Shown: positions 1 through 64,000 of the stretch, in pieces
How positions within the stretch are numbered: the stretch's first letter is position 1
How the letters are laid out: each line of letters starts with the position of its first letter
Source: an uncultured Pelagibacteraceae bacterium
GTDB taxonomy: Bacteria > Pseudomonadota > Alphaproteobacteria > Pelagibacterales > Pelagibacteraceae
DNA: 64,000 nucleotides
Assembly: GCA_902579465.1 (NCBI GenBank)
Contig: CACHGV010000001.1
Span: 124,001-188,000, forward strand
Direction: 5' to 3'
Position numbers and translations under genes: made by a program
The notes under the pieces: generated by a model
The model's input: only the letters and a program-made list of their open reading frames with translations
Database searches by the model: none
Told to the model about the DNA's origin: nothing

Positions 1-297
1 AGCATCCATTTTTTAAGTTACATCAGGTACCTTTATTTTAACATTGGTAGAATAGCTTATTTACAGGCTAATGTATTGTCGGCTTATGTTTTTCTTGCAC
101 CTGCAATAGTGGCAGGAGCTGTTACGTTGGGTGTTATGCAACAAATTATTAGAGCTTTTGGACGTGTAGAAGGATCAATGCAATATATTCTTAAGGCATG
201 GCCCACGATTATAGAATTAGCGAGTGTTTATAAAAGATTGAGAGAATTTGAATATAAATTAGAAATTGAAGAAACTGAAAGAGAGATTAAAACGTAG
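1..297 (+). CDS. SbmA/BacA-family peptide transporter, C-terminal part (truncated by window start)
   Basis: Frame 1 is open from base 1; C-terminus ...GRVEGSMQYILKAWPTIIELASVYKRLREFE resembles the SbmA/BacA C-terminus. Confidence 0.8.
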   Translation, partial: SIHFLSYIRYLYFNIGRIAYLQANVLSAYVFLAPAIVAGAVTLGVMQQIIRAFGRVEGSMQYILKAWPTIIELASVYKRLREFEYKLEIEETEREIKT

Positions 298-300
298 TTA

Positions 301-1245
301 ATGAAATTACCGCAAGAACTATTAAATAATCTAATAGAAATAACCTCAAAATCAGCAATAGCCTGTTATCCTTACATTGGTAAAAATAAAAAAATATTAG
401 CAGATAAAGCTGCAACTGATGTAATGAGAAATCAATTAAATAAATTAGATATAAATGGTAAAGTTGTTATTGGTGAGGGTGAACTTGATGAAGCTCCAAT
501 GCTTTATATAGGTGAAATTCTTGGCAACGGTAAAGGACCCCAAATAGATATAGCTGTTGATCCTGTTGAGGGTACAAATTTTGTTGCAAAAAATCTACCT
601 GGTTCAATGTCAGTATTAGCAGTTGCAGAAAAAGGAAATTTACTAAATGCACCAGAAACATATATGAATAAAATTGTTACTGGTAATCATATTCCTAGGG
701 GATCTCTAGATATTGATTTTACAGTTAAAAAAAATATTAGTATTTACTCAGAAATTACAAAAAAAAAAAATTCAGAAATTACAGTATGCATTCTTCAAAG
801 ACCAAGACATAAAGAAATTATAAGTGAATTAAAAAAACTGAATGTAAATATAAAATTTATAACCGATGGCGATGTTTCAGGAGCATTACTTGTTTCAGAT
901 AAAAAATTTAATGTAGATATTTTTATGGGTATTGGTGGAGGTCCAGAGGGCGTAATAGCTGCTGCGGCTTTAGATACATTAAATTGCAATTTTCAAGGAA
1001 GATTCTTATTCAAAACGGCAAATGACAAAAGCAGAGCTAATGAAATGGGTATCAAAGATTTAAACAAAAAATACGAAATCAATGAAATAATAAAGGGTGA
1101 AAGTATTTTTTGTGCAACAGGCATTACATCTGGAGATTTAATGAATGGTGTAGCTAAGGAAAATGATAATTATATTACAGAGACAATTATCACTTATGAT
1201 AAATCTGAATTACAGCTAATAAAAAAAGTGGTTTCACTTACTTGA
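301..1245 (+). CDS. glpX: Class II fructose-1,6-bisphosphatase (GlpX)
   Basis: IGEGELDEAPMLYIGE, DPVEGTN, GIGGGPEGVIAAAAL motifs. Confidence 0.95.
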   Translation: MKLPQELLNNLIEITSKSAIACYPYIGKNKKILADKAATDVMRNQLNKLDINGKVVIGEGELDEAPMLYIGEILGNGKGPQIDIAVDPVEGTNFVAKNLPGSMSVLAVAEKGNLLNAPETYMNKIVTGNHIPRGSLDIDFTVKKNISIYSEITKKKNSEITVCILQRPRHKEIISELKKLNVNIKFITDGDVSGALLVSDKKFNVDIFMGIGGGPEGVIAAAALDTLNCNFQGRFLFKTANDKSRANEMGIKDLNKKYEINEIIKGESIFCATGITSGDLMNGVAKENDNYITETIITYDKSELQLIKKVVSLT

Positions 1246-1280
1246 TTATTTTAAAAAATTACAATAAAAGATCTTCCTCT

Positions 1281-1355
1281 GGTCCCTTCGTCTATCGGTT
1301 AGGACACATGGTTTTCATCCATGAAAGAGGGGTTCGATTCCCCTAGGGACCGCCA
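1281..1355 (+). tRNA. tRNA-Glu (anticodon TTC), CCA encoded
   Basis: ggtccct...agggacc acceptor stem, catgg-ttttcat-ccatg anticodon arm, ggggttcgattcccc T arm, GCCA end. Confidence 0.95.
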
Positions 1356-1359
1356 TAAT

Positions 1360-1809
1360 TTATTTTGTTTGTCTTCTGGCATTTAATTTACTTCTAAGAG
1401 TTGAAAGAAGGTCATAAATTCTGTTGTCATTTTTAAACTTTTTATTTGTCACTTTTTCAGCAAATTCTATATCATTCATATCTTCGAGATTTAAAAATTT
1501 TTTACTTGAAACTAATCCCATTGAATTAAATTCAAGCACTAAAATATTATTTTTTGAAATTTTTTTTTTACCTAATTTATAAATTGATTGGTTTGTTTTT
1601 TTTCTTTCAATATAAATCCAGATGTCATTGAAATTGCTCATAGATGATGGTGGACCAATTAATTTTTTTACATCATTTTTGTTAGTCTTATTTACTAAAA
1701 TTTTACTAGTTTTAGTTTCTAAAAATCTGAAACCATGGGAATTTGAAACTTTATTTACAGAACAATTAATTGTAAAAAAAAATAAAAAGAATAAATATAT
1801 ATATCTCAT
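1360..1809 (-). CDS. bamE: BamE/SmpA-OmlA family outer membrane assembly lipoprotein
   Basis: Lipobox-like FFTINC; TNKNDVKKLIGPPSS...WIYIERK pattern. Confidence 0.75.
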   Translation of the reverse strand: MRYIYLFFLFFFTINCSVNKVSNSHGFRFLETKTSKILVNKTNKNDVKKLIGPPSSMSNFNDIWIYIERKKTNQSIYKLGKKKISKNNILVLEFNSMGLVSSKKFLNLEDMNDIEFAEKVTNKKFKNDNRIYDLLSTLRSKLNARRQTK

Positions 1810-2283
1810 ATGAAAAATGAATATTTAAATATTTACAATAATTTAATCAAATTAACTAGAAATAAAAACTTATACTACGGTCTTAAAAATGATGACACAT
1901 TTTCTGACAGGCTTGTAATTTTATTGTTACATTTAGGTTTTTTTTTTAAAACATACAAAGGTTCTTTATCAAAAGAAGATGCGCAAAATCTATTCGATTT
2001 TATTATAAGACAAATTGAACTATCTATTAGAGAAATTGGATATGGTGATGTATCGGTAAATAAAAAAATGAAGGATTATGTAAATTTATTTTACTCAATC
2101 TTAGAAAAAATTGAAAATTGGGATATCTTTGATAGATCAAAAAAAACTAAGCTACTTGGAGATTTGATGAATATTAAAGAAAATAATGTTTTATTTATTG
2201 AATATTTTGATAGTTATAGTCATTATTTATTAAAAAACCCTTTAAAAAACTTTACAAAAGATATAATAGAATTTAAATTTTAA
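1810..2283 (+). CDS. Ubiquinol-cytochrome c chaperone-like protein
   Basis: [17 protein letters not shown]...[30 protein letters not shown] pattern. Confidence 0.8.
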
Positions 2284-2285
2284 AT

Positions 2286-2465
2286 ATGGCTGTACCAAAA
2301 CGTAAAACAACTAAGTCAAGAGCTGGTAAAAGGCGATCTCATATGAGAGTTTCCTCAAAAAATATTATTGAGGATAAGAAGTCTGGTGAATACAGATTGT
2401 CTCATCATCTAGATCTAAAAACTGGTTTTTATAAAGGAAGACAAGTTTTAGATACAAAAGAATAG
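2286..2465 (+). CDS. rpmF: 50S ribosomal protein L32 (59 aa, absent from the ORF track)
   Basis: Manual translation [59 protein letters not shown]; adjacent to plsX. Confidence 0.96.
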
Positions 2466-2470
2466 TTATT

Positions 2471-3478
2471 ATGACCAACCCAATAGTTATTGCTATTGAT
2501 GCGATGGGTGGTGATAACTCACCGACTAAAGTAATTGAAGGTATAAGCATACATTCAAAAAATTCTGTAAATGTAAATTATAAAATTTTTGGAAATGATG
2601 ATTTGATTAGTCCTCTCTTAAAAAATAACAATATACCAAAAAAAAGGTTTGACATAATTCATACTGATAAAGTTGTTGAAGGTGAAGATACAGCATTAAT
2701 AGCAGCTAAAAGAGGAAAAAAAACAAGTTTATGGTTAGCAGTAGAATCTTTAAAGAATGACGAAGCTCATGCAATGGTCTCAGCTGGCAATACTGGTGCA
2801 TTATTTTTAATATCAAAACTTAATTTAAAAATGATAGAAAATATTGATAAGCCAGCTCTATCAGCTTTATGGCCAAGCAGGATGGGAATGAATGTTGTGT
2901 TAGACTTAGGTGCTAATATAGAATGTAATTCAAAAAATTTAATTGATTTCTCAATAATGGGATCTGCCTTACATAAAGCGTTGTTTAATAATGAAAAACC
3001 ATGTGTCGCATTACTTAATATTGGATCAGAGGAATTAAAAGGAAATGCAATTATAAAAAGCACTTACCAAATCTTATCTGAAAAAAAATATGATCTATTT
3101 AATTTCAAGGGATATATTGAGGGAAATCAAATTATGGATGGAGATGTAAATGTAATTGTTGCTGATGGCTTTACAGGAAATATTGCTCTTAAAACAGCTG
3201 AAGGAACCTCAAATTTTATTATTAATGAGTTAAAACAAGCCTTAGGTAGCACAATTGTTGGAAAATTTTCATCTCTCATTAACTATAATAATCTTAAAAA
3301 ATTTAAAAATAAACTGGATCCAAGACTTTATAATGGAGCAATATTATTAGGACTAAATAAACCTGTTATAAAAAGCCATGGATCTACAGACTCAATTGGT
3401 TTTGCGAACTCATTAAAAGTTTGTGAACAAACCATTAAAGGAAAATTAATAGAACAAATTACAGCAAACATTAATTAA
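2471..3478 (+). CDS. plsX: Phosphate acyltransferase PlsX
   Basis: AIDAMGGDNSPTKVIEG, SAGNTGAL, VADGFTGNIALKTAEG. Confidence 0.96.
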   Translation: MTNPIVIAIDAMGGDNSPTKVIEGISIHSKNSVNVNYKIFGNDDLISPLLKNNNIPKKRFDIIHTDKVVEGEDTALIAAKRGKKTSLWLAVESLKNDEAHAMVSAGNTGALFLISKLNLKMIENIDKPALSALWPSRMGMNVVLDLGANIECNSKNLIDFSIMGSALHKALFNNEKPCVALLNIGSEELKGNAIIKSTYQILSEKKYDLFNFKGYIEGNQIMDGDVNVIVADGFTGNIALKTAEGTSNFIINELKQALGSTIVGKFSSLINYNNLKKFKNKLDPRLYNGAILLGLNKPVIKSHGSTDSIGFANSLKVCEQTIKGKLIEQITANIN

Positions 3479-3775
3479 GTGAGACGTATAAATTTAACAA
3501 AAAAAGATATTATAAATTCTATATATATGCAAATAGGATTTTCGAAAAAAATAAGTGAAACTTTACTTGAAGATATTTTTGAACTTATTTTAAAAAATAT
3601 CATCAAACATAAAAAAGTAAAAATTGCAAAATTTGGAACTTTTTTATTAAGAAAAAAAAATGAAAGAGCGGGAAGAAATCCAAAAACTAAAGAGCCAGCT
3701 ATTATTGCTAGTAGAAATGTTATCCTTTTTAAAGCATCTAAAGAATTTAAAAAATATATAAATAAAAATGATTAG
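3479..3775 (+). CDS. ihfA: Integration host factor alpha-like HU-family protein (GTG start)
   Basis: LTKKDIINSIY...KIAKFGTFLLRKKNERAGRNPKTKEP. Confidence 0.9.
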   Translation: MRRINLTKKDIINSIYMQIGFSKKISETLLEDIFELILKNIIKHKKVKIAKFGTFLLRKKNERAGRNPKTKEPAIIASRNVILFKASKEFKKYINKND

Positions 3776-4139
3776 CACTAAGGAAGAAAGTAAATACAAA
3801 ACTATTGGAGAAGTAGCTAGAATATTAAATCTTATTAATCAAAAAAATGGCTTACCTTCTACTCACACTATTCGTTTTTGGGAAAAAGAATTTAAGCAAA
3901 TTAAGCCAAAGATTTTTACAGGCAATAGAAGATATTATGACGAAAATTCAATTAATATTTTAAAAAAAATCAAATTCTTATTAAAAGACAAAGGAATGAC
4001 ATTAAGTGGTGTTAAAAAGGTTCTAAACTCTAATGATTCAGATATTGACGAATTATACAATACATCTATAAAACAAAAAAAAATAATAAAGTCTAAAATT
4101 TTAAAGATTAAAAAATTATTAAATAAATTTAAAGATTGA
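3768..4139 (+). CDS. MerR-family transcriptional regulator
   Basis: YKTIGEVARILN...THTIRFWEKEFKQIKP...RRYYDENSI. Confidence 0.9.
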   Translation: MISTKEESKYKTIGEVARILNLINQKNGLPSTHTIRFWEKEFKQIKPKIFTGNRRYYDENSINILKKIKFLLKDKGMTLSGVKKVLNSNDSDIDELYNTSIKQKKIIKSKILKIKKLLNKFKD

Positions 4140-4140
4140 T

Positions 4141-4332
4141 ATGGCAAAAAAAACTCATGTAAAAGTCAGGTTGGTTCCTGAAGAAAAACCAGATAGTCCT
4201 TTTTTTTATTATGTAAAAAAACCTGCTGGTGGAGAAAAAGCTAAAGTTAAATTAAAAGTTAAAAAATATAATCCAGCAACTAGGAAACATGAAATTTTTG
4301 TAGAAAAAAAATTACCACCTCATAGTAAATAA
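4141..4332 (+). CDS. rpmG: 50S ribosomal protein L33-like
   Basis: 63-aa basic protein MAKKTHVKVRLVPEEKPDSPFFYYVKKPAGGEKAKVKLKVKKYNPATRKHEIFVEKKLP. Confidence 0.75.
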   Translation: MAKKTHVKVRLVPEEKPDSPFFYYVKKPAGGEKAKVKLKVKKYNPATRKHEIFVEKKLPPHSK

Positions 4333-4333
4333 T

Positions 4334-4627
4334 TTATTTTTTTTTATTAAAATTTCTTTTCTCAAAATCAATATAAGCATAAATCATATTCTTCCAAATT
4401 TTGTTTGTGATTTTTGGATCAATTTTATGTTTAATTGATTTTTTTTTAATGTTTTTTAGTATTAGATAAATCCTTTTTTGATCAACAATTTGGTTTTTTT
4501 TTTCTTTAAGACCAAGTACTCTTTTCACTAGGTTTGTTCTTTTTTTGATTATTTTTATCAATGAATCGTCTAATTTATCTAATTCTTTTCTAATTTTATT
4601 TAGTTTTTCTTTTTTTAATGGCGACAT
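4334..4627 (-). CDS. Chorismate mutase (AroQ-type)
   Basis: LNKIRKELDKLDDSLIKIIKKRTNLVKRVLGLKE helix pattern. Confidence 0.8.
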   Translation of the reverse strand: MSPLKKEKLNKIRKELDKLDDSLIKIIKKRTNLVKRVLGLKEKKNQIVDQKRIYLILKNIKKKSIKHKIDPKITNKIWKNMIYAYIDFEKRNFNKKK

Positions 4628-4670
4628 TTATATAATTGGATTATTTAAAAATTATTATATTTATCCGCCT

Positions 4671-5702
4671 ATGTATAGTGAAAATCTAAAAGTTAATAAT
4701 CAAGTATCAATATGGCTTATAAGTATGTTTTGGATTATTTCAGGAATGATCGTAGTTGGTGGTTTAACAAGATTAACTGATTCTGGTTTGTCTATTACAC
4801 AATGGCAATTGTTCTCTGGTTTTTTACCTCCACTGAATAACTCTGAATGGATTATGTATTTTGACTTATATAAAGAGATACCTGAATTTAAATTACAAAA
4901 TTTTGATATGACCATGCAAGAATTTAAGGTTATTTTTTGGTGGGAGTGGGCTCATAGATTTATGGGAAGGTTAATAGGCATAGCTTTTCTAGTACCACTA
5001 ATATATTTTACTTTTAAAATTAAATTTAAAAAATTAATAAATCTTTATTTCATTTTTGCCTTAATATGTTTTCAAGGATTTATAGGGTGGTATATGGTCA
5101 GTAGTGGCTTAATTGATAGAGTTGATGTAAGTCATTTTAGGTTATCTGTGCATTTATTAGTTGCTTTTTTTATTTTATCATTAATATTTTGGAATTATTT
5201 AAAAATTAAAGTAAAAAGAAACTTTCATAATACTATCAATATACTATATCCGATTAGTTTTCTTTTCTTAGTATTTTTACAAATTTCGATTGGTGCATTT
5301 GTTTCTGGAATGGACGCAGGTAAAATTTATAATTCATGGCCGTTAATGGGAAACTCAATTTTTCCAAATGATAATAGTATAGGCAATTTATTTAAATTAT
5401 CTGTTTTTAGTGATCCTTCTTTGGTGCAATTTATTCATAGAAAATTAGCTTATTTAATAGGATTATTTTATCTGTATTTATTTTTTTATACTTATAAAAA
5501 TAAAAAAAGTGACCTGTATAGATCTGTTAATATTTTAGGTTTCTTTATTATTTTACAGATTGTTTTAGGAATATTCACTTTACTATATGGTGCACAGATA
5601 TTGATTGCATCTATGCACCAAATAAGTTCTATTTTTTTAGTTGCGTCTTGTATCTACTTTTTATTTATAAATACAAAATCTAACTTACAGCTTTCAAGCT
5701 AG
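4671..5702 (+). CDS. ctaA: Heme A synthase (COX15/CtaA); ATG at 4671 preferred over the track start
   Basis: GGLTRLTDSGLSITQW, WWEWAHRFMGRLIG, FIHRKLAY. Confidence 0.93.
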   Translation: MYSENLKVNNQVSIWLISMFWIISGMIVVGGLTRLTDSGLSITQWQLFSGFLPPLNNSEWIMYFDLYKEIPEFKLQNFDMTMQEFKVIFWWEWAHRFMGRLIGIAFLVPLIYFTFKIKFKKLINLYFIFALICFQGFIGWYMVSSGLIDRVDVSHFRLSVHLLVAFFILSLIFWNYLKIKVKRNFHNTINILYPISFLFLVFLQISIGAFVSGMDAGKIYNSWPLMGNSIFPNDNSIGNLFKLSVFSDPSLVQFIHRKLAYLIGLFYLYLFFYTYKNKKSDLYRSVNILGFFIILQIVLGIFTLLYGAQILIASMHQISSIFLVASCIYFLFINTKSNLQLSS

Positions 5703-7005
5703 GCTTTCCAGAAGCTCCTAAAGCTTGATCAAGGTCTGCTATAATATCATCTGGATGTTCTATACCAATAGACAACCTTACATACCCCGGCGTTACACCG
5801 GCAGCTAAAAGTTCCTCTTCTGTTAATTGACTATGTGTAGTAGTTGCAGGATGAATAGCCAAACTTCTTGCATCTCCAATATTTGCTACGTGGTAAAACA
5901 TTTTTAATGATTCTATAAATTTTTTACCTGCTTCAACACCTCCTTTAACCTCTATACCTACGAGCGCTCCATTACCACCCTTCATATATTTTTTAGATCT
6001 TTCACCTATCTCTCCTTTATGAAGAGTTGGGTATATAACTCTTTCTACATTCTTATGCTTTTGTAAAAATGCTACAGCTTTCTCTGCATTAGAGCAATGT
6101 TGTTGCATTCTTAATGGAACAGTTTCTAGACCTTGAATTATTCCCCAAGCATTATCGGGCGCTAAAGGAGCTCCTAAATCTCTTAATAAACAAACTCTAG
6201 CTCTTACAGCAAATGAAACATTTGCACCTGTTAACTGTGGTACGACTTCACCCCATTTTGCTCCACCGTAACTAGCATCTGGCTCGTTAAATAATGGTTG
6301 TCTTTTTGGATCTTTTGTCCAGTCAAAATTACCACCATCGACGAGAGCTCCACCAATAACTGTACCATGTCCTCCAATAAACTTAGTAAGTGAGTGAACT
6401 ACTACAGCTGCACCATGTTCTAAAGGTTTACAAATAATGGGCGCTGCAGTGTTGTCCATAATTAATGGAATATTATGCTTTCTTCCAATATCTGAAACTT
6501 CCTTAATTGGAAATACTCTTAAGTATGGATTAGGTAAAGTTTCTGCATAAAAACATCTTGTTTTTTCATCTATTAATTTTTCAAAATTACTTGGATCTGA
6601 TGGATCTGCATATCTACATTCAATACCTAACTTTTTAAGTGTGTGTGTGAATAGGTTAACAGTCCCACCATATAAATCAGTTGAACTAATAAAGTTATCA
6701 CCTGATTGGCATACATTCATTATAGCAAATGTTGATGCAGCTTGTCCTGAACCAACAGTTACTGCTGCAAGTCCACCTTCAAGTGCTGCAACTCTTTTTT
6801 CAAGTACGTCATTTGTTGGATTCATAATTCTTGTATATATGTTTCCAAATTCTTTTAGTGCAAATAAATTTGCAGCATGATCTGTATCATTAAATTGATA
6901 AGATGTTGTTCTGTATAGTGGAACTGCTACTGCTGTTGTAGCTGGATCACTTCTGTAATCGCCACCATGTAATGCAATTGTTTCTGGATGTTTGTTTTTA
7001 CTCAT
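5680..7005 (-). CDS. metY: O-acetylhomoserine sulfhydrylase-like PLP enzyme (MetY family), copy 1
   Basis: PLP lysine region VVHSLTKFIGGHGT; YTRIMNPTNDVLEKRVAALEGG. Confidence 0.92.
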   Translation of the reverse strand: MSKNKHPETIALHGGDYRSDPATTAVAVPLYRTTSYQFNDTDHAANLFALKEFGNIYTRIMNPTNDVLEKRVAALEGGLAAVTVGSGQAASTFAIMNVCQSGDNFISSTDLYGGTVNLFTHTLKKLGIECRYADPSDPSNFEKLIDEKTRCFYAETLPNPYLRVFPIKEVSDIGRKHNIPLIMDNTAAPIICKPLEHGAAVVVHSLTKFIGGHGTVIGGALVDGGNFDWTKDPKRQPLFNEPDASYGGAKWGEVVPQLTGANVSFAVRARVCLLRDLGAPLAPDNAWGIIQGLETVPLRMQQHCSNAEKAVAFLQKHKNVERVIYPTLHKGEIGERSKKYMKGGNGALVGIEVKGGVEAGKKFIESLKMFYHVANIGDARSLAIHPATTTHSQLTEEELLAAGVTPGYVRLSIGIEHPDDIIADLDQALGASGKPSLKAVS

Positions 7006-7066
7006 ATTTCCCCTTCTGTTTAAAAATGTATTTAACTAAAATGAAAAAATACAATCAAGCTTTAAT
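7006..7066 (-). promoter_or_regulatory. Candidate SAM-V-type riboswitch / pseudoknot leader of metY copy 1
   Basis: On the minus strand UGUAUUU (7047-7053) pairs with AAAUACA (7027-7033); the U-rich/UUUC loop (7043-7048) can pair with GGGAAA at the ribosome-binding region (7007-7012). Confidence 0.5.
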
Positions 7067-7885
7067 TTAACTTGATAATGGGGGATAATTTGTTGTTATA
7101 AATTTTTTAAGTACAGTTAATACTCTATCTGCCTCTTCTAATAACATCATGTGACCACAGTTATCAATTATATCGACTTGACTACCATCAATTAATGAAG
7201 CCAACTTCTTTCCCTCTTTAACAGGGCACATTTTATCATCTGTTGCCAAAATCGATAAAGTAGGACATTTAATTTTTTTTGCTGCATCAAAACCATTTTT
7301 GTAATTATCACAGGCTCTAAAGTCTACTCCTAAAGTATTCTGTATTGTTCTAGATTTTGCAAGCATTGTTCCTGTGTTGATATGGTAAAGACCAGGCACA
7401 GGATGACCACCAAAATGACCAGCTGGACCATGAGCCCAATCCATCATTAAATCTACTGCTTTTGGATCATTATTTTCAGCTAACGAAAGTAACTCCGGAT
7501 TCATCGGTATAGCACCAGCTCCACCCATTAGGCTTAATGTTTTTATTTTATCTGGGTATCTCGATGTACATTCTACTGTAACTAAACAACCTTGTGAATG
7601 TCCAACTAAAGAAGCTTCTTTATGTCCGACTGCATCTATCACATCCTTTATCCAATCAGCCATCTCTTCAATTGATTTAAGGCTTTCACCACTTGATAAA
7701 CCATGCCCTGGTAGATCAACTGCTAAAGCGTTATATCCATGAAAAGCAAAATATCTTGTCTGAAGTACCCATGTCATATGGGTTAGACCGCTACCATGAA
7801 CAAATATTATCAATGGTTTTTTTTTATCAAACGGTCTACCACCAGTAGAGGCAAAAACCTCGTTATTATTTACTTTAAATTTCAT
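7067..7885 (-). CDS. Alpha/beta hydrolase
   Basis: VHGSGLTHMTW, nucleophile elbow GHSQG, catalytic Asp (ATDDKMCP) and His (NCGHMM). Confidence 0.9.
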   Translation of the reverse strand: MKFKVNNNEVFASTGGRPFDKKKPLIIFVHGSGLTHMTWVLQTRYFAFHGYNALAVDLPGHGLSSGESLKSIEEMADWIKDVIDAVGHKEASLVGHSQGCLVTVECTSRYPDKIKTLSLMGGAGAIPMNPELLSLAENNDPKAVDLMMDWAHGPAGHFGGHPVPGLYHINTGTMLAKSRTIQNTLGVDFRACDNYKNGFDAAKKIKCPTLSILATDDKMCPVKEGKKLASLIDGSQVDIIDNCGHMMLLEEADRVLTVLKKFITTNYPPLSS

Positions 7886-9213
7886 TGATTTGATACAAGT
7901 CTTGGCTTTCTAGCTGCTCTGAAACCAATCTCGAAATCATTTTTTATATCATCAATGTCTTCAATACCTACTGATAATCTAATCATGTCGTGGGACAACC
8001 CGGCAAACTTCAAAGTTGCTTCATCCATTTGCGAATGGGTTCCAGATGCAGGATGAATAACCAAAGTCCTTGTATCGCCCACATTAGCCAAGTGTGATGC
8101 TAATTTTACGTTATTAATAAAAGCAACACCAGCATCTTTTCCACCTTTAATACCAAACGCAATCATTGAACCCCTTCCATTAGGCAGAAGTTTTTTTGCT
8201 AATTCGTGATCTGGATGATCTGGGACACTTGGATGTGATACCCAAGCAACACTTTCATGATTTGATAAATATTTAACCATTTCTTCAGCGTTAAAGCAAT
8301 GTTTTTTCATTCTTACTGATAAAGTTTCTATGCCTTGTAAAACATTCCATGCATTTTGAGGACTTAAACAAGGACCAAAATCTCTCATTCCTTCGGCTCT
8401 GGCTTTCATTGTAAAAGCTGTTGGGCCAAACTCCTCGGCAAATGATAGTCCATGATATCCTTCATAAGGTTTTGTCATTGTTGGAAATTTATCATTTTGC
8501 ATCCAATCGAATTTTCCACCTTCAACTAGTATTCCAGCCATTGAAGATCCATGTCCTGCCATCCATTTTGTTAGTGAATGAATTACTATATCAGCGCCAT
8601 GCTCAAACGGTTTACATAAATAAGGAGTTTGATAGGTTGCATCAACCATCAATGGAATTCCAGCATCATGCGCAATTTTTGCAATTTCTGGCATGTTCAT
8701 TATTTCGTTACCTGGATTTCCAACGAGTTCTCCAAAAATACCTTTTGTATTTTTTTGAATTGCTTTTTTAAATCCTTCAGTATCTCTTGGTTTAACAAAT
8801 GTACATTTAATTCCAAATTTAGGTAAGGTTAATCTAAATAGGTTTACAGTGCCTCCATATAGTTGAGATGATACAACTAAATGGTCACCTGCTTCACATA
8901 ATGTCATTACTGTCAAAAATATTGCACTCATTCCTGAAGATGTAGCTAATGCTGCCGTACCACCTTCAAGTGAAGCAACTCTCTCCTCTAATACACCAAC
9001 GGTCGGGTTTGAAATTCTACTATAAATATGTCCACCTCTTTCTAAATTAAAAAGAGCAGCTGCATGATCAACATCATCAAAAAGGTATGATGTAGTTTGA
9101 TAAATTGGCACTTGTCTTGAACCAGCATTTTTGTGTGGTTGATATCCGGCATGTAAACTAAGGGTATCAAATTTATACGTATTTGGTTTTAATTCTTTTT
9201 TTTTATCACTCAT
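7882..9213 (-). CDS. O-acetylhomoserine sulfhydrylase-like PLP enzyme (MetY family), copy 2
   Basis: IVIHSLTKWMAGHGSS; YSRISNPTVGVLEERVASLEGG. Confidence 0.92.
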   Translation of the reverse strand: MSDKKKELKPNTYKFDTLSLHAGYQPHKNAGSRQVPIYQTTSYLFDDVDHAAALFNLERGGHIYSRISNPTVGVLEERVASLEGGTAALATSSGMSAIFLTVMTLCEAGDHLVVSSQLYGGTVNLFRLTLPKFGIKCTFVKPRDTEGFKKAIQKNTKGIFGELVGNPGNEIMNMPEIAKIAHDAGIPLMVDATYQTPYLCKPFEHGADIVIHSLTKWMAGHGSSMAGILVEGGKFDWMQNDKFPTMTKPYEGYHGLSFAEEFGPTAFTMKARAEGMRDFGPCLSPQNAWNVLQGIETLSVRMKKHCFNAEEMVKYLSNHESVAWVSHPSVPDHPDHELAKKLLPNGRGSMIAFGIKGGKDAGVAFINNVKLASHLANVGDTRTLVIHPASGTHSQMDEATLKFAGLSHDMIRLSVGIEDIDDIKNDFEIGFRAARKPRLVSNQ

Positions 9214-9320
9214 TAGGCTCCTTTAATTTATAATTTTGTGAGTTCGTTTTTATAATGTTATTATTACTAATAAATGGTCATAATTCAATCAACCATTCAG
9301 TCCAACCAAAATATAATAAT

Positions 9321-9349
9321 TTGACAATATATGTAATTAAAAGTATTAA
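9321..9349 (+). promoter_or_regulatory. Sigma70-type promoter for rplM
   Basis: TTGACA (9321-9326), 17-nt spacer, TATTAA (9344-9349). Confidence 0.65.
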
Positions 9350-9359
9350 TCCCGCATTC

Positions 9360-9818
9360 ATGACAAAGTTTGTTAAAAAAGATGAGATAAATAGCGAGTG
9401 GTTTGAAATCGATGCCACAGGAGCCGTTGTAGGTAGACTAGCAACAGTTGTATCAAAAATTATTAGAGGGAAGAACAAAACAACATATACTCCTCACATG
9501 GATCATGGAGATTTTGTTGTCATTAAAAACGTAGATCAAATAAAATTTACAGGTAACAAATTTCAAAATAAAAAATATTACAGACACACTGGATATCCAG
9601 GTGGTATTAAAGAAATAACACCTGAAAAATTGAGTGAAAAAAAACCTGGTGAAGTATTAAAGTTAGCTGTTAAAAGAATGTTGCCTTCTGGTGCGTTGGG
9701 TAAAAAACAATTAACGAAACTAAAAATTTATTCTGGAGAGGACCATCCCCATACTGCACAAAATCCAAAAATAATTGAAATACGTAAACTTAATCAAAAA
9801 AATATTGTAAGAAATTAA
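9360..9818 (+). CDS. rplM: 50S ribosomal protein L13; ATG at 9360 preferred (track starts at 9255)
   Basis: EWFEIDATGAVVGRLATVVSKIIRGKNKTTYTPHMDHGDFVVIKN. Confidence 0.95.
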   Translation: MTKFVKKDEINSEWFEIDATGAVVGRLATVVSKIIRGKNKTTYTPHMDHGDFVVIKNVDQIKFTGNKFQNKKYYRHTGYPGGIKEITPEKLSEKKPGEVLKLAVKRMLPSGALGKKQLTKLKIYSGEDHPHTAQNPKIIEIRKLNQKNIVRN

Positions 9819-9819
9819 T

Positions 9820-10251
9820 ATGGAAACTTCCCAAACATCTACACCAAAAATAAAATTAGACTTTAAAGATAGTAAATACGCAACTGGAAGAAGAAAAAAA
9901 TCTGTAGCTAAGGTCTGGTTAAAAAAAGGTACTGGAAAATTTTTTGTAAATGGTAAATCATTAAACGACTATTTTCCTAGAGCTAATCACGTAATGCAAA
10001 TTTTAAGACCTTTTGAAATAATAAACCAGTCAACAGATTACGATGTTAGATCTAAAGTTGTAGGTGGTGGACAAACTGGTCAAGCTGGTGCTTTAGTACA
10101 CGGTATTTCAAGAGCTTTACTAAAATTTGATGAAACTTTAAAATCAACCTTACGTAAAGAAAAACTCACAACAAGAGATTCAAGATCTGTTGAGAGAAAA
10201 AAACCTGGTAGAGCAAAAGCTAGAAAAAGCTACCAATTTTCTAAAAGATAA
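9820..10251 (+). CDS. rpsI: 30S ribosomal protein S9
   Basis: YATGRRKKSVAKVWLKKGTG...RDSRSVERKKPGRAKARKSYQFSKR. Confidence 0.97.
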   Translation: METSQTSTPKIKLDFKDSKYATGRRKKSVAKVWLKKGTGKFFVNGKSLNDYFPRANHVMQILRPFEIINQSTDYDVRSKVVGGGQTGQAGALVHGISRALLKFDETLKSTLRKEKLTTRDSRSVERKKPGRAKARKSYQFSKR

Positions 10252-10284
10252 TTTCTTTTTAAATTTCAACTGTTATATTAAATT

Positions 10285-11310
10285 ATGGGTAAGAAAAATG
10301 TTCTTATATGTGGTGCTACTGGATATATAGGTTTACAACTAACTAAACTCCTATGTACACATAAAAAAATAAGTATTAAATATTTGTGTGGAAATACTTC
10401 TGTTGGAAAAAAAATAGATACTTTTGAACAAGAATTAAAAAAATATAAATTACCAAAAATATCAAAATTTAAAAAAGAATATTTATCAAATGTAGATATA
10501 ATATTTACAGCATTACCAAATGGTGAGGCACAATCTATTTCAAAATTTTTAAATAAAAATAATTTATTAATAGATCTAGCGGCTGATTTTAGACTTAATA
10601 ATAAAAAAGATTATGAAAAATGGTATAAAATTAAACACAAAGCATTAAATGAAATCAAAAAAAGTATTTACTCTATACCTGAAATTAGTGGTAAATTAAT
10701 TAAAAAATTTCCAATAGTATCTTGTCCTGGATGCTACCCCACATCTGTATTAATTCCATTAATCCCATTAATAAAAAAAAACTTAATTAATAATCAAACA
10801 ATTATTATTGACTCGAAATCTGGTTATTCAGGAGCAGGTAGAGGAGTACATAAAAAATATAAAGATAAAAATTTATATGAGTCTTTGAGTGCTTATGGAT
10901 TAGCAAATCATAGACATAATTCTGAAATCCAACAAGAGCTTGATCTTAAAACTGGTAAAAAAAATAAATTTCATTTTACACCACATCTTACACCAATGTT
11001 TAGAGGAATTTTAAGTACTATTTATGTTGATTTAAAAAAGGGCATTAACATAAACGAAATAATTAATGTTCTAAATGTCCAATACAAGAAACATAAATTT
11101 ATAAAAATCTGTAAAATAAATACTTTCTTAAGTACTAATGATGTTATCAATACTAATAATTGCTTTATTTCTGTATGTAAAAGCAAATATAAAGATAAAA
11201 TAATAATATTGTCTGCAATTGATAATTTGATTAAAGGTGGTGGAGGTCAAGCTGTACAAAATATGAATAATTATTATGGCTTTAAACAGAGCGAAGGTCT
11301 AAATGTTTAA
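10285..11310 (+). CDS. argC: N-acetyl-gamma-glutamyl-phosphate reductase
   Basis: GATGYIGLQLTKLL, SCPGCYPTSVLIPL, SGYSGAGR. Confidence 0.95.
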   Translation: MGKKNVLICGATGYIGLQLTKLLCTHKKISIKYLCGNTSVGKKIDTFEQELKKYKLPKISKFKKEYLSNVDIIFTALPNGEAQSISKFLNKNNLLIDLAADFRLNNKKDYEKWYKIKHKALNEIKKSIYSIPEISGKLIKKFPIVSCPGCYPTSVLIPLIPLIKKNLINNQTIIIDSKSGYSGAGRGVHKKYKDKNLYESLSAYGLANHRHNSEIQQELDLKTGKKNKFHFTPHLTPMFRGILSTIYVDLKKGININEIINVLNVQYKKHKFIKICKINTFLSTNDVINTNNCFISVCKSKYKDKIIILSAIDNLIKGGGGQAVQNMNNYYGFKQSEGLNV

Positions 11311-11509
11311 ATATATTTTTATAATTTTATTAATATTTTCATTATCACATTGTTCACTAAATCATCCTGTTTCTATGTGGAATATTGAGGACGACAGTGC
11401 TGACAAAGATATTTCGAAATTAAACTTTGAAAATGAAACATCTTTTGAAGAATTTAAAAAAAATGTTATTCAATATGGTAAGATTAGCGACTTTCCTAAA
11501 TTAGATTAA
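11303..11509 (+). CDS. Small putative lipoprotein
   Basis: 68 aa, signal peptide with lipobox LSHC. Confidence 0.6.
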   Translation: MFKYIFIILLIFSLSHCSLNHPVSMWNIEDDSADKDISKLNFENETSFEEFKKNVIQYGKISDFPKLD

Positions 11510-11513
11510 TTTA

Positions 11514-12803
11514 ATGAATAAAAATATAAATATTGCTGTTATTGGACTTGGTCAAATTGGATCATATGTTCTAAATGAGTTAAATACAAAAAAGAAAGAT
11601 ATTGAAACTAAAACTGGAAAGAGAATTAAAGTTATAGCTATATCGGCTAAAAATAAAAATAAGAAAAGAAAATTTAAAATTAATAAGAAAATTTTTTATT
11701 CAAATCCTCTAGATATTTTGAAGATTAAAAACTTAGATATAGTAATCGAAGCTATAGGTTTATCTGATGGCATTTCAAAAAAAATTATTGAGACAGCTCT
11801 TAAAAATAAAATTCATGTTATAACTCCAAATAAAGCATTAATTTCAAAACATGGTGATAAACTGGGAGAATTAGCTGAAATAAATAAAGTTAATTTAGAA
11901 TTTGAGGCATCTGTTGCAGGTGGTATTCCTATAGTAAGAACAATCAAAGAAGGTTTGGCTACAAATAAAATCACAAAAGTTTATGGCATACTTAACGGTA
12001 CTTGTAACTACATTATGTCAGAAATGGAAAGAACTAAAGATAGTTTCAAAAATGTTCTGAAGATGGCACAGAAACTAGGTTATGCTGAACCTGGAAATCC
12101 AAAATTAGATCTTAACGGTTATGATGCGTTAGCTAAAATAAAAATTTTGACATCATTAGCTTTCAATAAGAAAATTTCAAAGTCTGAATGTTTAATGGAA
12201 GGTATTGAAAACATTGATTATGCAGATATTAAAATTGCTGATCAGTTAGATTTTAGAATAAAATTGTTAGGTATATCTGAGATTATAAATAATAGTATTT
12301 TTGAAAGAGTTCATCCATGTTTAGTTAAAAAAGATTCTTATATAGGAAATGTAGATGGTGTAATGAATGCTGTTATATTAAATGGTTCACCTATTGGAGA
12401 ATCTGTATTGCAAGGGGAGGGGGCTGGACCAGGACCAACATCCTCTGCTTTGATGTCTGATTTATTATCTATATTGAGAGGAAATATAAAATATCCTTTT
12501 GGTATATCTAAAAATAAAAGATTAAAACCTAAAATATTTAATAAAGACCAATCATCAAATTCTCTTTATTTAAGATTAGAAGTTAAGGATAAACCAGGTG
12601 TTTTATCTTCTTTAACAAAGATTCTGGCAAAATATAAAATTTCTATTCAAAGATTAATACAAATACCTGATCATAAAAATAAGACAGCTTCGATTGTTCT
12701 TATTACTCATAATGCAAATGAATTAGACGCTCAAAGATGTATTAAATCATTTAAATCAAATAAAAATATTATTAAAAATCCAGTTCTTATTCGATTATTT
12801 TAA
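11514..12803 (+). CDS. hom: Homoserine dehydrogenase
   Basis: VIGLGQIGSYV, VTPNKALIS, LNGTCNYIMSEME, C-terminal ACT domain. Confidence 0.95.
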   Translation: MNKNINIAVIGLGQIGSYVLNELNTKKKDIETKTGKRIKVIAISAKNKNKKRKFKINKKIFYSNPLDILKIKNLDIVIEAIGLSDGISKKIIETALKNKIHVITPNKALISKHGDKLGELAEINKVNLEFEASVAGGIPIVRTIKEGLATNKITKVYGILNGTCNYIMSEMERTKDSFKNVLKMAQKLGYAEPGNPKLDLNGYDALAKIKILTSLAFNKKISKSECLMEGIENIDYADIKIADQLDFRIKLLGISEIINNSIFERVHPCLVKKDSYIGNVDGVMNAVILNGSPIGESVLQGEGAGPGPTSSALMSDLLSILRGNIKYPFGISKNKRLKPKIFNKDQSSNSLYLRLEVKDKPGVLSSLTKILAKYKISIQRLIQIPDHKNKTASIVLITHNANELDAQRCIKSFKSNKNIIKNPVLIRLF

Positions 12804-13702
12804 TGGAACTTTATATAAAATTATTTGAAGTTCTTTTCCCAGTTTTTTTTATAGTTGGTATCGGATATTTTTTAGGTAAAAAAAATCCAAATTTTGATAC
12901 ATCATTTATAACTACTTATTCTGCTAATTTTGGAACGCCATCTATAGTAATATTCTCTATTTCAGCAAGCGGTGTAACTTTTGCAATGTTTTCAGAGTAT
13001 TTTTTATATGCAGTAATTCTTTTATCCTCTTTTTTAATTGTTGGACTAATTTTTTTAATTTTGATGAAGAAAGATTATTTGAGAGAGCTACCAACATTTT
13101 TTTTACCTAATACGGGCAATATGGGTATTCCAATATGTTTGTTTGCATATGGTAAATTAGGTATGGGTATTGCGGCTGCTATATCTTCTTTGGTCGTTCT
13201 TCTTCATTTTACTCTTAATATTTTTTTGGCTAAACGAGAGTTTGATTTAAAGGTTATAATAAAAAGTCCATCATTTTATGCAATAATTGCTACCATTATT
13301 TTTCTATATTACGAAATACCTATGCCAATATTTGTATTGAATACTGTTATGCTTCTTGCTTATGGAATGATAGTAATGATTTTAATGTCTTTAGGTGTTT
13401 CATTGACACAAATGAAAGTTTTTTCCTTTAAGGATGCTGTAATTACATCTACAGGAAGAGTTATTTTGGGGCCAATAATTGGTTTTTTGCTAATATCTTT
13501 TTTTAACCTATCTGGATTTGCTGCTGGTGTTCTTTTAATTCAGTCATCTATGCCAAGTGCAATACTTTGTTATCTTGTTGCTTCAATGTATTCGCCTAAG
13601 GAAATTGTTGATAACATATCTAGTACAATAGTTGTTTCAACTTTAATGTCTCTTGTAACTGTACCATTAACTGTATTCTTTGCTTTAAAATACTTTAATT
13701 AA
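12803..13702 (+). CDS. AEC-family (auxin efflux carrier-like) transporter
   Basis: Multi-TM; LPNTGNMGIPICLFAYG motif. Confidence 0.85.
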   Translation: MELYIKLFEVLFPVFFIVGIGYFLGKKNPNFDTSFITTYSANFGTPSIVIFSISASGVTFAMFSEYFLYAVILLSSFLIVGLIFLILMKKDYLRELPTFFLPNTGNMGIPICLFAYGKLGMGIAAAISSLVVLLHFTLNIFLAKREFDLKVIIKSPSFYAIIATIIFLYYEIPMPIFVLNTVMLLAYGMIVMILMSLGVSLTQMKVFSFKDAVITSTGRVILGPIIGFLLISFFNLSGFAAGVLLIQSSMPSAILCYLVASMYSPKEIVDNISSTIVVSTLMSLVTVPLTVFFALKYFN

Positions 13703-13718
13703 GAGATAAGGTTTTTAT

Positions 13719-14579
13719 ATGAAGGCTGTTATTCTCAATGCATCAGCTTGGATGATTGTTCCATTTATGGATGCTTTGGCAAAATATTTAAGTTCATCTA
13801 TGGATGTTTTGCAAATTACTTGGGCTAGATATTTCTTTACAGTTGTCTTTGCACTCTCAATAATGCTTTTTTTTGATAGAAAATCCATGGTTTGGAGTAA
13901 AAAACCTATGCTTCAATTGATAAGAGGATTGATTTTTGTATTTTCAACATATTTATTTTTTTTTGCAATATCAGAGATTTCTTTACCCAAAGCCCTAACT
14001 CTAGCATTTGTTGCCCCAATTTGTGTAACTGCAATGTCCCCTTTTTTTTTAAACGAGAAAGTAGGCTTAAGAAGGTGGACAGCAGTATCCATAGGTTTTA
14101 TTGGTACCTTAATTGTTATTAGACCTGGATTTATAGAGATTAATTTAGCTACATTAGCAGCCCTGGGTAATGGTCTTTGCTATGGTTTTTATTTAATTAT
14201 TACAAGAAAATTAAGTACCTCTGATAACTCTCTATTAACTTTATTATTTGCTGGCACAGTAGGGACTATTGTCATGTCTTTATTTATGCCCGGTGTTTGG
14301 ATACAGCCATCAAATAGTCAATGGATTATGATGGCTTTAATTGGCCTTATAGCAGCTATTGCCCATCTTTTTATCATTTTGTCTCTTAAATACGCTGATG
14401 CTTCTAAATTAGCTCCCCTTGGCTATACTGAAATTATTACTAATATTTTGCTCAGTTATTATATATTTAAAGAATTGCCAGATAATTTGACATATTTAGG
14501 TCTCTCTTTAATAGTCCTTTGTGGTATTTATATATCTAGAAGAGAATATTATTTATCAAGATTGTATTTAGGTAAGTAA
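13719..14579 (+). CDS. DMT/EamA-family transporter
   Basis: Multi-TM with duplicated EamA signature, LNEKVGLRRWTAVSIGFIGTLIVIRPG. Confidence 0.88.
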   Translation: MKAVILNASAWMIVPFMDALAKYLSSSMDVLQITWARYFFTVVFALSIMLFFDRKSMVWSKKPMLQLIRGLIFVFSTYLFFFAISEISLPKALTLAFVAPICVTAMSPFFLNEKVGLRRWTAVSIGFIGTLIVIRPGFIEINLATLAALGNGLCYGFYLIITRKLSTSDNSLLTLLFAGTVGTIVMSLFMPGVWIQPSNSQWIMMALIGLIAAIAHLFIILSLKYADASKLAPLGYTEIITNILLSYYIFKELPDNLTYLGLSLIVLCGIYISRREYYLSRLYLGK

Positions 14580-15102
14580 CACTTACTAATATATTAATGT
14601 AATACTTTATGTATATGCCATATATAATTGTAAATTAATGTTTTTTTTAAATAAATATTATTACAAAATATTCTCCATTTTTTTATCTTAATAATTAATA
14701 TCATAAAAAAGTTTTAGTTTAATGAATTGATTTATAATTATTTCTTAATTAAGCATGATCTGATGAGAATAGAGTGGGGAATTAATACCAGCTTACAAAT
14801 AAAATTAGAATTAATAAAACTAGGTGACAAATAACTTAAAAAACAAGCAAATACGCCATTATTTTGATAATTACTTTTTTCAAGGACATATTATTAAAGT
14901 TTGTTTAAAAAATTTAAATTAAATTTTTACGAGAAAAAGGCTGATTTTGAAATAGCTCTGCAATATTCGAATATACCGTTTAAAAGCCCATAATAGGGTC
15001 TATTTTAAGTGTTTGTAATTTTATAGTGCAACTTATAGGTGATATTAAAAAATAAATACCAAATATTGTATATTTGTAAAAAAACGTTGGTATTAAAAGT
15101 TT

Positions 15103-15378
15103 TTAGAGCAAAACACCCTCTAATTTTAGTAGTTTTCTCTTGGTATATATACCACCTTTACCCGAATAACCACCTAGAGAACCATCTGATCTTATTACCC
15201 GGTGACAAGGTATTTTGGGAGCATAAGGATTTTTTCCTATGGCATTTGCTACAGCTCTTACTGCTTTAGGCTTTTTAATTGCTTTTGCTACCTGATAATA
15301 GGTTTTCACATGGCCTTTAGGAATTGTTTTTAAATATTTCCAAACTTTTATTTGAAATTTTGTGCCTTTTAGAATCAT
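15103..15378 (-). CDS. Minimal MGMT-type 6-O-methylguanine DNA methyltransferase (ATG at 15378; track TTG start at 15387)
   Basis: FQIKVWKYLKTIPKGHVKTYYQVA, active-site PCHRV. Confidence 0.88.
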   Translation of the reverse strand: MILKGTKFQIKVWKYLKTIPKGHVKTYYQVAKAIKKPKAVRAVANAIGKNPYAPKIPCHRVIRSDGSLGGYSGKGGIYTKRKLLKLEGVLL

Positions 15379-15383
15379 AAATA

Positions 15384-15428
15384 GCAAAAAACCCTGTTTC
15401 CTTGTATCTTTTCAGATACAAAGAACAG
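15384..15428 (-). terminator. Intrinsic terminator of the putative ncRNA
   Basis: Minus strand CUGUU-cu-UUGUAUCU-GAAA-AGAUACAA-gga-AACAG followed by GGGUUUUUU. Confidence 0.7.
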
Positions 15429-15600
15429 TAGTTTTTGGCACGTCGTTGTATGCGCTACCGCCATGCCGTCCACCCTACAATTTTAGCGCTACTCTGCAGA
15501 GCTTTCTGCCCTCTGGGCTTGAACCTCTCGGTTTTTCCCCAGCTGGTCAGTTAAGAGTTGCCTCTTAATTCACTTTAAACAATATCAGATAGAGTAGGTT
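15386..15600 (-). ncRNA. Putative structured non-coding RNA or leader RNA of unknown family
   Basis: Closing stem CUACUCU/AGAGUAG, three hairpins (GCAA and GAGA tetraloops), pseudoknotted GCGCUA/UAGCGC, UUGUA/UACAA and GGCAUG/CGUGCC pairings, terminator; locally elevated GC; no credible ORF. Confidence 0.65.
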
Positions 15601-15675
15601 GTATGTATCACTTTATCGTTGAATATACTGAGTTTTTAACAGGGATGAATAGTGGGGATAACTTAATCTAAAGCT

Positions 15676-16149
15676 TTAAGTAAACCATCTAAAACCCTCA
15701 TACATCGCAATTCCGTAAATTGAGTGTCTGATTAGAAATATAATTGATGTTTTAATTGGTATTTCAGTCTTATTTGCAAACACGCCCTGTCCTGTAAATG
15801 GTAGAAATATCAGTAATGGAGCTAGTGTTGTTAGAGCTCCAAATATAAAGCCTGAAAAATATGTCATTTTTAGACCTACTAATAAAAAACAAAAATAATA
15901 GATTACAGCCCAACAAATCGACACATAATAGTGAAAAATCCAGCCAAGCACTACCTCATACCTAAAATTTGGCATTTGGGCAATATTTGGGTTGTAAAAA
16001 GTACCATTTTTAAGCATATAGTAAGTCCATCTTCCAACAATGCCCCAAGATGGTTCTGGAATACCAATTAATTTGAGTAAATAACCTAGAATATCGAGAA
16101 TTATGCAAGAAAATATCCCAGCAATTAAAATACTAATTATATCTATCAA
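15676..16149 (-). CDS. DUF2938-family membrane protein
   Basis: Multi-TM; GWIFHYYVSICWAVIYY...PLLIFLPFTGQGVFA. Confidence 0.7.
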   Translation of the reverse strand: MIDIISILIAGIFSCIILDILGYLLKLIGIPEPSWGIVGRWTYYMLKNGTFYNPNIAQMPNFRYEVVLGWIFHYYVSICWAVIYYFCFLLVGLKMTYFSGFIFGALTTLAPLLIFLPFTGQGVFANKTEIPIKTSIIFLIRHSIYGIAMYEGFRWFT

Positions 16150-16155
16150 ATAACC

Positions 16156-16326
16156 TCAAAACATTAATAAAAATAATAAAACAAATATGCTTATAAAAAA
16201 AATGCCGAAAATAATCATTAATATTCTATTTTTTGTTTGCTCTTTTAATTTTGGCCAATAATTCATGATTAGAAATGTTCCAATAACAACAATTAGTCCA
16301 ATTAAGACATATTTAGGCATAAACAT
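16156..16326 (-). CDS. Small (56 aa) two-helix membrane protein, absent from ORF track
   Basis: Manual translation MFMPKYVLIGLIVVIGTFLIMNYWPKLKEQTKNRILMIIFGIFFISIFVLLFLLMF; 6 nt upstream of the DUF2938 gene. Confidence 0.55.
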   Translation of the reverse strand: MFMPKYVLIGLIVVIGTFLIMNYWPKLKEQTKNRILMIIFGIFFISIFVLLFLLMF

Positions 16327-16364
16327 TCTTCTACATTAAATGCTTGACTTATTAAATGAGTTAT

Positions 16365-16405
16365 ATTATTACTAGTGATAATTAATTGTTATCAATAGTA
16401 ATAAT
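16365..16405. repeat. 17-bp inverted repeat (16/17 match, 7-nt loop) abutting the recombinase start codon
   Basis: ATTATTACTAGTGATAA (16365-16381) ttaattg TTATCAATAGTAATAAT (16389-16405), then ATG 16406. Confidence 0.9.
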
Positions 16406-17362
16406 ATGAATGAGCTAACTACTGAATTAAAATCACTTCATGATGAAACATTAAAAAACCTCAAAAGCTCAAAAGCTGATAATACTTTGAGGGCTTATAA
16501 GTCCGATTTTAAAGATTTCGGTGTGTTTTGTGCTAATCATGGCTTGAATTCATTGCCAACTGAGCCAAAAATAGTTTCATTATATCTAACTCACCTCTCT
16601 AAAAAATCAAAAATAAGCACATTAAGACGAAGATTGGTGTCAATTAGTATGGTACATAAGTTGAAAGGCCATTACTTAGATACCAAACATCCAATTATAA
16701 TTGAAAATTTAATGGGAATAAGAAGGATGATAGGAAGCATTCAAAAAGGTAAAAAACCGTTATTAATCAATCATTTAAAAATAGTTATTAAAGTAATAAA
16801 TGAACAAAAAACTGAAGAAATAAAAAAATTAAGAGACAAATCCATAATCTTAATTGGCTTTGGAGGTGGATTTAGAAGAAATGAATTAATGTCAATAGAT
16901 CATGAAGATTTAGAATTTGTTCCTGAAGGTCTAAAAATAAATATTAAAAGATCAAAAACTGATCAATTTGGTGAGGGAATGACCAAAGGAATACCCTACT
17001 TCACTAATGAAATTTACTGCCCAGTTAAAAACTTAAAAAAATGGTTAGAAATTTCTAAAATTAAGACTGGGCCAATATTTAGAAGGTTTTCAAGAGGTTT
17101 GACATTAACAGATAAAAGATTAACAGACCAATCCGTAGTTTTGATAATTAAAGAATATTTGAAATTAGCAGGAATCGATAACAAAAATTTTGCAGGTCAT
17201 AGTTTAAGGTCAGGTTTTGCTACAGTAGCGGCAGAATCTGGTGCTGATGAGCGAAGCATAATGACTATGACAGGCCACAAATCAACACAAATGGTTAGAA
17301 GATATATTAGAGAAGCAAATATATTTAAAAACAATGCGTTAAATAAAATTAAGATTGAATAA
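16406..17362 (+). CDS. Tyrosine recombinase / phage-integrase family protein
   Basis: GGFRRNELM, HSLRSGFATVAAESGADERSIMTMTGHKSTQMVRRYIRE: Arg, HxxR, GH and Tyr all present. Confidence 0.93.
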   Translation: MNELTTELKSLHDETLKNLKSSKADNTLRAYKSDFKDFGVFCANHGLNSLPTEPKIVSLYLTHLSKKSKISTLRRRLVSISMVHKLKGHYLDTKHPIIIENLMGIRRMIGSIQKGKKPLLINHLKIVIKVINEQKTEEIKKLRDKSIILIGFGGGFRRNELMSIDHEDLEFVPEGLKINIKRSKTDQFGEGMTKGIPYFTNEIYCPVKNLKKWLEISKIKTGPIFRRFSRGLTLTDKRLTDQSVVLIIKEYLKLAGIDNKNFAGHSLRSGFATVAAESGADERSIMTMTGHKSTQMVRRYIREANIFKNNALNKIKIE

Positions 17363-18134
17363 AATTTGAGAAAAAATGATCGTCATCGATTGAATAGTGA
17401 TGATTAAAATTATTTTTTCTTAAAAAATCAAAAACATTTTTTCTTTGATTTTCCATAACTTCTACTTGTAAAAAAATATTGTTATTGAGAATAAAATTAC
17501 AACCACCTTTTAAAACATTTAATTCGTGTCTTTCAACGTCAATTTTAATTAAAATTTTTTTTCCTATCAAGTTCTCAAAAATCGAGTCTAAAGTGTCTAA
17601 TTTAACGGTTTCGTAGATAATTTTTGATTTATCATATTTATAAATTTCATCATCTAATGTATTTAAAACAGACGAACCCCCAGTTTTATTTAGATCGCTA
17701 TACCAAATTTTATCACTACCTTTAGTATTGGATAAAGCAAGATTATATATATTTATCTTAGATTTATTTAACTGAATATTTTTTTTTAGTTTTTCATAAT
17801 TTAAATTGTTGGGTTCAAAAGCATAAACGTTAGGTATTAATTTCTCGTGATAAAAAAACAATGAATAGAATCCTTTATATGATCCAATATCAAAAAAATA
17901 CTCAAATTTATTATTCATTAAATAATTTTCTAAGAAATCAAATCTGTCCTTATCATAATAACTTGTAAGAAAAATTTCTCTATCAATTGAGTCTGAAAGT
18001 GATAAATACATTTTAAAACTATAAATATCAAAAATAATCAAGCCACCAACTTTTCTTAGTAAAGATGGAATTGCTCTTTTAAATAATTTAAAACTATATA
18101 AATATCTGGAAATTTTTAAAAAATAATTATTCAT
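17349..18134 (-). CDS. FkbM-family methyltransferase
   Basis: FFDIGSYKGFYSLFF, YAFEPNNLNYEKLKKNI, LIKIDVERHELNVLKG. Confidence 0.88.
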   Translation of the reverse strand: MNNYFLKISRYLYSFKLFKRAIPSLLRKVGGLIIFDIYSFKMYLSLSDSIDREIFLTSYYDKDRFDFLENYLMNNKFEYFFDIGSYKGFYSLFFYHEKLIPNVYAFEPNNLNYEKLKKNIQLNKSKINIYNLALSNTKGSDKIWYSDLNKTGGSSVLNTLDDEIYKYDKSKIIYETVKLDTLDSIFENLIGKKILIKIDVERHELNVLKGGCNFILNNNIFLQVEVMENQRKNVFDFLRKNNFNHHYSIDDDHFFSNFIQS

Positions 18135-19087
18135 TATAAATTTTCAATAATTTTTCTACTAAGGTTATCAAAATCTTCTCTTATAATTTGAACTTTATTA
18201 TAAAAATGATGATTATAGGATGAAAAAAATTTAATTTCTGAATTATCAACTATATCAATAACTTTTATATTATAATTAGAAGCTATATGAGATGGTGCAC
18301 CATGACATGATATTAGACAATTACTATTTTTAATTAAAAATTGAAGTTCAAAAATATTAATTTTATCTTTTATAACTACATTTTTATTATTATTAATATA
18401 ATTGCTGATTTTTAATTCTTCTAAAAGCGGGTTCTCAAAAAATCCGTTTACAATAATAACTTTATTATTTTTGGATAAAATTGAGAGGAAATTAACAAAC
18501 TGTACAAAAGTAGGTTCGATATTTTTATATGTTTTAATATAATTTTTAAATATCCATTTTTCATCAAAATTTAAAATTATATATTCAAAATTTAATTTTT
18601 CATAATTAAGGAATTTTTTGTTTTCAAAATTTAATAGAAAATTTAAGTCTGTTGAATTAAAATCACAATTAATATTTGAGAGAAAACTTTTAATTAAATG
18701 GATCTTTGGAATATTGTAATCAATAAAATAAACATTGTTAAAAAAATATTTAAATAAGCTTTTAATCGAGGAGGATGGAGTGAATAGTGTTTTATTCGGT
18801 GAACTTTTAAAAATAGAAGTATAAATAGATCTTTTTTTTCCATCTAAAATTAGAATATGATCATAATTATTTAAAGATAAATATAAGGAAAATTTATTTA
18901 AAAAATTTTCTGGGTACAGAAAAACCTTATTAAAAAAATTGAAACTTTTAACATAATCATAGTTTAAATTAGAGCAAACTATATCAATTTTACAATTTTT
19001 AAATTTACGTTTTAAAGATGAAAATATAGGCGTAGAAACTAAAAAGTCCCCTATTCTATCTGTTCTAAAAACTAGAATCTTATCCAC
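18134..19087 (-). CDS. Glycosyltransferase family 9-like (heptosyltransferase-type)
   Basis: ILVFRTDRIGDFLVSTPIFSSLKRKFKNCKIDIVCS; CLISCHGAPSHIAS. Confidence 0.85.
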   Translation of the reverse strand: MDKILVFRTDRIGDFLVSTPIFSSLKRKFKNCKIDIVCSNLNYDYVKSFNFFNKVFLYPENFLNKFSLYLSLNNYDHILILDGKKRSIYTSIFKSSPNKTLFTPSSSIKSLFKYFFNNVYFIDYNIPKIHLIKSFLSNINCDFNSTDLNFLLNFENKKFLNYEKLNFEYIILNFDEKWIFKNYIKTYKNIEPTFVQFVNFLSILSKNNKVIIVNGFFENPLLEELKISNYINNNKNVVIKDKINIFELQFLIKNSNCLISCHGAPSHIASNYNIKVIDIVDNSEIKFFSSYNHHFYNKVQIIREDFDNLSRKIIENL

Positions 19088-19111
19088 TAAAGCTACAAAG
19101 ATTAGTCATAT

Positions 19112-19750
19112 TCATTTCTCAAACAAACATATTTTTTCATTAAAATTTAGATTTAAAGAATATTTATCGCTTATAAATTTAGCTTCCTCTAGAGACATTA
19201 TATTTTCTGAATTCCCACTAATTTCTTTTAATTTATAGTGAAATAGTTTTTTAAAATTAAAAGATAATTTTGGAACAATATTTTTATACCAATTCATGCC
19301 CTTTCTAGAAGTTATTAATATACCATTATCATTAAGCATTTTAAAAAGGTTATCTATAAAATAATAATAAGACATTTTGCAACAACTGTATGATTTAATG
19401 TTATTATCTACTATTATATCAAATTTTTGATTATGAAATAAATCATAAAAATTTGTAGAAAATTTATCACATAAATAAACTTTATAATTATCTAAATTAA
19501 GATTATTAGCTTTAAATATCTCATGAGATGAAACTGAAATGCCAAAGACAATATTCTTATTTAATATCACTTGAGCAAAATATGAATTTCCAATACCTAC
19601 ATGTAAAATTTTTTTATTTTCTAAATTAATGTTTTTTTTTAAATGATGAATAATTTCTTTTTCATCACTTGTTGAACTTCTATCCTCCCAATATGAATAG
19701 TTATTTTTAAAGTTAGGTTTTGAGCAATTACAAATGTAGCTGTTTTTCAT
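19112..19750 (-). CDS. Class I SAM-dependent methyltransferase-like
   Basis: KKILHVGIGNSYFAQVIL, FDIIVDNNIKSY, MLNDNGILITSRKG. Confidence 0.65.
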   Translation of the reverse strand: MKNSYICNCSKPNFKNNYSYWEDRSSTSDEKEIIHHLKKNINLENKKILHVGIGNSYFAQVILNKNIVFGISVSSHEIFKANNLNLDNYKVYLCDKFSTNFYDLFHNQKFDIIVDNNIKSYSCCKMSYYYFIDNLFKMLNDNGILITSRKGMNWYKNIVPKLSFNFKKLFHYKLKEISGNSENIMSLEEAKFISDKYSLNLNFNEKICLFEK

Positions 19751-20438
19751 TATATTTTATATCCTCATAAAAAGTTTTAAGTTTTAAGAAAATTTTAAGC
19801 CTAGATAGATCGTTGGACATATGAATACGAGGTATAAAAAACTTTTTATGTTTAAGTGTATTAAATCTAGATCTAACAGTAGTTACACCAAATTTATACT
19901 CTTCTTTAACTGTATTAGCAGAAAAATTATTTACTTGACCAAAAGGATAACTAAATGAGTCAATATTTGATCCTATAAAATCTTGTATTATATTTTTAGA
20001 ATTATAAATTTCATCCTTAATTTGTGCTTCATTTAAAGTTGTAAGTGACATATGTGATTTACCATGGGAGCCAATAGACATTCCATGACTTAACCATTCG
20101 ACTAAATCGTTTTTTGTTAATAGTTCTTTGTAAACATAACTTTTGTGTCCTGTATCCCATTTATTAGATTCACCAATAAAATCTGAAACTACAAAACAAG
20201 TAGAGACAAAATTATATTTTTTTAGAATAGGTAAAGCATTAATGATATTGTCTTTATATCCATCATCAAAAGTTATTATTATCGGCTTATTAATATTTTT
20301 ATGAGTTTCATTTAAAGAGATTGAATTGAAACCAGACTTACTTAAATAATCTAGCTGATTTTCAAAATTAGTAATACTTACAGACAAATGAGATTTATCA
20401 TTTGATATTGAATGATACATCAAAACTGGAATAATCAA
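19728..20438 (-). CDS. Polysaccharide deacetylase family protein
   Basis: VLMYHSIS, PIIITFDDGYKDN, IGSHGKSHMSL, SFSYPFG (NodB homology motifs). Confidence 0.93.
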   Translation of the reverse strand: MIIPVLMYHSISNDKSHLSVSITNFENQLDYLSKSGFNSISLNETHKNINKPIIITFDDGYKDNIINALPILKKYNFVSTCFVVSDFIGESNKWDTGHKSYVYKELLTKNDLVEWLSHGMSIGSHGKSHMSLTTLNEAQIKDEIYNSKNIIQDFIGSNIDSFSYPFGQVNNFSANTVKEEYKFGVTTVRSRFNTLKHKKFFIPRIHMSNDLSRLKIFLKLKTFYEDIKYNEKQLHL

Positions 20439-22544
20439 CTAAAACTCCCAAATATATTTTTTTTTAGAATTTATATTAAAAGTTTTATTTATCATGTATT
20501 CTGTAACTAAATTTGAGTTCATATATTTATGATATTTATTATAGCCAGCCTTAGCAATATTTATTCTTAATTTATCGTTGTCTAAAAGACGTTGTATCTT
20601 TTTGCTTAAATCTTCAATATTTGAGTAAAAAACGACTTCATTATTTTTAAAAATTTTATCTAGCATAGTTGCTTTCTCAACAAATGTTAAAATTCCATTT
20701 CCAATAAGTTGTGCAATTCGGTCACTGCTATAAAACTTCATAGGTCTGCCTTGACTTAAATTTAGTGCCATTTTTGAAAGTTTAAGTTTCCTTTTAAATT
20801 CATCTGCCCAAATTGGTTGTTTATTGGTCATTCCATAAATATCAAATTTAATATTAGTGTTTTTTTTAATTAAATCTTGAATAAAATATTCTCTATTATC
20901 GATTTTTCCTTTTTTTAAAACACCTCTATGAACGCCATGTGACATTGCAAAAAAAATATCATAAACGAAGTTTTTATTTTTAAAAACTTGCATATTATCT
21001 AATGTTGGATCGACAGGATTTGGTATATAATAACAAGATTTTTGATTAAGTTTAATTGCACTTGGTGCAGTTGTACAAAAATTACTGTCCATAAGTTTGT
21101 ATTTTTGAAGAAATCTTTTTTTATTATGAAGCCAGTCTTTATTATCCATTTTATCAAGAAACCATTGTGCAAATTTGATATTTGGATAAAATTTTTTTAT
21201 TTTTATAATTGTTTCATTGGAAATCATATCGGCATGACCCATTAAAATTAAGTCTGGCTTAAAATTAGCTGTAATATCAAGAAGTTTGTTATTTAATGTT
21301 TTTGATCCTTTATAATCTTTTATAGATTTTTCAAAACTGATAACATCACGATCACTCAACGTGACAACGGAATTTAAATTTCTTATTAGTCCATTATTTA
21401 TTCTTCTACCAGTATTGTAGAACAATCTGGCATTATGTCTTATATTAAAGTTTGTTACATGAATTATTTTTTTTGTTTTACTATATAGATCGTATTTATC
21501 CGTCATTAATTCATATCTATAATTATCAATAATTTTTGATATAAAATTATCAGTAAGATAAAAGTTTTTTAAACTTTTATATTGTAAAAGTTTTAATTTT
21601 TTTTCATCTTCGATTAAAGATTTTACAGAATTATAAATATTACTTTCATTCAAATTCTTAATAATAATTGCATCGGTTACTGTTTCCTTAAGACCACCTT
21701 TGTCACTAATAATTACTGCACATCCTCTACTTGATGCTTCTAGACTTGATCTCCCAAAAGGTTCATTCCACCTTGAGCATGCAACTGATATTGATACCTC
21801 TTCTAATTTTTTTAATATATATGAATGTTCTTTAAATCCAAAGTTAATATATCTTGGGTGCTCAAAATTAAGTTTTTCTCTGGGCTCATCTCCAAATACA
21901 TAAACTTTCCAGTCTTTATAATTTTTTAAAATTTTAAGTGATGCTTTGCCAAACAAGTCATAACCTTTTGAAGAATTAAGTTTTCCTACAAAAGCAATAA
22001 TTTTCTTTTTCTTGTTTATATTAACTTTTTTTCTATTTGTTGATTGATGTATTACTATTAACTTTGTAGAATTTTGATAGAATTTATCTAGATTTGATGT
22101 GAATTGATCTTTGGTCCAGTTACTATTAAAAATTATTTTATCACAATTATTAATTAATGATATTCTCTCTTCAATTTTTTCTGAACCACTGATTGATAGA
22201 GGATCATTATGAAAATATAAAACAAATTTTCTATTTTTAAGATGTTTTAAAGATTCCAAATATTTTGGCCTATTATGAACTTCAATTATATTAGATTTTC
22301 TTTTATTTTCTATTTTTAAAAAGTTATTTAAATAAATTTTTGTTAAACTCTTAAAATATCTTTTTTCTAAAGGTATATTTACATAGTTTTTTGAAAATCG
22401 CTGTTTAAGATCTGTGTTACCAAATATTCTTATATTTTTTTTATACCTACTTAATTTGCTTACTGCATTAATAAAAATAGAAACTGCTCCAGCATAATCG
22501 GGAGAATAATTTTCTTTATAGGGTAATAGTATTGAAATTTTCAT
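20439..22544 (-). CDS. Two-domain glycosyltransferase (GT4-like N-half plus second GT-B/CgeB-like half); ATG at 22544, track TTG at 22559
   Basis: IIAFVGKLNSSKGYDLFG...EPFGRSSLEASSRGCAVIIS; second half DLILMGHADM...GRPMKFYSSDRIAQLIGNGI. Confidence 0.85.
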   Translation of the reverse strand: MKISILLPYKENYSPDYAGAVSIFINAVSKLSRYKKNIRIFGNTDLKQRFSKNYVNIPLEKRYFKSLTKIYLNNFLKIENKRKSNIIEVHNRPKYLESLKHLKNRKFVLYFHNDPLSISGSEKIEERISLINNCDKIIFNSNWTKDQFTSNLDKFYQNSTKLIVIHQSTNRKKVNINKKKKIIAFVGKLNSSKGYDLFGKASLKILKNYKDWKVYVFGDEPREKLNFEHPRYINFGFKEHSYILKKLEEVSISVACSRWNEPFGRSSLEASSRGCAVIISDKGGLKETVTDAIIIKNLNESNIYNSVKSLIEDEKKLKLLQYKSLKNFYLTDNFISKIIDNYRYELMTDKYDLYSKTKKIIHVTNFNIRHNARLFYNTGRRINNGLIRNLNSVVTLSDRDVISFEKSIKDYKGSKTLNNKLLDITANFKPDLILMGHADMISNETIIKIKKFYPNIKFAQWFLDKMDNKDWLHNKKRFLQKYKLMDSNFCTTAPSAIKLNQKSCYYIPNPVDPTLDNMQVFKNKNFVYDIFFAMSHGVHRGVLKKGKIDNREYFIQDLIKKNTNIKFDIYGMTNKQPIWADEFKRKLKLSKMALNLSQGRPMKFYSSDRIAQLIGNGILTFVEKATMLDKIFKNNEVVFYSNIEDLSKKIQRLLDNDKLRINIAKAGYNKYHKYMNSNLVTEYMINKTFNINSKKKYIWEF

Positions 22545-22797
22545 TTTTTTTGTATTCAAGTATTAGTTCATTTCTCAATTTATAATTTTTTTTAAGTTTG
22601 TATTCTTCTTTCATAGCTATTATTTTACTATTATATTTTTTTAAATATACGATTTTCCACCTTCTTCCTCTTGTAAATTTTGCACCTTTGGAGTTATTGT
22701 GAAGATATAACCTATTACTTATATTATTTGTATAACCTACGTAAGATCGATATTTATCAGATTTTTTAGATAATATTAAATATACACAATATATCAT
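22516..22797 (-). CDS. GIY-YIG domain protein (UPF0213-like)
   Basis: YCVYLILSK...RSYVGYTNNISNRLYLHNNSKGAKFTRGRRWKIVY. Confidence 0.9.
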   Translation of the reverse strand: MIYCVYLILSKKSDKYRSYVGYTNNISNRLYLHNNSKGAKFTRGRRWKIVYLKKYNSKIIAMKEEYKLKKNYKLRNELILEYKKNENFNTITL

Positions 22798-22896
22798 TAA
22801 GAATTATATATTTTTATATGCAAAATAATTATACAGGTACCTAAAGTTAGATAAATTTTTTTTAATACAAATTAAGTCAATTTAATAGCTTGATTT

Positions 22897-25002
22897 TTAT
22901 CCAGCAATAACAGCAAGCAACAACAATGCTACTATATTTGTAATTTTAATCATCGGATTAACAGCTGGACCTGCAGTATCCTTATAGGGATCACCAACAG
23001 TATCACCAGTAACTGCAGCTTTATGGGCTTCCGATCCCTTACCGCCGAATTTACCATCTTCAATATATTTCTTTGCATTATCCCAAGCGCCTCCCCCTGC
23101 AGTCATTGAAACAGCAACAAATAGACCTGTTATTATAACTCCCAACAACATAGCTCCAAGTGATGATAATGCTGCGACTTGTCCACCTATGAAATAAATT
23201 ACTATGTACAAGACAATAGGAGATAAAATCGGCAATAAAGATGGAATTATCATTTCTTTAATTGCTGCTTTTGTAAGTAAATCAACAAGTTTACCATAAT
23301 CAGGTTTGGCCTTTCTTTTCATTATTCCTGGTATTTTTTTAAACTGTCTTCTAACTTCAATAACAACTTCACCACCTGCTCTACCAACTGCTTGCATACC
23401 CATTGATCCAAATAAATAAGGAAGCATTCCACCTATAAGCAAACCAACAACTACATAAGGATTTGATAGATCAAAAGTTACAGCTATTCCTTCTAAATTT
23501 GAACCAGCAACTTTTGAAAAATGTTTTATATCTTCAGTATATGCTGCAAAAAGAACTAATGCACCAAGACCTGCAGAACCTATTGCATAACCTTTAGTCA
23601 CAGCTTTAGTCGTATTTCCAACTGCGTCGAGAGCATCGGTCGTTTTACGAACATTTTTAGGAAGATTTGACATTTCGGCTATACCACCAGCATTATCTGT
23701 AACGGGGCCATAAGCATCTAAAGCAACAACCATACCAGCTAGTGCCAGCATTGTAGTTACAGCAATAGCAATACCATAAAGGCCTGCGATATGGTTAGTC
23801 CATAAAATACCACCAACAATTATTAATGCCGGAACAGCAGTAGCTTCCATAGAGACCGCTAAACCTTGAATAACATTTGTACCGTGTCCTGTTGTTGATG
23901 ATTGAGCAACACTTTTAACAGGTCTGTAATCAGTTCCGGTATAATATTCTGTAATCCAAATTATTAATCCTGTTATAACTAAACCAATGATACCACAAAA
24001 ATAAAGACTTAAACCATTGAATGACTTTCCATTAGCTACATATTCCGTAGTAAAGCCTATAACATGCTTGGTTATTGGAAATAGAATTACCAATGAGCTA
24101 ATAGCTGTTATCACAAAACCTTTATACATTGCTTTCATAATATTTTTATCACTACCAAGAGTAACAAAAAAAGTTCCAAGAATTGACGTTAAAATACAAG
24201 CACCACCAATTGCTAAAGGATAGATCATCATATTAAAATCATTTACAAAGAATATAGATGAAAGAACCATTGTAGCAACAATAGTTACTGCGTAAGTTTC
24301 AAAAAGATCTGCTGCCATACCTGCACAATCTCCAACATTATCACCAACATTGTCAGCTATAACAGCTGGATTTCTTGGATCGTCCTCAGGTATACCAGCT
24401 TCAACCTTACCTACTAAATCAGCACCAACGTCTGCTCCCTTTGTAAAAATTCCTCCACCCAGTCTTGCAAAAATTGAGATTAATGAAGCACCAAAGCCTA
24501 ATGCAACTAAAGCATTAACTATTTCTCTCTCATCAACTCCATTTTTTACTAAAAAATAATAATATACAGCTATTGCAAGTAAAGCTAATCCAGCTACCAA
24601 CATACCAGTAACAGCACCTGATTTAAATGCAATTGATAAACCACTAGCTAAACTTTTTCTTGATGCTTCAGCAGTTCTAACGTTTGCTTGAACAGATACA
24701 ATCATACCTACGTAACCTGCAATACCTGATAATGTAGCTCCAATTAAATAACCTAGTCCAACTAAAGGACTGAACAAAATTGTAATAACAATTAGTACTA
24801 CAACACCAACAATTGCAATAGTTTTGTACTGTCTGTTTAAATATGCTCTAGCACCTTCCTGAATTGCAGATGCGATTTCAAGCATTTTAGCATTACCAGA
24901 GCTTGAATTTAAAATATTTCTTCCTGTTATAAAACCGTAAACGATGGATAATATTCCAGCCGCTATAATATAATACATTATTGTTTCAGTTGATGTGTTC
25001 AT
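22897..25002 (-). CDS. hppA: Membrane-bound proton-translocating pyrophosphatase
   Basis: [60 protein letters not shown]. Confidence 0.97.
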
Positions 25003-25076
25003 TGGTTCCTTTGTTAATTAAAGTTATGAAAAACATGTAATACAAAATATGATATAAAACGCAATATTTAACTTTC

Positions 25077-26036
25077 TTAGAAATTGTGTGAATATCCTTC
25101 ATTAAATGCATGTTTTATTCGCTTATCACCGTCAATAATTTCATTATTTTTTGCATCTTTGGTTAAATTGCCAATTAGTGTTACTTTTTGATTCATCTTT
25201 TTGAAAAATTTTTGAATATAATTTCTTTTTGACTTTGGAGATGTAAATAAAATTTGATAGTCATCGCCCTTTGAAATGAAATTGATCTTCTTTTTTTTTG
25301 ATTTAAAGAGATATTTTCTCAAATTTATTGAAATTGGAATTTTATTTAGTTCAACTTTGTAAAATAATTTACTTTTATTGATTAGTTTATTCAAATCTCC
25401 AAATAAACCATCTGAAATATCGATTGAGGAATTTGCAAAGTTTAAAAGATTCGAGCTGATCTTAGTAGGCAAGTCGGGTAAATAGTATTTTTTAACAAAA
25501 TAGTTATTCTTTATTTTATTTAATAAAATATTTCTTTTTAAAATTTGTAATCCTAAATAGCTATCACCAATGTTTCCAGTCACATATATATCATCACCAT
25601 CATTACATTTATTTCTTTGAACTATTTTTTTTGAATAACCTAATGATATTATTGTAAAGATTGTTTTATTTGACTTTGTAGTATCTCCACCAGATAGTTT
25701 AAGATCATATTTCTTTTGTTCTTCTTTAAGGCTTTTAGAAATAATATTGAGATTTTTTTTTGAAAAAGAATTATTGTTTCCACTGGCACCTATAAAAATG
25801 AATTTTGGTTTTACACCCTTGCAATATAAATCTGATATTGAAGATCTTACTATTTTTTTTATTACTAAATCAGGACTCTTAAAATTTAGGAAATGAACGC
25901 CTTCCACATAAGTATCAGTGGAAACAACTACGTTATGTTTTTTATCAAAAAAAACGTCATCATTTAGTTCTAGTGCTGATGGGTTATTATAAGTTAATTT
26001 TTTAAAGTACTTTTCAATTAGAGCAAATTCATTCAT
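25077..26036 (-). CDS. thiL: Thiamine-monophosphate kinase
   Basis: LNDDVFF...STDTYVEGVHF, LSGGDTTKS, SIDISDGLFGDL. Confidence 0.92.
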   Translation of the reverse strand: MNEFALIEKYFKKLTYNNPSALELNDDVFFDKKHNVVVSTDTYVEGVHFLNFKSPDLVIKKIVRSSISDLYCKGVKPKFIFIGASGNNNSFSKKNLNIISKSLKEEQKKYDLKLSGGDTTKSNKTIFTIISLGYSKKIVQRNKCNDGDDIYVTGNIGDSYLGLQILKRNILLNKIKNNYFVKKYYLPDLPTKISSNLLNFANSSIDISDGLFGDLNKLINKSKLFYKVELNKIPISINLRKYLFKSKKKKINFISKGDDYQILFTSPKSKRNYIQKFFKKMNQKVTLIGNLTKDAKNNEIIDGDKRIKHAFNEGYSHNF

Positions 26037-26433
26037 TGCTAATTCTAATTTTTTTTGAAATTTTATCTAATAAAGCATTTAAATATTTAGTTTGTGAGTC
26101 ATCTATGAAAAAATTTGATGCTTTCAAATATTCGTTAATAATAATTTTGATTGAAGTATTTGGTTTATATAAAAATTCAAAAATTGCACTTTTAATTATA
26201 ATTTGAAAAACTTTGTCCATATTTTTTATTTTTAAATCTTGTTCCAAATGATTATTTATTTCTGTATTTATTAACTCTTCTCTCTCGATAGTTCCATTAA
26301 CGATATCTTTGATAAACTTTTTAAATCTATGTTTAGGAAAAATTATATTTTCCTCTTTATTAAAAAGTTTCCCATAAAGTTTTTGTATAATTATTACCCT
26401 AGGATTTCTTTGTGGTGAAAATGGAACTGTCAT
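26029..26433 (-). CDS. nusB: Transcription antitermination factor NusB
   Basis: IIKSAIFEFLYKPNTSIKIIINEYLKASNFF; ribH-nusB-thiL context. Confidence 0.8.
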   Translation of the reverse strand: MTVPFSPQRNPRVIIIQKLYGKLFNKEENIIFPKHRFKKFIKDIVNGTIEREELINTEINNHLEQDLKIKNMDKVFQIIIKSAIFEFLYKPNTSIKIIINEYLKASNFFIDDSQTKYLNALLDKISKKIRISNE

Positions 26434-26436
26434 AAT

Positions 26437-26823
26437 TTATTGAGATAGAACAGACAAAACTGCCTCCGCAGCTTCTGAACCTTTCTTGCCACGTGCATAT
26501 GCTTGTTTTTTGTTTAAGCAGGTAATTACACCGTTTCCTACAGGTTTCTTAGATGTAATTGATAATGTCATTAATGCATCAGTAGTTGCTTTTGATATAA
26601 AATCAAAATGAGGTGTTTCACCTTTAATCACGCATCCTAAAGCAATGAACCCATTAAATTTATTTAAATTTTTTGCTATAGTTACAGGTATCTCAAATGC
26701 ACCAGGTACATTAATTACCTTTATACTACATTTATTTTTTATTTTATTTTTTGCACTATTTAATAAAGATCTAGCAATAGTTTCGTAATAATCTGCAACA
26801 ACAATTAGAATTTTTTTTTTCAC
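26437..26823 (-). CDS. ribH: 6,7-dimethyl-8-ribityllumazine synthase
   Basis: VPGAFEIPVTIAKN, ALGCVIKGETPHFDFI. Confidence 0.95.
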   Translation of the reverse strand: MKKKILIVVADYYETIARSLLNSAKNKIKNKCSIKVINVPGAFEIPVTIAKNLNKFNGFIALGCVIKGETPHFDFISKATTDALMTLSITSKKPVGNGVITCLNKKQAYARGKKGSEAAEAVLSVLSQ

Positions 26824-27935
26824 TTTATAATTTCCTGTTTTTTAATTTTAATGCCATATCCTTCTAACCCTATTACTTTTTTTTTAGATCTAGTAACAAG
26901 TATCATATTTTTAATATTTAAAGATTTAATAATTTGAGCTCCTATACCATAGTTTCTAATCAATTTGTCATGACCTTTTTCATAAAAAGTTTTACTTTTG
27001 TACTGTTTAAGTGTTTGAGTTACAGACTTTAAATTAGGGTCTCTTATAAACACAAGAACACAATTATTATATTTTTTGAAATATGAAATTGTTTTATCAA
27101 ATGAATTTGGCAGTTTTTGATTAATTAAATAATTTTGAACTACGTTAGATGATATTACTCTTAATCTAGGGACAACTCCTTTCTTTAAGGTTCCTTTTAT
27201 CAGTGCAAAGTTTTCCGATCCATCAAGTACATTTTCAAATACTTTTATTTTAAATTTCTGTTTTTGAACAATTATTGAAGAGGTTTTTTTTAATTTAACA
27301 AGTTTCTCTCTTTTTAACCTATAAGCAATTAAATCTTCGATCTTACCTATTTTAAGTTTATGTTTTTTTGCAAAATTAAATAATGTTTTACCTGTCGCCA
27401 TTTTTCCGTCATCTGCCATAATTTCACAAATAACAGCTGAATTATTTTTTTTAGCAAGTTTTGATATATCAACAGAGGCCTCAGTATGCCCTGCTCTAAC
27501 AAGTACACCTCCATCTCTAGCTATAACTGGAAAAACATGTCCTGGAGATACAATATCGTTTTTTTTTGCATTTTTATTTGATGCAGCTTTAATTGTTTTA
27601 GCACGATCATAAGCTGATATACCTGTTGTAACACCTTTTTTTGCTTCTATAGAGTAAGTAAAAGCAGTTTTGCTTCTAGATTGATTTATTGGTGAAGCCA
27701 AAGTTAATCCAATTTTTTTTGATTGTGTATTATCCATTGCTAAACAAATTAATCCTCTTGCATGTTTAGCCATGAAATTAATATGATTAGGATTAACAGC
27801 CGATGTGGAAATTACTAAATCACCTTCATTTTCCATTTCTTCATGTTTGCTCTCATCGTCAACAAGAATAAACATACCATTTTTTTTAACCGTCTTAATG
27901 ATACTCTCTATTGAGCTAAAATTACTTTTTTTCAT
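26820..27935 (-). CDS. ribB: 3,4-dihydroxy-2-butanone 4-phosphate synthase with degenerate GTP cyclohydrolase II-like C-terminus
   Basis: RibB: VDDESKHEEMENEGDLV, GHVFPVIARDGGVLVRAGHTEASVD; C-terminus YGIGAQIIKSLNIKNMILVT without the RCDCG zinc motif. Confidence 0.93.
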   Translation of the reverse strand: MKKSNFSSIESIIKTVKKNGMFILVDDESKHEEMENEGDLVISTSAVNPNHINFMAKHARGLICLAMDNTQSKKIGLTLASPINQSRSKTAFTYSIEAKKGVTTGISAYDRAKTIKAASNKNAKKNDIVSPGHVFPVIARDGGVLVRAGHTEASVDISKLAKKNNSAVICEIMADDGKMATGKTLFNFAKKHKLKIGKIEDLIAYRLKREKLVKLKKTSSIIVQKQKFKIKVFENVLDGSENFALIKGTLKKGVVPRLRVISSNVVQNYLINQKLPNSFDKTISYFKKYNNCVLVFIRDPNLKSVTQTLKQYKSKTFYEKGHDKLIRNYGIGAQIIKSLNIKNMILVTRSKKKVIGLEGYGIKIKKQEIIK

Positions 27936-28515
27936 TGATAAATTTTTTTACATATTTTGACATAATATCAACCTCAACATTGACCAAATCATTTTTTTTA
28001 AGAGTAATTAAGTTAGTTAATTTTAATGTGTGAGGTATAATCCATATTTCAAAAGAATTCTTTTTTATTTTTGATATTGTTAGTGATACTCCATTTATTA
28101 ATATAGAAGCTTTTTCTACTAATTGTTTCTTAAGTGATTTTGTTATTTTAAATTCAACAATATTTGATTTATCAACTTTTTTAATGCTTTTTACAGAACA
28201 AACGGTATCAACATGACCCTGGCAGATATGTCCAGAAATATTGTCACCAAATTTTAAGGGTTTTTCTAAATTAATTTCATCACCAATTTTAATACTTCTA
28301 AATTTCGATTTAGCCAATGTTTCATTTGATAGATAAAATTCTAAAGTCTTATTCTTGTAAGAAATTAAAGTAAGACAAACTCCATCACAAGAAATTGAAA
28401 TTCCAAGATTTTTATTTGAAGCTTTCAATGAAGACTTTATAAATAAATTAACACCTTTTGGCCTTTTTTTAATTCTATTAATTATTCCTTTATTAAATAT
28501 AATTCCATTAAACAT
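27922..28515 (-). CDS. ribE: Riboflavin synthase alpha subunit
   Basis: MFNGIIFNKGII, SISCDGVCLTL, GHICQGHVDTV, INGVSLTI. Confidence 0.94.
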   Translation of the reverse strand: MFNGIIFNKGIINRIKKRPKGVNLFIKSSLKASNKNLGISISCDGVCLTLISYKNKTLEFYLSNETLAKSKFRSIKIGDEINLEKPLKFGDNISGHICQGHVDTVCSVKSIKKVDKSNIVEFKITKSLKKQLVEKASILINGVSLTISKIKKNSFEIWIIPHTLKLTNLITLKKNDLVNVEVDIMSKYVKKFINEKK

Positions 28516-28516
28516 T

Positions 28517-29614
28517 TTAATAGTAGTGAGTAAGTATATCTTTATCTAAATATGTGTTTATTTTTTTTTTATTTTTATAGTTTTTATTAATCATTTTTAC
28601 TAATGAAGATATATTAATTTTATCTCTATTTGAGATTATTTTGTCGCTTTTAAAAAAATAGAATTCATTTAATAAATTTGCATTAAGAAAATTAGTCATT
28701 AAATCCTTACCAGCCTCTACTAAAATCCTATGTAGGCCAAGTCTATAAAGTGTTTGTGTTATCTTTTTAAGTTGAAAGTTAGTCTTATTATCTAGTTTTT
28801 GATAAATAAGTTTAACACCCTTACTTTTTAGCAATTTAATTTTTGAAATATTTTTAGAATTATAAAATATAATTAACTTACTTTTTTTTGAATTTTTAAT
28901 CACGTAAGAGCTAATTTTTATTTTTAAATTCTTATCTATTACAACAACGGTAGGTGAAAATTTCTCTAATCCATTTAATCTGCAATTGAGTTTAGGGTTG
29001 TCAGTATTAATTGTTTTGTAAGAAGTTAATATTGCATGATTTTGAAATCTTAAAATATGTGAAACATTTCTTGAATGTTCATTTGTAATTGGATTATTGT
29101 TTCGTAAAATATTTAAATTCGATGAACTTGCAATTTTGCCAATTACATAAGGGGCTTTGTTAGATCTTATATAATTATATTCATTATAAAGATTCTTAAC
29201 GTATCGTTTTTGAAGTCCTGAATATGCAACTATTTTTTTAGATTTTAAAATTTTTTTAGTTTTATTAAAGGTTCGTAAATCTTTATCCTCAATTGAATAA
29301 TATACACTCTTAACTTTATTTTTTATTATTGCATTAGTGCAAGGAGGTGTTACTCCATGATGAGAACAAGGTTCAAGTGTCGAGTAAAGCGATGTTCCTT
29401 TATTATTTCTATTTTTATTTAAGGCAATGCTTTCTGCATGTGGCCTTCCACCATTATTAGTTGTTGCAAAAGACAAGATTTTATTACTTTTTACAATTAC
29501 ACAGCCGACTGATGGATTTGTTCCAGTTAAATATTTATTATTCTCTGCTAAATTTATAGCAAAGTTCATAATTTTTTTATCTAATGATTTGTAATTATCT
29601 TTTTTTAAAGACAT
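28517..29614 (-). CDS. ribD: Bifunctional pyrimidine deaminase/reductase; ATG at 29614 preferred
   Basis: [44 protein letters not shown]. Confidence 0.94.
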
Positions 29615-30053
29615 CAATTCTATCCACAAATTGAACAAAGTCTTTTTCTTCTCTGAAGTTTCTATAGACTGACGCAAATCTAACGTATGCTACAGGGTCA
29701 AGTTCTTTTAGTCCTTCCATAACCATTGTTCCAATAGTATTAGATGAAATTTCACTTTGACCTAATTCTTCTAATGATCTACTAATTTTTGAGATAAATT
29801 TTTCAGTTGTTTCTGTATCAATAGGTCTTTTCTTTAAAGCAACATATATAGATTTTGAAAGTTTTTCCCTATCAAAAGATGATTTTCTCCCATTTTTTTT
29901 AACTACAGTAAGTTCTCTAAATTGAACTCTTTCAAATGTTGTGAATCTCTCACCACAGCTACATAGTCTTCTTCTTCTAATTGCCGTTCCATCTTCTGTA
30001 GGTCTTGAGTCAACAACTGAAGTGTCACCTTTTTTGCTGCATGGACAAATCAT
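29595..30053 (-). CDS. nrdR: Transcriptional repressor NrdR
   Basis: [43 protein letters not shown]. Confidence 0.97.
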
Positions 30054-30061
30054 AAATTAAT

Positions 30062-31372
30062 TTAGCCTAAGTGTTTATAGATAGGGAAATTAGAACAAAG
30101 GCTTACAACTTCTTTTCTTACTTCATCTTCAGTTTTAGAGTTATCCTCAGGGTTTTCGGCTAACCCTTTTATAGTTTTTGTTATTAAATCACCTACTATT
30201 TGAAATTCTTTTAACCCAAATCCTCTTGTTGTAGCTGCTTGCGATCCAAGTCTTATTCCAGAAGTTATCATTGGGCTTTCACTGTCAAACGGAATACCAT
30301 TTTTATTACATGTAATATTAGCCCTAGAAAGGCTTTCTGCAGCAACGTTACCTTTTACATTAAAAGGTCTTAAGTCAACTAACATCAGATGTGTATCCGT
30401 CCCACCTGAATAAATTTTAAAACCATTATTTTTTAAAGTCTCAGCTAAAATTTTTGCGTTTGCTAAAACAGTTTTTATATAATCTTTAAATTCAGGTTTT
30501 AATGCTTCTTTAAATCCAACAGCTTTTGCAGCTATAATATGCATAAGTGGTCCACCTTGGTATCCAGGAAAAACTGCTGTATTAAATTTTTTAGATAAGT
30601 CCTCGTGATTAGTTAATATTATTCCACCTCTTGCACTTCTAAAAACTTTATGAGTTGTGGATGTAACTACATGAGCATAGTCACATGGATTAGGATATCC
30701 CTTACCAGCAACCAAACCAGAAAAATGAGCCATATCAACCATTAGGTATGCTCCAACTTTATCAGCTATTTCTCTAAATCTTTTAAAATCAATTACTCTT
30801 GAATAAGCACTACCACCAGCAATTATAAGTTTAGGTTTATGCTCAAGCGCAAGTTTTTCAACATTATCATAATCAATAAGTTCAGATTCTTTATCAACTT
30901 CATATCCAATTGCATTAAACCATTTTCCTGACATAGAAATTTTTAAACCATGAGTGATATGTCCTCCTGAATTCAAACTCATTCCCATAAAAGTATCACC
31001 AGGTTTTAACAAAGCTAAAAATACAGCACCGTTTGCCTGTGCTCCAGAATGAGGTTGTGCGTTAGCAAATTTACAATTAAATAATTCTTTAAGCCTGTCT
31101 ATAGCTAATTGTTCTGCTACATCGACATGTTCACAACCATTATAATATCTTTTGCCTGGATAGCCCTCAGCATACTTATTTGTTAAAACTGATCCTTGAG
31201 CTTCTAGAACAGCTTGAGATACAATATTTTCAGATGCAATTAGTTCGATATGATTTTGTTGTCTAACCAACTCATCATTAATAGCTTTATAAATTTCAGG
31301 ATCACTATCTAATAAACTTTTTTCAAAGAAGTCTTTGTACTCACTATTTAAATATTTTGTTTCACTTGACAT
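30062..31372 (-). CDS. glyA: Serine hydroxymethyltransferase
   Basis: [40 protein letters not shown]. Confidence 0.98.
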
Positions 31373-31377
31373 AATTT

Positions 31378-31797
31378 TTATATTTTTTTAACTCTTTTTA
31401 AATGTCTTCCACCCTCAAACTTAGTATTTAAGAATGCATTTATACATTTAAACGCTAAATTTTTACTAATCAACCTTTCTCCTAATGTAATAACATTTGC
31501 ATCATTATGCAATCTAGATAATTTAGCGTTTTTTACCGAATAACATAATGCCGCTCTTATATTTTTATGTTTATTAGCTGTCATTGCCATACCCATGCCC
31601 GAACCACATACTAAAATACCAATATTGTCTTTTTTTATCTTCTTTGATAATTTATGGGCATAATCTGTATAGTTTACTGATTTTTTTGAATGCTCTGGAC
31701 CTAAATCTAAAACTTCAAATTTTGAATAAAATTTCTTTTTAATACTTTCTTTTAAATTAAATCCAGCGTGATCAGATGCGATATAAATTTTTTTCAA
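31378..31797 (-). CDS. rpiB: Ribose 5-phosphate isomerase B
   Basis: [35 protein letters not shown]. Confidence 0.95.
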
Positions 31798-31798
31798 A

Positions 31799-32443
31799 TT
31801 AATTAAATTTATAATCTAAAACACATGCAACTAGGTGTATTCTATTTTCTTCTCCACCATTAAATGCATTATGATATTTTGTGTTGTTAGTAACCCAAAC
31901 TGATCCATCAGCAGGCATGTGCTTAGCTACATTATCAATAACCATCAAGCATCCTGGATTTGTTATAATTGGTATATGCAATCTAGGTTCTGGATCTCTA
32001 TGCCAGCTTAATGTTGATCTTGGTTCTTTTAATAAAATTCTTACTCTGCCTAATTTATATTTTGATGAAAGAACATCATAAACTTCCTTAAAATAAGTAT
32101 TTTCATAATCTCTTATGAACTCACTATATTTAGACTCATCTATATCCACATCTCTTGAAACTTCTTTCCCAGATTTATCTGGTTTGGTCCAATAAACACC
32201 TCGAGCTTTACTACCTTTTATTGAGTCTGGGTCTCCTGGTATTTGTGTTAAAGAAATTGCACCAAAGTTAGTTACACCACCCCCATCATCAAATTTTTTA
32301 ATTTTTGTAATTTGATTATAAGCATCTTGAAGCTTATCAATATCAAATTGTATAGTTTGTTTTTGAAAGTCACTAAAGTCTAAAACTCTATCAGTTTGAT
32401 TATGTAAGTTAAGGTTTACGATTTTATTTTTATTGTCCATCAT
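31799..32443 (-). CDS. Aspartyl/asparaginyl beta-hydroxylase-like 2-oxoglutarate/Fe(II) oxygenase
   Basis: LSWHRDPEPRLHIPIITNPG...SVWVTNNTKYHNAFNGGEENRIHLV. Confidence 0.75.
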   Translation of the reverse strand: MMDNKNKIVNLNLHNQTDRVLDFSDFQKQTIQFDIDKLQDAYNQITKIKKFDDGGGVTNFGAISLTQIPGDPDSIKGSKARGVYWTKPDKSGKEVSRDVDIDESKYSEFIRDYENTYFKEVYDVLSSKYKLGRVRILLKEPRSTLSWHRDPEPRLHIPIITNPGCLMVIDNVAKHMPADGSVWVTNNTKYHNAFNGGEENRIHLVACVLDYKFN

Positions 32444-32511
32444 GAAGATTGTTTTCTACTCATTTATATATATATTTGTATAATAGATTTTGTCGCATAA
32501 TAAAATACAAT

Positions 32512-33492
32512 ATGATTACAGGTAAATATCCAAATTTAAGGCTTAGAAGATCAAGAAAATACGCTTGGTCTAGGAAACTAGTTGAAGAAAGTTCTTTATC
32601 TTATAGTGATTTGATCCTGCCAATTTTCTTGATAGAAGGAAAAAATAAAAAAGAATCAATAAAATCTATGCCAAATGTATTTAGGTATAGTGTAGACAAA
32701 CTGAATATAGCTGTAGGTAAAGCAATTAAAAAAGGAATACCTATGGTTGCTTTATTTCCATACATAAGCAAAACAAAAAAAGATGAAAATGGTTCTGAAG
32801 CATTAAATCCAGATAATTTAGTTTGTAGAGGGATAAAATTCATTAAAAAAAAATTTAAGAATAAAATTGGTATTATGTGTGATGTTGCCCTAGATCCTTA
32901 TACTTCTCATGGTCATGATGGATTATTAAAGAAAAATAATATTCTAAATGATAAGACTATAGAAATACTTACCAAACAAGCTGTGCTGCAAGCCAAAATG
33001 GGATGTGATGTTATTGCACCCTCAGACATGATGGATGGCAGAATTGGTAAAATTCGATCAGCATTAGATAAAAATAATTTAAATGACGTGCAAATATTAT
33101 CATATGCAGTTAAATTTTCATCTAGCTTTTATGGACCATTTAGAGACGCTGTAGGATCAAAAAAATTACTAAAAGGTGATAAAAAAACATACCAAATGGA
33201 TTTTAGAAATTCAGATGAAGCTTTGAGAGAAGTTTCATTAGATATAAAAGAAGGTGCTGATATGGTCATGGTTAAACCTGGAATGCCCTATCTTGATATA
33301 ATAAAAAAAGTAAAAGATAATTTCAAAATACCAGTATTTGCGTATCAAGTTTCTGGTGAATACAGTTTGATAATGAATGGAATTAATAAAAAATTAATAG
33401 ACAAAACTTCAATAAAAGAGTCTCTTATTTCGTTTAAAAGAGCAGGAGCAAACAGTATTGTAACATATTTTGCTGATCAAATTGATCTTTGA
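32512..33492 (+). CDS. hemB: Delta-aminolevulinic acid dehydratase; ATG at 32512 preferred
   Basis: DVALDPYTSHGHDG, APSDMMDGRIGKIR, MVKPGMPYLDI. Confidence 0.96.
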   Translation: MITGKYPNLRLRRSRKYAWSRKLVEESSLSYSDLILPIFLIEGKNKKESIKSMPNVFRYSVDKLNIAVGKAIKKGIPMVALFPYISKTKKDENGSEALNPDNLVCRGIKFIKKKFKNKIGIMCDVALDPYTSHGHDGLLKKNNILNDKTIEILTKQAVLQAKMGCDVIAPSDMMDGRIGKIRSALDKNNLNDVQILSYAVKFSSSFYGPFRDAVGSKKLLKGDKKTYQMDFRNSDEALREVSLDIKEGADMVMVKPGMPYLDIIKKVKDNFKIPVFAYQVSGEYSLIMNGINKKLIDKTSIKESLISFKRAGANSIVTYFADQIDL

Positions 33493-34167
33493 TTATTTCA
33501 ACAAATTAACAAAATCATTCCTTGAGGAAGGATAGTTCTTGTTATTAGGTTTGATAATTGTTTTATCCAAAAAATCTCCCACTATTGAAAAACCTTTATA
33601 AATATCTTTTAAATTTTCAGGACTAATTTTTTTATCAATTAGAAAATTAGGTATAATTTTTTGACTTGAATCAACAATATATTTTGTTTGTCCATTAATA
33701 TTTTTATTAACTACATAATCTTTAAAGTTAATATCATATCCAATAGACTTTAGTATATTTAGCTCTAAATATAAAAATTCAACAAGCCAATTATCAAGTT
33801 CAATTATTTTAAATAATTTTTCTAAAAGATTATATATTTCAACATTATTCTCATTTTCAGCAGTGAGAATTTTTATTAAATTCATACAATAGATAATACA
33901 AAATAATTTTTTTTTATTGTCTAAATAAACTGGGGTTTTAATTTCATCAATCTCAACTTTTAGATATCCAAGCCTACCATCCTCTCTTAGTTTTGAATTT
34001 ATATGAAATTTATTACCTATTAGTAAATAGCTCTTAATCTTTTTTGATGTAGATCCAAAAATGATCCCAACTATTTTTCCATTATTTTCCGTGTAGAATT
34101 CAGCTATTGATGAATTCTCGTTATATTTGTTCAAAGATATTAAATATCCTTTATCTTGCCAATTCAT
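33493..34167 (-). CDS. recO: DNA repair protein RecO
   Basis: MNWQDKGYLISLNKYNENSSIAEFYTENNGKIVGIIFG; position after rnc. Confidence 0.88.
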   Translation of the reverse strand: MNWQDKGYLISLNKYNENSSIAEFYTENNGKIVGIIFGSTSKKIKSYLLIGNKFHINSKLREDGRLGYLKVEIDEIKTPVYLDNKKKLFCIIYCMNLIKILTAENENNVEIYNLLEKLFKIIELDNWLVEFLYLELNILKSIGYDINFKDYVVNKNINGQTKYIVDSSQKIIPNFLIDKKISPENLKDIYKGFSIVGDFLDKTIIKPNNKNYPSSRNDFVNLLK

Positions 34168-34829
34168 TTATGCTTAATTCTTTTGAGAAGTTCTGAAGCT
34201 GCAGATTGCTCTGCATTTTTTTTTGAAGATCCAATTGCATAAACATATGTACTATTTTTAAGTTTAACACCAACTTTAAAATTTGGTTTATGTCTTGGAC
34301 CTGTATTAGAGATTAGTTTATAGATAGGTAATATTTTATAATTTTTCAAAGAGTATTCTTGAAGTTGTGTTTTAGCATCAATAAAAGTAGTTTCTGCATC
34401 ATTTATTAAATTTTTCCATAGTTTAAGGATAAAACTTTTAGAAACTTCAAAACCTTTATCTAAATAAATAGCTCCAATTAATGCTTCACAACAATCAGAG
34501 ATAATCTTATTTTCAACTATATTATTTCTCGTTTTTGAATTACCTGTAATTATAAATTCTTTAAGGTTTAATGAATTTCCAATTTCTAGACATTTATTTT
34601 TATTAACTAAAGAGGCTAATTTTTTATCTAATGACCCTACTTTTTCGTTAGGATAAAGCTCATACAATTTTTTTGAAACAACAAGTCCTAGTACTCTATC
34701 ACCTAAAAATTCAAGATTTTCATAATTATTATTTGGATCATAACTTTTGTGAGTAATAGCTTGCAAAAGGATTTGCTCATTTTTGAAATTTATTTTAATC
34801 TTTTTTTGAAGGTACTTAAGAGTGCTCAT
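34164..34829 (-). CDS. rnc: Ribonuclease III
   Basis: YENLEFLGDRVLGLVVS, CCEALIGAIYLDKG, dsRBD C-terminus. Confidence 0.96.
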   Translation of the reverse strand: MSTLKYLQKKIKINFKNEQILLQAITHKSYDPNNNYENLEFLGDRVLGLVVSKKLYELYPNEKVGSLDKKLASLVNKNKCLEIGNSLNLKEFIITGNSKTRNNIVENKIISDCCEALIGAIYLDKGFEVSKSFILKLWKNLINDAETTFIDAKTQLQEYSLKNYKILPIYKLISNTGPRHKPNFKVGVKLKNSTYVYAIGSSKKNAEQSAASELLKRIKHK

Positions 34830-34831
34830 AA

Positions 34832-35560
34832 TTAATCAATAAATTTGAAAAATCTATTTAACCTTAATATTTCATTCCAATTCCAAAATTTAACAATACT
34901 TCCTACAAATGGATCTGATGAAAAAAACAATATTTGAGCTTTGCCCACAAGATTATTTTTATGGACATATCCAACTTCGGATAAAAACCTACTATCTTTT
35001 GAGCAATCCCTATTATCCCCTAAGAAAAATAAATGGTCTTTTGGAACAAGGTATTTATCTGTGTTAGCGAAAGTAATATCAGTTCTGTATGATGCCAAAT
35101 AAACTTTGCCGTTTGGAAGTTTTTCCTCAAATGTGTTAACTTTTATTTTTGATTTACCACAATAATTAGTGATATTTTTTGATTTAATTGTTTTTAAAAT
35201 TTGATTGCCATTTAGGTAAAGATCACCATTAATAAACTGAATTGTATCACCTGGTAAACCAATTACACGCTTTATATAATCTGTTCTATTATCGGCCGGT
35301 GTTTTAAATACTGCAACGTCACCTCTTTCAGGATTATGGGTAAAAATACGGTTTTCAAAAATAGGTGGACTAAATGGAAAGGAATGTTTGCTATAACCAT
35401 ATGAGTATTTAGTGACAAAAAGTCTATCTCCAACTAATAAATTTGGTTCCATAGATGATGAAGGAATATAAAAAGGTTGCAATAAAATAGATCTAATTAA
35501 AACTGCAATGATAAGTGCATAAATTATAGTTTTAAGATTTTCAATTATTATTTTTTTCAT
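34832..35560 (-). CDS. lepB: Signal peptidase I
   Basis: FYIPSSSMEPNLLVGDRLFVTKYSYGYS, DYIKRVIGLPGD, FLGDNRDCSKDSR. Confidence 0.96.
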   Translation of the reverse strand: MKKIIIENLKTIIYALIIAVLIRSILLQPFYIPSSSMEPNLLVGDRLFVTKYSYGYSKHSFPFSPPIFENRIFTHNPERGDVAVFKTPADNRTDYIKRVIGLPGDTIQFINGDLYLNGNQILKTIKSKNITNYCGKSKIKVNTFEEKLPNGKVYLASYRTDITFANTDKYLVPKDHLFFLGDNRDCSKDSRFLSEVGYVHKNNLVGKAQILFFSSDPFVGSIVKFWNWNEILRLNRFFKFID

Positions 35561-35946
35561 ATTTTTTTATCTATAACAACAAACGCTATTGAATAATCTT
35601 TTTCATCAGAAAGTGATAAAAAGACTTTATATCTTTGTAATTTAAATTTTTTTTTCAAAAAAATGTTTAATTTTTTTGATAGTGAAATATATGGCTTTCC
35701 ATTCTTGTAATTCTTTATTTCAATATCTATAAAATTTATATCTGATCTAAAGCCAGTTCCAATTGCTTTAACAAATGCTTCTTTTGCTGCAAATCTTTTT
35801 GCATAAAAATTAATTTTATTTTTTAATTTTCTTCCCTGTTGAATTTCTTTTTCTGTAAAAATTCTATTTAAAAAACCTTTAATTTTTAACGAATTATTTA
35901 TTCTACTGTTTTTAATAATATCAACACCATTTCCAATTATATGCAT
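35557..35946 (-). CDS. acpS: Holo-[acyl-carrier-protein] synthase
   Basis: IGNGVDIIKNSRI, FAAKEAFVKAIGTG. Confidence 0.93.
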   Translation of the reverse strand: MHIIGNGVDIIKNSRINNSLKIKGFLNRIFTEKEIQQGRKLKNKINFYAKRFAAKEAFVKAIGTGFRSDINFIDIEIKNYKNGKPYISLSKKLNIFLKKKFKLQRYKVFLSLSDEKDYSIAFVVIDKKI

Positions 35947-36665
35947 TATCTTAAAATTTTAATAAATTGTTTAACAACTTTTGAAATGCTATGTGAGACA
36001 GACTCTCCAATTATAAAATGACCTATATTAAATTCCTCAATTTGTTTTATCTTATTAAGTATTTTTGTTGTCTTATAGTCCATACCATGGCCAGCATGAA
36101 CCTCTAAACCTATATTTTTAGCATAAGTAGCACATTTTTTAATTTTATTTAGTTCTCTGGAGTAATTTTTTTTCCACTTAATTTGATTTGAGATCTTACC
36201 TGTATGTATCTCTATACATTTGCTTCCTAAGATTTTTGATAATTTTATATCTTGCAGAGATGGATTTATAAATAAGCTTGTTCTAATATTATTTCTATTA
36301 AAAATTTCTAATATTTTTTTGATTTTATTTTTATTCTTTTTTAAATTTAATCCTCCTTCTGTGGTGATTTCATTTCTTTTTTCAGGAACAAGACAAATAA
36401 AAGAAGGTTTATTTTTTAGTGCAATATTAATCATTTTGGGATCTGAAGCTATTTCCAAATTAATAGGGATTGATTTATTTGATGAGAGAATTTTTAAATC
36501 CATATCATTAATGTGTCGTCTATCCTCTCTTAAATGAACTGTAATAGAATCTGCACCAGCCTTTAAAACATCTAAAGCTACAGTATAGGGATCAGGATGT
36601 TTTTCACCTCTAGCATTTCTTAACGTTGCAACATGGTCGATGTTAACCCCTAGTCTCTTTTTCAT
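35946..36665 (-). CDS. pdxJ: Pyridoxine 5'-phosphate synthase
   Basis: LGVNIDHVATLRNARG, VHLREDRRHI, EVHAGHGMDY. Confidence 0.96.
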   Translation of the reverse strand: MKKRLGVNIDHVATLRNARGEKHPDPYTVALDVLKAGADSITVHLREDRRHINDMDLKILSSNKSIPINLEIASDPKMINIALKNKPSFICLVPEKRNEITTEGGLNLKKNKNKIKKILEIFNRNNIRTSLFINPSLQDIKLSKILGSKCIEIHTGKISNQIKWKKNYSRELNKIKKCATYAKNIGLEVHAGHGMDYKTTKILNKIKQIEEFNIGHFIIGESVSHSISKVVKQFIKILR

Positions 36666-37252
36666 TTTAAAAATCTACTTCCAGGTTTGGTAATTGGAAT
36701 TTTTTTTAGACTTTCTGGAATATTTTTTTTTTTAAAAGTTGGAATTTTTAATTTTACTTGTGAAATTATATTTTTTCTTTTTATTTTTAAAGTTTGCTTA
36801 TTAGATCTGTCAATTAAACATGCAAATCCTAATAAAATTGCGCCAGATTTCTTTATTAATTTAGCACACTCTAAACTTGATTTTCCTGTAGTTATTACAT
36901 CTTCAATAATTAAAACTCTTGATTTTTTTTTAATATAAAAACCTCTTCTTAACTTAAAATTTCCCTCAACACGTTCACAAAAAATTGTTTCTTTTTTTAA
37001 AATTCTTCCGATTTCATAACCAATTACAATTCCACCCATCGCTGGTGAAAGAATTAAATCAATATTTTTAAATGTTTTTTTAATTTTACTTGCTAAAGAT
37101 TTTGTAAATTTTTCAGATTTTTTTGGAAAACTTAATAATTTTGCACATTGCACATAAGAAGGTGAATGTAGTCCAGATGACAATACAAAATGTCCATCTA
37201 ACAAAGCATTAGTTTTTCTTAAAACTGCTAAAGAGTTTTTTGAAGAAAGCAT
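36662..37252 (-). CDS. pyrE: Orotate phosphoribosyltransferase
   Basis: GHFVLSSGLHSPSYVQC, LSPAMGGIVIGYEIG, VLIIEDVITTGKS. Confidence 0.95.
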   Translation of the reverse strand: MLSSKNSLAVLRKTNALLDGHFVLSSGLHSPSYVQCAKLLSFPKKSEKFTKSLASKIKKTFKNIDLILSPAMGGIVIGYEIGRILKKETIFCERVEGNFKLRRGFYIKKKSRVLIIEDVITTGKSSLECAKLIKKSGAILLGFACLIDRSNKQTLKIKRKNIISQVKLKIPTFKKKNIPESLKKIPITKPGSRFLK

Positions 37253-38951
37253 ATTTTTTATTTTTGTGTCTTATAATTTTAAATTTATATTCTTTTTGTT
37301 TTAGTTCACTTATCAATTTTGTAAAGTTCTTAAGGTCATGTATGATTAAATTAAATTTGAAATTAATCCTTCCATTAAGTTTTTCTACCATTTCTACACT
37401 TGAAATATTAACAAAGTTTTCACCAATCATGGTTGTTACATCGCCCATTTTTCCAGGTTCATCAGGCAGAGAAATCCAAAGTGTAGTATTATATCTTTTT
37501 TCCTTAATCGGTTTACTGTTTTCACGATACTGCCAATAACGTCTAATTGCAGCACGAGCTTTCCCTGTTTTAGTGCTCGTTAACCAATGTAATGAGGGGG
37601 AGGCTTTTTTAGAGGTGATAATATTAACTACATCCCCGTTTCTTAATATAGATTGCAATGCGCTTTCATTTCCATTTATTTCGCAACCAATAGCAGCATC
37701 TCCGATTTGAGTATGGACCGCATAAGCAAAATCTATTGATGTAGCATTTTTAGGTAGTTTTATAATTGATCCTTTTGGTGTGAAACAAAAGGCGTTTTCT
37801 TGAAACATTTGAAGTTTTGTATATTCATAAGAGTCATCTGGATTCTCATTTTTGTCAATAATTTCAACTAAATCTGCTAACCAATCATACTCCTTCCAAG
37901 TTAATGAATTAAATTTTTCTGATGATTTATATTTCCAGTGAGAAGCAATACCTCTTTCTGCAAACTCATGCATTTGTTTTGTTCTTAGTTGTATTTCAAT
38001 TGGTCTTTTATTTGGACCAATAATAGCTGTGTGTAATGATTGATATTTATTGATTTTTGGCGATGAGATATAATCTTTAAATTTACCTGGTATACAATTC
38101 CATTTACTATGGAAAATTCCTAAAGCTTTATAGCAATCATCAATATTATCTAAAATAATTCTAAACCCAATAATGTCAGTTATTTGTTCAAGAGAAGTTC
38201 TTTTTTTTTGGATTTTTCTCCAAATTGAAAAAGGAGTTTTCTCTCTTCCAACTATTTTTGGTTCTATATTTTTGTTTTTAAGTATTTCAAAAAACTCATC
38301 AGAAATATTATTAAAGTTAATTAGATTATTTTCTTTAATTTTATCTAATCTGTCTTTTATCAATTTTCTTGCATCTTCATTTAAAACTTCAAAAGAAAGG
38401 TCCTCTAATTCATCTCTTATACGATGCATGCCCATCCTATCTGCAAGGGGCGCATAAATTTCCATTGTTTCTTTTGCTTTTCTAATTTGCTTTTCTTTGT
38501 CAACAACTTTAATGGTACGCATATTGTGTAGTCTATCAGCTAGTTTCACTAGTAAAACTCGAATGTCTTTTGATGTTGCTAATATTAATTTTCTAAAATT
38601 TTCTGCTTTAGAGTTTGATATTGCTTGATTTTCAAACTCAGAAATTTTTGTAACACCATCAACTAAATCAGCAACCTCTTTTCCAAATTCTGCTTCTATT
38701 GTATTATAAGTTGCATGCGTATCTTCTATTGTATCATGAAGTAAACCAGTAGCTATAGTGGCACTGTCTAGCTTTAACTCAGTTAAAATATTTGCAACTG
38801 CTATCGGGTGAATAATATAAGGTGAGCCCTCATCTCTTTTTTGTTTTTCATGGGCCTTCAAAGCAAAATCATAGGCTTTTGATAAAGTTTCAGGATTAAG
38901 AAACTTATTATAATTTTTTACCTTATTAATTAATTCTTCAGATTTAAGCAT
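37209..38951 (-). CDS. spoT: Bifunctional (p)ppGpp synthetase/hydrolase (RelA/SpoT family)
   Basis: HDTIEDT, GREKTPFSIWRKIQKK, TGS region, C-terminal ACT-like LPDEPGKMGDVTTMIGE. Confidence 0.95.
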   Translation of the reverse strand: MLKSEELINKVKNYNKFLNPETLSKAYDFALKAHEKQKRDEGSPYIIHPIAVANILTELKLDSATIATGLLHDTIEDTHATYNTIEAEFGKEVADLVDGVTKISEFENQAISNSKAENFRKLILATSKDIRVLLVKLADRLHNMRTIKVVDKEKQIRKAKETMEIYAPLADRMGMHRIRDELEDLSFEVLNEDARKLIKDRLDKIKENNLINFNNISDEFFEILKNKNIEPKIVGREKTPFSIWRKIQKKRTSLEQITDIIGFRIILDNIDDCYKALGIFHSKWNCIPGKFKDYISSPKINKYQSLHTAIIGPNKRPIEIQLRTKQMHEFAERGIASHWKYKSSEKFNSLTWKEYDWLADLVEIIDKNENPDDSYEYTKLQMFQENAFCFTPKGSIIKLPKNATSIDFAYAVHTQIGDAAIGCEINGNESALQSILRNGDVVNIITSKKASPSLHWLTSTKTGKARAAIRRYWQYRENSKPIKEKRYNTTLWISLPDEPGKMGDVTTMIGENFVNISSVEMVEKLNGRINFKFNLIIHDLKNFTKLISELKQKEYKFKIIRHKNKKYAFFKKLFSSFKKN

Positions 38952-38967
38952 TACTATTTATATCATT

Positions 38968-39498
38968 TTATTGAGCAATTTTAATACCCAATAACTGATC
39001 TGAGGTTAAATTTGACATTAAAATGACTATATTTTTATTAAGTTTAGGGTGAACCCAATCTTTATCTAATTCATATAAAGGAAACAGAACAAAATTTCTA
39101 TTATGCATTCTTTTATGCGGAGTATTGAGTTTATGATTTCCCAGTTTTCTATGGAGTATTTCACCATTATAATCAATTATATCAATATCACATATTCTTG
39201 GATAATTTTTTTTTGATTTAGTTCTGCCTAATTTTTTTTCAATTTTTTTTATTTTTAAAAATAATTCGGTAACATTTAATACTGTCTCAATCAAAATGAT
39301 AGAATTAATAAAGTTTGGAAAATTTTCATTTGGCCAAGATTTTGTGATGTAAAATTTTGATCTTTTCTTTATAAAAATTCCCTCTTCTTGGATTAAATCT
39401 ATACTTTTATTTAAATTATTTTTCTTGGCTCCAAGATTTGAACCTAATGCCAGGTATGCAAAATTAACTTGATTTTCTAATATATCTTGCTTTTTCAC
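38968..39498 (-). CDS. folK: 2-amino-4-hydroxy-6-hydroxymethyldihydropteridine pyrophosphokinase
   Basis: [42 protein letters not shown]. Confidence 0.94.
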
Positions 39499-39934
39499 GG
39501 TTCCAGTCTCTTGTTTTCTTTGTCAGTCTTTTATCAAATTGTTTTTTACCTTTGGCTACTGCAATCTCTAATTTTGCCTTGCCTTTTTTGAAATACATTT
39601 TTGTTGGTACAATAGTTAAACCATCTTCGTGAATTCTACCGATAATTTTATTAATTTCTCTTTTATTTAATAAAAGTTTTCTTTCAGAGTATGGGTTATG
39701 ATTTGAATAACTAGCTTGTTTATAAATAGGTATATGAGAATTAATCAAAAAAATTTCTCCATCTTTATCTACAGCATATGAGTCTGCTATATTTATTTTA
39801 CCTGATCTTACAGATTTTATTTCAGAGCCCTTTAAAACTATACCTGCTTCAAACATCTCTTTAAAAAAATAATTAAAAGATGCTTTTCTATTAATTGTAA
39901 TAATTTTTAAACCAGGAGTGGTTTTTTTATTCAT
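39464..39934 (-). CDS. smpB: SsrA-binding protein SmpB
   Basis: [48 protein letters not shown]. Confidence 0.97.
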
Positions 39935-40814
39935 TAATTAATTCGGCAGATATAAGAGCTTTTTTAACCTCAGCTTTTGTTTCATCTAAAACTGTTACTA
40001 GAGGTAATCTCACATTATCATCACACAGACCTATCAATTTAGCTGCGTATTTAACTGGAGATGGGTTGCTCTCAATAAACAAAGATTTATGAACAGGTTG
40101 AAGTTTTTTATCTATCTCTTCAGCCTTTTTTTGCTCATCATTATTCTGTGATTTTGAAAATTTTTGCATATCAGAACACATTTTAGGAGCTATGTTGGCT
40201 GTCACAGAAATACACCCTACTCCACCTCTTTTATTATATTCATAAGCAAGACCGTCCTCGCCTGTTAGTTGGATAAATTCATTACCAATTTTTTTTAAAG
40301 TCTCATCTACTCTATTTAAATCGCCGGTTGCATCTTTAACACCAACAATGTTCTTAAGCTCAAATAATCTTGCCATAGTATCTACTGTCATATCAATAAC
40401 TGATCTGCCAGGAATATTATAAATTATGATTGGTATGCCACATTTGTCATTTATAGCCTTGTAATGGTGATATAAGCCCTCCTGAGTAGGTTTGTTATAA
40501 TAAGGTGTTACTATCAAGGCACCATCTGCCCCAGCCTTTTCAGCGTGCTCTGTGAGTGATATGGCTTCTGTAGTAGAATTTGATCCAGTACCTGCGATCA
40601 CTGGAATTTTTCCTTTAGCTTCTTGAATACATAACTCTATAACTTTTTCATGTTCTCTATGCGAAAGAGTTGGTGACTCACCTGTTGTACCAGCTGGCAC
40701 AAGTCCATTTGTTCCGTTTTCTAAATGAAAATTAATAATTTTTATATACGTTTCCTCATCAAGGCTATTGCCTTTAAATGGTGTTACTAAAGCTACATTT
40801 GAACCTTTAAACAT
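39927..40814 (-). CDS. dapA: 4-hydroxy-tetrahydrodipicolinate synthase
   Basis: [40 protein letters not shown]. Confidence 0.97.
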
Positions 40815-40841
40815 AAATATTTATATCATAAGTTATTAAAA

Positions 40842-43028
40842 ATGATTTTTAGAAAATCTAAATTACTCCTAACAACTATATTTTTTTTAACCTTTTTTCA
40901 ATCATCATATTCGAGTGAAATAATAATACCTAAGAAAAAACCTGCGTTTAAAAGTCAGATAGTAGTCCCTCCTTTAAAACCTGGAACATTTAATGAGAAA
41001 CAAAGTTTAAAGGATGATAAAGATTTACCTAAAGAGATCTTTGGCATTTTATTGCCCCCCAAAAAACCACTTATTGTAAAAAAACAAACATTAAGGACTG
41101 TTAAAAAAACCAGATATTATAGTGAAAGAGATTTTGAATTCGCAAAACAAGCAATTAAATTTATGGAAAAATCAAATTGGAAAGATGCAAAAAATACTGC
41201 AAAAAAAGCAAGGGCTCAATCAATATATAATTTTATAGAGTGGAGGCATCTTCTTACATCAGGAAATAAAGCAACTTTTTCTGAATACAAAAGGTTTATC
41301 GAAAGAGTTAAAGATTATCCAAGATTTGATAGAATTAAATATCTTGCTGAACACAAAATAAACTTACAAAACCAGTCTCCTACAGAAATAATTAATTGGT
41401 TTCAAAGTAATAAGCCATTAAGTGGATATGGTAAAATGATGTTAGGAGAGAGTTTAATTAAGACTGGAAAGTCTGTTGATGGAATAAGATTAATTAAAGA
41501 AGGATTTATAAATGCAGATCTAAATACAAATAATTTAAAATATTTCAGAAAAAAATTTAAAAATATTCTAGATACCTCTGATTATATAAATAGAGCTGAT
41601 TATTATGCTTGGGAGGGTAAACACTGGGATCTTAAAAGGGTTATTAGATACCTTCCTAGTGAGTATCAATTACTTTATACAGCAAGACAAATATTAATAA
41701 GCAGAGGATATGGGGTTGATGAAGCGATAAAAAAAGTACCAAAAAACTTTAAGAATGATGCTGGTTTAAATTATGATAGATTAAAATGGAGAAGAAAAAA
41801 AGGACGTGTAGATAGTTCACTAGAAATTCTTAACAAGATTAAAAACACTGATGAATATTTAGTAAGACCCGATAAATGGTGGAAAGAAAGGTCAATAATT
41901 GGAAGATCCTTAATTTATAAAAAAAAATATAAAACTGCATATAAAATTGTTTCAAATCACGCAATGACAGAGGGTGCAGACTATGCGGAAGCTGAGTGGA
42001 TGAGTGGCTGGATAGCAATTAGTTTTTTAAACGATGCACAAAAAGCAGAAAATCATTTTTTAAATTTTTACAGGAATGTCAGCTATCCAATCAGCTTGTC
42101 TAGAGGTTCGTATTGGTTAGGAAAAACATATGAAAAAATTGGGGATTTAGAAACCTCAAATAAATGGTTCTTAGAGGGATCAAAATATTTAACAACCTAC
42201 TATGGTCAACTCTCACATATGAAAGTAAAACCTCAAGAGAAATTTGAACTAGATAAATTAATGTTTGTAGATGATGATTATGAACAAGAGTTTTACTCAA
42301 AAAAACTTGTCGCAATTGTTGATTTACTTGATTATTTAAATAAAGATAAATACACAAAACATATCTTAAGGTTTTTAGCAAATGATAATGTAGAAAAAGG
42401 CAGTGAGGCTTTAGCTGCTAAATTAGCTTCTGATATATCACGTTTTGATTTTGCTATACAAGTCTCTAAAATTGCCTCATATCAAAAAAGATTTCACAAC
42501 CAATTTAATTATCCAATAATGAGTGTACCAAAATTTGTTGGTGGAAGAAAAATTCCTGATCCAGCATTAATATTATCTATTATCAGACAAGAAAGTGAAT
42601 TTGATACATCTGCTAGGAGTAGAGTTGGAGCTCAAGGATTAATGCAACTTATGCCTTATACGGCTAAGACTGTATCGAAACAAGCTAAGTTAGGATACTC
42701 GAAGGCTAAATTAACAACTGATCCTGAATATAATATTAATTTAGGATCTCATTATATTGCTGGTTTAATCAATCAGTATAAAGGATCCTACCCTTTTGCT
42801 ACAGCCGCTTATAATGCTGGTCCTAAGAGAGTAAAGTATTGGAAAAAAATTAATAAGGATCCTCAAAAAAAACAGATTGACTATGTTGATTGGGTTGAGC
42901 TTATTAAATTTAAAGAAACAAGAAATTACGTACAAAGAGTTTTAGAAAATTACAATGTTTACAGGTACATTTTGTCTCAAAAGCCAATATATCTAAAAGA
43001 TTTCTTTAAAAATCAGAGCATGTATTAA
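40842..43028 (+). CDS. slt: Soluble lytic murein transglycosylase
   Basis: LSIIRQESEFDTSARSRVGAQGLMQLMPYTAKTVS, ATAAYNAGPKRV. Confidence 0.93.
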   Translation: MIFRKSKLLLTTIFFLTFFQSSYSSEIIIPKKKPAFKSQIVVPPLKPGTFNEKQSLKDDKDLPKEIFGILLPPKKPLIVKKQTLRTVKKTRYYSERDFEFAKQAIKFMEKSNWKDAKNTAKKARAQSIYNFIEWRHLLTSGNKATFSEYKRFIERVKDYPRFDRIKYLAEHKINLQNQSPTEIINWFQSNKPLSGYGKMMLGESLIKTGKSVDGIRLIKEGFINADLNTNNLKYFRKKFKNILDTSDYINRADYYAWEGKHWDLKRVIRYLPSEYQLLYTARQILISRGYGVDEAIKKVPKNFKNDAGLNYDRLKWRRKKGRVDSSLEILNKIKNTDEYLVRPDKWWKERSIIGRSLIYKKKYKTAYKIVSNHAMTEGADYAEAEWMSGWIAISFLNDAQKAENHFLNFYRNVSYPISLSRGSYWLGKTYEKIGDLETSNKWFLEGSKYLTTYYGQLSHMKVKPQEKFELDKLMFVDDDYEQEFYSKKLVAIVDLLDYLNKDKYTKHILRFLANDNVEKGSEALAAKLASDISRFDFAIQVSKIASYQKRFHNQFNYPIMSVPKFVGGRKIPDPALILSIIRQESEFDTSARSRVGAQGLMQLMPYTAKTVSKQAKLGYSKAKLTTDPEYNINLGSHYIAGLINQYKGSYPFATAAYNAGPKRVKYWKKINKDPQKKQIDYVDWVELIKFKETRNYVQRVLENYNVYRYILSQKPIYLKDFFKNQSMY

Positions 43029-43119
43029 TGGCGGAAGAGAAGGGATTCGAACCCTTGGAAGGATTGCTCCTTCGGCAATTTAGCAAACTGCTGGTTTAAG
43101 CCAACTCACCCACTCTTCC
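43029..43119 (-). tRNA. tRNA-Ser (anticodon GCT), CCA encoded
   Basis: Minus-strand GGAAGAG...CTCTTCC acceptor, GCAGT-TTGCTAA-ATTGC anticodon arm, long variable arm, AAGGGTTCGAATCCCTT T arm. Confidence 0.95.
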
Positions 43120-43134
43120 GTTGATACATGTGTA

Positions 43135-43169
43135 ACTTGAAATCATTGAATATTCAATATTAATCAAGT
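43135..43169. promoter_or_regulatory. Two-tier palindrome upstream of soxB (operator or RNA-hairpin candidate)
   Basis: ACTTGA-n5-TTGAATATTCAA-n6-TCAAGT, 15 nt before the soxB ATG. Confidence 0.45.
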
Positions 43170-43183
43170 AATTTCTTGCAAAT

Positions 43184-44437
43184 ATGAAAAACAAATATTC
43201 AATTTTTTCACTGATTAAAAATGCTTTTTCGCAGCATGAAAACTGGAAACAAGCCTGGGGCAATCCTGAGCCTAAAAAAGAATATGAAGCAGTAATTGTT
43301 GGAGGTGGTGGGCATGGATTAGCAACAGCTTACTATCTTGCAAAAAAACATAACATGAAAAATATTGCGGTTTTAGAAAAAGGTTGGATTGGTGGAGGTA
43401 ATACCGGGAGAAATACAACAATCATAAGATCAAATTATTTATGGGATGCTAGCGCTGGATTGTATGACCATGCTTTAAAAATTTGGGAAAATTTATCTCA
43501 AGAGTTAAATTATAATATAATGTTTAGTCAACGTGGAGTTATGAACTTAGCTCATAACCTTCAAGACGTTAGAGATTTAAAAAGAAGAACTCATGCAAAT
43601 AGGTTAAATGGTATTGATGCTGTTTGGTTAGACACAAAACAAGTTAAGGAATTTTGTCCAATAATAAACATTTCTCAAGATATTAGATATCCTGTACTTG
43701 GTGGAACTTTACAAAGAAGAGCTGGAACTGCAAGACATGACGCTGTTGCATGGGGTTATGCAAGAGGTGCAGATGCAATGGGTGTAGATATAATTCAAAA
43801 TTGTGAAGTTAAAGGAATAAAAAGAAATGGAGACCAAGTTGAAGGACTTGATACAACAAAAGGATTTATCAAAACAAAAAAAATTGGTGTAGTAGCCGCA
43901 GGTCATTCAAGTGTAATTGCTAATATGGCAGGCTTAAAATTACCACTTGAAAGTAAACCATTACAGGCATTAGTCTCAGAACCAGTCAAACCAATAATAG
44001 ATACAGTTGTAATGTCTAATGCTGTCCATGCATATGTTAGTCAATCTGATAAAGGTGAATTAGTAATTGGTGCTGGAACAGATGCTTACATATCTTATAC
44101 ACAAAGAGGAAGTCATGATGTAGTAGAAGGTACCTTAAAAGCTATATTAGAGCTGTACCCTATTTTTAGTAGAATGAAGATGTTAAGACAATGGGGTGGT
44201 ATTGTTGATATTTGCCCGGATGCAAGTCCGATCATTAGCAAAACAAATATAAAAGGTCTTTATTTTAACTGTGGATGGGGAACAGGAGGTTTTAAAGCAA
44301 CGCCTGGATCTGGTGATTTATTTGCTCACACAATTGCTAATGATGAGCCACATAAATTAAATGCAGCATTTAATCTTAACAGATTTGTAAGTGGAGATCT
44401 TGTTGATGAACATGGTGCAGCTGCTGTAGCACACTAA
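43184..44437 (+). CDS. soxB: Sarcosine oxidase beta subunit
   Basis: [21 protein letters not shown]...[26 protein letters not shown]. Confidence 0.96.
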
Positions 44438-44712
44438 TGTTTGTAATAAATTGCCCGTATTGTGGAGAAAGAGACCAAAGTGAGTTTTCATGTGGTGGTG
44501 AAGCTCACATTCTAAGACCAAAACAACCTACAGAGCTAAGTGATGATGAATGGGCAGAATATTTATTTATGAGAAAGAATATTAAAGGTGTTCAGTTTGA
44601 AAGATGGAACCATGCTCATGGATGTAGAAAATGGTTTAATATGGTTAGGGATACATCAAATGACAAAATACATGCAGTTTACAAAATGGGTGAAAAACCT
44701 CCTGTAATTTAA
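44437..44712 (+). CDS. soxD: Sarcosine oxidase delta subunit
   Basis: INCPYCGERDQSEFSCGGEAHILRP...WNHAHGCRKWFNMVRDT. Confidence 0.96.
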   Translation: MFVINCPYCGERDQSEFSCGGEAHILRPKQPTELSDDEWAEYLFMRKNIKGVQFERWNHAHGCRKWFNMVRDTSNDKIHAVYKMGEKPPVI

Positions 44713-47700
44713 ATGACCAAATATAGAATTAATAAAACAAGATTTGTTGATCAAACAAAAACTGTTTCATTTACTTTTGACGGTAAAAAATATCATGGTT
44801 TTGAGGGTGATACTTTAGCCTCAGCACTTCTTTCAAATGGCATTCATTTAGTTGGCAGAAGTTTTAAGTATCATCGTCCGAGAGGTATAATGTCATGTGG
44901 ATCTGAAGAGCCAAACGCAATATGCCAAATAAATGATAATACTGATTTAACAGAGCCTAATGTAAGAGCTACAGAAATAGAACTTTATGAAGGATTGAAA
45001 GCATCTAGTCAAAATTGTTGGCCAAGTCTTAACTTTGATATAGGTGGAATTAATAACTTAATATCACCATTTATACCAGCAGGTTTTTATTATAAGACTT
45101 TTATGTGGCCTAAAAGTTTTTGGAAAAAAATTTATGAACCATTAATAAGATTGTCTGCAGGCCTAGGCAAATCACCCACAAAACCAGATCCAGACATTTA
45201 TGACCATAAACATGAACATTGTGATGTATTAGTTATTGGAGGTGGGATTTCAGGTATTATATCTGCTAAAATAGCAGCAAAAAATAATTTAAAGACAATA
45301 TTAATCGAAGATAAAAATATACTTGGTGGATCCACAATTTATCAAAATAATAAAAATTTTATAATAGATAATCAAAAATCAAATGAATGGTTAATGAATG
45401 AAATATCAGAATTAGAAAAATTAGATAATTTAATAATAAAAACTAGAACAAGTTTGGCAGCTTTTCATAGTTATAACTACCTTTTGGCCAAAGAAAATAT
45501 ATCAGATCATTTACCATTAGATAAAAAAAATGGCAGTATAAGACAGAGATTATGGAAAATAAGAGCAGATAAAGTAATTGTTGCTGCAGGCGCAATAGAA
45601 AGACCTCTTATATTCAACAACAATGATAGACCGGGAATTATACTTGCTAACTCAGTCAAAAAATATTTAGATTTTTATGGTGTATCCACAGGATTAAATA
45701 ATATTATTTTTACTAACAACGATAGTGCTTATGAAACTGCAGTGTCGTTATTTGAAAAGGGAATATCAGTAAAAATTGTTGATATTAGAAAAAAATCTTC
45801 ATCAAATATTGTTAAAAATGCTGAAGACCTAGGAATTCAAATATATTGGAACTCTACAGTGGTTAATACTTTTGGCTACAAAAAGATAAAATCAATAGAA
45901 ATTATGAATTTATCAGAAGATGGATCGAATGTTACTGGAAATAAACATGAAATTCAGTGTGATTGTTTATCAATAAGTGGAGGTTGGACACCTATGGTAC
46001 ATATGCATACTCAATCAGGAGGAAAATTAGATTTTAGAGAAATAGATCAAGTATTTGTTCCAAGTGAAAAAAGTGAAAATCATATAAATGTTGGATCATG
46101 TAACGGTGATTTTGAATTAGAAGAAATATTTAAAAATACAACTATTAAAGTTAAAAAATTTTTAAACATTAATGAAAGTAGTTTTGATAAAATTTCAGTT
46201 TTATGCTCAAAAGAATTAGAAAAGAAAAATATATGGCTGTTACCAAATACTATTTCAGAGGGTAAAACTAAATCTTTTATAGATTTTCAAAATGATTCAA
46301 CAGCGAAAGATATTAAGTTAGCACTTAGAGAAGGTTTTAAATCAATAGAACATGTAAAGAGATATACGACAACTGGAATGGCCACAGATCAAGGTAAATT
46401 ATCGAATATGCATGCTCTGGGAATTATTGCTGACACGGCTGGAGTAAAAATGGGTACATTAGGTACAACTACTTTTAGACCGCCATTTACACCATTAACT
46501 TTTGGAGCAATTGTAGGAAGAAGTGTTGGAAAATTTTTTGATGTTGTGAGAAAAACCTCAATTCATGAATGGCACGTTCAAAATAATGCAAAATTTGAAA
46601 ACGTTGGGCAATGGAAAAGACCATGGTACTACCCTATTAATAACGAAAATCTTCATGAAGCAGTTCAAAGAGAAAGTAAAGCTGCAAGAGATAGTGCTGG
46701 AATTTTAGATGCTTCTACATTAGGAAAAATAGATATTCAGGGATCTGATGCTTCTGAATTTTTAAACAGAGTTTATACAAATGCTTGGTCAAAATTAGGA
46801 ATTGGGAAATGCCGTTATGGTTTAATGTTAAATGAAGATGGTATGGTTTATGATGATGGTGTAACCACGAGATTGGGTGAAAATCATTATCTAATGACCA
46901 CAACTACTGGTGGCGCATCAAATGTTCTCTCTAAACTTGAAGACTATTTACAAACAGAATGGCCAGAATTAGATGTTTACTTAACGTCTGTTACTGATCA
47001 CTATTCTACAGCGAGTATTTGTGGTCCAAATTCAAGAAAAATATTGAAAAAATTATTTCCTAATAAAGATTTTAGTGATGAAACCTTTCCCCACATGTCT
47101 TACCAAGATGCAATAATTGACAAAATTGAATGTAGAATAATGAGAATAAGTTTCACAGGAGAGCTTAGTTATGAAATTAATATAGAGTCAAAATATGGTA
47201 AATCATTATGGGAAAACTGTATTAAGGCAGGAGAGGAATACAAAATTACTCCTTATGGAACAGAAACAATGCATTTATTGAGGGCTGAAAAGGGATTTAT
47301 TATTGTTGGCCAAGATACAGATGGAACTATGACTCCAATTGATCTTCAGATGGATTGGATAGTTAGTAAAAAAAAATATGACTTTATAGGTAAAAGATCA
47401 CTTTATAGAAGTGATACAATAAGAGAGGATAGAAAACAGCTTGTTGGATTACTTACAGATGACCCCAATGAAATATTGGAAGAAGGTGCTCAAATAGTTT
47501 CTGAATTAGATAAGAAACCTTTCGAAATGATTGGACATGTAACGTCAAGCTATTTTAGCCCTAATTTAAATAAATCGATTGCACTAGCAGTTGTTAAAGG
47601 TGGAAAAAAGATGAAAGGTCAAAAGCTTTTTGTTCCTATGGAAAACAAAAATATCAATGTAACAGTTTCAGATTTTATTTTTTTAGATAAAGAAAACAAG

Positions 47701-47715
47701 AGGATCAATGCTTAA
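44713..47715 (+). CDS. soxA: Sarcosine oxidase alpha subunit
   Basis: FEGDTLASALLSNGIHLVGRSFKYHRPRGIMSCGSEEPNA; C-terminal aminomethyltransferase-like domain. Confidence 0.97.
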   Translation: MTKYRINKTRFVDQTKTVSFTFDGKKYHGFEGDTLASALLSNGIHLVGRSFKYHRPRGIMSCGSEEPNAICQINDNTDLTEPNVRATEIELYEGLKASSQNCWPSLNFDIGGINNLISPFIPAGFYYKTFMWPKSFWKKIYEPLIRLSAGLGKSPTKPDPDIYDHKHEHCDVLVIGGGISGIISAKIAAKNNLKTILIEDKNILGGSTIYQNNKNFIIDNQKSNEWLMNEISELEKLDNLIIKTRTSLAAFHSYNYLLAKENISDHLPLDKKNGSIRQRLWKIRADKVIVAAGAIERPLIFNNNDRPGIILANSVKKYLDFYGVSTGLNNIIFTNNDSAYETAVSLFEKGISVKIVDIRKKSSSNIVKNAEDLGIQIYWNSTVVNTFGYKKIKSIEIMNLSEDGSNVTGNKHEIQCDCLSISGGWTPMVHMHTQSGGKLDFREIDQVFVPSEKSENHINVGSCNGDFELEEIFKNTTIKVKKFLNINESSFDKISVLCSKELEKKNIWLLPNTISEGKTKSFIDFQNDSTAKDIKLALREGFKSIEHVKRYTTTGMATDQGKLSNMHALGIIADTAGVKMGTLGTTTFRPPFTPLTFGAIVGRSVGKFFDVVRKTSIHEWHVQNNAKFENVGQWKRPWYYPINNENLHEAVQRESKAARDSAGILDASTLGKIDIQGSDASEFLNRVYTNAWSKLGIGKCRYGLMLNEDGMVYDDGVTTRLGENHYLMTTTTGGASNVLSKLEDYLQTEWPELDVYLTSVTDHYSTASICGPNSRKILKKLFPNKDFSDETFPHMSYQDAIIDKIECRIMRISFTGELSYEINIESKYGKSLWENCIKAGEEYKITPYGTETMHLLRAEKGFIIVGQDTDGTMTPIDLQMDWIVSKKKYDFIGKRSLYRSDTIREDRKQLVGLLTDDPNEILEEGAQIVSELDKKPFEMIGHVTSSYFSPNLNKSIALAVVKGGKKMKGQKLFVPMENKNINVTVSDFIFLDKENKRINA

Positions 47716-48253
47716 TCCAGAATATCCTAACTTTGAAAAAAAATCATTAGATGATCTTGAGTTAACATTATCTGAGCCAATTAAAAAAATAAATATTAGA
47801 GGAAAAAAAAAGGAATTTTTTACAAAAGTTGGAAAGATTTTATCAATTATCTTACCAACTGAACCAAATACTAGTTCATCAAATCAGCAATTTAATGCTC
47901 TTTGGCTAAGTCCAGATGAATGGTTAGTATGTTTTAATGAAGAGAATAACAATGTTTACAATAATCTTTTTAACGAAATTTCTAGATTAAATTTTGGCTC
48001 AATAGTTGATGTTTCTAATCAATGGATATGTATTAATATAAAGGGCAAAAAGACTTTTGATTTGCTTTCATCAGGGTCTCCTTTTAACTTCAATAATTTT
48101 AAAAATACCAAAAATTCTGTAACACAAACATTGCTAAATCATACAGATGTAATTATTCATCATGCTGAAATAAATGAAATAAATCTTTTTGTGAGAAGAT
48201 CATTCTCAGAAGATTTATGGTTGTGGATTAAGGATAGCGCTAGGTTTATCTAA
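47708..48253 (+). CDS. soxG: Sarcosine oxidase gamma subunit
   Basis: Position after soxA; ALWLSPDEWLV, SFSEDLWLWIKDSA. Confidence 0.88.
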   Translation: MLNPEYPNFEKKSLDDLELTLSEPIKKINIRGKKKEFFTKVGKILSIILPTEPNTSSSNQQFNALWLSPDEWLVCFNEENNNVYNNLFNEISRLNFGSIVDVSNQWICINIKGKKTFDLLSSGSPFNFNNFKNTKNSVTQTLLNHTDVIIHHAEINEINLFVRRSFSEDLWLWIKDSARFI

Positions 48254-49576
48254 TTTTTTTTTTATATAATAGCTTACATAACTAAATAATAGTATCGAAA
48301 GCGTCCATTGAAAAATAAACCACAGCCAAAAGAAACTATCAAAATCTGCAGATAGATATTTGGCTAAATAAAAAACACAAATTGGAACAAGAACATTTCG
48401 TAACATATTATTTATCATTGCATAATTAGATTTTTTTAATCCCATAAAAAAACCATTTGATAAAAAGAAAATTGGATATGCGGGTAAAATAAATGCTGCA
48501 ATTTTTAAGTATCTACGTCCATATTCTAAAACAGTTTCATCATTAGAGAAAAGCCTTGGTATTATATCTGCTGTGAAATAAACTAATATACCAGAAAAAA
48601 TCATTAATAAAAGACCATATTTAACAGATACAAAATAAGTCTCTTTAACTCTCTCAAAGTGATTAGCACCATAATTTTGAGCTATAATTGAAATAATTGC
48701 AGTATTAATTCCTAATATAGGAAGTAAAACAACTTGCTCTATTCTTGTAGCTGCACCATAACCAGCTACTGCTAATTCACTTGTTTGACCAACATAAGTA
48801 AATATAAATGTAGCAGCAACTGCATATCCACATATGGCAATTGATATTGGCATTGATTGAAAAAATATATTTTTTAAGAATGTTAATTTAATTATAAAAA
48901 ATTCCTTGGTAATTTTTTTTACTCTTGGATTTTGTAAGACTTTATATAGAATAATCGCGAATGCTATAAATTGAGCAATTATTGTAGATAGACCTATCCC
49001 CATCATACCAAAAGCAGGAATGAATAGAAAACCAAATATTAGTACTGGATTTAAAATTATATTTAGAAGAAAACTTAAAACCAAAACATTTCTGTATGTT
49101 TTAGTATCTCCTTCTGCATGTAATAAAGAGTTAAGTGATACAACAAGGAAAAAAAGAAACGATCCATAAAACATAATATTTGTATATTGTAGCCCTAAAT
49201 TTGTAATTTCTTCAGTCGAACCCATTATGTTAAAAACTCTTTCAGCAAAATATAAACCTATAACTGTAATAAAAACTGATATTATCAGTCCATAGATAAT
49301 AATGTGGGTAAAATAATAAGAGATATTTTTTTCATTTTTTTCCCCAATACTATTACCTATTAATGAGGTTCCCCCAACTGTTACTCCAATTGATGTTGCT
49401 ACAATTATAAAATAGATTGGAAATGATTTACTGAGAGCCGAAAGTGCTTCTGGTGAGATTAATCCTGAATAAAAAGTATCAACAATATTGTATAAGGTTT
49501 GAAAAAGTGTACCTACACTTGCTGGTATTGCGAGTTTTCTAACAAGTAAAGGTATATTTTCTTTTAGCAAATCCAT
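48215..49576 (-). CDS. MATE-family efflux transporter
   Basis: 12-TM; LAIPASVGTLFQTLYNIVDTFYSGLISPEALSALS. Confidence 0.92.
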   Translation of the reverse strand: MDLLKENIPLLVRKLAIPASVGTLFQTLYNIVDTFYSGLISPEALSALSKSFPIYFIIVATSIGVTVGGTSLIGNSIGEKNEKNISYYFTHIIIYGLIISVFITVIGLYFAERVFNIMGSTEEITNLGLQYTNIMFYGSFLFFLVVSLNSLLHAEGDTKTYRNVLVLSFLLNIILNPVLIFGFLFIPAFGMMGIGLSTIIAQFIAFAIILYKVLQNPRVKKITKEFFIIKLTFLKNIFFQSMPISIAICGYAVAATFIFTYVGQTSELAVAGYGAATRIEQVVLLPILGINTAIISIIAQNYGANHFERVKETYFVSVKYGLLLMIFSGILVYFTADIIPRLFSNDETVLEYGRRYLKIAAFILPAYPIFFLSNGFFMGLKKSNYAMINNMLRNVLVPICVFYLAKYLSADFDSFFWLWFIFQWTLSILLFSYVSYYIKKKLDKPSAILNPQP

Positions 49577-49591
49577 AAAGTTATAATTTAA

Positions 49592-50494
49592 TTAATATTC
49601 TTTTTTAAAGATATGTCTCTTGCTAGTTTTTTTTGCAAGTATTATTTGTTTTTGTCTCATTGCAAATCTTGATTTTTGATCATCTGTTAAGTGATCGTGA
49701 CATTTTGGACAATGAATGCCTTCTAAATATTTAGAAGATTTTTTTTCTTTAACAGAAAGAGGCTTTCTGCATCCACTACAAACTGAATAACTGCCCTGCT
49801 TTAAACCATGTTTTATTGAAACTCTATTGTCAAAAACAAAACATTCACCACTCCATTGACTATTTTTTCTATCAATATTATTCAGATAATTAATAATTCC
49901 ACCTTTTAAAACATATACATTTTTAAAACCCTTTTTTTTCAAATAAATATTTGCTTTTTCGCATCTGATACCACCAGTGCAAAACATTGCTATATTTTCA
50001 CTTTTTTTAAATTGATTTAAATATTTAGGAAATTGACGAAAGTTTTCTACATTTGGATTTAAAGATTTTTTAAAAGTTCCCACATCATACTCAAAAGATT
50101 TCCGTGTATCTATCACAACCGTATCATTTTTTTTAATTATTTTATTCCATTCTCTTGGATTAAGGTTGTTCTTGGGATATTTGTAGTTTTTAACTTTAAA
50201 ACCCATTGGAACAACTTCCTTTTTAATTTTAACTTTTGGTTTATGAAATGGATTAAATTTACTATTAGAATTATTTTCTGAATTATATTTTTTAATAGAT
50301 AATATTTTTTTTAAAAGTTTATTAAATTTTAAAAGGTTATTATTTTTGGCTGAAATTGTTCCATTTACACCCTCTGATGAAATAATTATTGTTCCACTAA
50401 TTCCATAATCTTTTAGATTATTCTCTATCTTTTTTTTTAATTTTTTTAGATTATTAATTTTTTTAAATTTATAAAAACCAAAAATATTAAACAT
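49592..50494 (-). CDS. trhO: tRNA uridine(34) hydroxylase TrhO-like rhodanese
   Basis: GTIIISSEGVNGTIS, VVIDTRKSFEYDVGTF, FCTGGIRCEKA. Confidence 0.92.
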   Translation of the reverse strand: MFNIFGFYKFKKINNLKKLKKKIENNLKDYGISGTIIISSEGVNGTISAKNNNLLKFNKLLKKILSIKKYNSENNSNSKFNPFHKPKVKIKKEVVPMGFKVKNYKYPKNNLNPREWNKIIKKNDTVVIDTRKSFEYDVGTFKKSLNPNVENFRQFPKYLNQFKKSENIAMFCTGGIRCEKANIYLKKKGFKNVYVLKGGIINYLNNIDRKNSQWSGECFVFDNRVSIKHGLKQGSYSVCSGCRKPLSVKEKKSSKYLEGIHCPKCHDHLTDDQKSRFAMRQKQIILAKKTSKRHIFKKEY

Positions 50495-51144
50495 TATAAA
50501 ACTCTACAAACAGTCATTCCATCACCCAATGGGATAATTATTTGTTCTACCCTTTCATCACTTGAAACATACTCATTTAATTCTCTTATATTTAATGTAA
50601 ATTTATCCATTTTATCCTCATCTACGACTTCACCATGCCATAAAACATTATCAATGATGATTAAACCACCTTTATTAATCATCTTAATTGATTTTTCATA
50701 ATATTCTTTATAGTTGAGCTTATCTGCATCAATAAAAACCATATCATATTTTTGGTTTTTTAATTCATCTAAACTATCTAGTGCTGGTTTGACAATTGTT
50801 TGAATTTTTTTATCTTGTTTAGCTTTCTTAAAAAAATTTACTGCAATCTTGCTTGTCTCTTTGTTTTTATCAAGTGCAGTAATTTTTCCATCCTCTGGTA
50901 GTGCAAGAGCAATAGAAAGTGCACTTAAACCAGTAAAAGTTCCAATCTCAAGCACATTTTTTATATTAGATATTTTTATTATTAAATGGAGAAAATGACA
51001 TTGAGATATCGCTACTTGCATTCTCTTTTCATTTCCAAGTGTGTTATTGTAATCTATGATTTCTTTTTGAACTGGACTTAGTTTAAAACTAAAATTATAT
51101 ATATATTTTTCAATTTTTTCAGAAATTTCAATGTTCTTACCCAT
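50494..51144 (-). CDS. O-methyltransferase (COMT/class I SAM family)
   Basis: VLEIGTFTGLSALSIALALPEDGKITALD, MVFIDADKLNYKEYYE, GGLIIIDNVLWHGEV. Confidence 0.93.
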   Translation of the reverse strand: MGKNIEISEKIEKYIYNFSFKLSPVQKEIIDYNNTLGNEKRMQVAISQCHFLHLIIKISNIKNVLEIGTFTGLSALSIALALPEDGKITALDKNKETSKIAVNFFKKAKQDKKIQTIVKPALDSLDELKNQKYDMVFIDADKLNYKEYYEKSIKMINKGGLIIIDNVLWHGEVVDEDKMDKFTLNIRELNEYVSSDERVEQIIIPLGDGMTVCRVL

Positions 51145-51182
51145 CTATTTTAACTATATAATGACTATAAGTTTCGTTAAAA

Positions 51183-52673
51183 TTAAAGTTTCTTCTTTAA
51201 TAATTCATTAATTAATTGAGGGTTAGCTTTTCCACCAGAAGCTTTCATTGCTTGCCCCACAAAAAAACCGAATAGCTTTTCTTTTCCTTGTTTATATTCA
51301 ATGGCTTTTTCTCTGTTATCGTTGATTATTTTATCAATTAATGCCTCTAGTGCTTTTGGATTACTTTCTTGCTTTAACCCTTTTTCCTCAACAATTATTT
51401 GAGGGTCTATGTCACCATCCATCATTAATTCAAATATTGTCTTAGCAATTTTGCCTGAAATAGTTCCGTTTTTAATTAAATTAATCAATTTTGCTAAATT
51501 TTTTGCACTTATTGGACTATGAGCAATTTCAATATTTTTATTATTTAAAACAGCAAATAATTCTCCTGTAATCCAATTTACTGCTAATTTCATATCACGG
51601 TTTTTACCCATTTTAGCAACAACTTCTTCGAAATATTTAGCTGTATCAATATCAGATACTAATATAGTTGCTTCATAAGAAGAAATTTTAAACTCATCAA
51701 TAAACCTTTTCTTTTTGTCATCCGGTAATTCAGGGATTTCAGATTTTAATTGATCAATAAATTCGTCCGTAATTTCTAGTGGAAGTAAATCTGGATCTGG
51801 AAAGTATCTATAATCATGAGCATCTTCTTTAGACCTCATTGACCTTGTTTCATTTTTTTTTGTATCAAAAAGTCTTGTTTCTTGATCTATTTCTTCACCT
51901 TCTTCTATTAAATCAACTTGTCTATTTGCTTCATAAATAATTGCCATTTGCATGAACTTTATAGAATTGACATTTTTTATCTCACATCTTGTTCCTAAAT
52001 CTGTTGAGCCTTTTATTCTTACCGACACATTAACATCAGCTCTCAATGATCCCTCTTGCATATTCCCATCACAAGTTCCTAAATATCTCATAATTGATCT
52101 TAGTTTTTTTATATAAGCATTCACTTCATCTGGTGATCTTAGATCAGGCTTACTAACAATCTCCATTAGAGCTACACCCGATCTATTAAGATCAACTAAT
52201 GTATTACTCGGATCAACATCATGAATACTTTTTCCTGCATCCTGCTCTAAATGTAATCTTTCTATTCCAACATGTTTTTGACCTTCAGGCATATCCAAAA
52301 TAACATTACCCTCACCCACAATTGGATATTTATATTGTGAAATTTGATACCCCTGAGGTAAATCTGCGTAAAAATAATTCTTTCTATCAAAAACAGATTT
52401 ATTATTAATCTTAGCTTTTAAACCAATGCCAGTTTTTATAGCTTGTTTAACACAATATTCATTAATTACTGGAAGCATTCCTGGGAATGCTGCATCAACT
52501 AAACTTACTTGAGTGTTAGGTTCAGCACCAAATTTTGTAGAGGAAGATGAAAAAAGTTTTGAATTTGATGTTACTTGAGCATGGACTTCAAGCCCTATAA
52601 CAACTTCATAAACATTGTCATTTCGCTCAATTAAATATTCCGAATTATTTTTAGACATTATTCTATCCACCAA
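51183..52673 (-). CDS. gatB: Asp/Glu-tRNA amidotransferase subunit B
   Basis: [38 protein letters not shown]. Confidence 0.97.
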
Positions 52674-54115
52674 TCAGTTATATTATTTTTATAATTAATT
52701 TTTTCCTCCATTGAATAGGCAATATTTAAAACTGTTTGTTCATCAAACGGTTTACCTATTATTTGTAATCCTAATGGATAATTATTTTTATCTGCACCTG
52801 CTGGTATTGAAATTCCAGGTAAACCCGCAAGATTTACTGGAACAGTAAATATATCATTTAAATACATTGAAACTGGATCATTAGATTTTTCTCCAATTTT
52901 AAATGCAGAACTAGGTGTTGATGGTGTCAAAATAGCATCAACTTTATTATAAGCTTGATCAAAATCTTGTTTAATTAATTGTCTAACCTTTTGAGCTTTA
53001 AGATAGTAAGCATCATAATATCCAGAAGATAAAACATAGGTGCCTATCATTATTCTTCTCTTTACCTCTTCACCAAAACCTTCTGATCTAGTCTTTTCAT
53101 ACATATCAATTAAACTTTCTCCGGAAGATCTTAGACCATATTTAACACCATCATATCTTGCTAAATTAGATGATGCTTCAGCTGGCGCTACAATATAGTA
53201 AGTAGGTAAAGCATAACTTGTGTGGGGTAAAGAAATATCAATTATTTCAGCACCACAATCTTTTGCATATTCAATACCTTTTTTCCAAAGCTTCTCAATT
53301 TCGTCTGGCATCCCATCAACTCTGTATTCTTTTGGAATTCCAATTTTTATACCTTTGATATTTCTTGTTAACTCTGATGAATAATTATTTCTTTTAAAAT
53401 CAATTGAGGTTGAATCTTTTTTATCAAATGATGAGATAACTTCTAAAAGAATGGAGCTATCTTTGACATCTTTGCTCATAGGACCTGCTTGATCTAAAGA
53501 TGATGCAAAAGCAACAATTCCATATCTTGAACAACTGCCATAAGTTGGTTTTAGGCCTACAGTTCCAGTAAAGGAGGCTGGCTGCCTAATAGATCCACCT
53601 GTGTCAGTACCAATTGTTACGGGTGTTAAATTAGCTGCTAAAGCCGATGAAGAACCACCTGATGATCCACCTGGAACTAAATCTTTTGCAATTGGGTTTT
53701 GAACATTACCAAAAAAACTTGTTTCATTAGATGAGCCCATTGCAAATTCATCACAATTAAGTTTGCCGAGTAGAATACCACCTTCATTCCATATATTTTG
53801 TGTTACAGTAGATTCGTAGCTGGGAACAAAATTATTTAAGATATTGCTTCCAGCTGTTGTTCTTACTTCATTTGTACAAAATAGATCTTTTACAGCAATT
53901 GGAATTCCTGGAAGTTTTAAATCAAAGTTTGGTTTGTTATCAAACTCTTTTGAAAGTTTGAGACATTTTTCAAAATTTTCAGTTACGTATGCATTTAGTT
54001 TTTTTGACTTTTCAGATCTATCAACAAAAGATTTTGCAACTTCATTTGATGATATTTTCTTTTCTTTTATATTTTTAATTAATTCAAATAGACTTAAAGA
54101 TGTTATTTCTGTCAT
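52658..54115 (-). CDS. gatA: Asp/Glu-tRNA amidotransferase subunit A
   Basis: [46 protein letters not shown]. Confidence 0.97.
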
Positions 54116-54432
54116 TACTCAACTACTTTCGGAACAACAAAGAAATCATCATTTTTTTCAGGAGAATTTTTAAGTATCTTTTCTCTTATATTATCGCTAG
54201 TTATCTTGTCTTCTCTGAATCTTAAAGTTGTTTCTGCTATAGAGGTTAATGGTTCAACATTCTCAGTTTTTAGCTCGTTTAATTTTTCAATAAATTCAAA
54301 TATAGAATTCATATCATTTGCCAATTTTTCAGCTTTTTTCTCCTCAAGTGAGATCCTTGCTAATTTTGATATATGTTTTACAGTTTTAAGATCTATCGTC
54401 ATATGGTAAAAAATAATGTCGCAAAGTACCAC
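54115..54432 (-). CDS. gatC: Asp/Glu-tRNA amidotransferase subunit C
   Basis: [34 protein letters not shown]. Confidence 0.93.
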
Positions 54433-54452
54433 TTAAGTTAAAAATATACAAT

Positions 54453-54908
54453 ATGATCACAATTAATGAATTCAAAAACAAATTATCAAGTGGTTCAAGA
54501 TTATTGGGCATAGATTTAGGCACAAAAAGGATTGGGATTGCAATAAGTGATTATGATCAAAAAATTGCAACTCCCCTTCAAACCTTAGATAAATCTAAAC
54601 AAGGTAAATTAATTGATGAACTAGAAAATATTATTTCGGAATATGACATCAAAGGAATTATTATAGGCAATCCAATAAATATGGATGGTACCTACGGAAA
54701 ATCCTCACAATCAGCAAAAGATATAGCAATCAATATTTCAAATAAAATTGATATTCCTGTGTCTTTGTGGGATGAAAGATTATCTACTGTTGGTGCTTTC
54801 AATTTATCAAGTGAATTAGATATAAATGTCAGTAAAAGAGAGAAAGATATTGATAAGTTTGCAGCAGCTTTTATTTTACAAGGTGCTTTAGATTTTATTC
54901 AAAATTAA
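54453..54908 (+). CDS. ruvX: Putative pre-16S rRNA nuclease (YqgF/RuvX)
   Basis: LLGIDLGTKRIGIAISD, GIIIGNPINMDGTYG, DERLSTVGA. Confidence 0.95.
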   Translation: MITINEFKNKLSSGSRLLGIDLGTKRIGIAISDYDQKIATPLQTLDKSKQGKLIDELENIISEYDIKGIIIGNPINMDGTYGKSSQSAKDIAINISNKIDIPVSLWDERLSTVGAFNLSSELDINVSKREKDIDKFAAAFILQGALDFIQN

Positions 54909-54950
54909 TGGTTGCATAGTTAATACTATATAGCTATAGAGTTAATTTTA

Positions 54951-55892
54951 ATGGCAATTAAATCTAAAAAAGCTATTAAAATATCCCAAAAACATTTATT
55001 AGGTATCCAAAATTTGTCTGTTAATGATGTTAACACTATCCTAAATGAAGCCTCTGAATTCATAGAGTTAAATAAGAGCAAAAATAAAAAAATTGATATT
55101 TTAAAAGGGAAAACTCAAATAAACTTATTTTTTGAACCTTCAACAAGAACACAGAGCTCATTCGAATTAGCAGGAAAAAGGTTAGGTGCAGATGTAATGT
55201 CAATGAATATTACGAATTCTGCTATCAAAAAAGGTGAAACGTTAATTGATACAGCAATGACCCTAAATGCAATGCACCCGGATATTATTGTAATAAGACA
55301 TCAGGACTCAGGTGCATGTAACCTTCTGTCTCAAAAAGTAAATTGTGCAGTATTAAATGCAGGTGATGGTAGAAGAGAACATCCAACACAAGCATTATTA
55401 GATGCTTTAACAATTAAAAATAGAAGAAAAAAAATAGAAGGTCTTAAAATTGCAATATGTGGAGATATACTACATTCAAGAGTAGCAAGATCAAATATTT
55501 ATCTTCTAAACATGTTGGGTGCAGAAGTGAATATCGTAGCCCCTACAAATTTAATGCCAAAAGAAATTGAAAAATTTGGTGTAAATATTTTTTCTGATAT
55601 GAAAAAAGGAGTTAAAGATTGCGACATAGTAATGATGTTAAGATTACAGAATGAAAGAATGACAAGCTCGTTTCTATCATCCAACAGAGAATACTATGAA
55701 TATTATGGCCTAACACCTGATAAAATTAAATATGCTAAAGAGGATGCTTTAATAATGCATCCAGGACCTATGAATAGAGGAATTGAAATTGATACAAACT
55801 TAGCAGACGATATAAACAAAAGTGTAATAAAAGAACAAGTTGAATTAGGTGTAGCAGTAAGGATGGCCTGCTTAAAGATTTTTTGTGAATAA
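54951..55892 (+). CDS. pyrB: Aspartate carbamoyltransferase catalytic subunit
   Basis: [53 protein letters not shown]. Confidence 0.97.
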
Positions 55893-57182
55893 ATGAAAAA
55901 AAAATACTTTATAAATGCAAATATAATTGACCCTCATAATTCCTTGAATGAAATTGGAGGAATAATAATTGGAGAAAATGGAAAAATTGAAGCTGTCGGA
56001 AAAAAAGTAAATACCAATAACATTCCATCTAGAGAAAAAGTAATAGATTTAAATGGAAAATACATATTTCCAGGCATTGTTGATATGCGAGTTTTTGTTG
56101 GTGAACCAGGATATGAATATAAGGAGAATTTTAGAACTCTTAGTGAAGCTGCTTTATCAGGTGGTGTAACATCAGTTGTTACAATGCCTAATACAAACCC
56201 GGTAATTGATAATGTCTCAATTGTCGATTTTCTTAAAAGAAGAGGAAGGGATAAATCAAAAATTAATATTTATCCAACGGCTGCATTAACAGTAAAAGCA
56301 GAGGGAGAAAATATGACTGAATTTGGCTTATTACAGAGTAAGGGAATAATTGGTTTTACGGATGGAGTAAAAACAATTCAAAATCCTAGAATTATGAATA
56401 GGATTATGAATTCAGCATCAGATTTAAAATCTTTAATAATACAACATGCAGAAGATGCAGAATTATCAAAAGATGGAATGATTAATGATGGCATCATAGC
56501 AACAAAGCTTGGTCTCCAGGGAATTCCAATAAGTGCTGAATTGTTAATTATAGAAAGAGACTTAACATTGTTAGAATATAATAGTTGTAGGTATCATATT
56601 TCTCAGATTTCATCTGCAAACTCTGTAGATATAATCAGAGAAAGAAGAAATAAAGTAAACTTCAGCTGTGGTGTTTCAATAAACAATCTATCATTAAATG
56701 AAAATGACATTGGTGATTTCAAAACTTTTTTAAAATTATCACCTCCTTTAAGAACAGAAACTGATAGAAACGCTTTAGTTCAAGGATTAAAAGATGAAAC
56801 AATTGATGTTATTGTTTCTGATCATAAACCAGAAGATGAAGAAAATAAAAGATTAACTTTTGCTCAGGCAGAAACTGGCGCATCTGGAATTGAAACTTTA
56901 TTACCTTTAAGCTTAGAATTATATCACAATGGATCTGTAGAGCTGGAAACTATAATAAAGGCTTTAACATCAAAACCAGCAGAAATACTTAAAATAAATA
57001 AAGGTAACTTATCGATAGGAAATGATGCAGATTTTTGTATCGTAGATATAAATAAACCTTGGGTAGTTAGAAAAGAGAAATTGATATCAAAATCCAAAAA
57101 TACCCCTATTGAAGACAAAAAACTTCAAGGTAAAGTAATAAGTACGTTTGTTAATGGTGAAGAATTATTTAAATCTGAATAA
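55893..57182 (+). CDS. pyrC: Dihydroorotase-like protein (probably the non-catalytic PyrC' type)
   Basis: Amidohydrolase fold motifs, but FPGIVDMRVFVGEPG in place of DxHxH. Confidence 0.9.
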   Translation: MKKKYFINANIIDPHNSLNEIGGIIIGENGKIEAVGKKVNTNNIPSREKVIDLNGKYIFPGIVDMRVFVGEPGYEYKENFRTLSEAALSGGVTSVVTMPNTNPVIDNVSIVDFLKRRGRDKSKINIYPTAALTVKAEGENMTEFGLLQSKGIIGFTDGVKTIQNPRIMNRIMNSASDLKSLIIQHAEDAELSKDGMINDGIIATKLGLQGIPISAELLIIERDLTLLEYNSCRYHISQISSANSVDIIRERRNKVNFSCGVSINNLSLNENDIGDFKTFLKLSPPLRTETDRNALVQGLKDETIDVIVSDHKPEDEENKRLTFAQAETGASGIETLLPLSLELYHNGSVELETIIKALTSKPAEILKINKGNLSIGNDADFCIVDINKPWVVRKEKLISKSKNTPIEDKKLQGKVISTFVNGEELFKSE

Positions 57183-57757
57183 TGGATTATATAATAACAG
57201 CTTTGGTATCTTATCTATTTGGCTCTATTCCTTTTGGATATCTTTTCACAAAAATTTTACTTAAAAAGGATATTAGAAATGTAGGATCAGGTAATATCGG
57301 TGCCACAAATGTTTTAAGAACTGGCAACAAATCATTAGGTTATTCAACACTTGTTTTGGATATAGCAAAAGCTGTTGTGCCTGTTATCTTTATAAAGCTC
57401 AATTATCCTGATCTAGTTTATATATCAGCTCTTTGTGCATTTTTAGGACATTTATTCCCTATTTGGCTAAAATTTAAAGGCGGCAAAGGTGTTGCAACTC
57501 TTGTTGGGATTTTGCTTTCAATAAATATTTATTATGCAATAGTTTTTGGTATTGTTTGGATTTTAACTTTTTTAATATCAAAATATTCATCTCTATCCTC
57601 ATTGTTCGCCTCAATTTCAATACCAATCTACCTATTAATCATTGATAATGGTAATATAATTTTTTTTATTATTATATTTGTTTTAATTTTTTATACACAT
57701 CGAGAAAATATAAAAAGATTAATAAACAAAGAAGAAAGCAAGAGTAAAATTTATTAA
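57182..57757 (+). CDS. plsY: Glycerol-3-phosphate acyltransferase PlsY
   Basis: YLFGSIPFGYLFTK, DIRNVGSGNIGATNVLRTGNK, FKGGKGVAT. Confidence 0.96.
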   Translation: MDYIITALVSYLFGSIPFGYLFTKILLKKDIRNVGSGNIGATNVLRTGNKSLGYSTLVLDIAKAVVPVIFIKLNYPDLVYISALCAFLGHLFPIWLKFKGGKGVATLVGILLSINIYYAIVFGIVWILTFLISKYSSLSSLFASISIPIYLLIIDNGNIIFFIIIFVLIFYTHRENIKRLINKEESKSKIY

Positions 57758-57794
57758 TTTGACAGATTAATAGTTATAAGTAGTTTGACTAATT

Positions 57795-60356
57795 ATGAAT
57801 CTTGTAATTGTTGAAAGTCCTGCAAAAGCTAAAACTATAAATAAATATCTAGGTACAAATTACACCGTGTTAGCAAGTTATGGTCATATTAGAGACCTAC
57901 CATCAAAAAATGGTTCTGTTGATCCAGAAAATTCTTTTAAAATGATTTGGGAAGTAGATAGTTTCTCAAAAAAATATTTAAAAGAAATTACTGATACAGC
58001 CAAAAACTCAGAAAAGATTATTTTAGCTACTGACCCAGATCGAGAAGGTGAAGCAATAGCTTGGCATGTAAAAGAGTTTTTAAATGAAAAAAAACTTCTT
58101 AAAGATAAAAAAATAGAACGTGTAGTTTTTAATGAAATAACAAAAAAAGCTGTAACAAACGGAATAGACAATCCAAGAAATATAGAAAATGAACTTGTAG
58201 ATGCCTATATGGCAAGAAGAGCGTTAGACTATTTAGTTGGTTTTAATATATCACCAATTCTGTGGACGAAATTACCAGGATCTAAATCAGCAGGAAGAGT
58301 GCAATCTGTAGCTCTTAGATTGTTAACTGAGAGAGAGCATGAAATAGAAATTTTTAAACCAGAAGAATTTTGGACACTTAATTTAAATTTCTTAACAAAG
58401 GAAAATTTAAATATAAATACATCTATTACTCAATTAGATGGTAAAAAGATTGAAAAATTCTCATTTAGAAATAAGGTTGATATTAATAACGCATTAGATT
58501 TAATCAAAAATAAAAAATATAATATTACAGATATAACCTCTAAAATTTACACAAGAAACCCGTTAGGTCCTTTTACTACTTCTACTTTACAACAAACATC
58601 ATCTAGTAAACTGGGTTTTGGGGCATCTAGGACTATGCAAATCGCACAAAGATTATATCAAGGTATTGATATTGATGGTGAAACTGTTGGATTAATTACT
58701 TATATGCGTACAGATGGAACAAATATTTCTAAGGAAGCTGTAACTACTTTTAGAAATTTCATTACTCAGAATTATGGTGAAACATATTTACCACCCTCGC
58801 CTTTAAATTATTCAGGTAAAAAGGCAAAAAATGCACAAGAAGCACATGAAGCTATTAGACCAACAGAAATCACTCGTGTCCCTGAAGAAATGAAAAAATA
58901 TTTGAGTTCAGATCAATACAAACTTTACAATTTAATATGGTCAAGATCATTATCCTCACAAATGGAGTCAGCAAAGTTTGATAGAAAAACTATAACAATT
59001 GTATCCGAAGATAATAAAAATATATGTAAAGCAAGCGGTTCAACTTTAAAATTTGATGGTTTTTTAAAGGTCTCAAGATTAGATGAAAATAAAGATGATG
59101 AAAATATATTGCCAGATGTTGATAAAGGTAATGTAGAGTTTAAAGACCATACAGATGAACAACATTTCACGCAACCACCGCCAAGGTATTCTGAAGCAAG
59201 TCTTGTTAAAAAGTTAGAGGAATTAGGAATTGGAAGACCTTCAACATACGCTAGTATCATATCAGTTATCTCAAATAGAGGTTATGCAGATATAGAAAAT
59301 AAAAGATTTTTTCCAACTGATAGAGGTAAATTACTCTCTGCATTTCTTGAAAAATTATTTTCAAAATATGTTGATTATGATTTTACAGCAAAAATGGAAG
59401 ATCAATTAGACGATATTACAGCTGGCAAAGAAAATTGGATTAAGGTCTTGGAGGAATTTTGGAAAGATTTTAATTTAAATGTAGCGGATGTTAAAGAAAA
59501 GCGGACTAGAGAAGTCTTAGATATGCTCAACGAAAGTTTAGGCTCATTAATATTTGAAGTAGATAAAGACGGAAAAATTAATAGAAAATGTAAATTATGT
59601 GATAGTGGTCAATTAAGTTTAAAAAATAGTTTTCGTGGTGGTGCTTTTATTGGATGTTCAAATTATCCAGATTGTAAATTTACACGTCCTCTTTCAAAGT
59701 CAAAAGCTGCTCAACAATTGACTTTAGCAGATCCAAAATTAATTGGTCGAAATGATAGTGGTAAAGACATATATTTAAAAAATGGAAGATTTGGTCCCTA
59801 TCTTCAATATGAAAAAGAATTTGATAATGTTGTAGAAACTAAAAAGAAAAAGAAAAAATTAAAAAAAGATGAAAATAATTTTAAAAATGTATCTATACCT
59901 AAGGGAATTGACATTAAAAGTATAGATTTAGAAAGAGCCAAATATTTATGTTCGCTACCAATTAGTCTAGGTAAAAATCCTGATAATGATAAAGATATTA
60001 CAGTAAATGTTGGTCGTTTTGGACCATATTTAAAGTGTGAAAATAAATCAGCTCGTTTAGAAAATGTTGAGGAAATTTTTAGTATAGGTCTTAATAGAGC
60101 TGTTACTTTAATAGCAGAAGCAAAACCTGGTAGAATTTCGTCATCTTTAATTAAAGATCTTGGCCAGCACCCTGAAGATAAAAAACCTGTGAGAATTATG
60201 AAAGGTCAATATGGGCCATATATTAAATACAAATCATTAAATGCAACAATACCTGAGGAAAAAGACCCAATTGAATTAACCATGGAAGAAGCTCTTATTT
60301 TAATTGAGAAAAGAAAAGAATACGATAGGAATAAAAAGAAAAAGAAAGGTAAATAA
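57795..60356 (+). CDS. topA: DNA topoisomerase I
   Basis: MNLVIVESPAKAKTINKYLG, DPDREGEAIAWH, GLITYMRTDGT. Confidence 0.98.
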   Translation: MNLVIVESPAKAKTINKYLGTNYTVLASYGHIRDLPSKNGSVDPENSFKMIWEVDSFSKKYLKEITDTAKNSEKIILATDPDREGEAIAWHVKEFLNEKKLLKDKKIERVVFNEITKKAVTNGIDNPRNIENELVDAYMARRALDYLVGFNISPILWTKLPGSKSAGRVQSVALRLLTEREHEIEIFKPEEFWTLNLNFLTKENLNINTSITQLDGKKIEKFSFRNKVDINNALDLIKNKKYNITDITSKIYTRNPLGPFTTSTLQQTSSSKLGFGASRTMQIAQRLYQGIDIDGETVGLITYMRTDGTNISKEAVTTFRNFITQNYGETYLPPSPLNYSGKKAKNAQEAHEAIRPTEITRVPEEMKKYLSSDQYKLYNLIWSRSLSSQMESAKFDRKTITIVSEDNKNICKASGSTLKFDGFLKVSRLDENKDDENILPDVDKGNVEFKDHTDEQHFTQPPPRYSEASLVKKLEELGIGRPSTYASIISVISNRGYADIENKRFFPTDRGKLLSAFLEKLFSKYVDYDFTAKMEDQLDDITAGKENWIKVLEEFWKDFNLNVADVKEKRTREVLDMLNESLGSLIFEVDKDGKINRKCKLCDSGQLSLKNSFRGGAFIGCSNYPDCKFTRPLSKSKAAQQLTLADPKLIGRNDSGKDIYLKNGRFGPYLQYEKEFDNVVETKKKKKKLKKDENNFKNVSIPKGIDIKSIDLERAKYLCSLPISLGKNPDNDKDITVNVGRFGPYLKCENKSARLENVEEIFSIGLNRAVTLIAEAKPGRISSSLIKDLGQHPEDKKPVRIMKGQYGPYIKYKSLNATIPEEKDPIELTMEEALILIEKRKEYDRNKKKKKGK

Positions 60357-60817
60357 TGTCAATTGATGATAAATTAAATGAAATGGGTTTGGTTTTGCCT
60401 AAAGCAACTGATCCAGTTGGTTCGTATGTTGCTACAAAAATTACTGGAACTTTACTTTATATTTCTGGACAAATATCGATCGATGCTGAAGGTCAATTGA
60501 TTATAGGGAAAGTTGGAAAAGACTTTAATACAGAGCAAGCTTACAAAGCTGCTGAAAGGTGTGCATTAAGTATTATTTCTCAAGCTAAAAAAGCTTGTGG
60601 AGGCGATTTATCAAAAATAAAATCCTGTATAAAGTTAACAGGATTTGTTAATTCAACTGATGATTTTATTGAGCAACCAAAAGTGATTAATGGAGCATCT
60701 GATTTGATAAAAAAAGTGTTTGGTGACAATGGCACTCACACAAGAGCTGCAGTAAGTACTAATAGTTTACCACTCGGTGTTGCAGTTGAAGTCGATGCTA
60801 TATTTGAAATTAATTAA
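60356..60817 (+). CDS. RidA/YjgF family protein
   Basis: LLYISGQISIDAEGQ...VKLTGFVNSTDDF-like region, AAVSTNSLPLGVAVEVDAIFEI. Confidence 0.9.
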   Translation: MSIDDKLNEMGLVLPKATDPVGSYVATKITGTLLYISGQISIDAEGQLIIGKVGKDFNTEQAYKAAERCALSIISQAKKACGGDLSKIKSCIKLTGFVNSTDDFIEQPKVINGASDLIKKVFGDNGTHTRAAVSTNSLPLGVAVEVDAIFEIN

Positions 60818-62113
60818 CTATCTACCGATACTATAATATTCAATATTATTCTTTTTCATTTTTGCTGGTGAATATAAATTCCTAATATCAAATATTTTAA
60901 ATCTTTTTTTATTATTAATTTTGTTGAAATTTAACTGTTTAAACTCATTCCATTCTGTATGGATAATTATCAGATCACTATTCTTACAAGCACTTTGTAT
61001 ATTATTAAAGTAGATTACTTTTTTTTTATTGAATTCTGATTTTATTCCAGTTGGATCATAATAGGATATTTTAGAACCTTTTTTATTTAGGTAAGGAATA
61101 AGTTTTAATGAAGAAGCCTCTCTCATATCGTCTGTGCCAGCTTTAAAAGTGACACCTAAAAAGGTAATTTTCTTACCTTTAAATTTATTTTTTAATATTT
61201 CCCTAATTCTATTCAATAAGTATTTATATCTGGCGTCGTTAGATTTTACGGTTGATTTAACAATTGATAGATTTGTTTTGAATTTTTTTGAAATTGACAG
61301 TAGAGCCCTTGTGTCTTTAGGAAAACATGAGCCACCATAACCAGGTCCTGCTCTTAAAAATCTTGATCCAATTCTATCATCTAATCCAATTCCAAGAGAA
61401 ATATCCTTAACGTTTACTTTAAGCTTTTCACATAAATTTGCGATTTCATTTATGTATGTAATTTTAGTAGCTAAAAATGCATTAGCAGCATATTTAATTA
61501 ACTCTGCTGCTCTTCTTGATGTATGGAAATAGCGGTTAGTTTTCTTTATTAATGGAAAATACAAATTTTTTAAAATATTGTTTGCTTTTTTACTCCCAGT
61601 ACCAATTACAACTCTATCAGGATACATAAAATCTCTTATTGCCTCACCTTCTCTTAAGAATTCAGGATTTGATACTACATCGAATTTGTTTTTATTATTT
61701 TTTGAATTTAATAAATTTTCAATTTTATCACCTGTAGTGACGGGTACTGTTGATTTAATTATAATAATTTTATATTTGTTTAAATTTTTTTTAATATCAT
61801 TTGCAACTTGAAAAACATAATTTAAGTCAGCATTGTAAGTTTTCTTTTTTGGGGGTGTGCCCACACAAATAAAAATAATGTCCGCCTTCCGAACGGATAT
61901 AGATAAATTTGTAGTAAACTGAAGTCTATTTTGTTTTACATTTCTTCTAATTAATTCTTCTAATCCAGGTTCATAAATTGGTATGATCCCTCTTTTTAGG
62001 TTTTCAATCTTTTGTTTGTTTATATCTACACAAATTACCTTATTTCCTAACTCAGAAAAGCATGCTCCACTAACTAAACCAACATAACCTGAACCTATAA
62101 TACAAATTTTCAT
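60818..62113 (-). CDS. ugd: UDP-glucose 6-dehydrogenase
   Basis: MKICIIGSGYVGLVSGACFSELG, NPEFLREGEAI, GPGYGGSCFPKDTRAL. Confidence 0.96.
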   Translation of the reverse strand: MKICIIGSGYVGLVSGACFSELGNKVICVDINKQKIENLKRGIIPIYEPGLEELIRRNVKQNRLQFTTNLSISVRKADIIFICVGTPPKKKTYNADLNYVFQVANDIKKNLNKYKIIIIKSTVPVTTGDKIENLLNSKNNKNKFDVVSNPEFLREGEAIRDFMYPDRVVIGTGSKKANNILKNLYFPLIKKTNRYFHTSRRAAELIKYAANAFLATKITYINEIANLCEKLKVNVKDISLGIGLDDRIGSRFLRAGPGYGGSCFPKDTRALLSISKKFKTNLSIVKSTVKSNDARYKYLLNRIREILKNKFKGKKITFLGVTFKAGTDDMREASSLKLIPYLNKKGSKISYYDPTGIKSEFNKKKVIYFNNIQSACKNSDLIIIHTEWNEFKQLNFNKINNKKRFKIFDIRNLYSPAKMKKNNIEYYSIGR

Positions 62114-62925
62114 AATTTAGCAATCTCTAATGTTGATTTAATATATCCATCCATTGAACCACAATCTAAATATTTACCTGAAAATTTGTGTCCCACAAAT
62201 AGAAATTTATTATCAATCATTGTCCTAATTGAGTCAGTAATATGTATCTCACCACCTTTTCCCTTTTTTTGTTTTTTAAGAATTTCAAATATATCTTTGT
62301 TCAATATATATCTTCCAATAACAGCGTTGTTAGAAGGTGCTTCTTTAGTGGTCGGTTTTTCAATAACATCTGATATTACAAAATTTTTTTTGTCAATTTT
62401 TTTGTATATCGAGTATATGCCCCAACGATTTACATTATTTTTCTTTACAGTCATGCTAGCCATGACAGACGCTTTATATTTCTTATGTAATTTGATCATA
62501 TCTTTTGAGCAATTCTTCTTCATAATTAAATCATCAGGAAGCAACATTAAGAAATATCTATTTTTAATAAATTTTTTAGTTTTTAAGACCGCATCACCAG
62601 TACCTAAAGGTTTATTTTGATATACAAATTTAATTTTTTTTTTATATTTTAAAATTTTTTTATATTCATTGATTATTCGTGGGTCTTTTTTTTTTTTAAT
62701 TATTGATTTATAAAAATCATCATTATAAAAATATTTTTTTATTATTTCTTTTTTCTTAGAAATAATGAAAATTATTTCACTAATACCAGCATCTATGCAC
62801 TCATCAAGAATATATTCTATACCAGGTTTACCATTTATTGGTAATAGCTCTTTAGCAAAAACGCTAGTTAAAGGCAAAAGTCTTGTACCTAGTCCTGCTA
62901 GTGGAATAATGGCTTGTTTAATCAT
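62110..62925 (-). CDS. galU: UTP-glucose-1-phosphate uridylyltransferase
   Basis: AIIPLAGLGTRLLPLTSVFAKELLPI, NKPLGTGDAVL, DVIEKP. Confidence 0.95.
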   Translation of the reverse strand: MIKQAIIPLAGLGTRLLPLTSVFAKELLPINGKPGIEYILDECIDAGISEIIFIISKKKEIIKKYFYNDDFYKSIIKKKKDPRIINEYKKILKYKKKIKFVYQNKPLGTGDAVLKTKKFIKNRYFLMLLPDDLIMKKNCSKDMIKLHKKYKASVMASMTVKKNNVNRWGIYSIYKKIDKKNFVISDVIEKPTTKEAPSNNAVIGRYILNKDIFEILKKQKKGKGGEIHITDSIRTMIDNKFLFVGHKFSGKYLDCGSMDGYIKSTLEIAKL

Positions 62926-62959
62926 AAAGATAACTTATTTATAAATATATATTTATAAT

Positions 62960-63772
62960 ATGAAAATAATTACAAGTATTTTTGATTTAAATAAAGAGAT
63001 TAAAAACTATAAAAATATTGGATTTGTCCCAACGATGGGTGGGATACATGCTGGTCATGAATCTTTAATAAAAGCTTCACAAAAGAAAAAAAGTAAGACA
63101 ATTGTTAGTATTTTCATAAATCCTACTCAATTTAATAAAAAGAACGATTTTAAAAAATATCCCAGAAATATAAAGAAAGATATTGCAATATTAAAAAAAT
63201 TAAATGTTGACTATTTATTCAGACCGAGTGTCAAAGATGTTTATGGATTTAAATCCAAGAAATTTAATTTAAAAAAAAGTGACAAGATATTATGTGCAAA
63301 ATCTAGAAATGGTCATTTTGAAGGAGTTCTTGATGTTATGAATAGATTAATGACTATTATAAAATCAAAAGATTTGTATATGGGAGAAAAGGATTATCAA
63401 CAACTATATCTAATAAAAAAATTTCTTTCAAAAAAATTTAGGGCACGAATTAATTCATGTCCTACCATAAGAATTAAAAATAATGTTGCACTATCTACTC
63501 GGAACAAATTATTAAATAAAAAACACTTAAAAAAAGCATCAGAAATCGCATTAATTCTTCGTAATTTAAAGCGTAAATCTAAATTTCAACCATCAAAAAC
63601 AGCTCTTGATTTACCTAATTATAAAATTTTGTTGGAGACAAAATATAATATTAAAATTGATTATTTAGAATTTAGAGATGAAAACAATCTTAAACTTAAT
63701 AATTTTAAAAATAAATTTAGATTATTCATAGCTTACAACATCAATAAGGTTAGATTAATTGATAATTTTTAA
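62960..63772 (+). CDS. panC: Pantothenate synthetase
   Basis: GFVPTMGGIHAGHESLI, SIFINPTQFNKKNDFKKYPR, MGEKDYQQ. Confidence 0.95.
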   Translation: MKIITSIFDLNKEIKNYKNIGFVPTMGGIHAGHESLIKASQKKKSKTIVSIFINPTQFNKKNDFKKYPRNIKKDIAILKKLNVDYLFRPSVKDVYGFKSKKFNLKKSDKILCAKSRNGHFEGVLDVMNRLMTIIKSKDLYMGEKDYQQLYLIKKFLSKKFRARINSCPTIRIKNNVALSTRNKLLNKKHLKKASEIALILRNLKRKSKFQPSKTALDLPNYKILLETKYNIKIDYLEFRDENNLKLNNFKNKFRLFIAYNINKVRLIDNF

Positions 63773-64000
63773 TTATAAAAAATAAGCACCAACACCTAAA
63801 AATGATACAAAACCAATTACATCCGTAATTGTAGTAACAAAAACACTTGAGGATATAGCAGGATCTATATTCATTTTTTTTAAAGTTACTGGTATCAATA
63901 TACCAAAAAGTCCAGCAACTATCATTGTTAACACCATTGAAATTGAGATTATTAAAGCAAGCTGAATGTCATCAAACCAGAAATAGACAATTAATGAACT
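63773..64000 (-). CDS. mgtE: MgtE-family magnesium transporter, C-terminal part (truncated by window end)
   Basis: Manual translation ...MVLTMIVAGLFGILIPVTLKKMNIDPAISSSVFVTTITDVIGFVSFLGVGAYFL*. Confidence 0.88.
   Translation of the reverse strand, partial: SSLIVYFWFDDIQLALIISISMVLTMIVAGLFGILIPVTLKKMNIDPAISSSVFVTTITDVIGFVSFLGVGAYFL

What the first reader, a model, noticed from the sequence alone, without database searches (positions are those of the whole stretch)
16365..16405. Near-perfect 17-bp inverted repeat ending exactly at the recombinase start codon
ATTATTACTAGTGATAA-ttaattg-TTATCAATAGTAATAAT has 16/17 arm complementarity and the ATG begins at the next base. In RNA it would form a long hairpin up against the start codon, with no Shine-Dalgarno. 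In DNA it could be an autoregulatory operator or a recombination site (paired recombinase-binding arms around a 7-nt spacer, the layout of tyrosine-recombinase core sites). A weak promoter (TTGACT 16344-16349, spacer 17, TATTAC) overlaps the left arm.
Basis: partly seen in the sequence, partly recalled or inferred. Interest (0 to 1): 0.65.

Follow-up and report, generated by a model that had tools for sequence, protein, structure and literature searches.

The report
Missing dif/Xer system of SAR11 bacteria
The hairpin-like repeat in front of this recombinase gene is very probably the site where SAR11 ocean bacteria, reported to lack such a system, separate fused chromosome copies with a single plasmid-type recombinase, and some of their viruses carry copies of the same site.

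Summary
The repeat is real and exactly where stated. It is not mainly an RNA hairpin or a phase-variation switch. It lies directly upstream of a core tyrosine recombinase in all 130 Pelagibacteraceae loci examined, and its 35 bp are more conserved than the coding sequence beside it. The arms change symmetrically between two site types (ATTACTA..GATAA / TTCCGATAA), while an asymmetric 7-bp spacer, TTAATKG, is almost fixed. There is one copy per genome. In five of five complete genomes it sits within about 5% of the GC-skew terminus. The recombinase is usually the only PF00589 protein in the genome. The sister family keeps a XerC/XerD-like pair; this family does not. FtsK with a gamma domain is present. 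Three cultured SAR11 phages without an integrase, and about 20 viral contigs, carry mimics of the site, several with both arm types side by side.

Best reading: a single-recombinase dif/Xer chromosome-dimer-resolution system. The enzyme is nearest to a large plasmid-borne family (2,108 plasmid records against 8 phage records) and has a Cre-like predicted fold. Pelagibacter ubique was reported in 2009 to have no dif/Xer. Recombination itself is inferred, not shown.

The parts
16368..16402 (+). dif-like recombination site: left arm 16368-16381 (ATTACTAGTGATAA), spacer 16382-16388 (TTAATTG), right arm 16389-16402 (TTATCAATAGTAAT)
   Evidence: Near-invariant in 98 type-A contexts, mean 1.97 bits in the core against 1.38 in the adjacent coding DNA and 0.95 upstream; one copy per genome
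16365..16405 (.).
   Evidence: outer bases not conserved
16406..17362 (+). Single tyrosine recombinase, 318 aa, catalytic set R157, K184, H265, R268, H291, Y300 assigned by motif
   Evidence: PF00589 E 3.4e-20; only PF00589 in own genome; residues invariant in 19 orthologues; predicted fold closest to Cre, then XerA and XerH
16344..16349 (+). -35 element TTGACT (TTGACA in most relatives)
   Evidence: TTGAC at a fixed 33 nt before the site core in 105 of 110 contexts
16367..16372 (+). Predicted -10 element TATTAC, overlapping the left arm (17-nt spacer)
   Evidence: Sequence and conservation; transcription start not measured

Best explanation
The inverted repeat is the dif site of a single-recombinase Xer system that replaced XerC/XerD in the family Pelagibacteraceae. 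Two recombinase monomers bind the two arms, four monomers bring together two copies of the site in a chromosome dimer, and strand exchange across the asymmetric 7-bp spacer returns monomers. The site lies at the replication terminus, where FtsK could align and activate the complex. The promoter of the gene overlaps the left arm, so the recombinase may also repress itself. Shown: the site, its conservation, symmetric change of the arms, single copy, terminus position, sole recombinase, loss of XerCD, FtsK gamma, and phage mimics. Inferred: binding, cleavage, dimer resolution, FtsK control, autorepression and use of the mimics for integration.
For: Site in 130/130 loci. Core within 1 mismatch in 140/201 genomes, mostly once and just upstream of the gene, reversed control near zero. 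Two arm types with both arms changed together and spacer kept; L237 shows a compensating symmetric change. GC-skew terminus within 0-4.5% of genome length in five complete genomes. PF00589 in 103 of 113 near-complete genomes, usually once. In the sister family two copies score 307-325 and 244-257 bits for XerD; in this family one copy of about 58-87 bits. FtsK_gamma in 30 of 31 genomes. The 36-mer hits only 2 of 50,697 phage records, both Pelagibacter phages; HTVC106P carries the type-B form. The three phages with a clear mimic have no PF00589, and the one with an integrase, HTVC028P, has no mimic.
Against: No binding or recombination experiment. In G201 the skew terminus is 4.5-9% from the site and its fits are unstable; sampling covered 27-60% of each genome. 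No FtsK-orienting motif stood out beyond general purine bias. Ten near-complete genomes have no PF00589 hit; most are 90-95% complete, so assembly gaps may explain this, but that was not shown. No SAR11 genome with such a phage integrated at the site was found among 399.
Confidence: 0.83

Rival explanations
1. Autoregulatory operator only: the recombinase or another dimeric protein binds the palindrome and blocks the promoter; no recombination happens there.
For: The site overlaps the predicted -10 box, and the -35 box is at a fixed distance.
Against: An operator does not need an invariant asymmetric spacer, a terminus position or copies in phages that lack the gene. Relatives outside SAR11 carry dif-like cores at varied distances from the gene.
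Confidence: 0.07
2. RNA hairpin or attenuator at the start codon that controls translation.
For: The full 41-nt repeat folds well as RNA (z -3.8).
Against: A transcript from the conserved promoter would begin inside the left arm and then shows no special fold (z +0.35). The loop is asymmetric and near-invariant, and the same sequence occurs in phage intergenic DNA without the gene.
Confidence: 0.03
3. Attachment site of an integrative element that encodes this recombinase, a degenerate prophage or island.
For: The protein is in the integrase superfamily, and the gene borders a cell-surface gene cluster in the window.
Against: Core gene with one orthologue across the family, one site per genome, no second att copy. 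Relatives are overwhelmingly on plasmids (2,108 records), not phages (8).
Confidence: 0.04
4. Phase-variation invertase site acting on neighbouring surface genes.
For: Tyrosine invertases use short inverted repeats (general knowledge); surface genes lie next door.
Against: Only one site in the genome, so no invertible segment exists; no arm copies elsewhere in the window.
Confidence: 0.01

Closest known systems
XerS/difSL (streptococci, lactococci) and XerH/difH (Helicobacter, Campylobacter)
   Same: One tyrosine recombinase instead of two; site genetically linked to the gene; site at the terminus; FtsK present
   Different: Protein 318 aa rather than about 356; far below the XerS model cut-off (44-58 against 267 bits); arms long and nearly perfect, spacer 7 bp rather than 11 (difSL)
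XerL/dif of Legionellales (PMC9765430)
   Same: Single recombinase in a lineage reported to lack dif/Xer; long uninterrupted arms; found through or used by an integrase-less mobile element carrying a dif mimic; plasmid link
   Different: XerL is longer (catalytic Tyr about 387), and its dif is more than 400 kb from the gene in L. pneumophila; here they abut. Sequence kinship not tested
XerC/XerD-dif
   Same: Inner ATAA...TTAT arms around a short centre, terminus position, FtsK gamma domain, catalytic residues
   Different: One recombinase, one gene, symmetric arms; XerC/XerD model scores of 60-80 bits against cut-offs of about 330
Cre/loxP and plasmid-borne tyrosine resolvases
   Same: Closest predicted fold is Cre (Foldseek E 8e-11); nearest sequence family is on plasmids, several beside ParA, ScpA or toxin-antitoxin genes
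   Different: Here the gene is a chromosomal core gene and the site is at the chromosome terminus; sequence identity to Cre is low (18%)

Membership tests
Single-recombinase dif/Xer system | Tyrosine recombinase with intact catalytic residues | tested here: met
   R157, K184, H265, R268, H291, Y300 invariant; PF00589
Single-recombinase dif/Xer system | XerC and XerD absent, one recombinase in their place | tested here: met
Single-recombinase dif/Xer system | About 28-40 bp site with two inverted arms and short central region, one per chromosome | tested here: met
Single-recombinase dif/Xer system | Site at replication terminus | tested here: met
   Five of five complete genomes within about 5% by GC-skew fit; G201 weakest
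Single-recombinase dif/Xer system | Site genetically linked to the recombinase gene | tested here: met
Single-recombinase dif/Xer system | FtsK translocase with gamma domain present | tested here: met
   30 of 31 genomes; physical interaction not tested
Single-recombinase dif/Xer system | FtsK-orienting polar sequences pointing to the site | tested here: inconclusive
   Only general purine-rich bias seen
Single-recombinase dif/Xer system | Enzyme recombines the site; loss gives dimers or filaments | not testable with these tools
   Needs bench work
XerC/XerD | Scores above the XerC or XerD equivalog cut-off | tested here: not met
   60 and 67 bits against 335 and 330; outside the sister family's XerD in the tree
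XerS | Scores above the XerS equivalog cut-off | tested here: not met
   44-58 bits against 267
XerL | Sequence kinship to Legionellales XerL | not tested
   No permitted XerL sequence at hand
IMEX (dif-mimic mobile elements) | Element carries a host dif mimic and no integrase | tested here: met
   HTVC100P, HTVC035P, HTVC106P
IMEX (dif-mimic mobile elements) | Element found integrated at host dif | tested here: not met
   No such lysogen among 399 genomes

The most novel reading that the evidence does not exclude
Abundant HTVC010P-type pelagiphages are in part integrase-less temperate phages that borrow the SAR11 recombinase. Their composite attachment site joins a type-A and a type-B mimic, so one phage could enter the chromosomes of both host recombinase types. 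The host system itself is a plasmid resolvase that took over chromosome dimer resolution from XerCD.
Probability: 0.45. Interest if true: 0.88.

Novelty: new variant of a known kind. Interest (0 to 1): 0.78.

Why it matters
SAR11 is among the most abundant groups of cells in the sea. A 2009 survey (PMC2731167) reported that Pelagibacter ubique lacks dif/Xer, took this as loss through genome streamlining, and asked whether such bacteria use a substitute; it noted no evidence for a Cre-like one. This finding supplies a candidate substitute with a defined site and enzyme, testable with one purified protein and a short oligonucleotide. It shows XerCD replacement inside one bacterial order, points to a plasmid family as the nearest kin, and gives a sequence-level route for integration of integrase-less SAR11 phages.

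Tried and rejected
A search for FtsK-orienting heptamers gave only purine-rich bias. Local GC skew within the window is dominated by gene orientation and was not used. A tmRNA guess for the GC-rich stretch at 15.4-15.6 kb was wrong: it is the Rfam IMES-2 RNA. Seven of the 29 viral contigs with the 17-bp core (L071, L075, L090, L094, L095, L096, L099) lack the arms and are taken as chance; L079 and L092 have only half of the type-B arms. The paper most likely to discuss HTVC010P-type lysogeny (doi 10.1099/mgen.0.000596, recalled from memory) is not held, so prior mention of integration by these phages cannot be excluded. No dif-like site was found beside several Gram-positive plasmid relatives.

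Full report
Observation. The repeat at 16365-16405 is present as written. Within the window it is the only 17-bp inverted repeat pairing at 16/17 or better with a short loop; Markov simulations give 0.075 per window. It occurs once in the window's genome (1.11 Mb, 27 contigs, 79% complete).

Conservation. The recombinase (PF00589) has an orthologue in 142 of 201 genomes of the genus, including 24 of 29 near-complete ones. Named relatives of the locus are all Pelagibacteraceae or Pelagibacterales. Every upstream region examined holds the site (the two loci without the exact core, L237 and L282, have spacer TTATTTG). Closest relatives read ATTACTAnyGATAA-TTAATTG-TTATCAATAGTAAT. More distant ones keep these arms but read TTAATGG in the spacer. 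A second protein group (about 58-66% identical) has TTCCGATAA-TTAATGG-TTATCGGAA. Both arms change together, while the asymmetric spacer stays TTAATKG. Mean information is 1.97 bits in the core, 1.38 in the first codons and 0.95 in upstream DNA (type A, n = 98). A sister-genus complete genome (G380) has TTCCGATAA-TTAATTG-TTATCGGAA directly upstream of its orthologue.

Chromosome position. In five complete genomes, sampled at 27-60%, a two-breakpoint GC-skew fit puts the site at -3.2%, 0.0%, -4.5%, +0.3% and +2.9% of genome length from the terminus (raw skews for G012). If positions were random, five out of five within 5% has a probability of about 1e-5. G201 is the weakest case; its combined GC+AT fit gives 8.9%.

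Sole recombinase. The window's own genome has one PF00589 match, this gene. Among 113 near-complete genus genomes 103 have a match, and most have exactly one. Across the order, the sister family carries two strong matches per genome (307-325 and 244-257 bits against the XerD model, just under the 329.6 cut-off). The family of the window has one weak match of about 58-87 bits in its genera. FtsK with its gamma domain is present in 30 of 31 genomes. The simplest reading is that XerC/XerD were lost in this family and this enzyme took over.

Origin of the enzyme. It fails the XerC, XerD, XerA and XerS equivalog cut-offs. tblastn finds relatives in 2,108 of 72,556 plasmid records but only 8 of 50,697 phage records. 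Some lie beside ParA, ScpA or toxin-antitoxin genes. Sixteen alphaproteobacterial genomes outside this family have a relative at E at most 1e-30; seven of the 16 loci read carry a dif-like core, RATAA...TTATY, upstream (7-bp centre in six, 6-bp in one). Plasmid pl1 of Iodobacter has TCACGATAA-ctgtca-TTATCGTGA and pAU20g of Aureimonas has TTCCGAAAA-gaagcc-TTATCGGAA upstream of the gene. In a tree the SAR11 enzymes branch beside this plasmid and alphaproteobacterial group, far from the sister family's XerD. The predicted structure (mean pLDDT 72.7) is closest to Cre, then XerA and XerH.

Phage mimics. The core occurs in 29 IMG/VR contigs, none encoding the recombinase; 20 of them match type-A or type-B arms with at most one mismatch. 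In the four contigs read in full the site is non-coding and lies between the terminase large-subunit gene and a small gene upstream of it. Among 50,697 phage records, the type-A 36-mer hits only HTVC100P and HTVC035P, and the type-B form hits HTVC106P plus weak hits in Salmonella phages. The pelagiphage sites are composite, a type-A-like site followed within a few bases by a type-B-like one. These three phages have no PF00589; HTVC028P, the only one of nine tested with an integrase, has no mimic. HTVC106P and HTVC100P are annotated with repressor-like regulators. No lysogen at the site was found in 399 genomes searched with a related terminase, so use of the mimic for integration is unproven.

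RNA and operator readings. The full repeat would fold as RNA, but the conserved promoter places the start of transcription inside the left arm, and that shortened RNA has no special fold. Autorepression by recombinase binding is plausible because the -10 box lies in the left arm, but it would be a side effect rather than the reason for the site.

Literature. Carnoy and Roten 2009 state that P. ubique lacks dif/Xer and that no Cre-like replacement was known in dif-deficient proteobacteria (PMC2731167). Nicholson et al. 2022 found the comparable XerL system in Legionellales through a dif-mimic element (PMC9765430). No held paper found describes a dif/Xer system in SAR11.

Verdict. A new variant of single-recombinase dif/Xer. 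The sequence evidence is strong; the biochemistry remains to be done.

Noticed in passing
window 15435-15575 (-): Rfam IMES-2 RNA (158.7 bits) about 0.8 kb left of the site; also within 2 kb of the site in 4 of 11 divergent loci searched, so this RNA of unknown function tends to sit near the terminus.
   Followed up: partly
L098 4213-4273; HTVC100P (MW273924) about 34319-34377; HTVC106P (MN698244) about 35375-35437: Phage sites join a type-A and a type-B mimic back to back, as if built for both host recombinase types.
   Followed up: partly
G178:C20: A pelagiphage-like terminase appears twice in inverted orientation on one contig of a genome assembly, probably an amplification artefact or a captured infecting phage.
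   Followed up: no
window 17349-22559: FkbM methyltransferase and cell-surface sugar genes begin right after the recombinase, so a variable surface-gene region borders the terminus.
   Followed up: no
L333 (Methylobacterium plasmid pVL1_6), 42 nt before the gene: Perfect 9-bp arms of another specificity, CACTCGCCA-cagatca-TGGCGAGTG, upstream of a plasmid relative; may be its own resolution site.
   Followed up: no
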